Of a stretch of DNA of 64,000 bases, positions 1-64,000 are shown piece by piece. A program made the position numbers and the translations under genes. The DNA is from Paracoccaceae bacterium (lineage in GTDB: Bacteria; Pseudomonadota; Alphaproteobacteria; Rhodobacterales; Rhodobacteraceae), in NCBI GenBank assembly GCA_902631295.1, contig CACOXV010000005.1, positions 1 to 64,000 on the forward strand, read 5' to 3'. Below the pieces are notes generated by a model. The model made no database searches. It worked only from the letters and a program-made list of their open reading frames with translations, and was not told the origin of the DNA. The number at the start of each line of letters is the position of its first letter. Within the stretch, counting starts at the first letter, position 1.

Positions 1-57
1 GAATCCTAGACGTTGATCCGAGTCTAGTTTATCAGGGCCAAAACAAAGGTTCGACAA

Positions 58-1410
58 ATGTCTTTAAATCCCAACCCGATCGTCATGCGTGCTTTGAGCT
101 CGAAGTCTTTGAAGGGCATTGTTTCAATTCCGGGTGACAAATCTATTTCGCACCGTTCTTTGATCCTTGGAGCCCTCGCTATTGGGCAAACTAAAATTAC
201 TGGATTATTAGAGGGTCAAGATGTTCTCGATACCGCAAGGGCAATGGTTGCATTTGGTGCGCAAGTTAAGAAAAATGAGGGTGGTGAATGGTGTGTAGAT
301 GGTGTTGGTGTAGGGGGCTTTGCGGAACCCTCTACGGTCGTTGATTGTGGTAACTCAGGCACTGGCGTAAGATTGATAATCGGTGCAATGGCAACCACCC
401 CCATTAATGCGACATTTACTGGTGATCACAGCCTAAACAGTCGGCCTATGGAGCGCGTAATAGATCCATTACGCAAATTTGGAGTAGCTGCATTTGGTCG
501 TAGTAAAGGTCGTCTGCCAATGACGATAGTTGGTGCCAGATCACCCATTCCTATCCAATACACAGTGCCGGTACCGTCAGCGCAAGTTAAGTCCGCACTT
601 CTATTAGCCGGATTAAACGCACCTGGTGACACTATACTAACTGAAAAAGAAATGACTCGAGACCATACTGAGAGAATGCTCAGTTCATTTGGGGTAGATC
701 TAAAAGTTGAAGACATACCAAATGGCAGATTAATTACATTAAGTGGTTACTCAGAATTAAAAAGTCAAAATGTTCGCGTCCCAAGCGATCCATCAAGTGC
801 AGCATTCCCAATCTGTGCTGCTGTGATTGTTGAGGGTTCAGAGATTATTGTTCCGAATATTACGCTTAATGAAACAAGAGCTGGATTGTACAAAACGTTG
901 ATTGAAATGGGGGCCAACTTAAGTTTTGAGAACGAGAGAGAGGAAAGCGGGGAGCCTGTTGCGGACATTCGAGCTTGTTTTTCTCCAAATTTGAAAGGCA
1001 TAGAGGTGCCACCGGAACGTGCAGCATCGATGATAGATGAATATCCAATTCTTTCTGTTGTAGCGGCAAATGCCTCCGGAAAAACAACTATGAAAGGTGT
1101 CAAAGAACTGAGAGTTAAAGAGAGTGATAGAATAGACGCAATGGCAAAAGGCTTACGTGCTAATGGAGTCTCTGTAGAGGAAGGTGAAGACTGGTGGGCA
1201 GTAAGCGGCAATGGTATCGGGACAGTTCAAGGTGGGTCTATGTGCCAGACATTTTTGGATCATCGTATAGCGATGTCCTTTTTAATTTTGGGTTTATCAT
1301 CACAAAAAACTATTGAAATAGATGACTGTTCACCAATAAAAACCTCGTTTCCAAATTTTGTTGACCTTATGCGTGATCTAGGGGCTAATTTAGAACTGCG
1401 AGATTTATAA
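58..1410 (+). CDS. aroA: 3-phosphoshikimate 1-carboxyvinyltransferase (EPSP synthase)
   Basis: Sixth step of the shikimate pathway: transfers the enolpyruvyl group of PEP to shikimate-3-phosphate in the cytoplasm. The 450-aa protein has the family length and motifs: GDKSISHRS near residue 26, GNSGTGVRL near 98, SRPMERV near 128, MTRDHTERM and the C-terminal RVKESDRI. Overall it resembles the alphaproteobacterial CP4-like type ([26 protein letters not shown]). It carries Gly in GNSGTG, where CP4 has Ala in GNAATG. The ATG at 58 has an AAAGG ribosome-binding site about 9 bases upstream. The stop is 5 bases before the ATG of cmk, so the two are probably co-transcribed. The upstream 57 bases contain a CTAGAC/GTCTAG inverted repeat, perhaps the tail of a preceding unit. 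Confidence 0.97.
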
Positions 1411-1415
1411 TTTTG

Positions 1416-2033
1416 ATGAAGATTGGCCTAATTATAGCGATAGATGGTACTGCCGCTTCAGGAAAAGGTACAATTTCAAAGAAAATAGCCCAGAATTATT
1501 CCGTACCGCACCTTGATACTGGCCTTTTATATAGACTGGTTGGATACAAAGTACTTCAAGGAGTTGATCCAGTTAGCGCTGCAAGTCAGTTGCGTGCAGA
1601 TGAATTAAAAGTTTTAGATTTAAAAACACTTAGAGTATCAAATGCAGCCTCAGAAGTGGCTAAAAACCCCGCAGTTCGGGCTCATTTACTCGAATTTCAA
1701 AGAGACTTTGCCTCAAAACCTGGGGGCGCAGTTCTGGACGGACGTGATATTGGAACAGTTATTTGCCCTAACGCACACATAAAATTTTTTATAACTGCAT
1801 CACCTGATATCAGAGCTCAAAGAAGATATAAGGAGCTGTTAGGCCTTGGGCACTCAATTTCTTTTGAAAACGTACTTAGAGAAATTCAAGAACGAGATGA
1901 GCGGGACTCAAATCGTAAACAGTCTCCGATGGTGCCAGCCGTAGACGCAATAAAAATTGATACCTCTGATATGACCATTAATGAAGTTTATGAATCAGTT
2001 TCTAAGATTATTGATTCAAAACTAGAAAACTAG
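1416..2033 (+). CDS. cmk: cytidylate kinase
   Basis: Phosphorylates CMP/dCMP with ATP for pyrimidine nucleotide synthesis. A P-loop IDGTAASGKGTISKKIA lies near the N-terminus, followed by HLDTGLLYRLVG (nucleotide-binding) and LDGRDIGTVICPNA, all diagnostic of bacterial CMP kinase. Length of about 205 aa is normal. The ORF track starts at a TTG at 1413, but the ATG immediately after it at 1416 is preferred. The gene follows aroA by 5 bases and precedes rpsA, an order common in alphaproteobacteria. Confidence 0.96.
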   Translation: MKIGLIIAIDGTAASGKGTISKKIAQNYSVPHLDTGLLYRLVGYKVLQGVDPVSAASQLRADELKVLDLKTLRVSNAASEVAKNPAVRAHLLEFQRDFASKPGGAVLDGRDIGTVICPNAHIKFFITASPDIRAQRRYKELLGLGHSISFENVLREIQERDERDSNRKQSPMVPAVDAIKIDTSDMTINEVYESVSKIIDSKLEN

Positions 2034-2100
2034 CATTTCATAGATAGTAAAGATTATTGTTGAGGTAGATAACCCTTGATTTACTCAAAATTAGCATGTA

Positions 2101-2243
2101 AACCCCGCGCGTCGCGGCTTTGAAGGCGATAACGCGTTTCCGCTTTCGCATATTAAAATGAAAAGTGGATGTATAATTGTAATCAAAGACCAGTGGAACC
2201 AACCATCTGGCCAGAAAATATTTTTAAAGGATATAGAGACTAT
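2101..2243 (+). promoter_or_regulatory. possible structured leader of rpsA
   Basis: The 210 bases between cmk and rpsA hold two small hairpins: CCGCG-CGT-CGCGG at 2105-2117 followed by CTTT, and CCAGTGG-AACCAA-CCATCTGG at 2190-2210 with one bulged base. The first could be a weak terminator of the aroA-cmk unit. Either could belong to an S1-binding leader, since S1 autoregulates its own mRNA in other proteobacteria. This is inference from local pairing only. Confidence 0.3.
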
Positions 2244-3926
2244 ATGGCTCAAAACGCAACTATGGCAGAATTTGAAGCTCTGCTCAATGAAAGCTTCAAG
2301 ATTGATACCCCCCAAGAAGGTTCCGTTGTTAAAGGTAAAGTAATCGCGATAGAAGCTGGCTTTGCAATCGTAGATGTGGGCTACAAAATGGAGGGCAGGG
2401 TAGAATTAAAAGAGTTTGCTAACCCTGGCGAGGCTCCTGAAGTTGCCGTAGGTGACGAGGTAGAAGTCTTCCTAAGGCAAGTTGAGAATGCTAAAGGTGA
2501 AGCTGTTATTTCTCGAGAAATGGCTCGTAGAGAAGAAGCTTGGGATAGACTTGAAAAAGCTTACGCAGATGATGCGAGAGTGGATGGTGCTATTTTTGGT
2601 AGGGTAAAAGGTGGATTTACCGTAGACTTAGGTGGTGCGGTAGCATTTCTGCCGGGTTCTCAGGTTGATGTACGTCCGGTGCGAGACGCTGGACCGCTTA
2701 TGGGCTTGAAGCAACCATTTCAGATTTTGAAAATGGATCGCCGGAGAGGTAATATAGTAGTATCGAGGCGAGCTATATTGGAGGAAAGTCGCGCAGAACA
2801 AAGAGCGGAAGTTATTGGAAACTTGGCGGAAGGCGATGACGTAGAAGGTGTGGTAAAAAATATCACTGAATACGGTGCATTCGTCGATTTAGGTGGAGTA
2901 GATGGCCTTCTACACGTTACTGATATGGCGTGGCGTAGAATCAATCACCCATCTGAAATTCTTACTATCGGTGAGTCAATAAAAGTTCAGGTTATAAAAA
3001 TTAATAAAGACACACACAGGATCTCTTTAGGAATGAAGCAACTTGAAGAAGATCCGTGGGAACTGGTTGCTGGTAAGTATCCATTGGAGTCTCTGCATAA
3101 AGGCGTGGTTACCAATATAACAGATTATGGTGCTTTTGTTGAGCTTGAGGCTGGCGTTGAGGGATTAGTGCATGTTTCAGAGATGTCATGGACTAAAAAG
3201 AATGTTCATCCAGGTAAAATTGTATCTACTAGTCAAGAAGTTGACGTGATGGTCTTGGAAATAGATGGCGTAAAGCGGAGAGTTTCGTTAGGAATCAAGC
3301 AATGCCAGCGAAACCCTTGGGAAGTATTCGCTGAGAACCATCCCGTTGATAGCGAGGTCGAGGGTGAAGTTAAGAATATAACTGAATTTGGTTTGTTCAT
3401 AGGTCTAGACGGCGAAATTGATGGAATGGTTCACTTAAGTGATATTTCATGGGATGAACGCGGTGAGGATGTAATCCAAAATTTCCGTAAGGGTGATATG
3501 GTAAAAGCAGCAGTAACGGAAATTGACGTGGAGAAGGAACGAATTTCTTTGTCAATAAAAGCGCTAGGTGGAGATAAATTTGCTCAAGCCACAGATAAGG
3601 TTAAGCGTGGCTCCATCGTAACAGTGGAAGTTACATCAATCGAGGACGGCGGTATCGAGGTTGAATATGAAGGCATGAAATCATTCATTCGACGTACAGA
3701 TCTGAGTCGCGATCGCGCAGAGCAACGGCCGGAAAGATTTAATGTTGGAGATAAGGTCGATGTTCGCGTGACGAGTGTTGATAGTAAGACTAGAAAATTA
3801 GGTCTTTCTGTAAAGGCTCGTGAAATAGCTGAAGAAAAAGAAGCGGTAGAACAATACGGGTCGTCTGATAGCGGAGCGTCTCTTGGAGATATCTTAGGTG
3901 CTGCACTTAAAGGCGATGAAGAGTAA
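2244..3926 (+). CDS. rpsA: 30S ribosomal protein S1
   Basis: RNA-binding ribosomal protein needed to recruit mRNAs to the 30S subunit. The protein is a series of about six S1/OB-fold repeats; the central ones are clear (VVKNITEYGAFVDLGGVDGLLHVTDM, VVTNITDYGAFVELEAGVEGLVHVSEM, EVKNITEFGLFIGLDGEIDGMVHLSDI). The ORF track opens at 2169. The real start is taken as the ATG at 2244 (MAQNATMAEFEALL), residue 26 of the ORF, because family members begin there and the preceding 25 residues have no homologous look. It is preceded by AAAGGATATAGAG. This gives 560 aa, the usual alphaproteobacterial length. A strong terminator follows. Confidence 0.97.
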   Translation: MAQNATMAEFEALLNESFKIDTPQEGSVVKGKVIAIEAGFAIVDVGYKMEGRVELKEFANPGEAPEVAVGDEVEVFLRQVENAKGEAVISREMARREEAWDRLEKAYADDARVDGAIFGRVKGGFTVDLGGAVAFLPGSQVDVRPVRDAGPLMGLKQPFQILKMDRRRGNIVVSRRAILEESRAEQRAEVIGNLAEGDDVEGVVKNITEYGAFVDLGGVDGLLHVTDMAWRRINHPSEILTIGESIKVQVIKINKDTHRISLGMKQLEEDPWELVAGKYPLESLHKGVVTNITDYGAFVELEAGVEGLVHVSEMSWTKKNVHPGKIVSTSQEVDVMVLEIDGVKRRVSLGIKQCQRNPWEVFAENHPVDSEVEGEVKNITEFGLFIGLDGEIDGMVHLSDISWDERGEDVIQNFRKGDMVKAAVTEIDVEKERISLSIKALGGDKFAQATDKVKRGSIVTVEVTSIEDGGIEVEYEGMKSFIRRTDLSRDRAEQRPERFNVGDKVDVRVTSVDSKTRKLGLSVKAREIAEEKEAVEQYGSSDSGASLGDILGAALKGDEE

Positions 3927-3953
3927 CTTATAGAAATTTATGTTGAACTAATT

Positions 3954-3983
3954 GCCCCGCGCCTAAAACGCGGGGCTTTGTTT
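3954..3983 (+). terminator. rho-independent terminator of rpsA
   Basis: Perfect 8-bp stem GCCCCGCG/CGCGGGGC with a 7-base loop, followed by TTTGTTTG. It lies 27 bases after the rpsA stop and isolates rpsA from ihfB. The remainder of the gap (3984-4179) is AT-rich with no evident ORF and presumably holds the ihfB promoter. Confidence 0.88.
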
Positions 3984-4179
3984 GATTCGTTTAGTATTAA
4001 AAATTTTATTTCAACAAAGCTTATTATACTTATTAAGCATGCTAATTGAGAACAATATATGTGTTTGTAATAGTATTATGTTAAAAAATAATGCTTTAGG
4101 ACTAGAAATGATTTTAATTTCGAAGGACTGGTGATTATAGTTAAACTGCTACAATTAAAAATGCCAGGGAGACAACCCG

Positions 4180-4464
4180 ATGATCCGATCGGAATTAATT
4201 CAAAAAATTGCAGATGAAAATCCACACCTTTTTCAGCGTGATGTAGAAAGAATTGTAAATACCATTTTTGAAGAGATTACGGATGCTCTCGCAAATGGTG
4301 ATAGAGTTGAACTTAGGGGATTTGGGGCTTTTTCAGTAAAAACGCGGGATGCAAGGGTCGGGCGTAATCCAAGAACTGGAGAAGCTGTGAGTGTAGATCA
4401 GAAAAAGGTTCCGTTTTTTAAAACAGGAAAACTTTTACGTGATAGGCTAAATGGGAAGGCTTAA
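4180..4464 (+). CDS. ihfB: integration host factor subunit beta
   Basis: Half of the DNA-bending nucleoid protein IHF; it pairs with IhfA, which is not in this window. The 94-aa protein shows the HU/IHF fold: N-terminal helices ([30 protein letters not shown]), the RGFGAF turn and the GRNPRTGE beta-arm with the intercalating proline. The opening MIRSELI and the position after rpsA match IhfB rather than HU. GGGAG lies about 10 bases before the ATG. A TTG-started LapA-like gene follows 3 bases after the stop. Confidence 0.94.
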
Positions 4465-4467
4465 TAT

Positions 4468-4827
4468 TTGAAACGTTACATACGAGTTATTTTCTTAACT
4501 TGTCTTTCCATTATAATTTTAACTTTAGCGGTCGCAAACAGAGAACTTGTGGATATCAGAGTACTACCCAGTGAACTGGAGGGTTTTTTTGGTGTTGGTA
4601 TGATATTCTCAATTCCAATTTTTGTGCTTTTTCTCTGTGGTATAGTTTTCGGCCTATTCATAGGATTTGTTTGGGAATGGATCAGGGAAATGAAACATAG
4701 ATCAGCCTCAAGCAGAAAATCTAAAGAGCTCGCTAAAGTAGAAAACGAGCTAAGTCAGCTTAAGCGTGAGAGTGGCCAGAACGAGGATGAGATTTTGTTG
4801 CTGCTCAATAATAAAGCAAACTCATGA
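4468..4827 (+). CDS. LapA-domain (DUF1049) small inner-membrane protein
   Basis: A 119-aa protein with two predicted transmembrane segments (about residues 4-22 and 40-64) and a charged cytoplasmic tail likely to form a short coiled coil (ELAKVENELSQLKRESG). This is the architecture of the lipopolysaccharide-assembly-protein-A domain family. The family is linked to envelope or LPS assembly in E. coli, but the role in alphaproteobacteria is not established. The start is a TTG 3 bases after ihfB, and the stop overlaps the trpF start (ATGA), so it is translated within the ihfB-trpF unit. Confidence 0.8.
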   Translation: MKRYIRVIFLTCLSIIILTLAVANRELVDIRVLPSELEGFFGVGMIFSIPIFVLFLCGIVFGLFIGFVWEWIREMKHRSASSRKSKELAKVENELSQLKRESGQNEDEILLLLNNKANS

Positions 4828-5519
4828 CTCTCAATTTGAAAAAAATCGAACCAATTGCTGTTAAATTTTGTGGCCTGACTTCTGTTAAAGATTTAAATTT
4901 GGCAGCTTCCATGGGTGCTAGATATGCTGGCTTTGTATTTTTCGAAAAGTCTCCTCGTTCTCTGACTTTCGGCAAGGGACGTAAACTGGCACTGGAGGCG
5001 CCAATTGGATTGGCCAAAGTAGCTTTAGTGGTGGATGCTCAATTTTCATTTTTGGATGAACTTATAAGACAGGTTCCAATAGATATGATCCAGTTACATG
5101 GTTCTGAAAGCCCTAAGAAAGTTCATGATATCAGAGAGCGATATGGCCTACCAGTTATGAAGGCGATAGGTGTTTCTTCTAAAATTGACCTGAAAAAAGT
5201 AAAATCATATTGTGATGTTTGCGATCAAATCTTATTTGATGCAAAGCCATCAAATAAGGATGCGTTGCCTGGCGGAAACGGATTGCAATTTGACTGGTCA
5301 ATTCTTGCAAATAAAAAGTGGTCAAAGCCTTGGATGCTAGCTGGAGGATTAAATGCTGCCAATGTCGAAAGGGCTTTGAAAGTAACCAATGCGAGGCAGC
5401 TTGATTTATCAAGCAGCATAGAGCTAAGCCCTGGGATTAAAGACCCGGATAAGATAAAGGATTTCATGCAGGCTTTAGAAAAGTGTAATTTCGAAAAGAA
5501 TTTAGATAAAATCTCTTGA
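4824..5519 (+). CDS. trpF: phosphoribosylanthranilate isomerase
   Basis: Third step of tryptophan synthesis: isomerises N-(5-phosphoribosyl)anthranilate to CdRP. The (beta/alpha)8 barrel shows VKFCGLTSVKDL with the catalytic Cys near residue 14, the segment MIQLHGSESP, and ILFDAKPSNKDALPGGNGLQFDWS with the catalytic Asp and the phosphate-binding GGNG. WMLAGGLNAANV completes the phosphate site. The 231-aa protein has a short C-terminal extension (EKCNFEKNLDKIS). Its ATG overlaps the preceding stop by 4 bases, indicating translational coupling. trpB follows after 66 bases. Confidence 0.96.
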   Translation: MTLNLKKIEPIAVKFCGLTSVKDLNLAASMGARYAGFVFFEKSPRSLTFGKGRKLALEAPIGLAKVALVVDAQFSFLDELIRQVPIDMIQLHGSESPKKVHDIRERYGLPVMKAIGVSSKIDLKKVKSYCDVCDQILFDAKPSNKDALPGGNGLQFDWSILANKKWSKPWMLAGGLNAANVERALKVTNARQLDLSSSIELSPGIKDPDKIKDFMQALEKCNFEKNLDKIS

Positions 5520-5585
5520 ACTTGGCTGTAACTAATATAACAACCTAATGTCTAAATATAAATTTCTAATGGGAGCTCGATTTTA

Positions 5586-6833
5586 GTGGCCAATGATCTT
5601 TTTAACAGTTTTATGACTGGTCCAGATGAAAAAGGTAGATTTGGACAGTTTGGTGGACGTTTTGTTTCTGAGACCTTGATGCCACTGATTTTAGAATTGG
5701 AGGATCAGTACGAGAAAGCCAAGATAGATCCAGAATTCTGGAACGAAATGGATGATCTGTGGAAGCATTACGTTGGAAGGCCAAGCCCTTTATACTTGGC
5801 AGAGCGTTTAACGGAAAAGTTGGGTGGAGCGAAAATTTATCTTAAAAGAGATGAATTAAATCATACAGGCGCCCACAAGATAAATAATGTTCTTGGTCAA
5901 ATTATATTGGCTAGGAGGATGGGGAAAACTCGAATTATAGCGGAAACGGGCGCTGGGCAGCATGGTGTGGCTACAGCAACTGTTTGCGCAAAATTTGGTT
6001 TAAAATGCATCGTTTACATGGGCTCTCATGACGTAGAACGTCAGGCTCCAAATGTATTTCGTATGAAATTACTAGGCGCCGAGGTTATTCCAGTTACTTC
6101 AGGAAGAGGTACGCTAAAGGACGCTATGAATGACGCTTTGCGGGATTGGGTTACCAATGTTAGAGATACTTTTTACTGTATAGGCACAGTTGCTGGCCCT
6201 CACCCTTACCCTGCTATGGTAAGAGATTTCCAATCAATAATTGGAAAAGAGGCTAAAGATCAAATGATGCAGGCAGAAGGTCGATTACCCAACACACTAA
6301 TTGCAGCAATTGGTGGAGGCTCTAACGCTATGGGTTTATTTTATCCCTTTCTTGATGACAAAGATGTAGAGATAATTGGGGTTGAAGCAGGTGGGAAAGG
6401 AGTAAATAGCAAAATGGAGCATTGCGCTTCTTTAACAGGTGGTCGTCCTGGGGTATTGCACGGTAATAGAACATACTTATTACAGGATAATGATGGCCAG
6501 ATTTTAGAAGGCTTTTCTATTTCAGCTGGTTTGGACTATCCGGGAATTGGTCCTGAGCATGCATGGCTGCATGAAATTGGACGGGCAAAATATGTTTCTA
6601 TAACAGATAAAGAAGCTTTACGCGCATTTGAATTATGCTGTAAATCCGAAGGAATTATACCAGCTTTGGAGCCGTCTCATGCGCTTGCTCACGTAGAAAA
6701 AATTGCTCCCAAGTTACCCAAAGATCATATTATTTGTATGAATATGTGCGGCAGGGGCGATAAGGATATTTTCACGGTTGCTAGACATCTAGGCTTTGAC
6801 ATGTCGGGTCCAGAGGGTCGTAATTTAGAGTAG
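5586..6833 (+). CDS. trpB: tryptophan synthase beta chain
   Basis: PLP enzyme joining indole and serine to give tryptophan; it works with TrpA, which is not in this window. Motifs include [16 protein letters not shown], the PLP lysine in [27 protein letters not shown], and the phosphate-binding GGGSNAMG. Near the C-terminus is [15 protein letters not shown]. Length of 415 aa is typical. The start is a GTG at 5586, 8-10 bases after a GGGAG ribosome-binding site. The nearby ATG at 5593 is out of frame. Confidence 0.97.
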
Positions 6834-6855
6834 ATACTTGGTTTTTAAAAGTTAA

Positions 6856-6884
6856 TTGTAGTGTAAAAACTGCTACAAGTTTTT
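6856..6884. terminator. probable bidirectional terminator between trpB and valS
   Basis: TTGTAG/CTACAA stem with an 11-base loop followed by GTTTTTAAAA, lying between two convergent genes and reaching the valS stop. The stem is short, so the call is tentative. Confidence 0.5.
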
Positions 6885-9762
6885 AAAATTCTTCGAGTCT
6901 TTTTAGTGCATTTTTAATTTGCGCTTTTTCCTCTTTTCTTTTTAAAAGATTGTCACGTGTTTCATTTACTACTTCCGGTGGAGCACTGCCGATAAACTTA
7001 GGATTATTTAGCCTGCCTTCCATTAAAGCGGTTTCTTTAGTTAGTTTTTCGTAAACTTTTATAAGTCGGTTTTTTTCAGCTTCGATATCAATAACATCTG
7101 CTAAGGGCAGGCCAAATATTGCCCCGGACGCATTGACCGCTACAGTTCCTTTCGGAAAGTGATTAATTTTTTCGACTTCGCTGATGCGAGCCAATTTCAT
7201 AATCATTATTGAATTCCGTTCAAAAGTTTCTTGCGCGTTTTCACTCATTTCCTGAAAAATTAAAGGGATTTTTAAACCCGCCGGTACATGCATCTGTTGT
7301 CTGGCGCTGCGAATATTCTCTATTAAAGAGATAACCCAGTTCATTTCTTGATCTGCGTCAGGTTTAATCAGATCAGAAGTAGTATAATTGGGCCAATTCT
7401 GATGGACTAGGAGATTACTGCGCTTTCCCACCGAACCCCATAGTTCTTCCGTGATGAATGGCATTATTGGATGCAATAATATTAAGCACTGATCAATCAC
7501 CCAACCCATAGTTTCTTGAGTTTCAGCGATCACCTGTTTATTTGACGAACTAAAGAGCGGCTTTGACAACTCTACATACCAATCGCAAACTTTCCCCCAT
7601 ATAAAGGCGTACAGAGCGTTAGCAGCGTCATTAAAACGGTAACTTTCAAAAGAAATTTGAACTTCATTCAATACTTTAGAGGTTTCACCCATTATCCATT
7701 TATTTAGATTTTCAGCTGGCTTAGGTAAATCTCCTGCACTTGGCTTAGCTCCATTCATTTCGGCGTAACGGGCAGCATTCCATAATTTTGTGCCAAAATT
7801 CCGATATCCCTGTATACGCTGCATATCTAATTTTAGAACGCCTCCAATTGACGCCATTGCTGCATTTGTAAAGCGAAGGGCATCCGCTCCGTATTCATCA
7901 ATTATATCCAAGGGGTCTACTACATTACCTGTTGATTTAGACATTTTCTTACCTTTTGAGTCTCTAACAAGTCCATGAAGATATACTGTTGAGAAGGGGA
8001 CTTTATCTACGACTGCCAGCTGCATCATCATCATCCGTGCAACCCAGAAAAATAAAATATCTTGACCTGTAATCAAAGTGCTTGTTGGAAAATAATCCTC
8101 TAGCTCGTTCGTTAATTTGGGCCACCCAAGGGTTCCTATTGGCCAGAGACCAGATGAAAACCAGGTGTCTAATACATCCGGGTCTCGCGTTAGTTTTACT
8201 CCACTACCCGCTAATTCTTGGGCACTTTGTTCGTTGTCTGCACAGTATTGATTTCCGTATTCATCAAACCAAACTGGGATTTGATGCCCCCACCAAAGTT
8301 GGCGTGAAATACACCAAGGCTCAATATTTTCAAGCCAGTGGAAATATGTTTTTTCCTCACTTTCAGGAATTAATTTCACTGTTCCTAGCTTTACTGCATC
8401 TAAAGCCGGTCCAACGATTTTTGATGTATTCACGAACCATTGGTCAGTGAGCATAGGTTCGATAACGACCTTAGAACGGTCACCAAAGGGTTGCATGATT
8501 GGCTTTTCTTCAACAAATGGGATTTCTTCTTGTTTCTCTCCATCTTGGTTTTCTTTAATAGTTTTTACAGCAAGACCCTGATTTGTAATATGATCGACAA
8601 TTAATTTACGTGCTTCAAACCGATCTAAGCCGCGAAATTCTTCTGGAACAAGGTTTAAAGTATCGATTTCCGCCTCAGTAAAGTCTTTACCTGTTGAAAA
8701 TTTCTCTGCCAGCAAAGCAGCGTCACTGTACGGCAGTCCGTCAGCTCGCATTCGGCCTTTTGTATCCATAAGCCTATACAGTGGGATATTATTTCTTTTG
8801 GCAACTTGATAGTCGTTAAAATCATGAGCGCCAGTAATTTTAACAGCGCCAGAACCAAACTCTGGGTCAGGGTATTCATCCAAAATAATTGGAATCAAGC
8901 GCCGATGCTCTTTTGGGCCAACCGGAATTTCACAATATTTTCCTATAATTGCAGCGTACCTTTGATCCTTTGGGTTTACTGCAATGGCGCCATCACCTAA
9001 CATGGTTTCTGGTCTAGTCGTCGCTATAGAAATGTAGTCGCGTGTTTCTTCCTTCAAAATATTACCTTCAGCATCACGCTCGATATGAAGGTAGGTTTCA
9101 TCATCTTTTAGTGGGTATTTGAAGTGCCACATCTTTCCTGCAATCTCAATATTTTCTACTTCTAAGTCAGAGATAGCCGTCTCAAAATGAGGGTCCCAAT
9201 TTACTAGTCTTTTGCCGCGGTAAATAAGCCCTTTATTATACATTTCGACGAAGACTTTTATAACTGCATCATGAAAATTTCCGCCATCTTCAGCCGGTGA
9301 TCCGGGAGCACCTGACATGGTAAAGGCTGTGCGTTCCCAATCGCAGCTTGCACCAAGTCTCTTCAATTGATTGATAATTGTATCGCCAGACTGTTTTTTC
9401 CATTTCCAAACATTTGTAAGGAATTCGTCTCTACCCATTTCCTGACGCGATTTATTATTGGGATTTTTCGCAAGCTCACGTTCTACGACCATTTGCGTTG
9501 CAATACCAGCATGGTCTGTTCCTGGCTGCCAAAGTGTTTTGAAGCCCTGCATACGCTTCCATCTTATCAATATATCTTGAAGAGTATTGTTGAAGGCGTG
9601 ACCCATGTGTAAAACGCCAGTTACATTTGGCGGGGGGATCATTATAGAAAATGCGGCCTCTTTAGAAGCATTTGCGCCTGCTCTGAAGCACTTTTCTTTT
9701 TCCCATTTTTCATAAATCCTTTTTTCTGCTGATTTTGCGTCGAAGGTCTTTTCCAGTGCCAT
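6883..9762 (-). CDS. valS: valyl-tRNA synthetase
   Basis: Charges tRNA-Val in the cytoplasm. This is a class I synthetase: the HIGH box is HMGH within [15 protein letters not shown] (residues ~43-57), the KMSKS box is [15 protein letters not shown] (~605). The editing-domain signature [10 protein letters not shown] sits near 250. An anticodon-binding domain and a C-terminal coiled coil ([14 protein letters not shown]...KALKRLEEF) follow. The 959-aa length is close to the E. coli enzyme. The 135-base gap to the thiolase operon upstream leaves room for an independent promoter. Confidence 0.97.
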
Positions 9763-9897
9763 AAATTTCTCGCCATTTCCTCGATTGATCTGCAGATACC
9801 TTTTCTAGAATTAAATTAAAAGGTACAAGTAATAATATCTTGCCAAAATTAGGTTAAAAAATTAGTAAGTAGACTTTATTTTATTTGGAAAAATTAT

Positions 9898-11076
9898 CTA
9901 CACATTCTCTATAATCACTGCGATTCCCTGGCCGCCGCCAATGCACATTGTCGCTAAACCATATTTCCCATTTTGACGCTTTAATTCGTAAACTAGTTTG
10001 GTCAAAATTATGGCTCCTGAAGCTCCAACGGGATGCCCTAAGGCTATTGCTCCACCATTTGGATTAGTTTGGGCCGGGTCAAAATCTAATTCACTTGCCA
10101 CAGCGCAAGCTTGCGCTGCAAATGCTTCATTTGACTCGATACAGTCAATTTGTGAAATGTTTAGTCCAGCATTAAATAGTGCCTCCCTCGTCGCTGGTAT
10201 TGGCCCAAGACCCATTAAATTCGGAGCCACTCCTCCAACCCCATATGATATAACTTTAGCCATAACAGGCATTGAGTACTTTGATATTGCAGACTTATTC
10301 GCGAGCACTAACGCAGAAGCTCCATCATTTATTCCTGATGAATTACCGGCAGTGACCGTTCCGTCGCGGTCAAACGCAGGTTTAAGTTTACTAAAATCTT
10401 GTAGGCTTACCTGTTCTCTGCAATGCTCATCTGTGTCAAAATATTCTTGTTTTTTACCTTTCTGGATTGCTACAGGCAAAATTTGTTCTTTAAAATAGCC
10501 GGCGTTAATTGCTTTATTCGCTCGCAGATGACTATTATATGCTAGCTCATCCTGTTTTTGTCGCGTTATACTCATTTCTTTCGCTACATTTTCGGCAGTA
10601 ATTCCCATGTGACCGTTTCCAAAGGGATCAGTAAGTGCTCCTGTCATCATATCAACTGCTTTTACATGTCCCATTTTCTGACCAAATCGAGCTGACTGCA
10701 AATTATGACCCACTCGGCTCATGCATTCTGCCCCCCCGGCCAAATTTACGTTTGAACGGCCTAATAAGATTTGCTCATATGCTGTAATCACAGCCTGTAA
10801 ACCACTACCGCAAAGACGATTTAACGTCAAAGCAGGAGCTTCTTGCGGTACTCCAGAGTTGATAGCAGCTACTCTCGATAAATACATATCTCGAGGTTCG
10901 GTGTGAATGACATTTCCAAAAACTGTTTGTTGAATTTTATCTGGAGTTATTCCTGCCCTATTAATCGCTTCCTTTCCCACTTGGGTTGCCAGTTCGATTA
11001 ATGGTACGCTCGAAAGAGATCCGCCAAAAGATCCTATGGCAGTTCTTACCGCCGAAGAGATAAATATATCGGTCAT
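9898..11076 (-). CDS. acetyl-CoA C-acyltransferase (thiolase)
   Basis: Condensing or degradative thiolase, transferring acyl groups to or from CoA. Active-site residues are visible: Cys89 in NRLCGSGLQAV, His in GGAIALGHPVGASGA, and the C-terminal CIGGGQGIAVIIE. Length of 392 aa fits the acetyl-CoA acetyltransferase/beta-ketothiolase family; exact substrate cannot be read from sequence. The ATG starts 2 bases after the rhodanese stop (TGAAATG). It is therefore the last gene of the methanethiol-oxidase operon. Confidence 0.9.
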   Translation of the reverse strand: MTDIFISSAVRTAIGSFGGSLSSVPLIELATQVGKEAINRAGITPDKIQQTVFGNVIHTEPRDMYLSRVAAINSGVPQEAPALTLNRLCGSGLQAVITAYEQILLGRSNVNLAGGAECMSRVGHNLQSARFGQKMGHVKAVDMMTGALTDPFGNGHMGITAENVAKEMSITRQKQDELAYNSHLRANKAINAGYFKEQILPVAIQKGKKQEYFDTDEHCREQVSLQDFSKLKPAFDRDGTVTAGNSSGINDGASALVLANKSAISKYSMPVMAKVISYGVGGVAPNLMGLGPIPATREALFNAGLNISQIDCIESNEAFAAQACAVASELDFDPAQTNPNGGAIALGHPVGASGAIILTKLVYELKRQNGKYGLATMCIGGGQGIAVIIENV

Positions 11077-11077
11077 T

Positions 11078-11473
11078 TCATCTATCCGTAATAGAACCGC
11101 TGTTTTTTATCCACTCTGTAATTCCACCGGCCATATTAACAACTGGCTTCAGTCCCATCTCTTTTGCTGCCACGGCTGATAGGGCAGAGCGTGCGCCAGA
11201 AGCACAATAAAAAATATAAGTTTTATCCTGGGAAAATTCAGATTTGTGTAAAGGGCTATCTGGATCAATATGGAATTCGATCATACCTCTTGATGATAAA
11301 ATAGCTCCTGGAATAACCCCTACATTTTGTTGTTCAGATAATTCCCTAACGTCTACAAATTGATATCTTTCGTTCTCAACCAATGATTTAGCTTCCTCAA
11401 CTGAAATTGAGTCTACTGACGCTAAAGCTTCTTTTACAATTTTTTTTACACTCGTACTGATAATTTGACCCAT
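11078..11473 (-). CDS. rhodanese-domain sulfurtransferase
   Basis: Single-domain rhodanese: moves sulfane sulfur via a persulfide on the active-site Cys, here about residue 90 in YCASGARSA. The upstream VDVREL is the other family landmark. The ORF track opens at 11536, but the ATG at 11473 (MGQIISTSVKK) is chosen because AAAAAGGG lies just before it. The extra 21 lysine-rich residues look like untranslated leader. It sits between a CoA-binding protein and a thiolase in the methanethiol-oxidase operon, which suggests handling of sulfur released from a methylated sulfur compound. Confidence 0.85.
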   Translation of the reverse strand: MGQIISTSVKKIVKEALASVDSISVEEAKSLVENERYQFVDVRELSEQQNVGVIPGAILSSRGMIEFHIDPDSPLHKSEFSQDKTYIFYCASGARSALSAVAAKEMGLKPVVNMAGGITEWIKNSGSITDR

Positions 11474-11554
11474 TTGGTACCCTTTTTTATTGGTGTATAT
11501 TTTTATGCCTTTTTTCAATGGGTATTTAGTTTGCAATCCGAAGTCATTTCAATA

Positions 11555-12019
11555 CTATATTTTGAGATCGAGCCTTGGTCTCCAAAAGGGCCTAAACAAT
11601 TCAATCTTTGGACACCTGTTCATAACAACTTTTAATCCTGCAGCCTCTGCCAATTCGGCAGCTCTGTCGTCATATACACCTATTTGCCCCCATAGGACCT
11701 TTGCTCCAACCTCAATAGCTTGTTCCGCTATTCCATAGAGTTCGTTTGCAGGTCGAAACACTTCTACCATATCAATTTGTTTCTCAATTTCTTTAAGTGA
11801 GTTGTAAACTCGAAGCCCACGTATCTCTTTAATTTCACGGTTTGGGTTTATAGGAAGTATGTCATATCCTATTTCGCTTAGTTGTCGTAAAACTCCATAG
11901 CTGAATTTTGTTTTGTCGCCACTAGCACCCACCATTGCAATCGTTTTTACTGATTTTAGTATGTCAGCGAGGTAACTTGGGTCGTAATCGTAAATGCGAT
12001 CTATTTCTGCTTCTGGCAA
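11555..12019 (-). CDS. CoA-binding domain protein (YccU type)
   Basis: A 154-aa Rossmann-fold protein of the CoA_binding_2 family: IAMVGASGDKTKFSYGVLRQL near residue 32 is the nucleotide-binding turn, followed by ILPINPN, VEVFRPANE and VLWGQIGVYDDRAAELAEAAGLKVVMNRCPKIE. Its biochemical role is not established in any organism I can name with confidence. It starts with TTG directly after the ferredoxin stop, with a strong AAGGAGG ribosome-binding site 8 bases upstream. The C-terminal NRCPK Cys is conserved in the family and could carry a thiol intermediate (inference). Confidence 0.82.
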   Translation of the reverse strand: MPEAEIDRIYDYDPSYLADILKSVKTIAMVGASGDKTKFSYGVLRQLSEIGYDILPINPNREIKEIRGLRVYNSLKEIEKQIDMVEVFRPANELYGIAEQAIEVGAKVLWGQIGVYDDRAAELAEAAGLKVVMNRCPKIELFRPFWRPRLDLKI

Positions 12020-12385
12020 TTATGTATCCTCCTTAGACGCAATATCAGATTTAAGCTGGTATGATTTTAATGGTTCTAAAAATGGATTACGGTACAATTT
12101 GTCATGACTTTCGGTACCTATTTCTAGTGTAATGTCCGACCTTGCTCTCGCAACGCATAAAATAACGTAGCCGTTATCTAGTTGCCAATTATTAAGAGCA
12201 ACTTGTCTTCTCTGGTCTATATTTCCCGCGGTTAACTTTGCGGCGCAAGTTATGCATCCACCGTACTTGCAACCGTAAGGAAGGTCCACACCGTGCCTTC
12301 GTAGTTCATCTAATATTGGTCGCTTGTCATCGACTTCATATTCCGCATTCCCGCGGTTTGAAATTTTAACCATATATTTTGTCAT
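12020..12385 (-). CDS. plant-type [2Fe-2S] ferredoxin
   Basis: Small electron carrier with cluster ligands Cys39, Cys44 and Cys47 (GCKYGGCITC) and Cys77 (VILCVA), the CX4CX2C...C pattern of plant-type ferredoxins. The ORF track opens at 12391. The ATG at 12385 is preferred because it overlaps the stop of the methanethiol oxidase gene (ATGA). A C-terminal tail of about 35 residues extends past the ferredoxin fold. Its tight coupling to the oxidase suggests electron transfer to or from that enzyme or a partner; the oxidase family itself is copper-dependent and not known to need a ferredoxin. Confidence 0.9.
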   Translation of the reverse strand: MTKYMVKISNRGNAEYEVDDKRPILDELRRHGVDLPYGCKYGGCITCAAKLTAGNIDQRRQVALNNWQLDNGYVILCVARARSDITLEIGTESHDKLYRNPFLEPLKSYQLKSDIASKEDT

Positions 12386-13737
12386 AACCATATATCGCTA
12401 GTGCAATCACCACCTGGGTAGCGAGCTTCATGGCATCTGCTAGGCCCATTTGGTTCTTGACCAAAGTTTACCATAAAATTTGGGTTAACTTTCATTCCAC
12501 CATTTACTGGATCGCAATCAATCTGAAGCATAACACCACCTTTTTCTCGTATTTCAGGGTAGAATTGATTGTCCCATGTTGAAAATAGAGATGTCGTTAC
12601 GTAAAGCCTTTTTCCATCCAAGCTTAGCTGGAACATTTGCGGACCACCAGCAACCTCAACTCCATTGACTTTTGGTGCTTTACCTAAAAGTCCTCCCATG
12701 AAAACTTGACCTGTGAGTACGGGTTTATGAGGATCGGTGATATCGTATTGTCTCATATCTCCGTGTAGCCAATTGTTAAGATATAAGTACTTGTCGTCCA
12801 TCGAAACAAGTATTGCTGACATAACGCCCGGAAGTGGAATTGGCCACTCTGGATGCATTTCATTTTCTATATCAATTACCTTTTCCCATTGCCATTTTTC
12901 ATCATTATCTTTCCACCAATGTATTACATTTGTGGAAAGTGCAGCCCCACAAAAACCATGAGTACTATCTGGGTTATGGTGAAATTTCACTTCTAAAGGG
13001 ACCAATCCGTCTTCGCCCAAATAAAAACTTTGTATAGGTTTTCGTTTCTCAAAATCCCAAAAGTGTAATTCACGTCCATACTTAAGGTGGCCCACTTCTT
13101 CAAGATCGAAACCAGGCATAAAAGTATTTGGTGCAGCCCACTCGGAACTTACCATAATATTGTGACGTGGTTGATACCAGAAATCATATCCAAATTTGAT
13201 ATCGCCCATGGAATTCTCCCAGCGACCCATTATTTTGAAATCTTTATCTAAATGGAGATACCCCCCTGGTGCTTCACCTTTTGCATTACCAAGGAATGAA
13301 ATAATTATATCGGATCCAAGACAGTGAACAGTATGAGGGCCGGACAAATCAGCCTTTGATTTAATTTCTGCTCCCTCAATAACTTTATAGAGTTTTGGAG
13401 CTTTAGGATCTGTTGCTGTATCAACAATATGAAGATTATTCGAGCGCACTCCTGGAAGAATTAAATATTTTCGAGACATTGAGTTATCGTCATGGCATGA
13501 AGAGCATGCATTCCAGCCCATATGGTGAAGCTCATCACCAATTCCGGGCATTTCAAGCCGATGAATAACCTGGCTATAAGTAACACTATCAGGGTCGACG
13601 TCTACAGTTGCGAGATAATCTGGTTTCTGGATCCCTGTACCGGTATATATTGCTATGGTATAAAGAAGTTTTTCACGTGGAGCATTTATGGCCTCGGCAG
13701 GTGATGCATAACCTGGTCCGCAACATACATTGTTCAT
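12382..13737 (-). CDS. mtoX: selenium-binding protein 56 family, probable methanethiol oxidase
   Basis: Members of this family (human SELENBP1, bacterial MtoX) oxidise methanethiol to formaldehyde, hydrogen peroxide and hydrogen sulfide, with copper as cofactor. The 451-aa protein is recognisable end to end: LHHMGWNACSSCHDD near residue 70, LPGVRSNNLHIVD, VKFHHNPDSTHGFCGAAL, LYVTTSLFSTWDNQFYPE and the ending RYPGGDCTSDIWL, which closely matches the mammalian C-terminus. There is no signal peptide, so a cytoplasmic location is likely. It is first gene of a five-gene operon (ferredoxin, CoA-binding protein, rhodanese, thiolase) and diverges from the DmdA-like operon. AGGAGG lies before the ATG. 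Confidence 0.9.
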   Translation of the reverse strand: MNNVCCGPGYASPAEAINAPREKLLYTIAIYTGTGIQKPDYLATVDVDPDSVTYSQVIHRLEMPGIGDELHHMGWNACSSCHDDNSMSRKYLILPGVRSNNLHIVDTATDPKAPKLYKVIEGAEIKSKADLSGPHTVHCLGSDIIISFLGNAKGEAPGGYLHLDKDFKIMGRWENSMGDIKFGYDFWYQPRHNIMVSSEWAAPNTFMPGFDLEEVGHLKYGRELHFWDFEKRKPIQSFYLGEDGLVPLEVKFHHNPDSTHGFCGAALSTNVIHWWKDNDEKWQWEKVIDIENEMHPEWPIPLPGVMSAILVSMDDKYLYLNNWLHGDMRQYDITDPHKPVLTGQVFMGGLLGKAPKVNGVEVAGGPQMFQLSLDGKRLYVTTSLFSTWDNQFYPEIREKGGVMLQIDCDPVNGGMKVNPNFMVNFGQEPNGPSRCHEARYPGGDCTSDIWL

Positions 13738-13976
13738 AAAAACCTCCTAATTACGGGCTTTCTTTTAACATATGTAAGAAAAATTAAAACTAACTTCAGA
13801 TATTTTTTTAAACGATGGAACACGGGATTTATTGTGATGTCAATTATATATGGTACGACAGTTACGTGTGGTAACTGAATTGCAAAGAATCTTTAAGAAT
13901 AATATTTATTGCATTGGCAAGAAAATAGCGGATGGTTGCTTTGTCGCCAAAGTCTAAGAATAGGAGCTAGATAATT
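13738..13976. promoter_or_regulatory. divergent promoter region between mtoX and the TPP/DmdA-like operons
   Basis: 239 non-coding bases serving two operons that start in opposite directions. AT-rich, with ATATATGGTAC and AATAATATTTATTG as possible core-promoter stretches that I cannot assign precisely. It contains the perfect inverted repeat annotated separately. Confidence 0.6.
13859..13877. promoter_or_regulatory. candidate operator, 7-bp inverted repeat
   Basis: CAGTTAC-GTGTG-GTAACTG: arms of 7 bases match perfectly across a 5-base spacer, placing arm centres 12 bases apart. That spacing suits a dimeric helix-turn-helix repressor. It sits near the middle of the divergent intergenic region, so one regulator could act on both operons. 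No regulator gene lies beside it. Confidence 0.5.
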
Positions 13977-15707
13977 ATGGTAGAAAAAACGCATCTTCGT
14001 GGCGGCGCTATTTTGGCCAGAGCTTTTAAAGAAAAAGGTGTTGACCATGTTTTCACGTTGGCAGGAGGGTTTTGTAATCCGGCCTTAGAAGGATTTATGG
14101 AATGCCAAATGCCTGTCATAAATTGTCCACACGAGCAAGTAGCAGGTCATCTTGCTGATGGTCACACGAGAATTTCACGGAAACCAACGGTTTGTCTTGT
14201 TGGTCCGGAGGGTTTCGCTAACGCAGTGCCAGCTATGTTAGAAGCTTGGGGGGAGCGATCACCAGTAATTTTCATAACTGGATCATCGACACTTAAACGT
14301 CAAGGCGCAGGAGGTTTTAAAGAAATAGATGATGTTGCGATTGCTAAACCATTAACGAAATACTCGGTTCAAATTACAGATGGGTCAAGGATAAGTGAAT
14401 TTGTAGATAGGGCTTGGCATGCTGCTACTAATGGATATCCAGGACCAGTCCATATTTCACTACCGGTCGATATAATGTTTTCCTCATTTGAAAAAAATGC
14501 TGGACTTAGTGAGCGTCCCTTTGATCGTTCTGATAAGGCGGTATTAAAAGCTTGGCCCAATCCGGTTGATTTATCGAACATTTTATCTTTGGTAAAAGGC
14601 AGTGATAGGCCAGTGATAATCGGTGGCCATGGAGTTTGGTGGTCGCAAACAGAACAAGCGCTAGCTTCGGCAGCAACGAAATTAAAAATACCAATCTTTA
14701 ACGTTCCATACCACACAAAATTACTAGGAGAAGATTGCAACGCCATGATGGGGCTTGCAGATTTTCATCAATATCACCCTTCTAAAGAAGCTATTCAAGA
14801 AGCGGATGTTATTTTGATGGTCGGATGTAAGCTTGATAACCAGATGAACTTTGGGAATCCACCATTTATCAGTAAAGATACTAAACTTGTCTGTGTAAAT
14901 GGAAGCCATGAAGAGTTAGAATATAATATTGGTGCAGATCTTCAGTTGTTATCAGATCCTGGAGCCTTTTTTAATGAGCTTATTAAAATTGAAAAAACAT
15001 GGGATGACTGGTTTGTTTTGCAAAAACAACGTAGATCCGACTGGGTGTCTCACTGGGCTGAACATATTGCGAAGGAAACCGAAGATGATCTAAAATTTGA
15101 TCGAAAAATGCATCCTTTGCAATTAGCGTTGGATGTTCAGTCTATGATGTCTGATGATGACTGGTTAGTTTTTGATGGAGGTAATACGCATTTCTGGAAT
15201 GAAATTGCTACTAATATTGCCGCCGCTGGCGGAAGAAAGCTCGGTGGCATACTTCATCCAGGAAATTATAGTCTGTTGGGTGTGGGAGTTTCGTTTGCGC
15301 TATCTGCAAAACGGGTCCATCCAAACACTAACGTAGTGTTAGTAACAGGTGATGGAGCATTTCTATCTGGTGGTTTGTCGGTTGAGACTTGTTTTCAAGA
15401 GGCTACCCCAATAATTGTTGTTATTGATAATAATGGGGGTCTAGATTGCATTAGTCAGCAACAGGAACGACTTTTTGAAAGTGGTCAACATTATGCAACC
15501 GATTTTCGCGATATTCCTTTTCATAAAATGTTTGAGGGTCTTGGTGGATTTGGCGAGCTCGTTACAAAACGTGAGCATCTTTCAGGCGCTTTTGAAAGAG
15601 CTTATAAAAGTGGAAAGACCGCTTGCATTAATGTAAAGTGTAGAGGGGTCATCAGCCCGATTGTGGCGGCAACTTCAGATAAAAGGGACAAGGCTTCGAT
15701 TGAATAA
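13977..15707 (+). CDS. thiamine-diphosphate-dependent enzyme (acetolactate synthase/decarboxylase superfamily)
   Basis: A 576-aa protein with the three-domain layout of the family: Pyr domain (residues ~1-170) with the cofactor-activating Glu53 in CPHEQVAGHLADG, a central domain (~190-330), and the PP domain (~370-550). The PP domain has the Mg/TPP motif VTGDGAFLSGG...VVIDNNGG. The reaction (2-oxo-acid decarboxylation, lyase or carboligation) cannot be read from sequence. Residues differ enough from IlvB and Gcl that I would not call it either. First gene of the operon: TAGGAG precedes the ATG, and the stop overlaps the next ATG (TAATG). Confidence 0.85.
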   Translation: MVEKTHLRGGAILARAFKEKGVDHVFTLAGGFCNPALEGFMECQMPVINCPHEQVAGHLADGHTRISRKPTVCLVGPEGFANAVPAMLEAWGERSPVIFITGSSTLKRQGAGGFKEIDDVAIAKPLTKYSVQITDGSRISEFVDRAWHAATNGYPGPVHISLPVDIMFSSFEKNAGLSERPFDRSDKAVLKAWPNPVDLSNILSLVKGSDRPVIIGGHGVWWSQTEQALASAATKLKIPIFNVPYHTKLLGEDCNAMMGLADFHQYHPSKEAIQEADVILMVGCKLDNQMNFGNPPFISKDTKLVCVNGSHEELEYNIGADLQLLSDPGAFFNELIKIEKTWDDWFVLQKQRRSDWVSHWAEHIAKETEDDLKFDRKMHPLQLALDVQSMMSDDDWLVFDGGNTHFWNEIATNIAAAGGRKLGGILHPGNYSLLGVGVSFALSAKRVHPNTNVVLVTGDGAFLSGGLSVETCFQEATPIIVVIDNNGGLDCISQQQERLFESGQHYATDFRDIPFHKMFEGLGGFGELVTKREHLSGAFERAYKSGKTACINVKCRGVISPIVAATSDKRDKASIE

Positions 15708-16042
15708 TGGCAAGTATTACCTCTCATATTCTAAACGGTACTGATGGAACCCATGCTAGGAAAATCCCAGCTAGACTTGTGGAATTAAAGTCGCAAAAGA
15801 TTTTGGTTAGTGGTGATACTGATGATGGTGGGCGTTTATCTTTGAAAATCAAACCTGAATATATTTATCCCTCAATGGCATGTGAGTTAGTATTTTCCTT
15901 GACGGAGTACTGGAAATTGAAAAACGTAACCGGGGGTATTGACGAAATTGCCTTAAGGTTTTCAATAAGTGAAGCAGAAAGTTCTTATCACCTTCCTGTG
16001 ATAATAAACCCCCATTCCTATTCTACATGGATCTCGCGTTAA
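15707..16042 (+). CDS. transthyretin-like / 5-hydroxyisourate hydrolase-like protein
   Basis: 111-aa homologue of the HIU hydrolase (transthyretin-related) family. Landmarks: N-terminal SHILNGTDGTHARKIPARL, DTDDGGRL, YIYPS, and the C-terminal YHLPVIINPHSYST. True HIU hydrolases end in YRGS, which is part of the active site; this one ends in WISR at the same place. The His of SHIL, the Arg of GGRL and the His of YHLP are retained. It lies between a TPP enzyme and a DmdA-like methyltransferase, with overlapping start and stop codons on both sides, and no uricase or OHCU decarboxylase is nearby. A substrate other than hydroxyisourate is therefore likely (inference). Confidence 0.78.
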   Translation: MASITSHILNGTDGTHARKIPARLVELKSQKILVSGDTDDGGRLSLKIKPEYIYPSMACELVFSLTEYWKLKNVTGGIDEIALRFSISEAESSYHLPVIINPHSYSTWISR

Positions 16043-17148
16043 TGAATGGTCTAAATATGTCAATTAGGCTTCGCAGAACGCCTTATACTGATCGGATTGA
16101 AAAATTAGGAGTTTCTGGTTTCTCTATTGTTAATCATATGCTTTTACCCAAAGCTTTCCAGTCGACCGTTGAAGAGGATTACTGGCATTTGAGGGAGCAC
16201 GTTCAAATTTGGGATGTTTCTTGCCAGCGACAGGTGGAAATCCAAGGCCCGGATGCCCAGAGATTGATACAATTGATGACACCAAGAAATATCGGAGATA
16301 TTGCTATTGGTGATTGTTTATATATTCCATTAATAGATGAAAATGCTGGGTTAATTAATGATCCGGTGTTATTGAAACTTTCTGAAGATAAATATTGGTT
16401 ATCAATTGCAGACAGCGATGTACTACTGTTCGCCAAAGGCCTCGCTTTTGGTAGAAAGCTTGATGTTAAAGTCAATGAGCCAGATGTATACCCGCTAGCT
16501 GTGCAAGGTCCGAAAGCTGAAAAACTGTTAACTGAGATTTTTGGACCGCATGTAAAAAATATTAAGTTTTTCAAGTTTGATTGGATAGATGTAAATGGGT
16601 CTAGTCAGTTAATTGCTCGGTCTGGTTATTCGCGTCAGGGTGGTTTTGAAATTTATTTAAAGGGTAAAGCTCATGCAAATTTTCTATGGGATATAATTTG
16701 GAAAAAAGGACAATCATATCAAATAGCGCCAGGTTGTCCAAATTTAATTGAGCGAATTGAAGGAGGCCTTTTTTCGTATGGAAATGAAATGACAATTGCA
16801 AATAATCCATTTGAAATTGGTTTGGAAAAATTTTGTGATTTGGATGGACCGATAGAGTATATTGGAAAAAGCAAATTGCTGGATATCCACAAAAATGGTG
16901 TGCAAAAGATTATTAGAGGATTTGTATTTGGTGAAACTCCTTGTCCAAACTGCTCCAAACCCTGGCGTGTCTATGCTAATGGGAAAGCCGTCGGCAATAT
17001 TACTTCAGCAATTTGGTCACCCCGCCTTAAAGCAAATGTAGCACAAGGCATGGTAGATAAAGATTATTGGAACATAGGGCAGAACGTCAAAATTGAAGTA
17101 CAGGATGGCTCTGAAATGATTGGCACTATAAAAGACTTTCCTCTTTGA
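16042..17148 (+). CDS. DmdA-like (GcvT-fold) tetrahydrofolate-dependent demethylase
   Basis: A GcvT/T-protein-fold enzyme that resembles dimethylsulfoniopropionate demethylase (DmdA) much more than glycine-cleavage T-protein: RRTPYTDRIEKLGVSGF, NHMLLPKAF, HVQIWDVSCQRQVEIQGPDA, LIQLMTPRN, LSIADSDVLL, RSGYSRQGGFEIYL and GCPNLIERIEGGLFSYGNEM all recall DmdA. DmdA passes a methyl from DMSP to tetrahydrofolate, leaving methylmercaptopropionate. The track start at 16027 overlaps the previous gene by 16 bases; the ATG at 16042 (TAATG overlap) is chosen, and 16057 (MSIRLRRTPY) is also possible. No dmdB, dmdC or dmdD lies in the window. It may be true DmdA or a paralogue acting on another methylated compound. 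Confidence 0.75.
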   Translation: MNGLNMSIRLRRTPYTDRIEKLGVSGFSIVNHMLLPKAFQSTVEEDYWHLREHVQIWDVSCQRQVEIQGPDAQRLIQLMTPRNIGDIAIGDCLYIPLIDENAGLINDPVLLKLSEDKYWLSIADSDVLLFAKGLAFGRKLDVKVNEPDVYPLAVQGPKAEKLLTEIFGPHVKNIKFFKFDWIDVNGSSQLIARSGYSRQGGFEIYLKGKAHANFLWDIIWKKGQSYQIAPGCPNLIERIEGGLFSYGNEMTIANNPFEIGLEKFCDLDGPIEYIGKSKLLDIHKNGVQKIIRGFVFGETPCPNCSKPWRVYANGKAVGNITSAIWSPRLKANVAQGMVDKDYWNIGQNVKIEVQDGSEMIGTIKDFPL

Positions 17149-17220
17149 CCCAAATGTGCACCCTCAAAATTCAAATAAATAGGTTTATAATTAAAAATAG
17201 TTTATAAAAAGGAAGTTAAG

Positions 17221-18720
17221 TTGTCTAATCGATCTCGTAGGCGACAGCAGAAAAAAGTTTCCCAGTCGGCAGAAAAAATAATTCCAAATACTGGTAGGCT
17301 GAAATTTTTTTCTGATGCGCAGTTGTGTTCAGTACACGATGCATCCTTGCAAATTTTGGAGACGATAGGTCTTAGTGACGCTCCAGAGGAAGCAATTAAG
17401 CTTGTTTGTGACAATGGTGGCAGTTTGACTGACAGCGGCCGGTTAACCTTCCCCCCGAAATTAGTGAATAAAGCAATATCTAATCTGAGAAAAAGCTTTA
17501 GGTTGTACGCTCGGGATAAAGACCAGAACTTAGATGTATCCGGATACAAAGTTCATACAGGCACTGGGGGTGCCTCGCCTATGATTGTGGATATGTCAAC
17601 GCATAATTTTCGGCAATCAATCTTGAGTGATTTATATGATGCATCTCGTTTGGTGGATAAACTAGATAATATTCATTTTTTTGCTCGACCTATGGTGGCC
17701 AATGATATGAAATCAAGTTTAATGTTGGACGTTAACACTGCCTATGCTGCGTTAGTCGGAACGTCAAAACATGTAATAAGTAGCGTTAGTGATGCCACCA
17801 ATGTCAAAACGGTGCACGAATTATGTTTAGTCATTGCTGGGTCTCATGAAAATTTCTATGAGCGACCATTCTTGTCGTTGAATATAAATCATGTCGTTCC
17901 GCCATTAAGATTTGATACAGAATCATGCAAAGTTTTAATTGAAGCATCGCGGCGTGGGTTTCCGGTTATGGTAAATACATTCGGTCAGATGGGTGCCTCG
18001 AGCCCCGTAACAATAGCTGGTTGCTTGGTTCAAACGAATGCTGAAACTTTGGCTGGTATGATTTTGGCGTGGCTAGCAAATAAGGATGTAAATGCCATTT
18101 ATGGTGCACGCCCCATGGTTACAGACTTGAGAACAGGTGGTATGGCTGGGGGAAGTGGGGAGCAATCTTTATTGACAGCAGCGTCAGTGCAACTCGCGCA
18201 GTATTATAATTTTCCTAATTCTACAATTTCTGGGGCTACCGATAGCAAACTTCCTGATAATCAGGCTGGTTATGAGAAAGCTCTTAATTTAACACTAGCG
18301 GTTCAAACCGGAGCTAATCTTATTACCCAAGCTGCTGGGACTCAAGCTGGTCTTATGGCGACATCATTCGAGGCTTACGTGGTCGATAATGAAATGTTGG
18401 GTGCGATCCTTAGTTCTGGGAAACAGATCGAAGTAAGTGAAGATACAATGTCTCTAAACACAATCAAAAACGTAGTGGAGGGTGAGGGGCATTTTCTGGG
18501 ACAATCTGAGACTTTTAAAAGAATGAGCACAGATTTTGTATATCCGGAAAATGCAGACAGACAGGCCTACGAGGCTTGGGTGGCCAATGGAGAGCCAAAT
18601 ATAAACACAAACGCAAAAATAAAAGTTGAAGAACTGTTAAAAGGACATAGGCCGAATTACATTCCAAATGATTTTGATACACAAATTCGAAAACAATTCG
18701 ACATAATGATTAGCATTTAG
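17221..18720 (+). CDS. MttB-family (non-pyrrolysine) corrinoid methyltransferase
   Basis: 499-aa member of the trimethylamine methyltransferase family (TIM barrel): ILETIGLSDAPEEA, HTGTGGASPMIVD, NTFGQMGASSPVTIAG, and GGMAGGSGEQSLL are visible. The reading frame runs through without an internal TAG, so unlike archaeal MttB it has no pyrrolysine. Such homologues demethylate quaternary amines (for example MtgB on glycine betaine), passing the methyl to a corrinoid protein. No MttC-like corrinoid carrier is encoded beside it. TTG start with GGAAG 5-9 bases upstream. The 72-base gap before it has no terminator, so it probably belongs to the operon. Confidence 0.85.
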   Translation: MSNRSRRRQQKKVSQSAEKIIPNTGRLKFFSDAQLCSVHDASLQILETIGLSDAPEEAIKLVCDNGGSLTDSGRLTFPPKLVNKAISNLRKSFRLYARDKDQNLDVSGYKVHTGTGGASPMIVDMSTHNFRQSILSDLYDASRLVDKLDNIHFFARPMVANDMKSSLMLDVNTAYAALVGTSKHVISSVSDATNVKTVHELCLVIAGSHENFYERPFLSLNINHVVPPLRFDTESCKVLIEASRRGFPVMVNTFGQMGASSPVTIAGCLVQTNAETLAGMILAWLANKDVNAIYGARPMVTDLRTGGMAGGSGEQSLLTAASVQLAQYYNFPNSTISGATDSKLPDNQAGYEKALNLTLAVQTGANLITQAAGTQAGLMATSFEAYVVDNEMLGAILSSGKQIEVSEDTMSLNTIKNVVEGEGHFLGQSETFKRMSTDFVYPENADRQAYEAWVANGEPNINTNAKIKVEELLKGHRPNYIPNDFDTQIRKQFDIMISI

Positions 18721-18732
18721 ACAGGTAAGATT

Positions 18733-19665
18733 ATGAAAGTCACTATTATTGGATTAGGTGCAATGGGGTCGATATATGCTGCTTTATTTGCAAACTCTGG
18801 TTTTGAAGTGATTGCATATGATCCATGGGTTGAGCACATCAATGCGATCAACGAAAAAGGCCTTTTAATTGAAAATCCAAATGGTAGTTACATTGTAAAA
18901 AATATTAATGCCTCCAGTATTTTTGAAGCACATGACGATTGTAATTTTTATATTATCGCCACGAAAGCATCTGGCGTTGAGAGTGCTGCAAGAGAAATAT
19001 CTCCATTTTTAGGGCCAAATGCTACTGTGGTTACAATCCAAAATGGATTAGGCGCAGAAGAAAAATTAACGAAATTCATTGAGCGTGAGCATATCGTTTT
19101 GGGTGTGGCTGACGGTTTTGGGGCCTCAGTTAAAAATCCAGGCTATGTTCACCATAATGCGATGAAGCTTATACGACTTGGTGAGCTAACTGGTGAAATC
19201 ACAGAAAGGCTTCAAAAACTCACCAGCCATTGGGTCAAGGCCGGGTTTAATGTACAGTCCTATCATGATATACAAAAACTAATATGGGAAAAATTTTTAT
19301 GTAATGTCACGTTTAGTGCACCATGCACAGTTTTTGAAAAGACCGTTGGTGAGCTGATGGACGACCCTAGTGCATGGCCTATCGCATTGGGCGCAATGTA
19401 TGAAGCATATAAAATTGGAATAGCAAAAAAAATTGATTTCAGTTTTAATGACCCAGTTGAATATGTTTCTAAATTTGGAACTAACCTTCGCAATGCTCGT
19501 CCATCTATGTTTTTAGATCATCTAGCAAATAAACGGTCAGAAATTATGTTTATAAATGGCAGAGTTCCAAGTCTTGGAAAGGAAGTAGGAGTTCCCACAC
19601 CGTTTAATTCAACTTTGACTGCCTTAATTCTTAATAGAGAAAATCAATTTGTGGATACGATATAA
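18733..19665 (+). CDS. ketopantoate reductase (ApbA/PanE)-family oxidoreductase
   Basis: 310-aa NAD(P)-dependent reductase of the 2-dehydropantoate reductase family. N-terminal Rossmann motif GLGAMGSIYAALF (residues ~7-19), TIQNGLGAEEKL with the conserved Asn, and the C-terminal signature IWEKFLCNVTFSAPC. The family includes pantothenate-pathway enzymes and many catabolic reductases of 2-oxo or 3-oxo acids. Here the operon context favours a catabolic role. AGGTAAG precedes the ATG, and the stop overlaps the next ATG by one base (TAATG). Confidence 0.85.
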   Translation: MKVTIIGLGAMGSIYAALFANSGFEVIAYDPWVEHINAINEKGLLIENPNGSYIVKNINASSIFEAHDDCNFYIIATKASGVESAAREISPFLGPNATVVTIQNGLGAEEKLTKFIEREHIVLGVADGFGASVKNPGYVHHNAMKLIRLGELTGEITERLQKLTSHWVKAGFNVQSYHDIQKLIWEKFLCNVTFSAPCTVFEKTVGELMDDPSAWPIALGAMYEAYKIGIAKKIDFSFNDPVEYVSKFGTNLRNARPSMFLDHLANKRSEIMFINGRVPSLGKEVGVPTPFNSTLTALILNRENQFVDTI

Positions 19666-20507
19666 TGAATATCGGATCCTTTGTAACAAAAGAAAAAGAA
19701 ACTTATGGAATATTTTTTGATGATTACGCACAATCCGTTACCGATGATTTTATTAGAGAATATAGAAATCTAAGAGAGGTAATTGAGAGAAAATCTACCC
19801 CCCTTATGTATGAAAATGCATTGAGCACTCCAAAGTTAAAGCATAATAAAATAAAGTTTTTGCCCCCGATTGTTAACCCAACTAAAATTATCTGTATTGG
19901 CATGAATTACCATAAACTGTATCCAGTTGACGGAAAAAGTCTCAGCAATCCAGAAAATATAATTTTGTTTGGTAAAAATAGTGAGGCGCTGCTGGCTCAC
20001 AATGAAATTCTAGAAATTCCTGCTGGAGATGCTTCTGATAGCTTTGACTATGAGGGCGAAATAGCCGTAGTTATTGGAACCCAAGCGCGAAACGTATCTG
20101 TTTCTGACGCAGACGACTTTATATTTGGGTTCTCGGCCTTTAACGATGGTTCAGTACGCGATTGGCAGTCGCATTCAATATATGCTGGCAAAAACTTTTC
20201 TGGTTCTGGATCTTGGGGCCCATGGATAACGCCTCTGGAAGATTTAACCGATCTGAGAGATTTAGAATTAACTGTATTTCTAAATGGAGAAGTTGTTCAG
20301 AAAGCTACGAGTAATGATATGATTTTCAGTATACAGGAGCAAATCTCCTATATCTCCAGTATTATGACCTTAAATCCAGGAGATGTTGTAGCAACTGGCT
20401 CTCCCGATGGAACAGGGGCAAGTTTTAACCCAAAACGTTTCCTAAAGGCTGGGGACGAGTTAGAAATTCAAGTAAGTAAAGTAGGTAGTTTAAAAAATTC
20501 TATTTGA
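19665..20507 (+). CDS. fumarylacetoacetate hydrolase-family protein
   Basis: 280-aa protein with the FAH C-terminal domain: KIICIGMNYHKLY near residue 75, metal ligands in SFDYEGEIAVVIG, FNDGSVRDWQ, and the closing GDVVATGSPDGTGAS. The family hydrolyses or decarboxylates acylpyruvates and related 2-oxo acids, or hydrates 2-oxo-pentenoates, using Mg. As last gene of the operon it suggests that the pathway ends in small 2-oxo acids. Exact substrate is unknown. The gene runs into convergent hisE with only 17 bases between them. Confidence 0.88.
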   Translation: MNIGSFVTKEKETYGIFFDDYAQSVTDDFIREYRNLREVIERKSTPLMYENALSTPKLKHNKIKFLPPIVNPTKIICIGMNYHKLYPVDGKSLSNPENIILFGKNSEALLAHNEILEIPAGDASDSFDYEGEIAVVIGTQARNVSVSDADDFIFGFSAFNDGSVRDWQSHSIYAGKNFSGSGSWGPWITPLEDLTDLRDLELTVFLNGEVVQKATSNDMIFSIQEQISYISSIMTLNPGDVVATGSPDGTGASFNPKRFLKAGDELEIQVSKVGSLKNSI

Positions 20508-20524
20508 TTAAGCATAGATAATTA

Positions 20525-20836
20525 TCAGGTGCTGCGGGATTTTTTCTCTTCAATTCCAGATATATTTTTACGCCTCTTAAGCTCATCTGTTATCTCTGTA
20601 AGAGTTACCCCATTTGCATGAAGCATAACAACAAGATGGTATAATAAATCTGCAGTTTCATGTATTAGCTCACTTTTATTTTTTCTGGTTGCCGCTATAA
20701 TGCTCTCGATAGCCTCTTCCCCAAATTTCTCAGCGCATTTGTCTGGTCCTTGTGATAATAGCTTGGCTGTCCAACTGATTTCTGGATCGCTTTCTGCACG
20801 AGCTTGAATAATTTCAAATAAATCATCAATTTTCAT
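20525..20836 (-). CDS. hisE: phosphoribosyl-ATP pyrophosphatase
   Basis: Second step of histidine synthesis: hydrolyses PR-ATP to PR-AMP. The 103-aa protein shows the MazG-like alpha-helical motif KFGEEAIESIIAA...ELIHETADLLYHLVVML, in which the acidic residues bind Mg. Three bases separate it from the hisF stop, so it is last gene of hisA-hisF-hisE. The monofunctional form (not fused to HisI) is usual in alphaproteobacteria. Confidence 0.95.
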   Translation of the reverse strand: MKIDDLFEIIQARAESDPEISWTAKLLSQGPDKCAEKFGEEAIESIIAATRKNKSELIHETADLLYHLVVMLHANGVTLTEITDELKRRKNISGIEEKKSRST

Positions 20837-20839
20837 AAA

Positions 20840-21598
20840 TTAAATCCTTACTGGTATTCCCGCTGCAGCCAAATACCGCTTTGCCTCTTCAATTGTGTAC
20901 TCACCAAAATGGAATATTGATGCTGCTAAAACAGCAGAGGCACCTCCTAATTTTATTCCGTCAACAAGATGAGAGAGATTTCCAACCCCTCCAGATGCGA
21001 TAACTGGTATTTTCAAAGCTGAAGAGATTTTTTTTGTTAACTCTAAGTTAAAACCTGATTTGGTGCCATCTTTATCCATCGATGTCAGTAATATCTCTCC
21101 AGCTCCCATATCAGCAATCTTTTGTGCAAACTCGACAGCGTCAATGCCAGTTCCTTGTCTTCCACCATGAGTAAATAATTCCCATTTTTGAGTGCCGACA
21201 GTTTTTGCATCTATTGCGCAAACTATACACTGACTTCCAAATTGATTGGCAGCCGCGGTTATAATTTCTGGATTAGCAACTGCTGCTGAATTAAATGAAA
21301 CTTTATCAGCTCCTGCGAGCAAAAGTTTCCGAACATCGTCTACAGTTCTAACTCCACCCCCAACAGTTAAAGGTATGAAGCATTTTTCTGCAGTTTTTCT
21401 AACCATATCGTATGTAGTATTTCTACTTTTGTACGTCGCGTTTATGTCGAGAAAACATATTTCATCGGCCCCCGCTTGATCGTAACGATAGGCGGCTTCT
21501 ACTGGGTCGCCTGCATCTTTTAAGTTTACAAAATTTATACCCTTCACGACCCTTCCGTCGGCCACATCTAGGCATGGTATAATGCGAGTTTTAAGCAT
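20840..21598 (-). CDS. hisF: imidazole glycerol phosphate synthase, cyclase subunit
   Basis: With HisH it converts PRFAR and ammonia to IGP and AICAR. (Beta/alpha)8 barrel: [16 protein letters not shown] with the catalytic Asp, the partner Asp in [24 protein letters not shown], and [10 protein letters not shown] for phosphate binding. The track start is a TTG at 21601; the ATG at 21598 overlapping the hisA stop (TGATG) is preferred. Normal length at 252 aa. The glutaminase partner HisH is encoded separately upstream, beyond the opposed DUF2147 gene. Confidence 0.97.
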
Positions 21599-22314
21599 CA
21601 AAGAATTTCCAAAGCTTTTTGCAAATTAATGGCTCCGTCATACAATGCTCTTCCAGAAATTACTCCGTTCAGCTTAGCACCACAGCTTTTCAATGCAATA
21701 AGATCATCGAGCTTTGATACCCCCCCTGATGCGATTATTGGGATTGACACCTCGTTAGCCAACTTCGCGGTAGCCCTAACATTAGGTCCTTGCATCGCTC
21801 CATCTCTATTTATGTCAGTATAAATTATTGAACAGACGCCATAATCCTCAAAAGATTTTGCTAGCTCCGTCGCCTTAATATTTGTAGATTTAGCCCATCC
21901 GTCAGTTGCTACTAACCCATCTCTTGCATCAACTCCTACCGCTATTTTCCCAGGGAATTCCTTTGCAGCCTCCTTTACTATTAGAGGGTTTTCTACGGCC
22001 ACAGTTCCAAGAATTATCCGAGATAAGCCTTTTTGTATCCAATTTTCTATTGTCTTGAGGCTGCGGATGCCTCCTCCAAGCTGAGCGGGAATTGTAATTT
22101 GGGATAATATTTCTTCAATAGCTGAGGAGTTAACCGGTTCGCCAGCAAAAGCGCCATTTAAGTCAACCAAGTGTAGCCAATGGCAGCCGGCACGTTCAAA
22201 TTCGATGGCTTGATCGCTTGGGTTTTTATTGAACACGGTAGATTTGTTCATATCTCCTCTAAGCAACCTAACTGCGTTACCATCTTTTAAATCAATAGCC
22301 GGATATAATATCAT
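21598..22314 (-). CDS. hisA: ProFAR isomerase (HisA)
   Basis: Isomerises ProFAR to PRFAR, fourth step of histidine synthesis. Barrel motifs: [19 protein letters not shown] with the catalytic Asp, [28 protein letters not shown] with the second Asp, and [14 protein letters not shown]. 238 aa, normal length. It begins the hisAFE unit, which needs its own promoter in the 22315-22439 gap because the gene upstream points the other way. Confidence 0.97.
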
Positions 22315-22439
22315 TTTGCTAAACCTTCAGTTTCGAAAATCCGTAAAGCATGCTCAATTGAATAATGCAACTTCATCTCTTCTAGTACTTGCCCTGAATC
22401 AAGTTTGGTTGCACACTGTTATAAAGATAGGAGATTACA

Positions 22440-22835
22440 ATGAAGAATATTTTTAAGATAGCTGTCGCTTTATGCTTTCTGACTGGGGCAGCTTTAGCGG
22501 ACCCAGTACTTGGTGTATGGCAAACTACTCCGGATGATAATGGAAATTTTGGCCACATAAACGTAGAAGAGTGTGATGGCGAAATTTGTGGTACTCTTGT
22601 CAAGTCATTTAATTCCACCGGTGCATCATATGAGTCTGACAATATTGGTAAGAAGATTATATGGGCTATGAAAAACAAGGGTGGTGGAAAATATGGTGGC
22701 GGAAAAATCTGGAGCCCAGATCGCGATAAGGTTTACAGCTCTAAAATGGTTTTAGAGGGAAATAATCAGTTAAAAATATCAGGGTGTGTTTTGATTTTAT
22801 GTCGTGATGGTGGTACTTGGACTCGGATTGAATAA
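22440..22835 (+). CDS. DUF2147 exported protein
   Basis: 131-aa secreted or periplasmic protein: signal peptide MKNIFKIAVALCFLTGAALA, cleaved before Asp21. The mature part has the DUF2147 pattern: GVWQTTPDDNGNFGHINVEECDGEICGTLV, a Gly/Lys-rich centre, and ISGCVLILCRDGGTWTRIE, with paired Cys that could form disulfides. The function of the family is unknown. It is encoded on + between hisA and hisH, which are both on -, and runs convergently into hisH with a 15-base gap. Confidence 0.87.
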   Translation: MKNIFKIAVALCFLTGAALADPVLGVWQTTPDDNGNFGHINVEECDGEICGTLVKSFNSTGASYESDNIGKKIIWAMKNKGGGKYGGGKIWSPDRDKVYSSKMVLEGNNQLKISGCVLILCRDGGTWTRIE

Positions 22836-22850
22836 ACGTTTGACTATCAT

Positions 22851-23486
22851 TTACGGCTGCCATTCTAGAAAATTTTGTATAATTTTCATTCCAGAGAGGG
22901 AACTCTTCTCTGGATGAAATTGTAACCCAACCATATTATCTTTTGCTACGATGGCGGTGATATCACCCCCATAGCTGACGTGGGCCAGTCGTTGTTCCTG
23001 ACTTAAAACTTTCATTTGGTATGAGTGTATGAAGTAGAAGTGATCTCCATTTTTGATCTCGTTTAAAATTGGATGGTAGTTTTCTATTATTATTTCATTC
23101 CAACCCATGTGCGGTATTTTTAAATCGGGGTCAGATAATGTTATTTTTTCCACCTCGCCGTTTATCCAGCCAAGACCATTTGTTTGTTCAAATTCGAAAC
23201 ATTTGTTTGCCATTAGTTGCATTCCAACACAAATTCCAAGAAATGGCGTGCCCTTGGCAAAGACTGCGTATTCTAATGCTTCAAAGATTTCTGATCTTTC
23301 AAGCGCTTGCTTACATGCTGGAAAAGCCCCATCACCTGGCAAAACTAGTCTATCAGCCTTGCTAATGATATCAGGATCACCTGTTATTTTGACAGATCCA
23401 AGCGAATTCTTATTTGAAATTATCTCAAATGCTTTAAGAGCAGAGTGTAAATTGCCACTCTCATAATCGATAAGCGCTGTAAGCAT
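22851..23486 (-). CDS. hisH: imidazole glycerol phosphate synthase, glutamine amidotransferase subunit
   Basis: Class I glutaminase feeding ammonia to HisF. Catalytic Cys is in FLGICVGMQLMANKCFE and the His/Glu pair in GLQFHPEKSS; LPGDGAFPACKQAL is the family variant of the oxyanion strand. 211 aa. It begins 5 bases after the hisB stop, so hisB-hisH form one unit. Confidence 0.96.
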   Translation of the reverse strand: MLTALIDYESGNLHSALKAFEIISNKNSLGSVKITGDPDIISKADRLVLPGDGAFPACKQALERSEIFEALEYAVFAKGTPFLGICVGMQLMANKCFEFEQTNGLGWINGEVEKITLSDPDLKIPHMGWNEIIIENYHPILNEIKNGDHFYFIHSYQMKVLSQEQRLAHVSYGGDITAIVAKDNMVGLQFHPEKSSLSGMKIIQNFLEWQP

Positions 23487-23491
23487 TATTT

Positions 23492-24079
23492 TTAGAGTGT
23501 TCCTTTGGTACTTGGTAAACTTTCTGCCATTCGAGGGTCTATTTCTATGGCCTGTCTTAAGGCTCTTGCTACAGATTTAAATATCGCCTCAGCGATATGA
23601 TGACCGTTTATCCCATGCACCATATCTACGTGTAATGTTAATCCCGCGTGTGTTGAAAAAGCTTGAAAGAATTCACGCACTAGTTCTACATCAAAATTTC
23701 CAATTTTATTTGTTGAAAAACTGACATTCCAGATAAAGAAAGGCCTGGCAGAAAAATCTAATGCAGTTCTAATTTGTGCATCATCCATCGGCAAATTACA
23801 TGAGCCATATCTTACTATTCCTTGTTTATCTCCCAACGCATTCTTTAAAGCCTGTCCAACTGCTATGCCCGTATCTTCTACAGTGTGGTGGTCATCAATT
23901 TCGGTATCCCCAATTGTTTTTATTTCCAAGTCAATCAGAGAGTGACGCGATAATTGGTCCAACATGTGATCAAAAAACCCAACATTGGTGTCGTTTGAAT
24001 ACTTGCCAGTACCATCGACATTAATTGAGACTGAGACCTTAGTTTCGTTAGTTTCGCGTGTAATTTTACTTTTGCGCAT
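23492..24079 (-). CDS. hisB: imidazoleglycerol-phosphate dehydratase
   Basis: Dehydrates IGP to imidazole acetol phosphate. The Mn-binding histidine motifs are present twice: [14 protein letters not shown] with [11 protein letters not shown], and [25 protein letters not shown]. Monofunctional, about 195 aa. The track start is a GTG at 24097. The ATG at 24079 ([13 protein letters not shown]) is chosen because GAGGAAAAGG directly precedes it and would otherwise be coding. Confidence 0.96.
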
Positions 24080-24196
24080 CGGCCTTTTCCTCATCACTAG
24101 TGGTAGGCTTATAACTGTGCAGGATAATTTCTAAAACCCTAAGAATTTTTCTAGAAATATGCTGTTTATTTCCTGCCACAGCGCTAATTTTCTCAT

Positions 24197-25315
24197 ATGA
24201 CGGCGTTTCTTATTTCTTCAGATATTTACCGCACTACGCATTATGGAGGAAAACATCCTTTAAATATACCAAGGGTAGGGCCCACTCTCGATCTTATTAA
24301 AGCCATGTCTTGGTATAGTGACGCGAGCTTTGTTAACGCACCCATAGCTAAGCCAAGTTTATTGGAAAAATTTCATTCGAAGGATTATATCAATGTCCTT
24401 CAAGAAGTTGATGAAAAGCAGAAAATTGATGAATATTGGTCAAAAAAATATAACTTAGGTACGCCGTCTAACCCGCTTTTTAAAGGAATGTATAAGCGTC
24501 CAGCGACCTCAGTTGGTGGGGCAGTTGTAGGGGCAGAATATGCATTTTTGTACGGCAGGGCTTTTAATTTGGGAGGGGGTTTGCACCATGGTTTAGCAAA
24601 TAGAGCAAATGGATTTTGTTATTTGAATGATTTGGTATTTGCAGTCTTAAGATTCAGAGAATTTGGAATTCGTCGAATTGCTTACGTAGATTTAGATGCT
24701 CATTTTTGTGACGGCGTAGCATCTGCTTTTTCTGAAGATCCAGATGTAATGTTAGTCTCAGTGCATGAGTCAAACCGATGGCCATTTCAAGGAAAATTAG
24801 ATGAAAATTATCCAGATAAAAATTTATTTGCACCAATTTCAAAAGGTTCTAAGGATGTTGATTTAGAAGCGCTATTTAAATATGTGTTTTTCCCTGCGAT
24901 AGAAAATTTCGCACCAGAGGCATTGATTATTCAAGCAGGGGCAGACATGTTAAAGGACGATCCACTGTCGCGTTTGGAGATCACAAATAGTTGCTTATGG
25001 ACTATTTTTTCAAGGCTTACTCTTTTGGCACCAAAAATCCTTTTAACGACTGGAGGTGGATATAATCCTTGGTCTGTTTCGAGGCTCTGGTCTGGTTTTT
25101 GGGCTATAATCAATGATATTGATCCGCCTTCTGGTTACACGGATGAAGCAAAGCGACTGATAAAATCCTTAAGCTGGTTTCGCAATGAAAAAGTTAACTC
25201 CTCATTACTGTCTAATCTAAGAGATGAGACAGTGCTGTATCAAATAAAGGATGAAACTTTAAATCTTATAAAACAGATGAACTTTATTCATAGTAGTTCA
25301 ATTCAAATAAGATAA
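24197..25315 (+). CDS. histone deacetylase / AcuC-family deacetylase
   Basis: 372-aa zinc-dependent amidohydrolase of the arginase/deacetylase superfamily, which in bacteria removes acetyl groups from proteins, acetylpolyamines or similar amides. Visible motifs: GGGLHHGLANRANGFCYLND near residue 125 with the catalytic His pair, VDLDAHFCDGV with the Zn-binding Asp and His, IIQAGADML with the second Asp, and TTGGGYNPW. Substrate cannot be predicted. It diverges from hisB across 117 bases and is followed by bamD after 119 bases. Confidence 0.9.
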   Translation: MTAFLISSDIYRTTHYGGKHPLNIPRVGPTLDLIKAMSWYSDASFVNAPIAKPSLLEKFHSKDYINVLQEVDEKQKIDEYWSKKYNLGTPSNPLFKGMYKRPATSVGGAVVGAEYAFLYGRAFNLGGGLHHGLANRANGFCYLNDLVFAVLRFREFGIRRIAYVDLDAHFCDGVASAFSEDPDVMLVSVHESNRWPFQGKLDENYPDKNLFAPISKGSKDVDLEALFKYVFFPAIENFAPEALIIQAGADMLKDDPLSRLEITNSCLWTIFSRLTLLAPKILLTTGGGYNPWSVSRLWSGFWAIINDIDPPSGYTDEAKRLIKSLSWFRNEKVNSSLLSNLRDETVLYQIKDETLNLIKQMNFIHSSSIQIR

Positions 25316-25434
25316 CCCAATTAAGTTTACTTCAAACATATATATTTTTTAAATAATCTAGATTGTCCTAATGTACTTTAAATTCAAAAAAAGTTATTAA
25401 GTTTAATAAGGTTATTACTTAATAAAGGTCACTC

Positions 25435-26277
25435 ATGATTTTAAATAGATTAATCTATTTGATAGGGGTCATTCTGGTCATACTCGGCCCGCTTGTTGGT
25501 TGTAGTAATACTGAAGAAGTAGGTTCAGATGAAATTGAGAATTATTCTGCAAAACAAATTTTTGATAGAGCAGAATTCGAAATGGCTAGGTCAAAACCAA
25601 TGGATGCAATAGCCTTTTTTTCCGATGTAGAGAGGTTGTACCCATATTCAGAATGGGCAAAAAGATCTGTAATTATGCAAGCTTTTGCAAATCATAAAGC
25701 TAAGCAGTATGAAGAGGCCCGAGATGCAGCTGAAAGATATATTGAATATTATCCATCTGATGAAGATTCAGCATACGCGCAGTATATAATAGCTTTAAGT
25801 TATTACGACCAGATTGAAGATGTTGGCCGAGATCAACAAGTCACTGCGAAGGCATTGGAAGCTTTCAAGACACTAATCTTAAATTATCCTAAAAGTGAAT
25901 ATGTTAAAGCTGCTGAATTAAAGTTTGATCTAGCCTTTGACCATTTAGCAGGTAAGGAGATGGAAGTAGGTAGATATTATTTAAAACGGCAGCAATTTCC
26001 CGCTGCAATAAATAGATTTCGTCTTGTTGTAGAAGAGTATCAGACGTCTTCTTATACCGCTGAAGCATTACACAGGCTTGTGGAAGCGTATTTGTCTATG
26101 GGATTGGTCGAAGAGGCACAGTCTGCAGGTGCAATACTTGGTCACAATTATCAAGCTACAGCTTGGTATCAACGAACCTACAGTCTATTGAAGAATGAAA
26201 ATCTTAGTCCAGCAGCAAAAGGTACAGGATGGCTTCGAAAAATTCATAGACAGGTTCTTAAAGGCCGATGGCTCTAA
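25435..26277 (+). CDS. bamD: outer-membrane assembly lipoprotein BamD
   Basis: Lipoprotein of the BAM complex, which inserts beta-barrel proteins into the outer membrane. Signal peptide with lipobox LVGC (Cys23), then five TPR-like helical repeats beginning AKQIFDRAEFEMARSKPMDAIAFFSDVERLYPYSEWAKRS. The 280-aa length and the placement directly before recN match the alphaproteobacterial arrangement. The recN gene follows after 17 bases. Confidence 0.94.
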   Translation: MILNRLIYLIGVILVILGPLVGCSNTEEVGSDEIENYSAKQIFDRAEFEMARSKPMDAIAFFSDVERLYPYSEWAKRSVIMQAFANHKAKQYEEARDAAERYIEYYPSDEDSAYAQYIIALSYYDQIEDVGRDQQVTAKALEAFKTLILNYPKSEYVKAAELKFDLAFDHLAGKEMEVGRYYLKRQQFPAAINRFRLVVEEYQTSSYTAEALHRLVEAYLSMGLVEEAQSAGAILGHNYQATAWYQRTYSLLKNENLSPAAKGTGWLRKIHRQVLKGRWL

Positions 26278-26294
26278 CTGGTTGATTATATGAA

Positions 26295-27891
26295 ATGCTT
26301 GTTGGATTAGACATACGCGATATTTTGATTATTGAACACGCGGAGATAATATTCACCAACGGATTAAATGTTTTGACAGGTGAGACTGGAGCAGGTAAAT
26401 CGATTCTCTTGGATAGTTTAGGGTTTGTTCTGGGCTGGCGCGGTAAGACTGAAATAGTGCGCCCTGGTGCTGATTTTGGAGAAGTTAGCGTTTGGTTTGA
26501 TGTCGATGTGGACCACCCAGTAAAAAAGATCCTTGATGAAAATAATATTCCTTGGGAAGAAGAGTTATTAATTCGACGAGTTATTAGTGCTGATGGGCGG
26601 AAGACAGCATGGATTAACGGACGAAGAGTTCCAAGAGAATTATTAATTCGGCTATCGCCGCTGCTAATTGAAATTCATGGTCAGCACGATGATAAGGGTT
26701 TGCTAGATCAACGGTCACATATACATCTACTCGATATGTTTGCGGCTAACAATTCCCATCGAGAGTTAGTTAAGGAAGCTTGGAAAAAGCTCAAAAAAGC
26801 GGAAAAAGAACTGCAGGATGAGCAAAAAAAATTTTCTGCCTTTGAGGCTGAAGAGTCGTTTTTGCGGTATTCATTAGATGAACTGATAAGAGTCGATCCT
26901 AAAGAAGGAGAAGAACAGGAGTTAGACGCTAAAAGACGTTGGAGTGAATGGTGCAGAAAGTTTGATTTTGGATGCAATGAGATGGATTGAAACAGCATCT
27001 GGAAAAAGTGACGGACTATTTGATGATGCTTTAGCTTCATTGTCCCGAGCATCAACTGAGTTGGGTGAAGCAATCGGTATAATAGAGGGGCTTGTAGACA
27101 CATTGGATTTTGATGCGCATGAGCTCGAAATGCTAGAGGAGCGGCTATTTGAAATCCGTGGGTTAGCAAGAAAACATAAAATTCCCTCAGATCAAATATA
27201 CAAATTTAAGGCTGAGCTTGAGGATAAAGTAGCAGAATTTTCATTTAGTGCTGAAACCCTATCCTCATTAGAGGATAAGATTAGAGTATGTGACAACGAA
27301 TATAACGTTGCTGCTTCAAAACTGAACAAATCCAGACTAATTGCTGGTGCCAAATTAGACAAATTAGTAAAAGAGGAATTACCATTTCTGAAAATGGAAA
27401 ATGCTATCTTTGAGACTAACATTACACCTGCACAAAGATCAGCTAATGGATTCGATGACGTTTCGTTTGTAGTTTCAACAAATAAGGGAACTGCAAAGGG
27501 TCGAATTGGTAAAATAGCATCGGGGGGTGAATTAAGTCGTTTTCTATTGGCACTAAAAGTATGCCTGACAAAAGATTATACCTCTGTTGCGATGATTTTT
27601 GATGAAATTGACCGTGGGATTGGTGGGGCAACTGCCGATGCGGTTGGAAGAAGACTGGTTAGACTTTCAAAAAATGCACAGGTTCTTATAGTTACGCATT
27701 CTCCGCAGGTCGCCGCTCTTGGTGATGCACATTTTCAGGTTGTCAAATCTATAACTTCCGCTAATACCCTTACAAAAGTGAACCCGCTTGATGGAGATGC
27801 AAGAATAGAGGAAATTGCTCGCATGATCTCGGGTGACAAAATAACTAATGCTGCAATTAATGCTGCGGCTACCTTATTGGAAGGGCGCTAG
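26295..27891 (+). pseudogene. recN: DNA repair protein RecN, interrupted by a frameshift
   Basis: SMC-like ATPase of double-strand-break repair. The first reading frame (26295-26990) holds the start MLVGLDIRDILIIEHAEI, Walker A GETGAGKS and the first half of the coiled coil. The second (from about 26944 to 27891, +1 frame) holds the second half of the coiled coil, the signature ASGGELSRFLLALK, Walker B IFDEIDRGIGG and IVTHSPQVAALGD. Homology passes from ELDAKRR in one frame to NGAESLILDA in the other around 26935-26944. Removing one base there would give KRRWVNGAES, the right spacing. Together they make about 530 aa, close to full length. Both halves look well conserved, so this is a recent mutation or a sequencing error. 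Confidence 0.9.
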
Positions 27892-27901
27892 ACTAGATAA
27901 A

Positions 27902-29719
27902 TTATTTAATTTCCTCGGTTGCTTGGTCTAACCAAATTTTTTCGTCTGGCTCTAAATACTCTCTGATTTTTTGCCGGCATTCTGAATGATAATCATTTAG
28001 CCAAGCAATTTCATCCGTTGACATCAAACCTTTTTCTATTAATGATTTATCAATTGGAACAAAATTAAGTGTTTCAAAAACGAACATCTCGTCAATAACT
28101 GAGTTTTCCAATTTTGGAGCTTTTGTTACGGCTAGTAGATTTTCAATTCTTATCCCAAAATGTCCCTCTTTATAGAAACCCGGTTCATTTGATATAATCA
28201 TTCCTGCTTTGAAAGGAATATTTGAAGTCCTACTTAGTCTCTGAGGACCTTCGTGAACAGAAAGAAATTGTCCAACTCCATGACCTGTGCCATGAGCAAA
28301 GTCTAGTCCCGCTGACCATAGGAATACTCGAGCAAACGCATCTAAATCACACCCTGCCATCCCTTTAGGAAACCTTAATTTAGATATTGAAATCATTCCT
28401 TTAAGAACAAGCGTAAAAGCTCTCTTTATCTCGCAGGAAACCTGGCCCAAGGCAGTAGTTCTAGTAATGTCAGTTGTCCCACTTTTATACTGCCCACCAC
28501 TATCAACTAGGATCACGTCATCATTCTTGATCGTGCGATTACTTTCATAATTTACTCGATAATGTGGCAGTGCCGCATTTGGCCCACTTGCGCATATTGT
28601 TTCAAAGCTAATATCATGAAATTCTGGATTAGCAGATCTTAACGTCTCCAATTTTATTACTAAATCAATTTCTGTTAACATTCCTAACGGTTGTGAATTT
28701 AGCCAGTGCAAAAATTTGCACATTGCGATTGCGTCAATCAAATGGGCATCTCGCGCTCTGCTTAACTCAATCTCATTTTTACAAGCTTTAGGTAATGCCG
28801 TTATGTCGCCTCTTGGATCTAAATTCGCTTTTGAGTCGAGTAGACTCCTATAAGCGGCAAACGGCAAGCTAGATTTATCTATGCAAACACTACCTGTAAG
28901 TTTTCTGAGGTGCTGAAGGAATTCATTTTCATTGTATATGTTAATACCCTGACCAAAGTGTTTTACTAAATTTTCTACTTTGGTTTTATCTACAAAAATA
29001 TCCACTTCATTATTTGAATGCAAAATTGCAAAAGCCTGGACTATCGGCAAATGTTCGACATCACCGCCCCTTATGTTTAACAACCAGGCAATTCCCTCTG
29101 GTAGTGTAATTACGGCGGCTGAATTTCCGTTTTCTTTCAATTCTTTGGATAATGTTTTTCTTTTATGAGCTTGTGTCGCACCCGCAAATTTGTCTTCATA
29201 TTGAAAAGCTTTTGCAGTTGGTGCGCTAGGTTGATCCTTCCAGATTATGTCGACAAGGTTCTGCGTCGCTTGCAAAATAATTTCAGTGTTTTCCATTGAC
29301 CGATTATACTGTTCAATTTCATCTACTGAGTGCAACCACGGGTCAAAACCTATTTTCCCATGATTAGTAACTTCCATTATCCAGTCTGTGACTTTTATTT
29401 TTGGCCAATTAATAATTTCTATTGGTGGACAAGTTTGATTTTTTGCCTGAACAGTATAGCGCCCATCTACAAAAATACCTATTCGTTGTTTAACTAAAAC
29501 GCAGATCCCTGCAGAACCTTCAAATCCTGTCAACCATCTCAAACGCTGATCTTTTTCGGCTACATACTCGCCTCTGTAAGCATCTGATCGCGGGATAAGA
29601 AAGCCATCTAGTCCTTTATTAGTAATTTCGCTTTGTAAAGCAGCTAGTCTTTCAGGACCCAATTCTGGGCTTCCAATTGAAGCGAAAGATTGAAACTTAC
29701 AAATTTTCTCTTCCTGCAT
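27902..29719 (-). CDS. Xaa-Pro aminopeptidase (M24B, aminopeptidase P)
   Basis: Removes N-terminal residues ahead of proline. The 605-aa protein is the long three-domain form: two creatinase-like N-terminal domains (EITNKGLDGFLIPRSDAYRGEY; WLTGFEGSAG) and a catalytic C-terminal domain. Metal ligands are visible in ILVDSGGQYKSGTTDITRT (two Asp), FAHGTGHGVGQFLSVHEGP (His), ISNEPGFYKEGHFGIRIEN (two Glu). The cytoplasmic enzyme is common in alphaproteobacteria. Convergent with recN, 10 bases apart, and 6 bases downstream of cobT. Confidence 0.95.
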   Translation of the reverse strand: MQEEKICKFQSFASIGSPELGPERLAALQSEITNKGLDGFLIPRSDAYRGEYVAEKDQRLRWLTGFEGSAGICVLVKQRIGIFVDGRYTVQAKNQTCPPIEIINWPKIKVTDWIMEVTNHGKIGFDPWLHSVDEIEQYNRSMENTEIILQATQNLVDIIWKDQPSAPTAKAFQYEDKFAGATQAHKRKTLSKELKENGNSAAVITLPEGIAWLLNIRGGDVEHLPIVQAFAILHSNNEVDIFVDKTKVENLVKHFGQGINIYNENEFLQHLRKLTGSVCIDKSSLPFAAYRSLLDSKANLDPRGDITALPKACKNEIELSRARDAHLIDAIAMCKFLHWLNSQPLGMLTEIDLVIKLETLRSANPEFHDISFETICASGPNAALPHYRVNYESNRTIKNDDVILVDSGGQYKSGTTDITRTTALGQVSCEIKRAFTLVLKGMISISKLRFPKGMAGCDLDAFARVFLWSAGLDFAHGTGHGVGQFLSVHEGPQRLSRTSNIPFKAGMIISNEPGFYKEGHFGIRIENLLAVTKAPKLENSVIDEMFVFETLNFVPIDKSLIEKGLMSTDEIAWLNDYHSECRQKIREYLEPDEKIWLDQATEEIK

Positions 29720-29725
29720 AGAGTG

Positions 29726-31597
29726 TTAGCCTCTTTTTAGTTGATTAACTCTAGCTCTGGCTTTGGGGTCACTATCAAATAGGGCAGCGAGCTGCTCAGT
29801 CATTGCCCCGGCTAGTTGCTCAACATCTGTTATAGTAACCGCACGATCGTAATAACGTGTCACGTCATGACCAATACCAATCGCTAGAAGTTCAACGTTT
29901 TTAATTTTTTCTACCATCGATATAACATCTCGTAAGTGTTTCTCGAGATAATTTGCTGGGTTTACTGATAAGGTACTATCGTCTACCGGAGCTCCATCGG
30001 AAATTACCATTAAAATCTTTCTAGCTTCCGGGCGAGCTGTCATGCGTCTGTGCGCCCATTCTAAAGCCTCCCCGTCAATATTTTCCTTAAGCAAGCCTTC
30101 CTTCATCATCAAGCCAAGATTCGCACGTGCGCGGCGCCAAGGGGCATCAGCTCCTTTATAAATAATATGACGTAAATCATTTAAACGGCCAGGCTGTTGT
30201 GGGCGATCCTGATTTAACCAGGATTCGCGAGACTGACCGCCTTTCCAAGCACGCGTTGTAAATCCTAAAATCTCAACTTTAACATTACAACGCTCCAAAG
30301 TACGTGCTAATACGTCTGCGCAAATAGCCGCGATCGATATCGGTCTGCCACGCATTGAGCCAGAGTTATCCAAAAGTAATGTCACCACCGTATCCCTAAA
30401 TTCAGTATCCTTTTCTATTTTAAAACTAAGAGAGGTCGTTGGATTAGTTATAACTCTAGCGAGCCTGCCAGCATCAAGAATTCCTTCCTCAAGGTCAAAT
30501 AACCAGCTACGATTTTGCTGAGCTTGCAGTCTCCTTTGCAACTTGTTTGCAAGCCTACTGACGGCTCCTTTAAGTGGTTCAAGTTGTTGATCTAAATATG
30601 CTCGTAATCGTTCTAACTCAATTTGTTCAGCAAGGTCTTCAGCTTTAATCTCTTCGTCAAAATTTATCTCAAAAACTTTATAATTTGGATCTGCATCAGA
30701 GATAGGTTGCGGCGGTGGTGGCTCCAGGGGTGCTTCTCCATCAGGCAACTCTTGGTTTTCAAGGTCTTCATCTGCACTGTCTTCACTACTCACTTGTGCC
30801 TGTGCTGAATCCTGTTGCTCTTCTTGGCTCTGTTGATCGTCTGCATCTAAATTATCGTCATTATCCTCATCTGTACCTGAACTTTCTGGATCATTAGATT
30901 GGTCATTATCCTCATCTTCGTTCTCCTGATTGTTATCGTCCTCGGCCTCAGGATCGTCACCTAATTGATCTCCATAACCCAAGTCAGTAATTATTTGACG
31001 AGAAAACTTTGCAAAATTTTCCTGATTATCTAGATTATTAGTTAGATTTTCTAAAGTAGCTCCAGCCTGGTCTAAAATAAAATCTCGCCACAAATCTAAA
31101 ACGTTCTCCGCTGATGGGGGAAGATCCTTGCGGGTAGTTAAAGATCGAATTAAGTAACCTGCGGCATCCGAAAGTGGGGCATCTGCTCGATCCGTCAGCT
31201 TGTCGAAACCTTTACGTTTTGCTTCAACATCAATTTTTGCATTAATATTTCCGGTTGTGCCTGGCATATCCTTTGCGCCGACGGCTTCACATCTGGCAGT
31301 TTCCATCGCTTCAAATAACTCTCTTGCAATTGGGCCGTCAGGGGCAAATCGTGAATGCAATTCAGAGTCATGATATTTGTGATGCATGGCGAGAGCGTCA
31401 GCTGTGCCTCGAGCTAGGAGCACCTCGTCTTTGGTCATGCGCCTACTGACTTGCGGAAGTCTGATATTATCACCAGAGAGTCCCGATGGATCAATTGAGT
31501 AGTTAATAGAAAGCTCTGGGTTATCAGCCAAAACCTTCGTCGCCTCAGCTAAGGCCTTTTTGAATGGATCAGCGGGATTATCTGATTTTGAAACCAT
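29726..31597 (-). CDS. cobT: aerobic cobaltochelatase subunit CobT
   Basis: With CobS and CobN, inserts cobalt into hydrogenobyrinate a,c-diamide in aerobic cobalamin synthesis. The 623-aa protein has an N-terminal CobT domain, a very acidic low-complexity linker (residues ~205-305, rich in Asp, Glu, Asn and Gln), and a C-terminal von Willebrand A domain with MIDAS motif [10 protein letters not shown] near residue 410. It is encoded 85 bases after cobS. CobN is not in the window. Confidence 0.95.
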
Positions 31598-31682
31598 ATT
31601 AAACTCGAGAAAGGTTTAGGCTTTGCCGGTCAACTAATTCACGTCTAGATGGTAACTAAGTGTGGACAGTAGTTAACTTCAT

Positions 31683-32669
31683 CTATTCCACACTGACACT
31701 TGCCGCACTTTCTGGCAACTCCTCATCAAAACAACGTTGAAAAAATTCAGCAACTATTTGTCGCTCAAGCTCATCACATTTATTTAAAAAGGTTAGACGA
31801 AAGGCATACCCGACATCGTTGAAAATTTCCGTATTACTTGCCCAATTTATTACAGTTCTAGGGCTCATAACGGTGGATAAATCTCCATTCATAAATGCGG
31901 TTCTAGTAAGATCAGCTACTGTAACCATCTGTTTAATTATTCTTTTGCCATCTTCTGTGTTGTAGTTTGGTGATTTTGACAGAACTATCGCGCTTTCTAC
32001 ATCCATAGCCAAATAATTTAAAGTTGCTACTAAAGACCAGCGGTCCATCTGAGCTTGATTAATTTGCTGAGTTCCATGGTAAAGGCCAGTGGTGTCACCT
32101 AAACCTACGGTGTTTGAAGTAGCAAAAAGTCTAAAATTACTGTGCGGGGTTATTATCTCGTTTTGGTCTAAAAGCGTTAATTTTCCGTCATGTTCAAGCA
32201 CACGCTGAATTACGAACATGACGTCTGCTCGACCGGCATCATATTCATCGAAAACAATTGCAACTGGATTTCTTAGAGCCCATGGTAGAATTCCTTCATG
32301 AAATTCAGTGACTTGTTTCCCATCCTTAAGCTTAATAGCATCCTTGCCGATAAGATCTATCCTGCTTATATGGCTGTCCAGATTTACTCTTACTGCTGGC
32401 CAATTTAATCTTGCTGCAACCTGCTCGATGTGCGTTGATTTACCAGTCCCGTGATAACCCTGGATCATAACCCGTCGATTGTGAGTAAATCCTGCCAAAA
32501 TAGCTAACGTTGTATCGGGATCAAATTTGTAGGTTTCATCAACCTCAGGAACTCGAGCAGCGCGTTCTGAGAAGCCTTTTACAATCATATCTGTATCAAT
32601 ACCAAACACTTTCCTGACGGAAATGTCTTCGGTAGGGTTACTTTCCATGATTTTAGAGCCATCGGCCAT
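31683..32669 (-). CDS. cobS: aerobic cobaltochelatase subunit CobS
   Basis: MoxR-type AAA+ ATPase that drives cobalt insertion together with CobT. 328 aa: the CobS N-terminal segment [18 protein letters not shown], Walker [14 protein letters not shown] near residue 72, Walker [11 protein letters not shown] near 140, and sensor region [21 protein letters not shown]. Diverges from msrB across 195 bases. Confidence 0.96.
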
Positions 32670-32864
32670 AATTTTTTCCTCATATTAGGCGTATGAATTT
32701 AACTCGTGCACTAATAATTGCGGCGGTTCAAGAGTGCGACAGTAAATTTTTCGAAATTTTAACGAAACAATATCCTCTTTCAAATAGTAACTCAACGCTC
32801 AGAGTTGAAATCTCCCATTAATGAACCAGATATACTCACTGATAGTTATGGCAAGTGATTACTG

Positions 32865-33338
32865 ATGAATAGACGAATGTTATTTAAATTAGGTATAGCT
32901 GGTTTGGTTGTACGGTCACAGCCAATCGCGGCGAAAGAAGACGCTTCGGAATTTCCGTTTCAGTTAAGTAAAAGTGAGTGGCAAGCCAGACTTACGCCGT
33001 TTGAATTTGCTGTAATGAGGGAAGAAGCGACGGAGCGAGCGTTTACATCTCCGTTAAACTCTAACTATGAAAATGGTACGTATCACTGTAAAGGCTGTAA
33101 TCAAGAACTCTATCTTTCAATGCATAAATTCGACTCAGGCACTGGATGGCCAAGTTTTTGGAAAGAAATCTATGGTGCAATTGGCACAAGAAAAGATAGA
33201 AAATTTTTTATGATACGAACAGAGTGCCATTGTAGCAATTGTGGGTCACATTTGGGCCACATATTCGATGACGGGCCTCAGCCAACTGGTAAAAGACATT
33301 GTATCAATGGTATTAGCTTGGTCTTCTACAAAGCTTAG
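32865..33338 (+). CDS. msrB: peptide-methionine (R)-S-oxide reductase, probably exported
   Basis: Reduces methionine-R-sulfoxide in proteins. Zn ligands YHCKGC and CHCSNCGSHLGH, substrate-site GTGWPSFW, and catalytic Cys146 in RHCINGISLVF identify MsrB. The N-terminus MNRRMLFKLGIAGLVV carries twin arginines and a hydrophobic stretch, then polar residues: a plausible Tat-type signal, so the enzyme probably works in the periplasm. Length of 157 aa includes this leader. Convergent with the J-domain gene, 7 bases apart. Confidence 0.93.
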   Translation: MNRRMLFKLGIAGLVVRSQPIAAKEDASEFPFQLSKSEWQARLTPFEFAVMREEATERAFTSPLNSNYENGTYHCKGCNQELYLSMHKFDSGTGWPSFWKEIYGAIGTRKDRKFFMIRTECHCSNCGSHLGHIFDDGPQPTGKRHCINGISLVFYKA

Positions 33339-33345
33339 CCTTTGA

Positions 33346-33981
33346 CTATTTGAAATTTCTACTGTCCTTGATTTGATCCCATGCCCACATAACCTGCTGG
33401 AGCTGCTCTTCTTGACTTCTATCCCCACCATTCATATCGGGGTGAAGAATTTTTATTAACGCCTTATAAGCTCTACGAATTTCGGACTTCGCCCAGGTAT
33501 CCTTTGCTTCAAGTATCTCTATGGCTTTTCTTTCGGTCGCTGGTAAGCGTCTGGTGTGTCCAGCACTGGTTCCTGCCCGACCAGGATTTTTTGTAGCATT
33601 TTCACCTAAAACTTGGTGTGGATCTTCTATTCCAAGCCTAGCCCAAGCTCGAGACTCAGGGTCTCTCCAAGATTTGGTTTCTCTTTCCCAAACTTTATCT
33701 TTTGACATTTGTGCATTAAGTTCAGCCTCTGTTTGGTTCTGAAAAAAGTTCCACTTCTGGTTGTACTCGCGAACGTGATCTTTGCAGAACCAATAAAAAT
33801 CGTCTAAGACGTCTGGTGCTTTTGGTGCGCGAAATTTTCCAGCATTTTCGCAACCCTCGTGGTCACAAAGCCTCCTAGAAGTCTCACTTTCACCTGACAT
33901 CCCACGCCTGGTGCGCGGTTTATTCTTCTTTGCCGAAGAAACAGATATATCAAATCCAAATGGATCCGGTTTTTCGGTCAT
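33346..33981 (-). CDS. DnaJ-like J-domain protein
   Basis: About 211 aa with a C-terminal J domain: AILEAKDTWAKSEIRRAYKALIKILHPDMNGG, with the HPD tripeptide that stimulates Hsp70 ATPase. The N-terminal part has CDHEGCENAGKFRAPKAP, a Cys-containing motif that could bind metal, followed by a Trp-rich segment (FYWFCKDHVREYNQKWNFF). The layout recurs in alphaproteobacteria next to cobS/cobT and bolA. The track start is a GTG at 33990; the ATG at 33981 is chosen because AAAAGG sits about 9 bases before it. Confidence 0.88.
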   Translation of the reverse strand: MTEKPDPFGFDISVSSAKKNKPRTRRGMSGESETSRRLCDHEGCENAGKFRAPKAPDVLDDFYWFCKDHVREYNQKWNFFQNQTEAELNAQMSKDKVWERETKSWRDPESRAWARLGIEDPHQVLGENATKNPGRAGTSAGHTRRLPATERKAIEILEAKDTWAKSEIRRAYKALIKILHPDMNGGDRSQEEQLQQVMWAWDQIKDSRNFK

Positions 33982-34048
33982 TAATTCCACCTTTTCGACT
34001 CAAGCAGTAAATCATACATTAATTAAAAGTAAATTGAAGAGGTAATTA

Positions 34049-34315
34049 TTGAAAATGACTAAAACGGATAGAATAAATCTAGCGTTAAAGACTTCATTCA
34101 AAGACTCACAAATATCTGTTATTGACGACAGCGAAAGTCATCGTGGTCATACAGGCTTTTCAGAAGGCGGTGAGAGCCATTTTCAAATAAAAATTGTTTG
34201 GCAAGGTTTTGAGGGTATGTCCCTAATTGCCAGACACCGGGCTGTACACGAAGCGCTGGGCAAAGACTTATTAAATAACATTCATGCAATCGCCCTCGAT
34301 TTGAAGTCTATCTAA
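34049..34315 (+). CDS. BolA family protein
   Basis: 88-aa BolA-like protein, a partner of monothiol glutaredoxins in iron-sulfur cluster handling. Family signature: ISVIDDSESHRGHTG...ESHFQIKIVWQGFEGMSLIARHRAVHEALGKDLLNNIHAIALDL, containing the conserved His residues. TTG at 34049 is 6 bases after GAAGAGG; the ATG at 34055 is 12 bases away, so the TTG is slightly favoured. Diverges from the J-domain gene. Confidence 0.92.
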   Translation: MKMTKTDRINLALKTSFKDSQISVIDDSESHRGHTGFSEGGESHFQIKIVWQGFEGMSLIARHRAVHEALGKDLLNNIHAIALDLKSI

Positions 34316-34371
34316 TTTTGCAAAAACGTTATAAAAAATTTATTTAAAAAATGAACAAAGGATCCCTCGAT

Positions 34372-35883
34372 CTAGGAATTCAGCTTAGCTGAGACAAACT
34401 CATTGACTTTTTTTGGATTTGCTTTGCCACCAGTCGCTTTCATTACCTGACCAACGAACCACCCAACTAACTTTGGATTAACCTTCGCTTTTTCAACCTG
34501 ATCAGGATTCGCCGCTATTATTTCTATAACTGCTTTTTCGATTGCACCTGTGTCAGTGACCTGCTTCATTCCCCGCTCGTTTACTATCTCGGACGGTTGC
34601 CCTCCTTCGATATAAACAATTTCGAATAATTCCTTTGCTATTTTCCCATTAATTTCACCATCTTTAATCAGATCAATTATTTCCCCAAGTTGTGCTGGAC
34701 TTACAGGCGACCTGGTTATATCTAAATCATCTTTTTTTAATCGACCAAATAGCTCGTTTATAACCCAATTCGCCGCTATCTTACCATCTCGACCAGTAGC
34801 AACTGTTTCAAAATAGTTCGCTGCTTCTACTTCTGCTGTTAGGACACTGGCGTCGTATTCGCTTAATCCAAAAGATGAAATGAACCGAGCTTTTTTATCA
34901 TCAGGAAGTTCCGGTAGGGATGAAGCAATTTCGTCGACCCAGTTTTGTTCTAATTCTAATGGTAGTAAGTCTGGGTCTGGAAAATAACGATAATCATGGG
35001 CTTCTTCTTTTGATCGCATTGACCGAGTTTCGCTTTTTTCAGGATCATAAAGTCGTGTCTCCTGATCTATTTCCCCACCACTTTCCAAAATCTTAATTTG
35101 TCGTTTTGCTTCAACCTCGATGGCTTGTTGTATGAATCGCATTGAATTCATATTTTTTATTTCACAACGAGTGCCCAAAACGCTGAAGTCACCGGTTTCC
35201 ATAAATTTCTCAAAAATACCGGCGCGGCATACAGAGACATTTACGTCTGCGCGTAAATTTCCATTTTGCATATTACCATCACAGGTGCCAAGATAACGCA
35301 TTATTTGTCTTAGTTTACCAACATACGCAGCCGCTTCTTCTGGGCCGCGAATGTCTGGTCTGCTAACTATTTCCATTAGGCAAACCCCGGTTCGATTAAG
35401 ATCTACAAAAGACATATCGGGATCCATATCATGGATCGATTTCCCTGCATCCTGCTCCATGTGAATGCGCTCAATCCTAACTCTTCTTGCAACCCCTGGC
35501 TCCATATTTACTAGAACTTCACCTTCACCAACTATTGGATGGTATAATTGACTAATTTGATAACCCTGCGGGAGGTCTGGGTAAAAATAGTTTTTACGAT
35601 CAAAGGCGCTCCAGAGATTTATTTTTGCCCTCAATCCTAGGCCCGTTCTAACAGCTTGTTCGACACAGTATTCGTTGATTACTGGTAGCATGCCCGGCAT
35701 AGCAGCATCTACAAATGAGACATTTGAGTTAGGTTCATTACCAAACTGGGTTGATGCACCTGAAAATAATTTTGACTGTGACGAAACTTGCGCATGCACT
35801 TCCATGCCGATAACTAATTCCCAATCATGCTTTGAGCCGGGTATTATGGTTGGTGTTGGAGTTGTATAGTTTGTGTCTAGCAT
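34372..35883 (-). CDS. gatB: Asp-tRNA(Asn)/Glu-tRNA(Gln) amidotransferase subunit B
   Basis: Subunit of GatCAB, which converts misacylated Glu-tRNA-Gln or Asp-tRNA-Asn to the cognate amide form. GatB landmarks: [52 protein letters not shown], and [17 protein letters not shown] with the kinase-site residues. [26 protein letters not shown] and a C-terminal YqeY-like tail ([23 protein letters not shown]) follow. 503 aa, full length. Confidence 0.97.
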
Positions 35884-35997
35884 CTATTTTTTCCAATCTA
35901 ACTTAGAGGCTAATTACCTAACATTTAGAAATCTTTCAATCCAGATTAACTGCTATTTTTTTGTAGTGAGCATCTGTGTTTTTTTTAATTCCACTTC

Positions 35998-38550
35998 TCA
36001 TTTATCGAGCATTCGCGTAATCATTTCTGTTGTATCTTTACTTAACGTTTCGACTTTAAGTATTTCTGTAAGCTCAAACGATATTTTTTCTTGGCGCAAG
36101 TCATCAAATTGCTTCCAGTTTTGAAAAGCTGTGCAGGTTTTTGCCGCCAATTGCGGATTAAGAGCATCAATTTTTTTTATCCAATCAGTTACAAATTTGT
36201 ATCCTGCCCCGTCTTTCTCATGAAATGCTGCTAAATTCTGGCTAAATCCACCGATAGTAGCTCTAAACCGATTTGGATTTTTTTCGTTAAAATCATGGTG
36301 ACTTGTTAAGGTTTTTGTGATTTTTAATGATTTAGAGGGCTGACTTAGTGAAGTTTGCAGTGAGAACCACTTGTCAATAACTAGCCGGTCATCAGACCAT
36401 TTGGCGTAAAAATTTTCTATTTCCTTCAAGGCCATATCATTTTGAATTAAAATACTCAGTGCTGCAATTTCCTGGGTCATGTTATCCGCTTGAGAATATT
36501 GTTTTTTTGCACTTTCCCCATTATCCAACCTAGTTAGCAGACCCAATAAAATGTTCTTGAGTGAACGTTCTCCCGACTGATTTGCAGATGGCTCATATTC
36601 AAAATTTTGGGCGAGAGAGTGAAATAATTGCTCCAAAAACGAATTAGAAGCCTCTGCTAATTTTTTTGTAAATAATTTTTTTGCTCTGTAAATTTCTATA
36701 GGGTCTATCTCCAAATTTTTCTCAAAAAAATGTGTTATAATTTCTGAGATTGAGGGTTGAGATAGCAATTGAGCGCGAAAGGCTGGCATTAACTTTTTAT
36801 CCTGCATGACCTTGCAAAAAGCTTCTAAATGATCATTTGATGGTTCTCGTTGCTCAATCGCAATTTTTTCAAAACTTGTGAGCATTAGCTGCTGAGCAGA
36901 ATCCCATCGGTTATAAGGATCACTATCTTTTTCGAGTAGGGTCAACCTGTCTTTCTCTGATAGTACTCTTTCTATCATTACAGGAGCCGAAAAGTTTCTG
37001 AGAAGGGACACTGTCGGTTTTTTGTATATTCCGTGAAATGTAATTGTGTCCTTAGGTTTGTTAAGCTCAAACACGGTTGTTTCTATGAGGTCTTCCCCAT
37101 TTTCGTCCAAAAGGCCAATCGATATTGGAATGACCATTGGCTTTAATTTTTCTTTTTGATTAGTGGAAGGCACCTGCTCAAAATCTAACTTCAGGGTTTC
37201 TCCGCTGTATCGCTCATTAAACTTTACTTTTGGTGTCCCTGCTTGAGAGTACCATAGCTTAAATTGAGTAAGGTCTCGATTGGTAACGTCCTCGAATACC
37301 TTAATCCAGTCTTCAATCGTTGCAGCCTCACCATCATGCCGTTTGAAGTATAGCTCTAGTGCCGAATAATAATCTTTGTCGCCGACCAATAATTTAAGCA
37401 TGCCAATCAATTCCGCACCCTTTTCATAAACAGTCAAAGTATAAAAGTTATTTATTTCAACAAAACTCTGGGGCCGCACTGGATGGGCAAGTGGGCCAGC
37501 ATCTTCCCGGAACTGAGGGCCTTTTATTACCTTTGCATCTTGAATTCGTTTCACAGATGGATCTCGTAAATCGGCGGTAAACTGGGCGTCTCTGAAAACT
37601 GTTAAACCCTCTTTTAAACAAAGTTGAAACCAGTCTCTGCATGTTATACGATTTCCGGTCCAATTATGAAAATATTCATGCGCGATTATACCCTCAACAT
37701 ACTCAAAGTCAGTATCTGTACTTTTTCTGGGGTGGGTAAGAACACATTTTGAGTTAAAAATATTAAGACCTTTATTCTCCATTGCGCCCATATTAAAATC
37801 ATCCACAGCAACAATATTGAAAACTTCAAGGTCGTAAACTCGTCCGTAACGCTCTTCATCCCATTGCATGGCCTGTTTTAAAGAGGATATTGCGAAATTG
37901 CATTTATCTTCATCGCCTTTTCTAACGTAAATATTAAGATCGATATCATCGCCAGTTTTTGTTTTAAATTTGTCTGAAACTTTCAGTAGATCCCCAGCAA
38001 CTAATGCGAAAAGATAGGCAGGCTTTGGCCAAGGGTCCGACCATTTGGCATATCCGTCATTAATGGAAATGGGATTACCATTCGAAAGTAAAACTGGTGA
38101 ACTCCCTCGAATAGTAACAACAAATGGAGCCAATACGTCGGGGCGATCTGGATAATAACATATTTTCCTAAATCCCTCTGCTTCACACTGAGTGCAATAC
38201 ATATCATTTGATATGTACAGACCATCTAGAGAGGTGTTGCTGGAGGGATCTATTTCTACTAGAGACTCCCATATAAATGGTTCGCTTGGAACATCACATT
38301 CTAAGCCATTTTCTACAAGTTCGGGCTGTATAATTTTTCCATCAATCTTAGCGTTGATCAAATTTAATTTTTCGCCATTTAAGAAAAATTTGTCCGAAGA
38401 ATTTGGATTGGGATTTTTACGGAATTTAATTTTTGAGTAAACTTTAGTTTTCTTGGGATTTAATTGAAAATCAAGTTCTACGGAGTCAATTAGATAAGCC
38501 GGGGCTTGATATTCATTTAAAAAAATTTCCCTATTACTTTTTTTCGCCAT
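35998..38550 (-). CDS. pepN: aminopeptidase N (M1 family)
   Basis: Zinc aminopeptidase of broad specificity, cytoplasmic, about 850 aa. Catalytic motifs: MGAMENKGLNIF near residue 255 and the gluzincin HEYFHNWTGN...LKEGLTVFRD near 288 (HExxH-18-E). The closing domain matches bacterial PepN. The track start at 38556 is a GTG; the ATG at 38550 (MAKKSNREIF) has GGGGAG upstream. It lies 114 bases upstream of gatB on the same strand. Confidence 0.95.
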   Translation of the reverse strand: MAKKSNREIFLNEYQAPAYLIDSVELDFQLNPKKTKVYSKIKFRKNPNPNSSDKFFLNGEKLNLINAKIDGKIIQPELVENGLECDVPSEPFIWESLVEIDPSSNTSLDGLYISNDMYCTQCEAEGFRKICYYPDRPDVLAPFVVTIRGSSPVLLSNGNPISINDGYAKWSDPWPKPAYLFALVAGDLLKVSDKFKTKTGDDIDLNIYVRKGDEDKCNFAISSLKQAMQWDEERYGRVYDLEVFNIVAVDDFNMGAMENKGLNIFNSKCVLTHPRKSTDTDFEYVEGIIAHEYFHNWTGNRITCRDWFQLCLKEGLTVFRDAQFTADLRDPSVKRIQDAKVIKGPQFREDAGPLAHPVRPQSFVEINNFYTLTVYEKGAELIGMLKLLVGDKDYYSALELYFKRHDGEAATIEDWIKVFEDVTNRDLTQFKLWYSQAGTPKVKFNERYSGETLKLDFEQVPSTNQKEKLKPMVIPISIGLLDENGEDLIETTVFELNKPKDTITFHGIYKKPTVSLLRNFSAPVMIERVLSEKDRLTLLEKDSDPYNRWDSAQQLMLTSFEKIAIEQREPSNDHLEAFCKVMQDKKLMPAFRAQLLSQPSISEIITHFFEKNLEIDPIEIYRAKKLFTKKLAEASNSFLEQLFHSLAQNFEYEPSANQSGERSLKNILLGLLTRLDNGESAKKQYSQADNMTQEIAALSILIQNDMALKEIENFYAKWSDDRLVIDKWFSLQTSLSQPSKSLKITKTLTSHHDFNEKNPNRFRATIGGFSQNLAAFHEKDGAGYKFVTDWIKKIDALNPQLAAKTCTAFQNWKQFDDLRQEKISFELTEILKVETLSKDTTEMITRMLDK

Positions 38551-38735
38551 TATCACTCCCCGTTGCTTGGATTTGGTTGTTGAAACTAGTTCGCTAATAG
38601 ACGATGCTGTGTTTGGGTAGTATTTGTTTCCGTTAATATCAGAAAATAGGTAACTTCTTGTTATGAAAAATAACGTTTTTGTCTCGCTTTCAATAGGATA
38701 TAAATTAAATTTTGCGAAATGTTTGGGGTTAGGAT

Positions 38736-40877
38736 ATGAAAAAACGCTTACTACGATATAATCTGAGCGTCGAAAGAAGTTTGGTGGACTTCATCGAAAA
38801 TTTGGCCTTGCCTGGTACTGGAATTTCAGAAGATAATTTTTGGCATGGCCTGTCGTCTTTAGTTGAGCAGCTAACTCCAGAGAATAGAGCGCTTTTGAAC
38901 AAAAGAGAAGAACTGCAATCAAAAATAGATAGCTGGCACAAGGCTAGAAGAAATATGCCACATGACCATGAAGGTTATAAAAGTTATCTAAAAGAGATTG
39001 GCTATCTGATCGAGGAAAAAGAAAATTTTTCTATTGAAACAGAAAATGTTGATCCTGAAATATCAACGATAGCTGGCCCACAACTCGTGGTACCATCCAC
39101 CAATGCCAGATACGCCTTAAATGCAGCAAATGCTAGATGGGGAAGTTTGTATGACTGCCTATATGGTACTGACGCAATGGGTTTATTTGACCCAGCAGAG
39201 GGTTACGATCGAGGCAGGGGAGCTCGAGTTGTAGCTCGCTCAAGAGTATTTCTCGATGAGGCCTTTCCAATCATTGGTGCAAGTCATGCAGATGTAAAGC
39301 GATATTATGTGAGTGAAAAACAACTTTTTATTGATGACTTTTCACTTGTTTCACCGGAAAAATTTATTGGCTATACCGGAAACCCAAAGGCTCCAAGTTC
39401 CGTTCTGCTTAAAAATAATGGTCTTTGTGTAGAACTTGTCTTTGATCGGGCCCATGTGATCGGTAGTAGAGACCAGGCCGGTTTGGCAGATGTTCGGCTA
39501 GAAAGCGCATTATCAGCAATAATTGATCTAGAGGACTCTGTTGCATGTGTTGATGGGGCAGATAAGGTTAGTGCTTACTCTTCATGGCTGGGTTTAATGA
39601 AAGGTGACCTTACTTCTGAGTTTGAAAAAAATGGTAAGAAAATTACTAGGTCGCTTAACTCTGATTTATCTTTCATTTCTCCCGATGGAGATTTTTTTAG
39701 CGTTAGGTCTAAAGCACTGCTGTGGATAAGAAATGTTGGTCATTTTATGACTACACCCGCTGTTCTTGATGCCAATGGTGACGAGGTTTATGAGGGACTT
39801 CTGGATGCCATGGTGACCACAATGATTGGTATCCATGATTTAAAAAAGGCTGATGGTAATTCGAGACATGGGTCAATATACATTGTTAAGCCCAAGATGC
39901 ATGGTCCTGCTGAGGTAGCCTTTGCAGATAAAATGTTCTCAGCGGTAGAGACGGTTCTTGGTCTAAAACAATACTCTGTGAAATTGGGAATAATGGATGA
40001 GGAACGTCGAACTTCTGTAAACCTTAAAGAATGTATCCGTGCTGCAAAAAAAAGAGTGGCCTTTATAAATACTGGGTTCCTAGATCGGACCGGAGATGAA
40101 ATTCATACTAGTATGGAGGCAGGTCCGTTTAGTAGGAAAGATTTCATTAAAAGAAAATCTTGGATAGTGGGATATGAAAATCAAAATGTTGATATTGGAT
40201 TAGAATGTGGGCTGTCTGGACGGGCTCAGATTGGAAAAGGTATGTGGGCTATGCCAGACCTAATGTCAGCTATGTTGGAGCAAAAGATAGAGCACCCTAA
40301 ATCAGGAGCAAGTTGTGCCTGGGTGCCATCCCCGACCGCCGCCACACTTCATGCTCTACACTATCACCAAATTGACGTCTTTTCGGTTCAAAGAAAGTTA
40401 AAGGAGAACGGCCGACGAGCCTATGTTGATACCCTTCTTGACATTCCCCTGGCTGCTTATCGAAAATGGTCCAATGAACAAATAATCCGCGAAGTCGAAA
40501 ATAATGCTCAAGGAATCCTTGGCTACGTTGTGCGTTGGGTCGATTATGGTGTTGGCTGCTCAAAAGTTCCAGATATCAATAATGTAGGGTTGATGGAAGA
40601 TCGTGCTACCTGCAGAATATCTAGTCAGGCGCTTGCTAATTGGTTACATCATGAGGTGGTAAGTAAAGAAGAGGTTGTAAAAGCTCTTAAATCCATGGCA
40701 AAGGTGGTTGATGAGCAAAATAGTTACGATCCAAACTATAAAGCGATGAGCCCTGGTTTTGATGGGTTAGCATTCAAGGCTGCCTATAATTTAATCTTTT
40801 GGGGTAAAAATCAGCCATCAGGGTACACCGAGCCAATTTTACATGGAACACGCTTAGAATTGAAAAATCTAGCGTAG
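38736..40877 (+). CDS. glcB: malate synthase G
   Basis: Condenses glyoxylate and acetyl-CoA to malate, the second glyoxylate-shunt step, and also takes glyoxylate from glycolate. 713 aa, the G-type length. Landmarks: TNARYALNAANARWGSLYDCLYGTD near residue 125, IIDLEDSVACVDGADKV (~265), the glyoxylate/Mg site IMDEERRTSVNLKECI (~425), and LECGLSGRAQIGKGMWAMPDLM. The catalytic region GASCAWVPSPTAATLHALHYH follows. Isocitrate lyase is not in the window. Confidence 0.97.
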   Translation: MKKRLLRYNLSVERSLVDFIENLALPGTGISEDNFWHGLSSLVEQLTPENRALLNKREELQSKIDSWHKARRNMPHDHEGYKSYLKEIGYLIEEKENFSIETENVDPEISTIAGPQLVVPSTNARYALNAANARWGSLYDCLYGTDAMGLFDPAEGYDRGRGARVVARSRVFLDEAFPIIGASHADVKRYYVSEKQLFIDDFSLVSPEKFIGYTGNPKAPSSVLLKNNGLCVELVFDRAHVIGSRDQAGLADVRLESALSAIIDLEDSVACVDGADKVSAYSSWLGLMKGDLTSEFEKNGKKITRSLNSDLSFISPDGDFFSVRSKALLWIRNVGHFMTTPAVLDANGDEVYEGLLDAMVTTMIGIHDLKKADGNSRHGSIYIVKPKMHGPAEVAFADKMFSAVETVLGLKQYSVKLGIMDEERRTSVNLKECIRAAKKRVAFINTGFLDRTGDEIHTSMEAGPFSRKDFIKRKSWIVGYENQNVDIGLECGLSGRAQIGKGMWAMPDLMSAMLEQKIEHPKSGASCAWVPSPTAATLHALHYHQIDVFSVQRKLKENGRRAYVDTLLDIPLAAYRKWSNEQIIREVENNAQGILGYVVRWVDYGVGCSKVPDINNVGLMEDRATCRISSQALANWLHHEVVSKEEVVKALKSMAKVVDEQNSYDPNYKAMSPGFDGLAFKAAYNLIFWGKNQPSGYTEPILHGTRLELKNLA

Positions 40878-40951
40878 AAATATGATGAATAGTCATTTAA
40901 TAAATTAAAAATGAACTACCTACTTTCTGAAGTTAGAGTTAAAGGGAAAAA

Positions 40952-41704
40952 ATGCGACGTTTCGTGGTTGGAATTGTTGGAAATTTCAACTTAATTAATG
41001 ATGAGTATCCGGTTTACGCAGCTGGTAAGATGAATTGTGAGGCACTCTCTAGAGTGTCTAACGTTATTCCAATTATAGTACCGTCCAGCCTTGAATTTGC
41101 TAATGTCGAAGAACTTATATCAATGTGTGACGGGTTTTTGTTCACTGGAGGTCGGCCTAACGTACATCCCAGTAATTATGGGGTAGAAGAAACTGAGGCG
41201 CACGGAGATTTCGATCGTGATCGTGATGCATTGACACTTCCTTTGATAAAAAGAGCTGTGTCAATCGGCGTCCCTATTTTTGGTGTATGTAGAGGATTCC
41301 AGGAGGTTGCTGTAGCGATGGGAGCAACCCTCCACCCTGAGATCCGTGAGTTAGATGGTAGAATGAACCATCGAATGCCGCCGGATGGGACACTTGAAGA
41401 AAAGTTTGCAATTCGGCACGAAGTGAACTTTAGGCCAGGTGGTAATTTTAGTAAAATTTTAGGTTCGGAGCGAGTTGAAACAAATACTCTACATGGTCAA
41501 GGAATAGCAGAGGCTGGCGATAGATTAGTAATTGATGGATGGGCTAGCGATGGAACACCGGAAGCACTCTATGTGAAAGATGCACCGGGTTACACCAACT
41601 CTGTTCAATGGCATCCAGAATGGAATGCGGAAAATGATCCAGTTTCCAGATGCCTTTTTGAGGCTTTTGGACAAGCAGTGCGTGACTATGGAAATGCAAA
41701 ATAA
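40952..41704 (+). CDS. class I glutamine-amidotransferase-like hydrolase (gamma-glutamyl-GABA hydrolase family)
   Basis: 250-aa PuuD-type peptidase C26 protein. FLFTGGRPNVHPSNYG, the nucleophile Cys ~113 in FGVCRGFQEVAVAMGATLHPEI, HQ-type loop NTLHGQGI, and the catalytic His/Glu in VQWHPEWN are all present. In E. coli PuuD removes the gamma-glutamyl group in putrescine catabolism, but no other puu gene is here, so substrate is uncertain. AAAGGGAAAAA precedes the ATG. Convergent with kynU, 14 bases apart. Confidence 0.85.
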   Translation: MRRFVVGIVGNFNLINDEYPVYAAGKMNCEALSRVSNVIPIIVPSSLEFANVEELISMCDGFLFTGGRPNVHPSNYGVEETEAHGDFDRDRDALTLPLIKRAVSIGVPIFGVCRGFQEVAVAMGATLHPEIRELDGRMNHRMPPDGTLEEKFAIRHEVNFRPGGNFSKILGSERVETNTLHGQGIAEAGDRLVIDGWASDGTPEALYVKDAPGYTNSVQWHPEWNAENDPVSRCLFEAFGQAVRDYGNAK

Positions 41705-41718
41705 ATAATCTTCGGGCG

Positions 41719-42912
41719 TTAAGTGACAAATTTTCTTTTTTTGTATTTAGGTTTGTCCCACAGAGAGTTTTGTATAACTGTCGAAATAATGTCTATCGCT
41801 AGATCTATATCTTTTTCTGATATATAAAGGGGTGTAATTCCAAACCGCATGATATTCGGCGACCTAAAATCTCCAATAACTCCCCTGTCTATTATAGCTT
41901 GAACAGCTGGATAACCATGTTCGAAATAAAATGAAACCTGTGAACCTCTATCTTGGGCAACTGTTGGCGATGCTAATTTCAGGTTAGGACAAGAACTTTT
42001 CAACCCGTTTATTAATCTTTCAGAAAGTTCAATCGATTTTGAACGAAGATCATCCATGTTGATGGTGTCCCAAATTTGAAGAGACGCTGTTAGAGCAGCA
42101 TTAGCTAGAACTGGTGGAGTTCCTATTTTCATTCTGTTTATACCGGTTCCAGGTATGTATTTATGTGAAAAATCGAATGGTGTCTTATGACCCAGCCAAC
42201 CCATTAACGAAGGTTTAATCATGTCAATTATTTTAGGATTAACATAGATAAATGCGGGAGAACCTGGTCCTCCGTTAAGGAACTTGTAAGTGCAACCGAT
42301 TGCATAGTCGACGTTCCAATCTTTTAATTTTAAATTTAATGCTCCAGCAGAGTGGGCTAGATCCCAAATCGTGATAATCCCATTGTCTTTCGCATTTTTA
42401 TTGATTTCTGCAATATCATGCCTTCTTCCGGTGCGGTAGTCGACGTCTGTCAGCATCAGGATTGCTATCTCTTCATTTAAATTTTTTAATATTTCATTTG
42501 GTTCACAAACGCGAAGCTCAAATTGATCATTTAAAAGCTCTAAGAGCCCTTGCGCCATATACAAATCTGACGGAAAGTTGCCGCTGTCAGTAAGTATAAT
42601 TTTCCTTTTTTTTGTATCTCGAATTGCGCTACTTAGTGCTTGATAAACTCGAACAGATAAAGTTTCTCCGACAACTACTGAATTCTCTTCAGCACCAATA
42701 ATTCTTGAAATTTTGTTACCTAAGTATTCAGGTTGAAACATCCATTCTGCATCGTTCCAGCCATTTATAAGCATTGTTGACCATTCGTCATAAAGTACAT
42801 TAGCAAGTTTATCTGAGACATTTTTAGGCATGGGGCCTAATGAGTTGCCATCTAAATAAACTACGCCCTCTGGAAGTATAAATTGCTTTTTTGTCTCTTC
42901 AAAATTTGTCAT
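41719..42912 (-). CDS. kynU: kynureninase
   Basis: PLP enzyme that cleaves kynurenine to anthranilate and alanine. 397 aa: VYLDGNSLGPMPKNV at the start, SGNFPSDLYMAQGL, and VDYRTGRRHDI. IWDLAHSAGALNLKL carries the PLP-binding Asp and GCTYKFLNGGPGSPAF the Schiff-base Lys. RFGITPLY near the C-terminus is also family-typical. No tryptophan 2,3-dioxygenase or formamidase lies alongside. Anthranilate produced could feed the trp pathway or degradation (inference). Confidence 0.94.
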   Translation of the reverse strand: MTNFEETKKQFILPEGVVYLDGNSLGPMPKNVSDKLANVLYDEWSTMLINGWNDAEWMFQPEYLGNKISRIIGAEENSVVVGETLSVRVYQALSSAIRDTKKRKIILTDSGNFPSDLYMAQGLLELLNDQFELRVCEPNEILKNLNEEIAILMLTDVDYRTGRRHDIAEINKNAKDNGIITIWDLAHSAGALNLKLKDWNVDYAIGCTYKFLNGGPGSPAFIYVNPKIIDMIKPSLMGWLGHKTPFDFSHKYIPGTGINRMKIGTPPVLANAALTASLQIWDTINMDDLRSKSIELSERLINGLKSSCPNLKLASPTVAQDRGSQVSFYFEHGYPAVQAIIDRGVIGDFRSPNIMRFGITPLYISEKDIDLAIDIISTVIQNSLWDKPKYKKRKFVT

Positions 42913-43034
42913 TTGACCGATAAACTTTTTATAGTAGGTGGCTTACAATTTTGTTTTACTTACAACAGCAATACGACATGAAACACAATTGATATTTTTT
43001 GTTTAAAAAATTTTGTGATTTTGACGAGGTTATT

Positions 43035-43985
43035 ATGAAGCTTTTGAGATATTGTTTCCTTCTGGTATTTATTTTCAATTATATTCTCGCCAATGAAAAT
43101 ATTCCTGATCAATATCCCCAATCAGTTTTATATTCGAAACCCTCAGAATTCATACCGGGAGTGTTTTCAGCCATTGGTGCTACCGCACCACCGACTTACG
43201 AAAACTCTGGCCATAATAATAATCTATCTTTTGTCGTAACTTCAAATGGTGTGGTGGTTATAAATTCTGGTGCATCATTTCTACTGGCAGAGGCAATGCA
43301 CCTTGAGATCAAAGAAGTTACTGAACTACCAGTTAAGCTTGTTATCAACGAAAATGGTCAGGGGCATGCAATGCTAGGTAATTCGTATTGGTCAGACCTT
43401 GGTATTGATATAGTAGCTCATGAAGAGGCAATCCTTGAGGTTAAAGATAATGCCCATCAAATTCTAGAGGAAATGAAGCGCTACAATAAAGAGAAGGCAG
43501 AAGGCACAACAGTAGTTCCAGCTAATATTTCTTTTTCCGACACTTATTTTTTTTCTTTAGGAGGTGTAGATTTCCAGATTTTACATCTTGGGGATGCTCA
43601 TGGCCCAGGTGATACTCAGGTCTGGATTCCTGAATGGTCTTTGATGATTGCTGGTGATATAGCATTCCATGAACGAATGCTTCCAATTTTTGAAAATACT
43701 TGTACTAGCTGTTGGATAGAAACTTGGACTAATGCTTTCGCGCCTCTTAACCCGCGATATGTAATTCCTGGGCACGGGCATCCCACAAATTTACCTCAGG
43801 TCGAAAAATATACTATTGGATATTTGTTGGATCTTAGGGAAAAGATTAAAAGTCATATTGATGCCGGAGGTGATTTAGCATCGGCTTATTATGTCGATCA
43901 GAACAAATGGAAAAATTTAGACACTTTTGAGGAATTAGCCAAGAAAAATGCGGGCAGGGTTTTTGAAGAAATGGAATGGGAGTGA
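43035..43985 (+). CDS. exported metallo-beta-lactamase-fold protein with degenerate metal site
   Basis: About 316 aa after choosing the ATG at 43035 (MKLLRYCFLLVFIFNYILA, a signal peptide; GAGG upstream); the track start at 42999 would add 12 residues before it. MBL-fold landmarks are present: VVINSGASFLLA, HLGDAHGPGDTQVWIPEWSLMIAGDIAF, and IPGHGHPTN. However, the usual HxHxDH motif reads NENGQGHAMLGN, so the first metal-ligand set is replaced while the second His/Asp set seems kept. Either a mononuclear enzyme or a non-hydrolytic relative. Diverges from kynU across 122 bases. Confidence 0.82.
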   Translation: MKLLRYCFLLVFIFNYILANENIPDQYPQSVLYSKPSEFIPGVFSAIGATAPPTYENSGHNNNLSFVVTSNGVVVINSGASFLLAEAMHLEIKEVTELPVKLVINENGQGHAMLGNSYWSDLGIDIVAHEEAILEVKDNAHQILEEMKRYNKEKAEGTTVVPANISFSDTYFFSLGGVDFQILHLGDAHGPGDTQVWIPEWSLMIAGDIAFHERMLPIFENTCTSCWIETWTNAFAPLNPRYVIPGHGHPTNLPQVEKYTIGYLLDLREKIKSHIDAGGDLASAYYVDQNKWKNLDTFEELAKKNAGRVFEEMEWE

Positions 43986-44188
43986 TAAAATCTAAGGCAT
44001 GGTTTTGAAAGGATTACAGCACTTAAACTTTGCTAGCGTTGGAGCATTTACCATATTTGAAAGTTGCGCATATTAATTAATATACGTGCGACATAATTTT
44101 TCACTATAAGCACATTGATCTTTAATAATGTTGCGTATAGGAAGCATTTCAGATGTTTCTCTGAGTAAATTTAAGCGAGGATAAGACT

Positions 44189-45760
44189 TTGAAAATCGGT
44201 ACTCCCAAGGAAATCTTTGAGGGCGAAAATAGGGTTGCTCTTACCCCTGACAGTGCTCTTCAACTGCAGAAGTTAGGTTATGAATGTTTGGTTGAAACTG
44301 GCGCTGGGAACGCTGCAGGTTATTCAGACAAAGTTTATAAAGAGGCTGGCGTAAAGATTGTCAAAACGGCAGCTGCTTTATGGAAAGAATCTGAAATTGT
44401 TACTAAGGTTCGACAACCCTCTACCGCCGAGCTTAAAAGATTGTCAGCGGGCCAGACGTTGATTTCGTTTTTCAATCCGGCTGCAAATGAACAGGGTTTG
44501 GACCTGGCCAAAGCTAAAAAAGCTAACATCATAGCGATGGAAATGGTTCCAAGAATAAGCCGCGCTCAAAAAATGGACGCACTTTCATCCATGGCTAATA
44601 TAGCTGGATATAGAGCTGTTATCGAAGCGAGTAATAATTTTGGAAGGTTCTTTACCGGTCAGGTGACTGCAGCGGGCAAAGTGCCCCCTGCAAAAGTACT
44701 AATAATTGGAGCCGGTGTTGCTGGTCTTGCTGCAATTGGAACAGCCACCTCGCTGGGAGCTATCACTTATGCTTTTGACGTAAGGCCAGAAGTGGCAGAG
44801 CAAGTAGAGTCGATGGGTGCTGAATTTGTGTATCTTGATTTTGAAGAGCAACAACAAGACGGTGCAAAAACTGGCGGGTATGCGTCAGTATCATCGCCGG
44901 AGTTTAGAGAGGCTCAACTCGCTAAGTTTAGAGAGTTAGCATCCGAGGTTGATATTGTTATTACTACGGCGCTTATCCCAAATCGTGATGCTCCAGAGTT
45001 ATGGACCACTGATATGGTGAAATCAATGAAACCAGGTTCGGTTATAGTTGATTTAGCCGCAGAGAAAGGTGGTAACTGCAAGCTGACCGTGCTGGATGAA
45101 AAAGTAGTGACAGACAATGGCGTTACTATCATAGGGTATTCAGATTTTCCGAGCAGGATGGCTGCGCAGGCCTCAAATTTATACGCAACTAATATCAGGC
45201 ACATGATTAGTGATCTAACTCCAGATAAAAATGGAGAATTAAATCATAACATGGAAGATGATGTTATTAGAGGGTCAACGGTTGCTTTTGAAGGAGAAAT
45301 AACTTACCCACCGCCGCCGCCAAAGATAAATGCCATTGCAGCAAAAACGCAGGAGAAGCCAAAGGAGCTTTCTCCCGAGGAATTAAGAGAGAAAGAACGA
45401 GAAGATTTTAATGCTCAAACGCGCCAACAGGTTATTATGTTAGCGGTTGGTGGCATAATTACATTAAGTGTTGGGCTGGTTGCTCCGGCTAGTTTTATGC
45501 AGCATTTTATCGTTTTTGTCCTTGCAGTATTTGTCGGGTTTCAAGTTATATGGAACGTCAGTCATGCACTCCACACTCCGCTAATGGCTGTTACTAATGC
45601 AATATCTTCCATTATTATTCTTGGAGCATTAATGCAAATAGGGTCGGGTTCATTTTTAGTGATCCTACTTGCAGCACTATCGGTTTTTATGGCTGGTATT
45701 AATATTTTTGGTGGGTTTCTCGTTACAAGGCGAATGCTCGCAATGTTCCAGAAATCTTAA
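44189..45760 (+). CDS. pntA: NAD(P) transhydrogenase subunit alpha
   Basis: Proton-translocating transhydrogenase, passing hydride from NADH to NADP+. The 523-aa form combines the NAD(H)-binding domain I ([73 protein letters not shown]) with a C-terminal membrane part of about four helices (residues ~410-515). A proline/lysine linker joins them. TTG start with GCGAGG 8-12 bases upstream. pntB follows after 12 bases. Confidence 0.95.
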
Positions 45761-45772
45761 GGGGTTAGAAAT

Positions 45773-47209
45773 ATGGAATTAGGATTTACTACTGCCGCAT
45801 ATGTTGTAGCTGCCGTTTTATTTATACTTTCGCTGGGTGGATTGTCCGGTCAGGAAAGCGCCAAGCGTGCCGTGTGGTACGGTATCGTTGGGATGGCCTT
45901 AGCTGTATTTGCAACTTTAATTGGTCCAGGTTCTGGATTGTGGGCATTGTCGATTGTTCTAATTGCAGCTGGCGGTGTGATCGGATATTTTTTAGCCGCC
46001 AGAGTTGAAATGACCCAAATGCCTGAACTTGTGGCGGGAATGCACGCGTTGGTAGGGCTTGCGGCTGTTTTTGTTGGATTCAATGCTGATTTAGAAATCA
46101 AAAATGTTGCGTCGGCGATAACAGCAGAAGCTGTCAAAGATTTAACGGGATTCGCTGCGTTGGTTGCTAAAAAATCTGTTGTTGAAATTAACATATTACG
46201 AGTAGAGTTGTTTTTGGGCGTTTTTATCGGAGCCATCACCTTTACCGGCTCTATAATTGCGTACGGTAAGTTATCTGGTCGTGTTACTTCTGCTGCTGTG
46301 AAGTTACCTGGCGGGCATTTTTTAAATGCTGCAGCAACCATTGGTTCTGTATTATGCTTAGTTTGGTACCTACAAACCGGCGGGATGTTACCACTTCTTT
46401 TAATGACCATTTTAGCATTTTTTATAGGTTTCCATTTGATCATGGGGATTGGCGGGGCTGACATGCCAGTCGTCGTATCAATGCTTAACAGTTATTCTGG
46501 TTGGGCTGCGGCAGCGATTGGTTTTAGTTTAGGAAATGACCTTCTGATTGTTGTCGGCGCGCTTGTTGGTTCTTCTGGTGCAATCCTCAGTTACATAATG
46601 TGCAAAGCAATGAATAGATCGTTTATCTCAGTTATACTCGGCGGTTTTGGTGGTACATCAGGTCCAGCTATGGAAGTAGAAGGTGAACAAGTTGCAATAG
46701 ATGCAGACGGGGTTGCTTCCGCCTTGACTGATGCTGATAGCGTCATAATAATTCCAGGATATGGTCTTGCGGTTGCTCAAGCCCAACAAGCAGTTTCCGA
46801 GCTAACTAAAAGATTAAGAGCAAAAGGTAAAAATGTCAGGTTTGCTATTCATCCAGTTGCGGGAAGATTACCAGGACACATGAATGTGTTGCTGGCAGAG
46901 GCGAAAGTTCCGTACGATATTGTTCTTGAAATGGATGAAATAAACGATGATTTTCCCGATACTGACGTTGCAATCGTTATAGGATCCAACGATATTGTGA
47001 ACCCAGCCGCTCAAGAAGATCCAAATAGTCCAATTGCAGGTATGCCTGTTCTAGAGTGCTGGAAAGCAAAACAGGTTTTTGTCTCTAAACGGGGGCAAGG
47101 AACCGGCTATTCGGGTATTGAAAATCCACTTTTCTTTAAAGAAAACACACGAATGTTCTATGGAGATGCGAAAGACAGTTTAAATAAGCTTTTGGCAATG
47201 ATAGACTAG
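45773..47209 (+). CDS. pntB: NAD(P) transhydrogenase subunit beta
   Basis: Membrane subunit with NADP(H)-binding domain III. 478 aa: about eight transmembrane helices in residues 1-265 (with [14 protein letters not shown] and [27 protein letters not shown]), then the NADP-binding domain. The latter shows [39 protein letters not shown], and [37 protein letters not shown] lies before the ATG. The pair supplies NADPH and consumes proton-motive force. Confidence 0.97.
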
Positions 47210-47278
47210 CGTTATTATCATACTTTTAAATTATTTTAAGTGTATTAAACGTGTTTAGCTCGTTTGTTTTAATATATT

Positions 47279-47392
47279 GGTAAACGTCAATGAATGCTGG
47301 ACTAAATAGTATAAGACTTTGGCAATGATTGCCGTTTACCCTCAAAGGTGTCAATTAGCTAACGAAAATATTAAGTCTTTTATTATTTTCGT
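47279..47392. repeat. nested inverted repeats between pntB and the ABC permease
   Basis: GGTAAACG at 47279-47286 pairs with CGTTTACC at 47333-47340. Inside it, GGCAATGATTGCC (47321-47333) forms a small hairpin that competes for the last bases. A further repeat ACGAAAAT/ATTTTCGT spans 47362-47392. The 204-base gap separates two convergent units, so these may serve as terminators, but none has a classic U-tract. Confidence 0.35.
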
Positions 47393-47413
47393 AAAACCTC
47401 AGTTTTTTTCAAG

Positions 47414-48325
47414 TTATCTTCCTCGAATTCTTGGGTCTAATGCATCCCTTAGGCCATCGCCTAAGTAGTTAATGCTTAACACCGTGAGAGAAATAGCAAG
47501 TCCAGGCCAGAAGACACGTTCAGGAAATTGCTGTAAATAATCAACAGCGTCATTCAGAAGCCTTCCCCAAGTAGGAAAATCAGGAGGAAAGCCTAGTCCG
47601 AGGAATGATAGGGCGCTTTCTGTTATTATAGCATTAGCAATTCCCAGTGTGGCAGATACCATGATCGGAGAAAGCACATTTGGAAGAATGTGTCGGAAAA
47701 TAATTTTGGTGTCAGTTCCGCCGATAGAGCGAGCTGCTAATATGAATTCTCGTTCTTTGATCGCCAATACGTCGCCCCTTACAATACGCGCAGTTGGCAT
47801 CCAGCTAGTAATCCCAATTGAGACAACTATCAAAATAAACATTCCCTTTTCTGGACCAAATGATGTGCTCAATGGTTCCCTGAAAAGAAGCATCATAACC
47901 AAAAGTAGTGGAAGAAGAGGTAGAGAGAGAAATAGGTCTGTGAACCTCATTAGTACACTATCTAGCTTTTTAAAATAACCTGCAACTACTCCAATCAAAG
48001 TACCCAAAAATAATGACAGCAGCATTGCTGTTAGGCCAACGGTAATTGATGTTCGTCCTCCTGCCATGATTCTTGCAAGTGTATCTCGGCCTAATTGATC
48101 AGTTCCGAGAGGATGCGCTAGACTTGGACCTTGATTTCTGATCCTTATATTAATGCCGTTCGCTTCGTATGGCCAAACAAAAGGCCCTAAGAGCACTAGA
48201 ATAACGATGAGCACAAAAATAATAGCACCGGCAAGTGCACCTTTGTGGTTTTTAAACTCGTTCCAGACATCTAACCATTTATTATTGGGTTTGTTCAAAG
48301 CGCTGAATTGGACGTTATCAGTCAT
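47414..48325 (-). CDS. peptide-type ABC transporter permease (DppC/OppC family)
   Basis: 303-aa inner-membrane permease with an N-terminal OppC-N segment (WNEFKNHKGALAGAIIFVLIVILVLLGPFVWPY), about six transmembrane helices and the EAA loop EFILAARSIGGTDTKIIFRHILPNVLSPI, which contacts the ATPase. HPLGTDQLGRDTLARIMAGGR is typical of DppC-type subunits. Its start overlaps the DppB-like gene by 8 bases. Confidence 0.93.
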   Translation of the reverse strand: MTDNVQFSALNKPNNKWLDVWNEFKNHKGALAGAIIFVLIVILVLLGPFVWPYEANGINIRIRNQGPSLAHPLGTDQLGRDTLARIMAGGRTSITVGLTAMLLSLFLGTLIGVVAGYFKKLDSVLMRFTDLFLSLPLLPLLLVMMLLFREPLSTSFGPEKGMFILIVVSIGITSWMPTARIVRGDVLAIKEREFILAARSIGGTDTKIIFRHILPNVLSPIMVSATLGIANAIITESALSFLGLGFPPDFPTWGRLLNDAVDYLQQFPERVFWPGLAISLTVLSINYLGDGLRDALDPRIRGR

Positions 48326-49325
48326 ATCGGATCCTCGGATCTAGAATTCCATAAAGAATATCCGCAATCAGATTAAAAACTACTATCAGAACAGCGAACA
48401 TAAAAGTAATTGTTTGTACAGTAGGTAAGTCGTTGGCGTATATTGCATTAATTAACTGCTGACCGATTCCATTTACTTTAAACACTTGTTCGGTAATTAT
48501 TGCCCCACCAAAAATACTAGGGATTCCAAGAGCAATTACGGTCACAACAGGTATCATAGAGTTTCTTAATACATGAATGGCAACTACGGTCCACTCGCTC
48601 AATCCCTTAGCTCTTGCCGTCCTTACATAGTCTTGGTTCAAGTTATCTAGCATCGAAGATCTCATAAAGCGACTTATTTGTGCAGTGGTTTGAAGTGCAA
48701 GTACCATTACCGGCATAATCATTTGGCGAAATTGATACTTGAAAGTCTCCCAGTCTACTACCTCATGCAACGTATCGTAGACAGAGGGAAGCCAGCCAAG
48801 TTGTACAGAAAAAAGAACAATAACAAAAACACCACTAAAAAAAGGTGGCACAGAATAGCCTACCATTGTAACAAAAGTTCCAACTTGATCGAATACTGAA
48901 TACTGCCGATATGCTGAGTAAATTCCTATTGGCAGGGCAATTAAAATACCAACAATATATGACATACCCACAACCCAGAGTGTTTGTGGTAATCTCTGGA
49001 CCACAATATCCATTACTGGACTTCTAGTTTGCCAACTAAATATCCGCTGCTTCCCTTCGGAAAAAGATGTGTTGAACAGGTAATCAAAAAACACTTGGGG
49101 TTCTACCCAGAAAAATTGTATTACCCACTTTAAAAATTGAACATGTAATGGTTGACCAAGCCCTAAAGCTTCTCGCATTTTCTCTTTGACGTCGGGAGGT
49201 ATAGTCATTGGCACTTGTGCCATGGGATCATTCGGTGCCAAATTTAATAACAAAAAAATACATGCCGCGATAAACAGCAACGTAGGTATTGCTAAAAGCA
49301 AACGCCGAACAATGTAGGTTATCAT
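48318..49325 (-). CDS. peptide-type ABC transporter permease (DppB/OppB family)
   Basis: 335-aa permease: N-terminal MITYIVRRLLLAIPTLLFIAACIFLLLNLAPNDP, six transmembrane segments, and EAA loop VRTARAKGLSEWTVVAIHVLRNSMIPVVT. It has a larger periplasmic loop (residues ~60-110) than the shortest family members. Second gene of the transporter's minus-strand unit, after the solute-binding protein and a strong intergenic stem-loop. Confidence 0.93.
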   Translation of the reverse strand: MITYIVRRLLLAIPTLLFIAACIFLLLNLAPNDPMAQVPMTIPPDVKEKMREALGLGQPLHVQFLKWVIQFFWVEPQVFFDYLFNTSFSEGKQRIFSWQTRSPVMDIVVQRLPQTLWVVGMSYIVGILIALPIGIYSAYRQYSVFDQVGTFVTMVGYSVPPFFSGVFVIVLFSVQLGWLPSVYDTLHEVVDWETFKYQFRQMIMPVMVLALQTTAQISRFMRSSMLDNLNQDYVRTARAKGLSEWTVVAIHVLRNSMIPVVTVIALGIPSIFGGAIITEQVFKVNGIGQQLINAIYANDLPTVQTITFMFAVLIVVFNLIADILYGILDPRIRYD

Positions 49326-49346
49326 TTAAGGGGTCTTCCTGAAAGT

Positions 49347-49372
49347 GCGCCGGCGCACCTTTGCGCCGGCGC
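49347..49372 (-). repeat. strong GC-rich stem-loop between binding protein and permease genes
   Basis: On the - strand GCGCCGGCGCA-AAGG-TGCGCCGGCGC is a perfect 11-bp stem with a 4-base loop, followed by ACTTTC rather than a U-tract. Its base composition is strikingly unlike the AT-rich surroundings. A stem at this place commonly protects the upstream binding-protein mRNA and attenuates readthrough, giving more binding protein than permease. Confidence 0.75.
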
Positions 49373-49381
49373 TTTTATTAC

Positions 49382-51079
49382 TTAGTCAATTCGATACCAG
49401 TCTTCAACGTTCCACAACTCGGTATCCCATGTATTAAGAACTACTCCACCAAGCGAATTAGAACGTGCAGATACTCGACCGCGCCATGTCAATGGAACGA
49501 TTGTATAGCTATCTTTAGTAAGCATATCGTTGAGTTTTCGGCCGATTTCACCTCTTTTTTCGAGATCAGCTGTCATCTTCAACTCATCCAATAATTTGTC
49601 ATATGCAGGATCGCAATATCTATTGATATTTTCTCCAGCCCATCCATTTTCGGGGCTTGGTTCATTCCCACATCTATATGCTGAAAGATAAGCTTGAGGA
49701 TCTGTACCATCAAAAATATTTGTATACATTTCGATGTCTGCATAGAATTTTTGATATGTATCTGGTGAAGCAGGATCACCTCCAAAGAACACAGATGCAT
49801 TAAGGTTCCTCAATTCAGTTTCAACACCAATCTGTCCCCACCATTCTTTGATTAGGGCCTGATAATCTTGACGCACCGCATTAGTTGAAGTTTGATAAAG
49901 AACTGAAAGTCTCATCCCATCTTTTGTTCTCACACCGTCTGCCCCGGCTTTCCAGCCAGCGCCCTCGAGCAATGCTTTTGCGCCTTCGATATCTTGTGTC
50001 AAACAGCCTGTATTATCTGACGCATACAATTCTGGTCCAGGTACAAGGTTACAAGTTGGTTTACCCGCAACTCCGTAGCCTATCTCTGTTAGCAGAGTAC
50101 GGTCTATTGCCATTGATAACGCTTTTCTGACGTTAATATCGCTAAGAAATGGGTGTAAAGCTTTCCTCGTTGATCGAGTGTCAGCATCTAAACTTGGTGA
50201 TGGATCAGTCATATTCATTTCTAATCGCTCAACTGCAGTACCGAAAGCAGCAAGTGGTTGACCTTTCCCTGCAGAAGCCATTTGATCGATAACTTCTGGA
50301 GCTAGCTGTAAGTTCCAGCCGTAATCATACTCACCAGTTTCCATAACTGCTCTACCTGCAGCAGCGGCGTCTCCACCGCCTTTGAAAACCATAGTAGCAA
50401 AAGCTGGTTTGCTAGCATCTCTATAGTTTTCGTTTGCTTTCAGCTGTATAACATCATTAGGTTTGAATTCCGTAACAACGAAAGGTCCAGTACCGATTGG
50501 ACCAAAATTTTCTTCTGTACATTCTTGGCGACGAGTACCCGTACAGTTTTCAAATTGAGCTTGCTGCAAAATTGGTGTTTGTGATCCAACAAACGGTCCA
50601 TAGGGGTTGGGCATTGGGTCTGCAAAAGAGATCTTTACAGTTAGATCGTCTAAGGCTTCTACATTAGTAACGCCTTCAAATTTCGCTTCCTGGTAACAGC
50701 CAGGTTCTCCCATACAATAGTCATATGTGAAGAGAACATCCGCTGATGTGAACGGGCTGCCGTCTGACCAAAGAATACCAGGCTTTATATTCCACGTAAT
50801 TGATTTTAGATCGGAACTTATACCACCATTACCAACGGTAGGGACTTCGGTTGCAAGTCTAGGGAACATGGCCCCATTGTTGTCATAACCTGCGAGTGCT
50901 TCAATGACCATACTTGAGGACTCGATATCTTTAGTTCCACCTGAAAGGTATGGATTTAAGATTGAGGGGGCTTGCCAATATATAATACCAACATTGCCAT
51001 CTGAGCCTCTTTCAGCGAACGCTGAAGACCCGAAAGCAATAGCTCCGGCAACGCCCAGTGCTAAAGATTTAATTTTCAT
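49382..51079 (-). CDS. ABC transporter solute-binding protein (family 5, peptide type)
   Basis: 565-aa periplasmic receptor. Signal peptide MKIKSLALGVAGAIAFGSSAFA, cleaved at AFA before Glu23. The mature protein shows the SBP family 5 features: an N-terminal YWQAPSILNPYLSGG, WNIKPGILWSDGSPFTSADVLFTYDY, GTGPFVVTEFKPNDVIQLKANENY, and DINVRKALSMAIDRTLLTEIGYG. The ligand may be a peptide, modified amino acid or opine; sequence does not decide. Head of the minus-strand unit SBP-DppB-DppC, divergent from the ATPase gene. Confidence 0.93.
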   Translation of the reverse strand: MKIKSLALGVAGAIAFGSSAFAERGSDGNVGIIYWQAPSILNPYLSGGTKDIESSSMVIEALAGYDNNGAMFPRLATEVPTVGNGGISSDLKSITWNIKPGILWSDGSPFTSADVLFTYDYCMGEPGCYQEAKFEGVTNVEALDDLTVKISFADPMPNPYGPFVGSQTPILQQAQFENCTGTRRQECTEENFGPIGTGPFVVTEFKPNDVIQLKANENYRDASKPAFATMVFKGGGDAAAAGRAVMETGEYDYGWNLQLAPEVIDQMASAGKGQPLAAFGTAVERLEMNMTDPSPSLDADTRSTRKALHPFLSDINVRKALSMAIDRTLLTEIGYGVAGKPTCNLVPGPELYASDNTGCLTQDIEGAKALLEGAGWKAGADGVRTKDGMRLSVLYQTSTNAVRQDYQALIKEWWGQIGVETELRNLNASVFFGGDPASPDTYQKFYADIEMYTNIFDGTDPQAYLSAYRCGNEPSPENGWAGENINRYCDPAYDKLLDELKMTADLEKRGEIGRKLNDMLTKDSYTIVPLTWRGRVSARSNSLGGVVLNTWDTELWNVEDWYRID

Positions 51080-51399
51080 TTTATTCTCCTTATCTTTTAA
51101 CTGTAGTCAGGAAATTTGTATTGATTACTACCAAAACAAATATCCAAATACATAGGGAGACTAAAATTTTTCTAAAACCCCCCCCGAATTCAGTATGGAA
51201 ACAGAGTTTTCAAAAAATGCAAGAGAAAGCTTAAAATTATTTCATTTTTTTTTGGTTCATTTAGGCTCGAATAAAGGATTTACTGCGTGAATTGGGAAAC
51301 TACTCTAATTGGCCCAATTTAGTTCATTTTTAGATATAATTCATGTTGACATTAATAGCTTATTTGAGCGACCCTAATTTGGTCTGGTTAGGAATGAAA
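51080..51399. promoter_or_regulatory. divergent intergenic region of the ABC transporter
   Basis: 320 bases between the binding-protein gene (-) and the ATPase start chosen at 51400 (+). It holds a run of eight C (51180s) in otherwise AT-rich DNA, long T runs, and the near-palindrome AATTGG-C-CCAATT at 51307-51319, with a further AATTGGG at 51290-51296. No ORF is supported apart from the upstream extension of the ATPase reading frame. Confidence 0.5.
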
Positions 51400-53229
51400 A
51401 TGTTAGATGATGACAAAACGCCAATTGCGGAATTTAAAAATCTAAAAGTTGTTTTTGAGACCAAAGATGGAACTGTTACGGGGGTAGAGGATGTTTCTTT
51501 TTCCATTTACCCTGGTGAGACCGTTTGTGTCGTTGGAGAATCTGGTTCTGGAAAGTCTGTGTCATCCTTGTCCATGATGCGGCTTGTCGAATTTGGAGGA
51601 GGTAAAATTGAGGGAGGGAAGCTCAATTTTGAAAAACAAGTTGGTGGCTCATTTGATCTAGCTAATGCGACACAAAAGTCTATGCGACACACCAGAGGCA
51701 ATGAAATTGGGATGATCTTTCAGGAGCCAATGACTGCATTGAACCCTGTCTTCACAATTGGTAGGCAGCTCACTGAGGGGCTTCGATTGCATAAAAAGTT
51801 ATCTAAGCAGCAAGCAAGATTACGAGCAATCGAACTTCTGGATCAGGTTAGGATCCCAGAGCCGGAAAAAAGGTTAAAACAGTATCCACATGAGCTGTCA
51901 GGGGGAATGCGCCAGCGAGTTGTAATTGCTATGGCATTGGCATGTGAGCCAAGACTGCTTATAGCTGACGAGCCTACAACTGCTCTTGATGTAACAATTC
52001 AAGCAGAAATTCTTGCATTAATTGACCGTTTAAAGCGAGAAACAGGAACTGCGGTGATGTTTATAACGCACGATATGGCTGTTGTCGCGCAAATGGCGGA
52101 TCGAGTTGTTGTTATGTACCGTGGAAACAAGGTTGAAGAAGGCAATGTGATAGACGTTTTTCAGAATCCGCAGCATGATTATACAAAGTCTTTACTTTCC
52201 GCGGTTCCAAAACTTGGAGAGATGTTGGGAAAAAAATATCCTGAACCAATGAAGCTCATTGGCGAGAGCAAAAAGAGTACTAAGCCATTAATTGGTACTG
52301 ATGAGGTATTGCTCGAAGTAAAAAATTTGGTGACTCGCTTTCCTGTCGCAGGGGGGCTTCTTCGGCGAACAGTTGCTCAAGTTCATGCCGTGGAAAATGT
52401 CTCGTTTTCCATAAAACGTGGTTGCACTTTGGCACTTGTGGGGGAATCGGGGTGTGGGAAGTCAACAGTCGGTAGATCGCTTTTACGTCTTGTTGAACCT
52501 GTCTCTGGTGAGGTAGGTATGGCTGGGAAAGATGTGCTTAAACTTTCCAGAGATGAGCTTCGTAACATAAGAAGTGATATGCAAATGGTTTTTCAAGATC
52601 CTTTTGCGTCACTTGATCCGCAAATGCTTCTTCTTGATCAAGTGGCTGAGCCAATGCGAAACTTTTCAACTATGTTGGAAAGCTCCATCGAGGCAAGGGT
52701 CGAGAGCCTTTTCGAGCGTGTTGAATTACCAAAAAGTTTTCTGCGTCGCTATCCCCACGAGCTCTCTGGTGGTCAAAGACAACGCGTAGCAATAGCAAGA
52801 GCTCTGGCTTTAAATCCAAAATTGATAATTGCTGACGAAGCCGTAAGTGCATTAGATGTATCAGTCCAAGCCCAAGTGCTTAATCTAATGATGGAACTTC
52901 AATCAGAGTTGGAGCTAAGTTTCTTATTTATAAGCCATGATATGGCCGTGGTGGAGCGAGTTAGCCATGAGGTTGGAGTGATGTACCTTGGTCGGCTCGT
53001 AGAGATTGGTTCTCGGCAGGCGGTATTTAGCAACCCTCAGCATGCTTATACAAAAGCTCTTTTGAGTGCCGTCCCAATAGTTGATCCGTCTAAAAAAGTG
53101 ATTGAAGGCGATTTGAAATTTAAGCAAATACCATCACCAATCCATCCGCTCGGTTATGAACCTGAAAGCCCAGAATACAAAGAAGTGTCTGAGGGGCATT
53201 TCGTTCTGACTTCAGACTGTGGCTATTAA
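51400..53229 (+). CDS. ABC transporter ATP-binding protein, two fused nucleotide-binding domains (GsiA/YejF type)
   Basis: ATPase serving the peptide-type transporter. Two NBDs in one chain: the first with Walker A GESGSGKSVS, signature LSGGMRQRV and Walker B LLIADEPT. The second has GESGCGKSTVGRS, LSGGQRQRV and LIIADEAVSALD. Each ends in an oligopeptide-transporter tail. The track start at 51343 adds 19 odd residues. The ATG at 51400 (MLDDDKTPIAEFKNL) is chosen because TTAGGA lies 6-11 bases upstream. It is transcribed away from its permeases, with the M20 gene 21 bases downstream. Confidence 0.93.
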   Translation: MLDDDKTPIAEFKNLKVVFETKDGTVTGVEDVSFSIYPGETVCVVGESGSGKSVSSLSMMRLVEFGGGKIEGGKLNFEKQVGGSFDLANATQKSMRHTRGNEIGMIFQEPMTALNPVFTIGRQLTEGLRLHKKLSKQQARLRAIELLDQVRIPEPEKRLKQYPHELSGGMRQRVVIAMALACEPRLLIADEPTTALDVTIQAEILALIDRLKRETGTAVMFITHDMAVVAQMADRVVVMYRGNKVEEGNVIDVFQNPQHDYTKSLLSAVPKLGEMLGKKYPEPMKLIGESKKSTKPLIGTDEVLLEVKNLVTRFPVAGGLLRRTVAQVHAVENVSFSIKRGCTLALVGESGCGKSTVGRSLLRLVEPVSGEVGMAGKDVLKLSRDELRNIRSDMQMVFQDPFASLDPQMLLLDQVAEPMRNFSTMLESSIEARVESLFERVELPKSFLRRYPHELSGGQRQRVAIARALALNPKLIIADEAVSALDVSVQAQVLNLMMELQSELELSFLFISHDMAVVERVSHEVGVMYLGRLVEIGSRQAVFSNPQHAYTKALLSAVPIVDPSKKVIEGDLKFKQIPSPIHPLGYEPESPEYKEVSEGHFVLTSDCGY

Positions 53230-53250
53230 ATTAATTAAAAGGATTGTTTT

Positions 53251-54414
53251 ATGCCTGTAAAAAACCGCTTTGCAGAATTGCAGGAGGAAATTACCGAATG
53301 GCGTCATGATTTTCACGCTAATCCTGAAATATTATTTGAAACCCACAGAACTTCTAAGATTGTCGAGCAAAAACTTAAGTCATTTGGCTGTGACAGTGTT
53401 GTTTTTGGATTAGGGCGAACAGGCGTAGTTGGTGTAATTCATGGAAGAGAAAATACCAACAAGAGTGTTATTGGACTTCGAGCTGATATGGATGCTCTGC
53501 CAATTGAAGAGACAACGGGATTATCTTATTCTTCAAAAGTTAACGGGGCAATGCATGCGTGTGGTCACGATGGACATACAGCAATGCTTCTTGGGGCAGC
53601 CAAGTACCTAGCTGAAACACGTAATTTCGACGGTACTGCAGTAGTGATTTTTCAACCAGCGGAAGAAGGCGGCGGCGGCGGTCGTGAAATGTGTGAAGAC
53701 GGGTTAATGGAGCGTTTTGGTATACAAGAAGTATACGGTATGCATAACTGGCCCGATTTGGAAATTGGTAAATTTGCTATAAGATCAGGGCCTTTTTTTG
53801 CAGCATCAGATTTTTTTGAAATTACAATAAATGGACTGGGCGGGCATGCGGCAAAGCCGCAAATAGCGGTTGATCCAACAGTCGTGGGATCGCACATTGT
53901 GCTTGCATTACAATCTATTGTAAGTCGAAATGCCGATCCTACTGACCAAATTGTCGTTTCGGTTACCTCGTTTGAGACATCTTCGAAAGCTTTTAATGTA
54001 ATTCCCCAAACTGTTGTGCTTCGGGGAACTGTAAGGACGCTGTCCGATGCAACTAGAGATCTTGCTGAGAAAAGATTAGTGGAAATTTCAGCTAAGACGG
54101 GCGACGTGTTTGGAGCTGATGTAAATCCTATCTATACTCGAGGTTATCCGGTTATGACAAATTCTGTTGAGCAAACTGAATTTGCTGCCTCTGTTGCAAA
54201 GTCTGTAAGTGGTAATTGTGAAGATGCGCCTCTTGTCATGGGGGGTGAAGACTTTTCTTATATGGCGATTGAGAGGCCTGGTGCATATATTCTTATAGGA
54301 AATGGGGACAGTGCACCGGTACACAATCCCAACTACAATTTTAATGACGAAGCAATATCAATTGGTTGCAGTTGGTGGGCCGAAATAATTGAGAGACGAA
54401 TGCCCTTAAGCTAG
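53251..54414 (+). CDS. M20-family amidohydrolase (hippurate hydrolase/N-acyl amino acid deacylase type)
   Basis: 387-aa metallopeptidase that cleaves N-acyl or amide bonds of amino-acid derivatives. EWRHDFHANPEILFETHRTS, GLRADMDALPIEE, and MHACGHDGHTAMLLGAAKYL give the metal ligands of the M20D subfamily. FQPAEEGGGGGREMCEDGLM carries the catalytic Glu, and VMGGEDFSYM the last ligand. It is in one unit with the ABC ATPase (AAAGG before the ATG), so the imported compound is probably its substrate (inference). Confidence 0.92.
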   Translation: MPVKNRFAELQEEITEWRHDFHANPEILFETHRTSKIVEQKLKSFGCDSVVFGLGRTGVVGVIHGRENTNKSVIGLRADMDALPIEETTGLSYSSKVNGAMHACGHDGHTAMLLGAAKYLAETRNFDGTAVVIFQPAEEGGGGGREMCEDGLMERFGIQEVYGMHNWPDLEIGKFAIRSGPFFAASDFFEITINGLGGHAAKPQIAVDPTVVGSHIVLALQSIVSRNADPTDQIVVSVTSFETSSKAFNVIPQTVVLRGTVRTLSDATRDLAEKRLVEISAKTGDVFGADVNPIYTRGYPVMTNSVEQTEFAASVAKSVSGNCEDAPLVMGGEDFSYMAIERPGAYILIGNGDSAPVHNPNYNFNDEAISIGCSWWAEIIERRMPLS

Positions 54415-54430
54415 GATAAGCCAAATTACT

Positions 54431-54449
54431 TAGAGAGTAAGTCTCTCTA
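54431..54449. terminator. probable bidirectional terminator
   Basis: TAGAGAG/CTCTCTA perfect 7-bp stem with the 5-base loop TAAGT, followed by TTTC, lying between the convergent amidohydrolase and moaA genes. Confidence 0.6.
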
Positions 54450-54451
54450 TT

Positions 54452-55456
54452 TCATCCACCAGTATGGCTCATATGGCGAGACATCTGGCCATGAACCTTT
54501 TGTCGAGTATAATCGAAGTCATGACCTCTTGGTTTTTCAGCAATCGCAGACTGAATTGCAAGTTGGAGATGATCTTCATCGTTTGGTTTTTCTCTTATTG
54601 GGCGCCGTAAATCCGCTTTATCTTCCTGTCCTAGGCACATGTAAAGTTCCCCAGTACAAGTCAATCGAACTCTATTACAACTTTCACAAAAATTATGTGA
54701 CATAGGAGTAATAAACCCTATTTTTTGACCAGTTTCGTTAATCCTTACATATCTGGCTGGTCCTCCAGTACGTTCAGCCATGTCCGTAAGCGTGTATTCT
54801 TGCGCTAACGTTTTTCGTAACTCGCTCAAAGACCAATATTGCCCTATCCGTTGTTCCGACTCTAAATCGCCCATGGGCATAACTTCTATCCAGGTTAAAT
54901 CCATTCCCCGCTCATTACACCAAGAAACAATTTTAAATAGCTCATCTTCATTAAAGCCCTTTAAAGCAACGGTATTTATTTTTACTCGAAGCCCGGCTAC
55001 TTGGGCGGCTTCTATTCCCTCTAGAACTTGGGATAATCGACCCCAGCGGGTTATTTTAGCAAACTTTTCGTCGTCCAAGGTGTCTAAAGATATGTTTACC
55101 CGACGCACGCCTACTTGAAATAGTGCGTTAGCATATTTTTTAAGTTGAGATCCATTTGTAGTTAGGGTGAGTTCCTTGAGCTTTTGGTCCTTCAAATGAC
55201 GAGAAATCGATTGAAAAAAACTCATAATATTTCGTCTTACAAGCGGCTCCCCACCGGTAATACGGAGTTTCTCTACACCCATATTGATAAACGAAGAACA
55301 AAGAAAATCTAATTCTTCCAAAGTAAGAAGTTCTTTCTTGGGAAGAAAATTCATATTCTCGGTCATGCAATATAAGCATCTAAAGTCGCAGCGGTCTGTT
55401 ACTGAAACTCGCAAATAATTTATGGAGCGGTTAAATGGATCTATAAGTTTTTGCAT
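54452..55456 (-). CDS. moaA: GTP 3',8-cyclase (molybdenum cofactor synthesis)
   Basis: Radical-SAM enzyme that starts molybdopterin synthesis. The N-terminal [4Fe-4S] ligands are in [13 protein letters not shown] (CX3CX2C). The C-terminal cluster is in [12 protein letters not shown], and the protein ends in the functionally required GG (MSHTGG). [13 protein letters not shown] is the SAM-binding GGE motif. 334 aa, normal. No other moa genes are adjacent. Confidence 0.97.
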
Positions 55457-55660
55457 AGTTATTGTAATTTATAATTAATAACTTTTATAGCAAGGCAAAT
55501 AATAGTTATACAAATTAAATAAACGTAAAAGCGCTGACTACAATATCTTACAATTATTCCCCTATTCAGCTTGTTTGATCAAAATTTTTAAATTAACCTT
55601 GAATTCTATACCAAATCTGTCATTTGTGATGTGGTATTAATTCTTTAAAAGGTGTTTAGT

Positions 55661-55966
55661 GTGTCCAAGACATTTATAAGTTCTGATATGTCCGTAGAGG
55701 GAGATATATCCAGCCAAGGCGATATTGAAGTCGATGGCAAAGTTAAAGGAAACCTATCTGGAGAGGAGATTTCTGTTTTGTCTTCCGGTTCAGTGGATGG
55801 CAGTATTTCTGGCACTTCGATAAATATTGATGGTAATGTGTCTGGTAAGATATCAGTTCAAGACCTGGCAGTAAACTCCACTGGCAAAGTGAGCGCAGAC
55901 GTTACGTATCAATCTATTGCAACTCAAAAGGGTGCTAGAATTGATGGAAAACTAAAGTCTAAGTAA
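55661..55966 (+). CDS. bactofilin (polymer-forming cytoskeletal protein)
   Basis: About 101 aa, a right-handed beta-helix built from short repeats (DMSVEGDISSQGDIEVDGKVKGNLSGEEISV...INIDGNVSGKISV). Bactofilins form filaments used in cell-shape control or local assembly of wall and envelope machinery. The track starts at a GTG at 55652; the GTG at 55661 (VSKTFISSDMS) is chosen for spacing after AAAAGG. The stand-alone gene lies between the divergent moaA and a convergent RACo-like gene. Confidence 0.9.
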   Translation: MSKTFISSDMSVEGDISSQGDIEVDGKVKGNLSGEEISVLSSGSVDGSISGTSINIDGNVSGKISVQDLAVNSTGKVSADVTYQSIATQKGARIDGKLKSK

Positions 55967-56057
55967 ACCCGCACGATGTTAAATAATTAAATTACTCACA
56001 AAAACTGTTCCAGAATAAAGCTAAGAATGTTGGAAAGGCTCAGCTAGCATTAGAAAC

Positions 56058-58097
56058 CTAAGCCCGTCTTCGTCGTCGCCGGCCCAATTTCCCGTTTTTT
56101 TCGGATAAAGCGTTAAAAGAAGGGTTAGGAATTTGTACCAATTTATTTAGTTCTGTAAATGGGTCAGTCTTATGAGGTATGGCGTTAGCAGCTACAAAAT
56201 GCTCTTGGAACTTTGGTTCTACAGCGGTTTCTACTTTTGTAATTTTGCCTACTATTTCTTCGATACCAGCCCGTGCGTTTATGTTGCAAAGAGCAATTCT
56301 GGCACCAGTACCGGCAGCATTTCCGGCCGAGGTGACATTTTCAAGTGAGACATCAGGTATCATACCCAAAATCATTGCATGTTTAGACGAAATATGCGCC
56401 CCAAAGGCTCCTGCTAAAACAACTTTGTCAACACTATCAACACCCATTTCATCCATTAAGAGCTTTGCCCCAGCATATAATGCGGATTTTGCCAGTTGTA
56501 TTGCCCTGATGTCTCCTTGAGTAACTTGAATTGCAGGTTGAGATGCGTCGTTGCTATTGTGCAGTTGGTAAGAGTAAGTTCGCCCATTAGGTTTTGATCT
56601 TGGAGTTCCAGTTGCCTCAGGGCTTCCAATCAACCCACTTTCGTCGAGAAGTCCAGCAACTCGCATTTCTGCCACGGCTTCAATTATTCCGGAGCCACAT
56701 ATTCCTGTTATGCCAATTTTTTCTATACTGTCGTCAAAGCCAATTTCGTCTGACCATAGTTCAGATCCAATTACTTTAAACCTGGGCTCTTTGGAAATTG
56801 GGTCAATCTCCACTCTCTCTATTGCCCCAGGTGCGGCCCTCTGTCCTGAGCTGATCTGTGCACCTTCAAATGCTGGGCCAGTTGGAGATGAGCAGGCTAG
56901 TACCCGTTTTGTATTTCCCAACAATATTTCTGCATTAGTGCCAACATCAACAATTAGGACTAAATCTTCTGATTTATTCGGTTGTTCAGATAAAGCTACA
57001 GCAGCGGCATCTGCTCCAACATGACCAGCAATACATGGCAACAGGTATATTCGCGCATCATCAATCAATGACAACAAACTTAAATCTTTAGCATTTAGAT
57101 ATATTGACTGTGAAGTTGCTAAAGCAAATGGGGCCTGACCCAGCTCTGCCGGATCAATTCCAAGCAACAAATGGTGCATAACTGGATTGCAGACAAAAAC
57201 AGCCTCAAGTATATCTTCTTTATTTATACTAGCACTTTCTGCCAGATCTATGACTAATTTATCAATCGCTTTTCTGACTTCGGCGGTCATTGCCTCTGCT
57301 CCGTCTGCATTCATCATCGCGTAGCTGACACGGCTCATCAAATCCTCACCAAACCGGATTTGTGGATTCATAACTCCAGAACTTCCAATTACTTTTCCTG
57401 AACCTAAATCGGTTAAATGCGCTGCGATAGTAGTTGATCCCAAATCTATTGCTAACCCATAAATGCTGGCGTCATGGTAACCTGGCCAAATTTTTATAAT
57501 TCTTGAAATATTTTCGCTTGGAATCGAATTAACTGCCACAGTTACACTCCATTCGCCCTTGCGAAGAATGCTTTGGAGTTCTTTAACAATTGATAAACTA
57601 GCGTCTAGTTGATCTATCTTCCATTGTTCTGACAAAGCTGTTTTTAAGCGTTCTAGGTCACCCTTCGGTTCGTGCATGTCGGGTTTGAGAACCTCAACAT
57701 AATACAATTTTGTTGCAGGATTCATTTCGATATGTCGGGAGCTGGCAGCTTTTCTTATTACTTGCTTATGGACCTGACTTTCTGCTGGCACGTCCACGAC
57801 CAAATCACCTTGAATTTTTAGTTGACATCCCAATCTGCGATTAGGTTTTAAACCTCGCTTATCGTGATATCGTTGCTCGATTGCATTCCAAGTTGAAACT
57901 GCACTTTGATCTACTGAAACACCATGTTTTGGAAAATCTCCAAATGAAGGTGTTACTTGGCATTTACTGCAAATTCCTCTTCCGCCGCAAACACTATCTA
58001 AATCTACCCCAAGTTTTTGAGCGGCCTCCAATACGGGTGTTCCAGTCTCAAATTGCCCGCGTTTTCCAGATGGAGTGAATACTACCAAATGCTTCAT
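56058..58097 (-). CDS. RACo-like reductive activator of corrinoid proteins (DUF4445/ASKHA with [2Fe-2S] domain)
   Basis: 679 aa: an N-terminal ferredoxin-like domain with Cys37, Cys43, Cys46 (CGGRGICSKC) and Cys91 (LGCQL), a linker domain, then the ASKHA-type domain. The latter shows GLAIDLGSTTIAAHLTDL, LILIVDVGTNAEI-like VLIVDVGTNAEILLG, ITGICGSGIIEAVAEM and VVLAGAFGAHIS. RACo/RamA-type proteins reduce inactive cob(II)alamin on corrinoid proteins back to Co(I), using ATP. A genome carrying an MttB-family methyltransferase is expected to need one. The C-terminus is Arg-rich (LGRRRRRRA). Confidence 0.85.
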   Translation of the reverse strand: MKHLVVFTPSGKRGQFETGTPVLEAAQKLGVDLDSVCGGRGICSKCQVTPSFGDFPKHGVSVDQSAVSTWNAIEQRYHDKRGLKPNRRLGCQLKIQGDLVVDVPAESQVHKQVIRKAASSRHIEMNPATKLYYVEVLKPDMHEPKGDLERLKTALSEQWKIDQLDASLSIVKELQSILRKGEWSVTVAVNSIPSENISRIIKIWPGYHDASIYGLAIDLGSTTIAAHLTDLGSGKVIGSSGVMNPQIRFGEDLMSRVSYAMMNADGAEAMTAEVRKAIDKLVIDLAESASINKEDILEAVFVCNPVMHHLLLGIDPAELGQAPFALATSQSIYLNAKDLSLLSLIDDARIYLLPCIAGHVGADAAAVALSEQPNKSEDLVLIVDVGTNAEILLGNTKRVLACSSPTGPAFEGAQISSGQRAAPGAIERVEIDPISKEPRFKVIGSELWSDEIGFDDSIEKIGITGICGSGIIEAVAEMRVAGLLDESGLIGSPEATGTPRSKPNGRTYSYQLHNSNDASQPAIQVTQGDIRAIQLAKSALYAGAKLLMDEMGVDSVDKVVLAGAFGAHISSKHAMILGMIPDVSLENVTSAGNAAGTGARIALCNINARAGIEEIVGKITKVETAVEPKFQEHFVAANAIPHKTDPFTELNKLVQIPNPSFNALSEKNGKLGRRRRRRA

Positions 58098-58216
58098 ATA
58101 TTTATCCCATAACCCTGAATAAAATTTAGCAAGAGCTGATTAGAGAAAAACTCTAAAATCGCCAATTTTTGGTTTATCAGCGCCAAATACGAAATTTTTA
58201 CATCTTTTTTTAATAA

Positions 58217-59794
<1,578 letters not shown>

Positions 59795-59796
59795 GT

Positions 59797-60969
59797 ATGA
59801 CCCCTGCAGCACAAGTTTTTTCAGCTAGTCAAATTTTGCAAGAAATCCTTGACGGTAAAAAGGCTAAGTCTTCGCTTAAGGAATGGAGTAAAACGAACAG
59901 ATATGCAGGTTCAAAAGATAGACGTGCAATCAGAGACTTTGTTTACGATAGTTTAAGAATAAAGCGTAGCGCTCTTTCTAAAATAAAGGCACCCCACTCT
60001 GGTCGAAATTGGGCAGTGGGGGTTCTTCTAGAGACAAATGAGGATTTAGAAAAATATTTCAACGATGAAACTTACGCAAGCCCTCGCTTAACGGAAAAAG
60101 AGAAGTTTGCGATACAAAAGGCTAAAGAATATAAAAGTCCACCTGACGTAGAATTTAATGTACCGGCTTTTCTTTGGCCGATATGGACGGCAGACCTGGG
60201 TGATGAGGCGGTAACTGTCGCGAAGACATTATGTCAGAGAGCTCCCGCATTTCTAAGAGTAAATATTCGAAAAACGACAATCGAAAAAGCGCAGACAATA
60301 TTGAGTGGAGACGGAATTCAGACTTTAAAGCATCCTTCCATAATAACGGCCCTAAGGGTCACCGAGGGTCAAAATAAAATAAAAAACTGTATGGCTTATA
60401 AAAATGGCTTTGTTGAAATTCAGGATGCATCTAGCCAAGCTAGTGTTATCGACTTGCCAAGAGACAGTAATCTAAAAATTTTAGATTATTGTTGTGGCTC
60501 TGGCGGCAAATCACTTGCTTTAGACGCATGGACCAAAGGAAAAATTTTTGCTTACGATATTTCTCCGAGTAGATCTTTTAATTTAAAAACCAGAGCAGAA
60601 AGATCAAATGCACAAATTACAGAGATTTGTAAGCCAATAAATGAAATGTTTGATGTAATATTTTGTGATGTTCCGTGCTCTGGAAGTGGATCATGGCGAA
60701 GAGATCCTGATGGAAAATGGAAATTAAATGCGCACAGCTGGCAGAATCTTTTAGACACACAAATTGAGGTCCTTAACGAAGCTAAAGAACTTGTAAAAAC
60801 AGATGGTATTTTAATTTATGCGACATGCTCTGTGTTGTTGAGTGAGAATTATAAGCAGCTCGAAAAATTTTGCTCAATAAATCCGGAATTTGAAATTGAA
60901 AAAGCTCACCAGTTCTTACCTTCGGATTTAGGAGATGGTTTTTTCTATGGATTTTTGAAAAAAAAATAA
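59797..60969 (+). CDS. RsmB-like 16S rRNA m5C methyltransferase
   Basis: 390-aa SAM-dependent RNA (cytosine-C5) methyltransferase with an N-terminal NusB-like region. Motif I is LDYCCGSGGKSLAL, motif IV DVPCSGSGSWRRDP (Cys) and motif VI IYATCSVLLSEN (catalytic Cys). The two cysteines are the hallmark of the RsmB/NSUN family. Coupled to guaB. A typical neighbour arrangement in Rhodobacterales-like genomes is inferred, not checked. Confidence 0.9.
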   Translation: MTPAAQVFSASQILQEILDGKKAKSSLKEWSKTNRYAGSKDRRAIRDFVYDSLRIKRSALSKIKAPHSGRNWAVGVLLETNEDLEKYFNDETYASPRLTEKEKFAIQKAKEYKSPPDVEFNVPAFLWPIWTADLGDEAVTVAKTLCQRAPAFLRVNIRKTTIEKAQTILSGDGIQTLKHPSIITALRVTEGQNKIKNCMAYKNGFVEIQDASSQASVIDLPRDSNLKILDYCCGSGGKSLALDAWTKGKIFAYDISPSRSFNLKTRAERSNAQITEICKPINEMFDVIFCDVPCSGSGSWRRDPDGKWKLNAHSWQNLLDTQIEVLNEAKELVKTDGILIYATCSVLLSENYKQLEKFCSINPEFEIEKAHQFLPSDLGDGFFYGFLKKK

Positions 60970-61006
60970 AATTTTCTTGAAATGTTCTCATTTTGCCTCC
61001 ATAAGA

Positions 61007-61021
61007 GAACAATATAAGAAC
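61007..61021. promoter_or_regulatory. LexA (SOS) box upstream of recA
   Basis: GAAC-AATATAA-GAAC is, read on the other strand, GTTC-N7-GTTC, the alphaproteobacterial LexA consensus. It lies about 50 bases before the recA start. An additional TGTTCTC/GAGAACA inverted repeat spans 60983-61011 and overlaps the first half-site. Confidence 0.85.
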
Positions 61022-61071
61022 AAACGAGTGATTGCTGTTTAGTATTCACTATGAAATAAAGAGGTATTAAC

Positions 61072-62136
61072 ATGGCAGAGCTTTTATCAATGAGCGACAA
61101 AAAAGACGATGACAGACAAAAAGCATTAGAAAGTGCTTTAAGCCAAATTGAACGACAATTTGGTAAAGGTTCAATTATGAAGCTTGGCGATGAAAACGCT
61201 ATTCAAGAAATTGAGGCTACATCAACAGGTTCGTTAGGCCTTGATATAGCATTAGGCATAGGTGGTTTGCCAAAGGGGCGTATTGTAGAAATTTATGGCC
61301 CTGAAAGCTCGGGCAAAACAACCCTTACATTGCATTGTGTTGCAGAAGAGCAGAAAAAGGGCGGAGTATGTGCATTTGTAGATGCAGAGCATGCTCTTGA
61401 TCCGCAGTATGCAAAAAAGTTGGGAGTGGACTTAGATGAGTTACTAATTTCGCAACCAGATACCGGTGAGCAAGCTCTTGAAATTACAGACACACTAGTG
61501 CGTTCTGGAGCAGTTAGTATGGTGGTTGTTGATTCTGTTGCCGCTCTTACGCCCAAGTCAGAACTCGAGGGTGACATGGGGGATCATAATGTAGGTGTGC
61601 AAGCACGTTTAATGAGCCAGGCTATGAGGAAGTTAACTGGATCAATAAGTAGATCAAATTGTATGGTAATTTTTATTAACCAAATTCGTATGAAAATTGG
61701 TGTAATGTTTGGTAGCCCAGAAACTACAACAGGTGGTAATGCTCTTAAATTCTATAGTTCTGTTCGGCTTGATATAAGGCGCATAGGTGCAATTAAAGAC
61801 AGAGATGAAGTAATTGGGAACGCTACTAGAGTTAAAGTAGTAAAAAATAAAGTGGCACCACCGTTCAAGCAAGTAGAGTTTGATATCATGTATGGTGAGG
61901 GTATTTCTAAAAATGGCGAGCTTTTGGATTTAGGAGTAAAGGCTGGTGTCGTGGAAAAATCAGGTGCTTGGTATAGCTACCAGGAAGAGCGTATTGGACA
62001 GGGAAGGGAAAATGCAAAAATTTTCTTAAAGGAAAACCCTAATATTGCACTCTCAATAGAAGATAAAATTCGAGCTGCTCATGGTTTAGATTTTGATGTG
62101 GACAATGATGTCGGTGGTGAAGTTTTAGAAGCTTAG
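61072..62136 (+). CDS. recA: recombinase RecA
   Basis: ATP-dependent strand-exchange protein and SOS coprotease. 354 aa: GSIMKLG, Walker [12 protein letters not shown] near residue 75, [19 protein letters not shown], the L1/L2 DNA-binding loops ([44 protein letters not shown]), and [12 protein letters not shown]. Start ATG follows AAAGAGG. Regulated by the upstream LexA box. A strong terminator follows. Confidence 0.98.
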
Positions 62137-62162
62137 ATTTTAAGTACTATATTTATTAACTA

Positions 62163-62187
62163 GGGTAGCAATTTTGCTGCCCTTTTT
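62163..62187 (+). terminator. rho-independent terminator of recA
   Basis: GGGTAGCA/TGCTGCCC stem (one G-T pair) with loop ATTT, followed by TTTTTATT, located 27 bases after the recA stop. Confidence 0.88.
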
Positions 62188-62259
62188 ATTGTTTTACGTG
62201 TTCGTTATAGACAACAACCAAAGCAATCATTAGAGCTAAAAAAAATATGAGAAAATATA

Positions 62260-64000
62260 ATGCGCACGTTAAATGATATAAGGTCTACATTTCTAGATTA
62301 TTTTAAAAAGCAGGGACATGAAGTTGTTCAATCTAGTTCACTGGTCCCTCGAAATGATCCTACCTTAATGTTTGCTAATTCTGGAATGGTCCAGTTCAAA
62401 AATCTATTCACAGGAGTGGAGTCACGAGATTATAAGCGCGCTGTAACTGCCCAAAAGTGTGTTAGAGCAGGTGGAAAACACAACGATCTTGATAATGTTG
62501 GCTATACTGCTCGGCACCATACATTTTTTGAAATGCTTGGAAACTTTAGCTTTGGGGATTATTTTAAATCTGAGGCAATACCGTTTGCATGGGAACTTAT
62601 TACAAAAGAATTTGATATTCCAAAAGAACGTCTTCTCGTAACCGTTTATCATACTGATGAAGATGCGGCATTGCTTTGGAAAAAGGTGGCAGGGCTTTCT
62701 GACGACAAGATAATTCGGATTTCATCCAATGATAATTTTTGGATGATGGGACCTACGGGACCATGCGGCCCATGTACGGAAATATTTTTTGATCACGGGG
62801 AAAAGTATTGGGGCGGCCCACCAGGTTCGCCAGAAGAGGATGGCGATAGATTTGTGGAAATCTGGAACCTAGTATTTATGCAATATGAACAATTTAAAGA
62901 CGGTACAAGGAAAGATCTTCCTAATCAGTCTATTGACACAGGGATGGGCATCGAACGTGTCGCTGCGTTGCTTCAAGGTACAAACGATAACTATGAAACG
63001 GATCTTATAAGGGCTCTAATCGACGCTTCCGCAGAAGCAACGGGTTCAAAGTCAGATGGCGATAACTCAAACCATCACAGAGTTATAGCAGATCATTTGC
63101 GATCTACCTCTTTTTTAATTGCTGATGGAGTAATGCCCTCAAACGAGGGTCGCGGTTATGTTCTGAGGCGAATAATGAGGCGCGCGATGCGGCATGCGCA
63201 TCTTCTTGGTGCCAAGGATCCTATTATGCATCAACTGGTTCCATCGCTTGTTGGGCAAATGGGAGCTGCATATCCAGAATTAGGTTCGGCCAAAGAGTTG
63301 ATAGAAGAAACATTACTAAATGAAGAAACCAAATTTAAGCAAACTTTGGAGCGCGGATTAAAATTGCTAGATGAAGAGCTTGATGGATTACCTACCGAAA
63401 TTCCGTTTCCTGGGCAGATTGCTTTCAAGCTTTATGACACTTATGGTTTTCCCTTGGATTTAACTCAGGACGCTTTACGAGAGAAGGGCCGTGTAGTTGA
63501 TCAAGAGGCGTTTCAAATTGCTATGGATGAGCAAAAAAGAAAGGCGAGAGCCGCGTGGACTGGTTCTGGCGAAACGGCTGATACGGCAATATTTTTTGAT
63601 ATTGCTGATAAACATGGAGTTACCGATTTTCTTGGTTATGATACTGAGGTCGCACAGGCTCAACTTATTGCTATCGTTAAAGATGGTGCATTGATCGAAA
63701 GTGCAGGTAAGGGCGATAAAGTTCAGTTAATCTTCAATCAAACCCCATTTTATGGAGAAAGTGGGGGTCAAGTCGGAGATACCGGAAATATTAGATTTGA
63801 AAATGGTGAAGCAAATATTGTTGACACGAAGCGTTCCGTTGGTGTTTTTGTTCATTTTGCAGAAATTAACTCAGGAATATTATCTGTAAATGAAGCAGTG
63901 GAATTGGAAGTTGAGGAATTGCGTAGATCTTCCGTGCGTGCCAATCATTCGGCAACTCATTTGTTACATGAAGCACTAAGAAATAAGTTAGGCAACCATG
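62260..64000 (+). CDS. alaS: alanyl-tRNA synthetase (3' end outside the window)
   Basis: Class II synthetase, not in the ORF track because it runs off the right edge; about 580 codons are present. The start [47 protein letters not shown] is diagnostic. [19 protein letters not shown] and the class II core [17 protein letters not shown] follow. The window also holds the start of the editing domain ([14 protein letters not shown] and [19 protein letters not shown], with the Zn-binding HSATH motif). The ATG at 62260 follows a gap of 123 bases after recA that includes the terminator. Confidence 0.97.

Follow-up and report, generated by a model that had tools for sequence, protein, structure and literature searches.

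The 64,000-nucleotide stretch of Paracoccaceae DNA analysed here (the window) appears to hold one form of a modular gene cluster of marine bacteria that serves the breakdown of a methylated onium compound with a skeleton that bears, or becomes, an α-hydroxy acid, a reading in which our confidence is evenly balanced. A first-pass annotation had proposed a six-gene catabolic unit for a methylated compound, and the gene families and their linkage support that general view. The true unit is, however, larger and modular: the genes for a TPP enzyme, a transthyretin-like hydrolase and a DmdA-like demethylase are separable from those encoding MttB, PanE and FAH family proteins. Heterotrophs that are abundant in the ocean (SAR11, SAR116 and Rhodobacteraceae) possess the cluster, and through it a phytoplankton metabolite to which the literature searched assigns no genes probably enters the pools of one-carbon units and sulfur. 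No description of it was found in work on DMSHB (4-dimethylsulfonio-2-hydroxybutyrate) catabolism, gonyol, betaine lipids, or HIUase and SAR11, a search that covered few subscription journals.

Two divergent putative operons

Open reading frame coordinates and Pfam assignments agree with the first-pass annotation in placing six overlapping or closely spaced plus-strand genes at 13977–20507. The block begins with a ThDP (TPP) enzyme of 576 amino acids (13977..15707; TPP_enzyme N, M and C above cut-off), followed by a transthyretin-like hydrolase of the HIUase fold (111 amino acids, 15707..16042; Transthyretin above cut-off) and a DmdA-like GcvT-fold folate demethylase (373 amino acids, 16027..17148; GCV_T and GCV_T_C above cut-off). 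The remaining genes encode a non-pyrrolysine corrinoid methyltransferase of the MttB superfamily (499 amino acids, TTG start as listed, 17221..18720; MTTB), a PanE/ApbA-family NAD(P) 2-hydroxyacid/2-oxoacid oxidoreductase (310 amino acids, 18733..19665; ApbA and ApbA_C) and a FAH-family protein of the acylpyruvate hydrolase/decarboxylase-like type (280 amino acids, 19665..20507; FAA_hydrolase above cut-off). Intergenic distances are −1, −16, +72, +12 and −1 nt. A convergent his gene at 20525 marks one limit of the block, and the start of a divergent SBP56 gene at 13737 the other. The near relatives AG-457-F15, MED-G08 and G011 and the Tateyamaria MAG L143 retain this gene order, and the near relatives hold orthologues at 76–97%; the arrangement is thus not due to chance. 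The exact run is nevertheless rare, being confined to the window's close relatives and this one MAG.

The first-pass annotation overlooked a linked minus-strand operon at 9898–13737, separated from the block by a 239-nt intergenic region (13738..13976) that presumably houses the promoters of both operons. The product of its leading gene (12382..13737) belongs to the SBP56 family and carries GGDC(S/T), the catalytic cysteine motif of Rhodobacteraceae cluster-1 methanethiol oxidases. A 2Fe-2S ferredoxin (12020..12391), which follows SBP56 at other core loci too, a CoA-binding protein (CoA_binding_2; 11555..12019), a rhodanese-domain protein of a sulfane sulfur transfer family (11078..11536) and a BktB-like beta-ketothiolase (9898..11076) complete the operon. 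The motif is catalytic in Rhodobacteraceae enzymes that yield sulfane sulfur from methanethiol (PMC10936201), and in the form GGDCT it is present in all eight complete linked copies, the window's among them, where the cysteine is C445. The SBP56 module recurs beside the core at other loci, and over 61 genomes SBP56 and the TPP enzyme co-occur (Fisher p = 6.6e-6, uncorrected for relatedness). Family, motif and a conserved His are shared with the Rhodobacteraceae methanethiol oxidase (PMC10936201) and with MtoX (PMC5739008), but the window protein scores 154.6 against the NCBIfam MtoX model (NF052453), far below the cut-off of 650, and its neighbours are the ferredoxin, CoA-binding, rhodanese and thiolase genes instead of SCO1/MauG. 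This score counts against a methanethiol step, as does the lack of SBP56 in two TPP-positive draft genomes (69–75% complete). The most likely role of the operon is to oxidise methanethiol and to take up the sulfane sulfur derived from it.

A conserved core in marine lineages

Eighty genome loci with the same TPP enzyme (at least 69% identity), distributed among Rhodobacterales, Rhizobiales, SAR116, SAR11 and gammaproteobacteria, display a conserved order: FMN α-hydroxyacid oxidase, TPP enzyme, transthyretin-like hydrolase and DmdA-like demethylase. The TPP enzyme is present in 80/80, the hydrolase in about 75 and the demethylase in 63, with the oxidase directly upstream in 60. The six genes are therefore not the whole set, as the usual core adds this oxidase, which is missing from the 64-kb window. 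A hydroxyacid oxidase elsewhere in the same genome (contig C34) was rejected as a relocated core enzyme: it is only 43–47% identical to the core family and sits with a split TPP decarboxylase, which assigns it to a different pathway. The TPP enzyme had no match in the plasmid collection.

The MttB-PanE-FAH genes form a second module, adjoining the core in a minority of the 80 loci; the PanE/ApbA gene comes after MttB in most linked loci. Co-occurrence of the six families in relatives, expected by the first-pass annotation if they formed one unit, was borne out for each module, but all six lie within about 10 kb in only 7 of the 80 loci (L093, L094, L097, L104, L119, L125 and L143). Genes that recur alongside the core encode an S51 peptidase and an importer of the Dpp or TRAP type. 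Two SAR116 genomes (G249 and G417) have PepE and MttB genes beside the four-gene core, with a Dpp importer or TRAP transporter. SAR11 and genome G197 contain the core without MttB; in G197, which also lacks the corrinoid protein, a homocysteine S-methyltransferase and a second GcvT-fold gene occupy the same place, and SAR11 too has a second GcvT-fold gene there. The DmdA-like gene is followed by IlvE aminotransferase at SAR11 loci and by a PLP enzyme of the cystathionine gamma-synthase/Met gamma-lyase type at L129, with a gene of the same size at L130. At the SAR116 locus L136 the pair of TPP and transthyretin-like genes is flanked by genes for PhyH-type dioxygenases and for formate dehydrogenase, and at L096 a TauD-type dioxygenase adjoins GlcD. 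No aldehyde dehydrogenase is conserved downstream of the TPP enzyme in the 80 loci, nor does the cluster have a conserved amine oxidase at the core loci compared.

The enzyme families

The DmdA-like protein passes the NCBIfam DMSP demethylase equivalog NF009133 (539.7 bits, cut-off 410), and its best solved relative is SAR11 DmdA (SAR11_0246, PDB 3tfh). It shares the GcvT fold, the folate-binding architecture and about 41–50% identity with this enzyme and with the DmdA of Rhodobacteraceae dmdA-acuI loci. The TPP-linked sequences (64 rows) nevertheless constitute one clade (support 97/92) apart from both, to which 3tfh is weakly placed as sister (85/69). Position 32 of 3tfh, which together with 197 we take to line the substrate pocket, is V in 64/64 linked rows and Y in 13/13 canonical DmdAs; the window protein also differs in having R at 329 and in belonging to an operon with TPP and transthyretin-like genes instead of acuI. 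A change of W197 to Y first seemed diagnostic of DMSP specificity on a pooled set, as Y occupies this position in 63/64 linked rows, but was dropped because 10/13 canonical Rhodobacteraceae DmdAs also carry Y. The sister genome MED-G08 harbours a canonical dmdA beside acuI, and other DmdA-type genes coexist in sister genomes. The suspicion that this protein is probably not the lineage's DMSP demethylase is thereby strengthened, and the name "DMSP demethylase" is probably wrong for the window's gene. Since automatic annotation applies that name despite clade, neighbourhood and coexistence with a true dmdA-acuI, estimates of DMSP demethylation that rely on dmdA could be too high.

The window MttB matches PF06253 over its full length (371.6 bits, residues 3–490). 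Core-linked MttBs fall in one clade (support 85/99), distinct from that of the widespread Rhodobacteraceae MttB in a tree built without the characterised Ruegeria pomeroyi MtgB, and the protein is probably not the glycine betaine enzyme, as had been proposed. A corrinoid protein (PF02607 and PF02310) is encoded elsewhere in the genome, on contig C45, and a RACo-type activator at 56058–58097. A corrinoid protein and activator located elsewhere, and PF06253 without pyrrolysine, are also features of the glycine betaine demethylase MtgB/MtgCD of R. pomeroyi (PMC12478193) and of the Eubacterium MttB superfamily, from which the window protein differs in its clade and in its co-location with PanE, FAH and the core. 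In Ruegeria up to seven MttB-like open reading frames are reported to share MtgC/MtgD (PMC12478193).

The TPP enzyme family is highly conserved (80% mean column identity), and searches of the class and of relatives found no intermediates between its members, at 65% or more, and TPP enzymes in general, which reach no more than about 30%; by these comparisons it is an isolated family. Its nearest solved relatives are oxalyl-CoA decarboxylase, 2-hydroxyacyl-CoA lyase (HACL) and benzaldehyde lyase, although it scores 173–201 bits against the NCBIfam models of the first two, below their cut-offs of 557–739. An AlphaFold model is of moderate confidence (pLDDT 76), and no reading rests on it. The succession of an FMN α-hydroxyacid oxidase and a TPP enzyme recalls the mandelate pathway (FMN mandelate dehydrogenase and TPP benzoylformate decarboxylase), but the cluster's TPP enzyme is nearer to the three relatives above, and the genes after it encode a hydrolase and a demethylase, not an aldehyde dehydrogenase.

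The transthyretin-like hydrolase resembles 5-hydroxyisourate hydrolase (HiuH/PucM) in fold (TM 0.80–0.85) and in the catalytic residues H9, R47 and H98, invariant in 76/76 sequences. It differs by P18H and by loss of the C-terminal YRGS tail, replaced by W-x-S with W at position 111 in 76/76, and its score against the NCBIfam HIUase model is 63.6, below the cut-off of 87.45. A purine route was rejected on the lost tail and the lack of urate-pathway genes seen adjoining; the constant partner is the TPP enzyme. The lost tail and this partner also lend no support to the ring opening suggested for the hydrolase by the first-pass annotation, whose heterocyclic betaine substrates (homarine, trigonelline) likewise found none.

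A candidate route and its competitors

From these families we infer a possible sequence of reactions. The DmdA-like enzyme would transfer a methyl group from the onium centre to tetrahydrofolate, and in lineages with the corrinoid protein an MttB paralogue and a shared MtgC-type partner may also move methyl via cobalamin. The α-hydroxy acid would be converted to a 2-oxo acid by the FMN oxidase in most genomes and by GlcD or Ldh2 types elsewhere; in the window PanE plausibly does so. The TPP enzyme would then decarboxylate or cleave the 2-oxo acid, the HIUase-like protein would hydrolyse the product, and FAH with, in neighbours, acyl-CoA enzymes would complete skeleton breakdown. Methanethiol is probably released, to be oxidised by the SBP56/rhodanese operon. 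Linkage across orders, the separate DmdA and linked MttB clades, and the corrinoid protein with its activator point to a methylated onium compound. Given that methanethiol oxidation is the most likely role of the divergent operon, we favour dimethylsulfonium α-hydroxy acids as the substrate class rather than DMSP itself, with DMSHB the obvious candidate; the SBP56 motif and co-occurrence, the PLP enzyme and IlvE are in keeping with this reading. Against a DMSHB route, the transthyretin-like step, PepE and FAH have no assigned role there, an aldehyde dehydrogenase is not conserved after the TPP enzyme, and, to our knowledge, characterised MttB-family enzymes use quaternary ammonium substrates, not sulfonium ones. 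Natural DMSHB is, moreover, D-configured, whereas FMN oxidases of this family are as a rule specific for L forms.

It is possible, though rather doubtful, that the substrate is instead a quaternary (trimethyl) ammonium compound with an α-hydroxy acid or peptide-like part, SBP56 being a bystander or general thiol oxidase. MttB, or the homocysteine methyltransferase, would take the first methyl and GcvT-fold enzymes the next ones, which suits the linked MttB clade, the replacement genes in G197 and SAR11, and the Dpp importer and S51 peptidase. DmdA-type direct transfer, however, requires a good leaving group, the cluster conserves no amine oxidase, MttB is missing near most loci, and the SBP56/rhodanese and Cys/Met enzymes would go unexplained. 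DMSP catabolism, with the other genes handling downstream or related metabolites, is decidedly unlikely: the equivalog score, the SAR11 relative and the adjoining SBP56 gene agree with it, but the separate clade, Y32V and the coexisting canonical dmdA-acuI and other DmdA-type genes do not, and DMSP breakdown has no step for an α-hydroxyacid oxidase or a TPP decarboxylase.

The proximity of the TPP enzyme to oxalyl-CoA decarboxylase and HACL, and of an amidohydrolase-type HIUase fold as constant next gene where an aldehyde dehydrogenase might stand, also fits an unlikely scheme in which the three core enzymes remove a glycolyl or glyoxylyl unit from a heteroatom (X-CH(OH)-COO− to X-CO-COO−, by TPP to X-CHO, by the HIUase-like protein to X-H and formate), demethylases merely trimming X. 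The dioxygenase and formate dehydrogenase neighbours at L136 and L096 would suit it; formate dehydrogenase, however, serves any C1 oxidation, simple hemiacetals break up without enzymes, and the scheme has no known substrate. That unrelated operons drifted together is very improbable: the exact run is narrowly confined, but both modules recur together in differing arrangements, orientations and taxonomic orders, and the MttB and DmdA-like copies that are linked group in clades of their own.

Extending the favoured onium reading, we tentatively suggest an undescribed marine pathway for onium α-hydroxy acids, sulfonium and possibly ammonium, which may account for many of the genes counted as dmdA in genomes of SAR11, SAR116 and roseobacters. 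Its demethylases would be interchangeable (folate DmdA-like, corrinoid MttB or homocysteine methyltransferase), and the carboxyl end would be removed by the FMN oxidase, an oxalyl-type TPP decarboxylase and the HIUase-fold hydrolase, three enzymes not known to have been linked before. This trio offers a compact, testable handle on substrate identity.

The six-gene run and its conserved core

The six plus-strand genes reported in the first-pass annotation are present at 13977-20507, in the order TPP enzyme, transthyretin-like (TTR) protein, DmdA-like protein, MttB-like protein, PanE/ApbA and FAH, with successive intergenic gaps of -1, -16, +72, +12 and -1 nt. Pfam places each family above its cut-off, and NCBIfam assigns the third gene as a DMSP demethylase (539.7 bits against a cut-off of 410). 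The host genome is a draft Rhodobacteraceae assembly, ~70% complete, whose closest named relatives are the single-cell genome AG-457-F15 and the MAG MED-G08.

The TPP enzyme was used as a query against 85,462 species genomes and retrieved 144 relatives, of which the best 80 (69-97% identity) were retained with their flanks for ORF calling and clustering. These 80 loci span Rhodobacterales, Rhizobiales, Rhodospirillales-type groups, SAR116 and SAR11, plus a few gammas. An FMN-dependent alpha-hydroxyacid oxidase (HAOX; PF01070), with lactate oxidase and (S)-mandelate dehydrogenase as nearest solved relatives, lies immediately 5' of the TPP gene in 60 loci; downstream are found TTR (~75 loci by targeted reading, 64 by simple ORF calling) and the DmdA-like gene (63 loci). 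The conserved core of the cluster is thus HAOX-TPP-TTR-DmdA. L143 and the window clade, comprising the window and its near relatives, have no upstream FMN oxidase. The proposed association of all six families holds in part: TPP-TTR-DmdA-like recurs widely, whereas MttB, PanE and FAH occur within ~10 kb at only 14, 11 and 7 of the 80 loci, respectively. Within the same distance lie LysR (36 loci), a Dpp-type ABC importer and an S51 peptidase (28 each), TRAP transporters (20-23) and SBP56 (8). A GlcD-type FAD oxidase is located 3' of a TPP-TTR pair in four loci (L096, L113, L114 and L132), with a TctA transporter gene close by; at L096 a TauD-type dioxygenase follows GlcD.

Distinctive DmdA-like, TPP and TTR-like proteins

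The window DmdA-like protein shares 47% identity with SAR11 DmdA (3tfh). TPP-linked relatives, SAR11's own copies included, are ~41-50% identical to 3tfh; those beyond the window's close relatives, again including SAR11's, show 54-66% identity to the window copy. In a maximum-likelihood tree of 102 rows all 64 TPP-linked copies form one clade (97/92), separate from canonical Rhodobacteraceae DmdA and weakly supported as sister to 3tfh. At 3tfh position 32 the TPP-linked copies have V (64/64) and the canonical ones Y (13/13); at position 329 R stands against D. MED-G08 harbours both a window-type operon and a canonical dmdA beside acuI (656 bits), and core-bearing sister genomes carry additional DmdA-type genes. 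Judged by these sequences, the TPP-linked clade probably acts on an onium substrate different from that of canonical DmdA. W197 of 3tfh, which we infer to be the DMSP residue numbered 171 in the alignment of PMC7487153, was dropped as a diagnostic of DMSP specificity, as most canonical Rhodobacteraceae copies likewise have Y. Aminomethyltransferase paralogues without assigned substrate, one of them near DmdA, have already been listed in SAR11 (PMC3160333).

The TPP family is isolated: only close members pass E 1e-110 in searches of the class (6/385 genomes) and of relatives (12/148), and its alignment columns average 80% identity. Among solved structures it comes nearest to oxalyl-CoA decarboxylase, 2-hydroxyacyl-CoA lyase and benzaldehyde lyase. 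The predicted TTR-like structure (pLDDT 96) adopts the HIUase/transthyretin fold (TM 0.80-0.85). The catalytic H9, R47 and H98 of HIUase are kept in 76/76 sequences, but P18 is replaced by H and the YRGS tail by W-x-S. At the SAR116 locus L136 the TPP-TTR pair stands alongside PhyH-type dioxygenase and NuoEF/formate dehydrogenase genes, a variant cluster shared with L138 that includes an NTF2-like gene and lacks DmdA and the FMN oxidase.

The MttB module and its probable corrinoid dependence

In the window clade and at L143, MttB-PanE-FAH adjoins the core; L097, L104, L119 and L125 have it nearby in other arrangements, and in the Silicimonas loci the MttB-PanE pair is convergent. Two complete SAR116 genomes, G249 and G417, have PepE and MttB (the latter 51-52% identical) paired next to LysR and the core. 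Linked MttBs form one clade (85/99), separate from the MttB found widely in Rhodobacteraceae, L169 alone being unplaced; the clade also includes, on a long branch, an unlinked MttB-PanE pair from sister genomes. Sister genomes (L087 3827-10511, likewise L086, L088 and L089) have a diverged MttB-PanE pair with genes for MBL-fold and cNMP-binding proteins and a class III cyclase on its 5' side and, on its 3' side, a 427-aa protein that matches no Pfam or NCBIfam family.

A corrinoid protein bearing the PF02607 and PF02310 domains is encoded in the host genome, and a minus-strand RACo-type activator in the window at 56058-58097, with RACo middle, linker and C-terminal domains, is consistent with corrinoid methyltransferase use. 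Five more MttB-family paralogues are scattered over this ~2 Mb draft (contig C5 66938-68338; contigs C2, C16, C19 and C24). PF06253 genes were absent from G197 and the tested SAR11 genomes, all of which bear the core, and PF02607 proteins from G197 and three SAR11 genomes tested. In MttB's place G197 has a homocysteine S-methyltransferase gene adjoining a second GcvT-fold gene, and SAR11 a second GcvT-fold gene; the latter belong to a separate ~407-aa family 5' of the core (L156 6153-7376 and other SAR11 loci; L232 6628-7857; L109). These replacements fit MttB as an optional corrinoid-dependent demethylase of the same pathway as the core. Glycine betaine demethylation in Ruegeria pomeroyi requires MtgC and MtgD, and the presence of as many as seven MttB-like ORFs in a genome hints at other methylated substrates (PMC12478193).

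Probable sulfur recovery and a candidate pathway

SBP56, ferredoxin, CoA-binding, rhodanese and thiolase genes occupy 9898-13737 on the minus strand. The window SBP56 ends in GGDCTSDIWL, and GGDCT is present in 8/8 complete linked copies; this motif is catalytic in Rhodobacteraceae methanethiol oxidases yielding sulfane sulfur and formaldehyde (PMC10936201). The protein, a putative methanethiol oxidase, scores far under the cut-off of the MtoX model; the neighbouring rhodanese fits sulfane sulfur as its product. Versions of the module lie near the core in L095, L106, L114, L127, L140, L151 and the window clade. Among 61 relatives, SBP56 of this type and the TPP enzyme occur together in 8 genomes, TPP alone in 2 and SBP56 alone in 4 (Fisher p = 6.6e-6, uncorrected for relatedness).

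All families in the cluster are already known; no description of their arrangement was found in the searchable literature, where most subscription journals are missing. The cluster is rated among onium-demethylation catabolic clusters. An imported onium compound would be demethylated by the DmdA-like enzyme to folate, and by MttB to corrinoid where a corrinoid protein is available; its alpha-hydroxy acid would be oxidised, and the TPP enzyme would cleave the resulting 2-oxo acid. The TTR-like enzyme would hydrolyse the product, and sulfur would be recovered from methanethiol. The chances of this general scheme appear roughly even, and any single substrate is a doubtful choice. In a rival reading, suggested by the constant partner of the TPP enzyme being a hydrolase and not an aldehyde dehydrogenase, the TPP enzyme may yield a formyl or acyl derivative instead of a free aldehyde. 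One candidate is 4-dimethylsulfonio-2-hydroxybutyrate (DMSHB), an intermediate in DMSP synthesis: it would explain the alpha-hydroxy acid and the S-methyl groups, and likewise the putative methanethiol oxidase, a Cys/Met PLP enzyme at L129 and IlvE in SAR11 loci, but not MttB specificity, TTR, PepE or FAH.

Two Labrenzia/Roseibium loci (L096 and L132) carry two TPP copies near each other, one with the FMN oxidase and the other with the GlcD-type oxidase, as if to handle either enantiomer of a 2-hydroxy acid. Another FMN hydroxyacid oxidase in the window's genus (host contig C34, 336-1439, L214; also L215 and L216) adjoins a TPP decarboxylase split into two genes, its N and C domains forming separate ORFs, and is possibly part of a second 2-hydroxyacid pathway.
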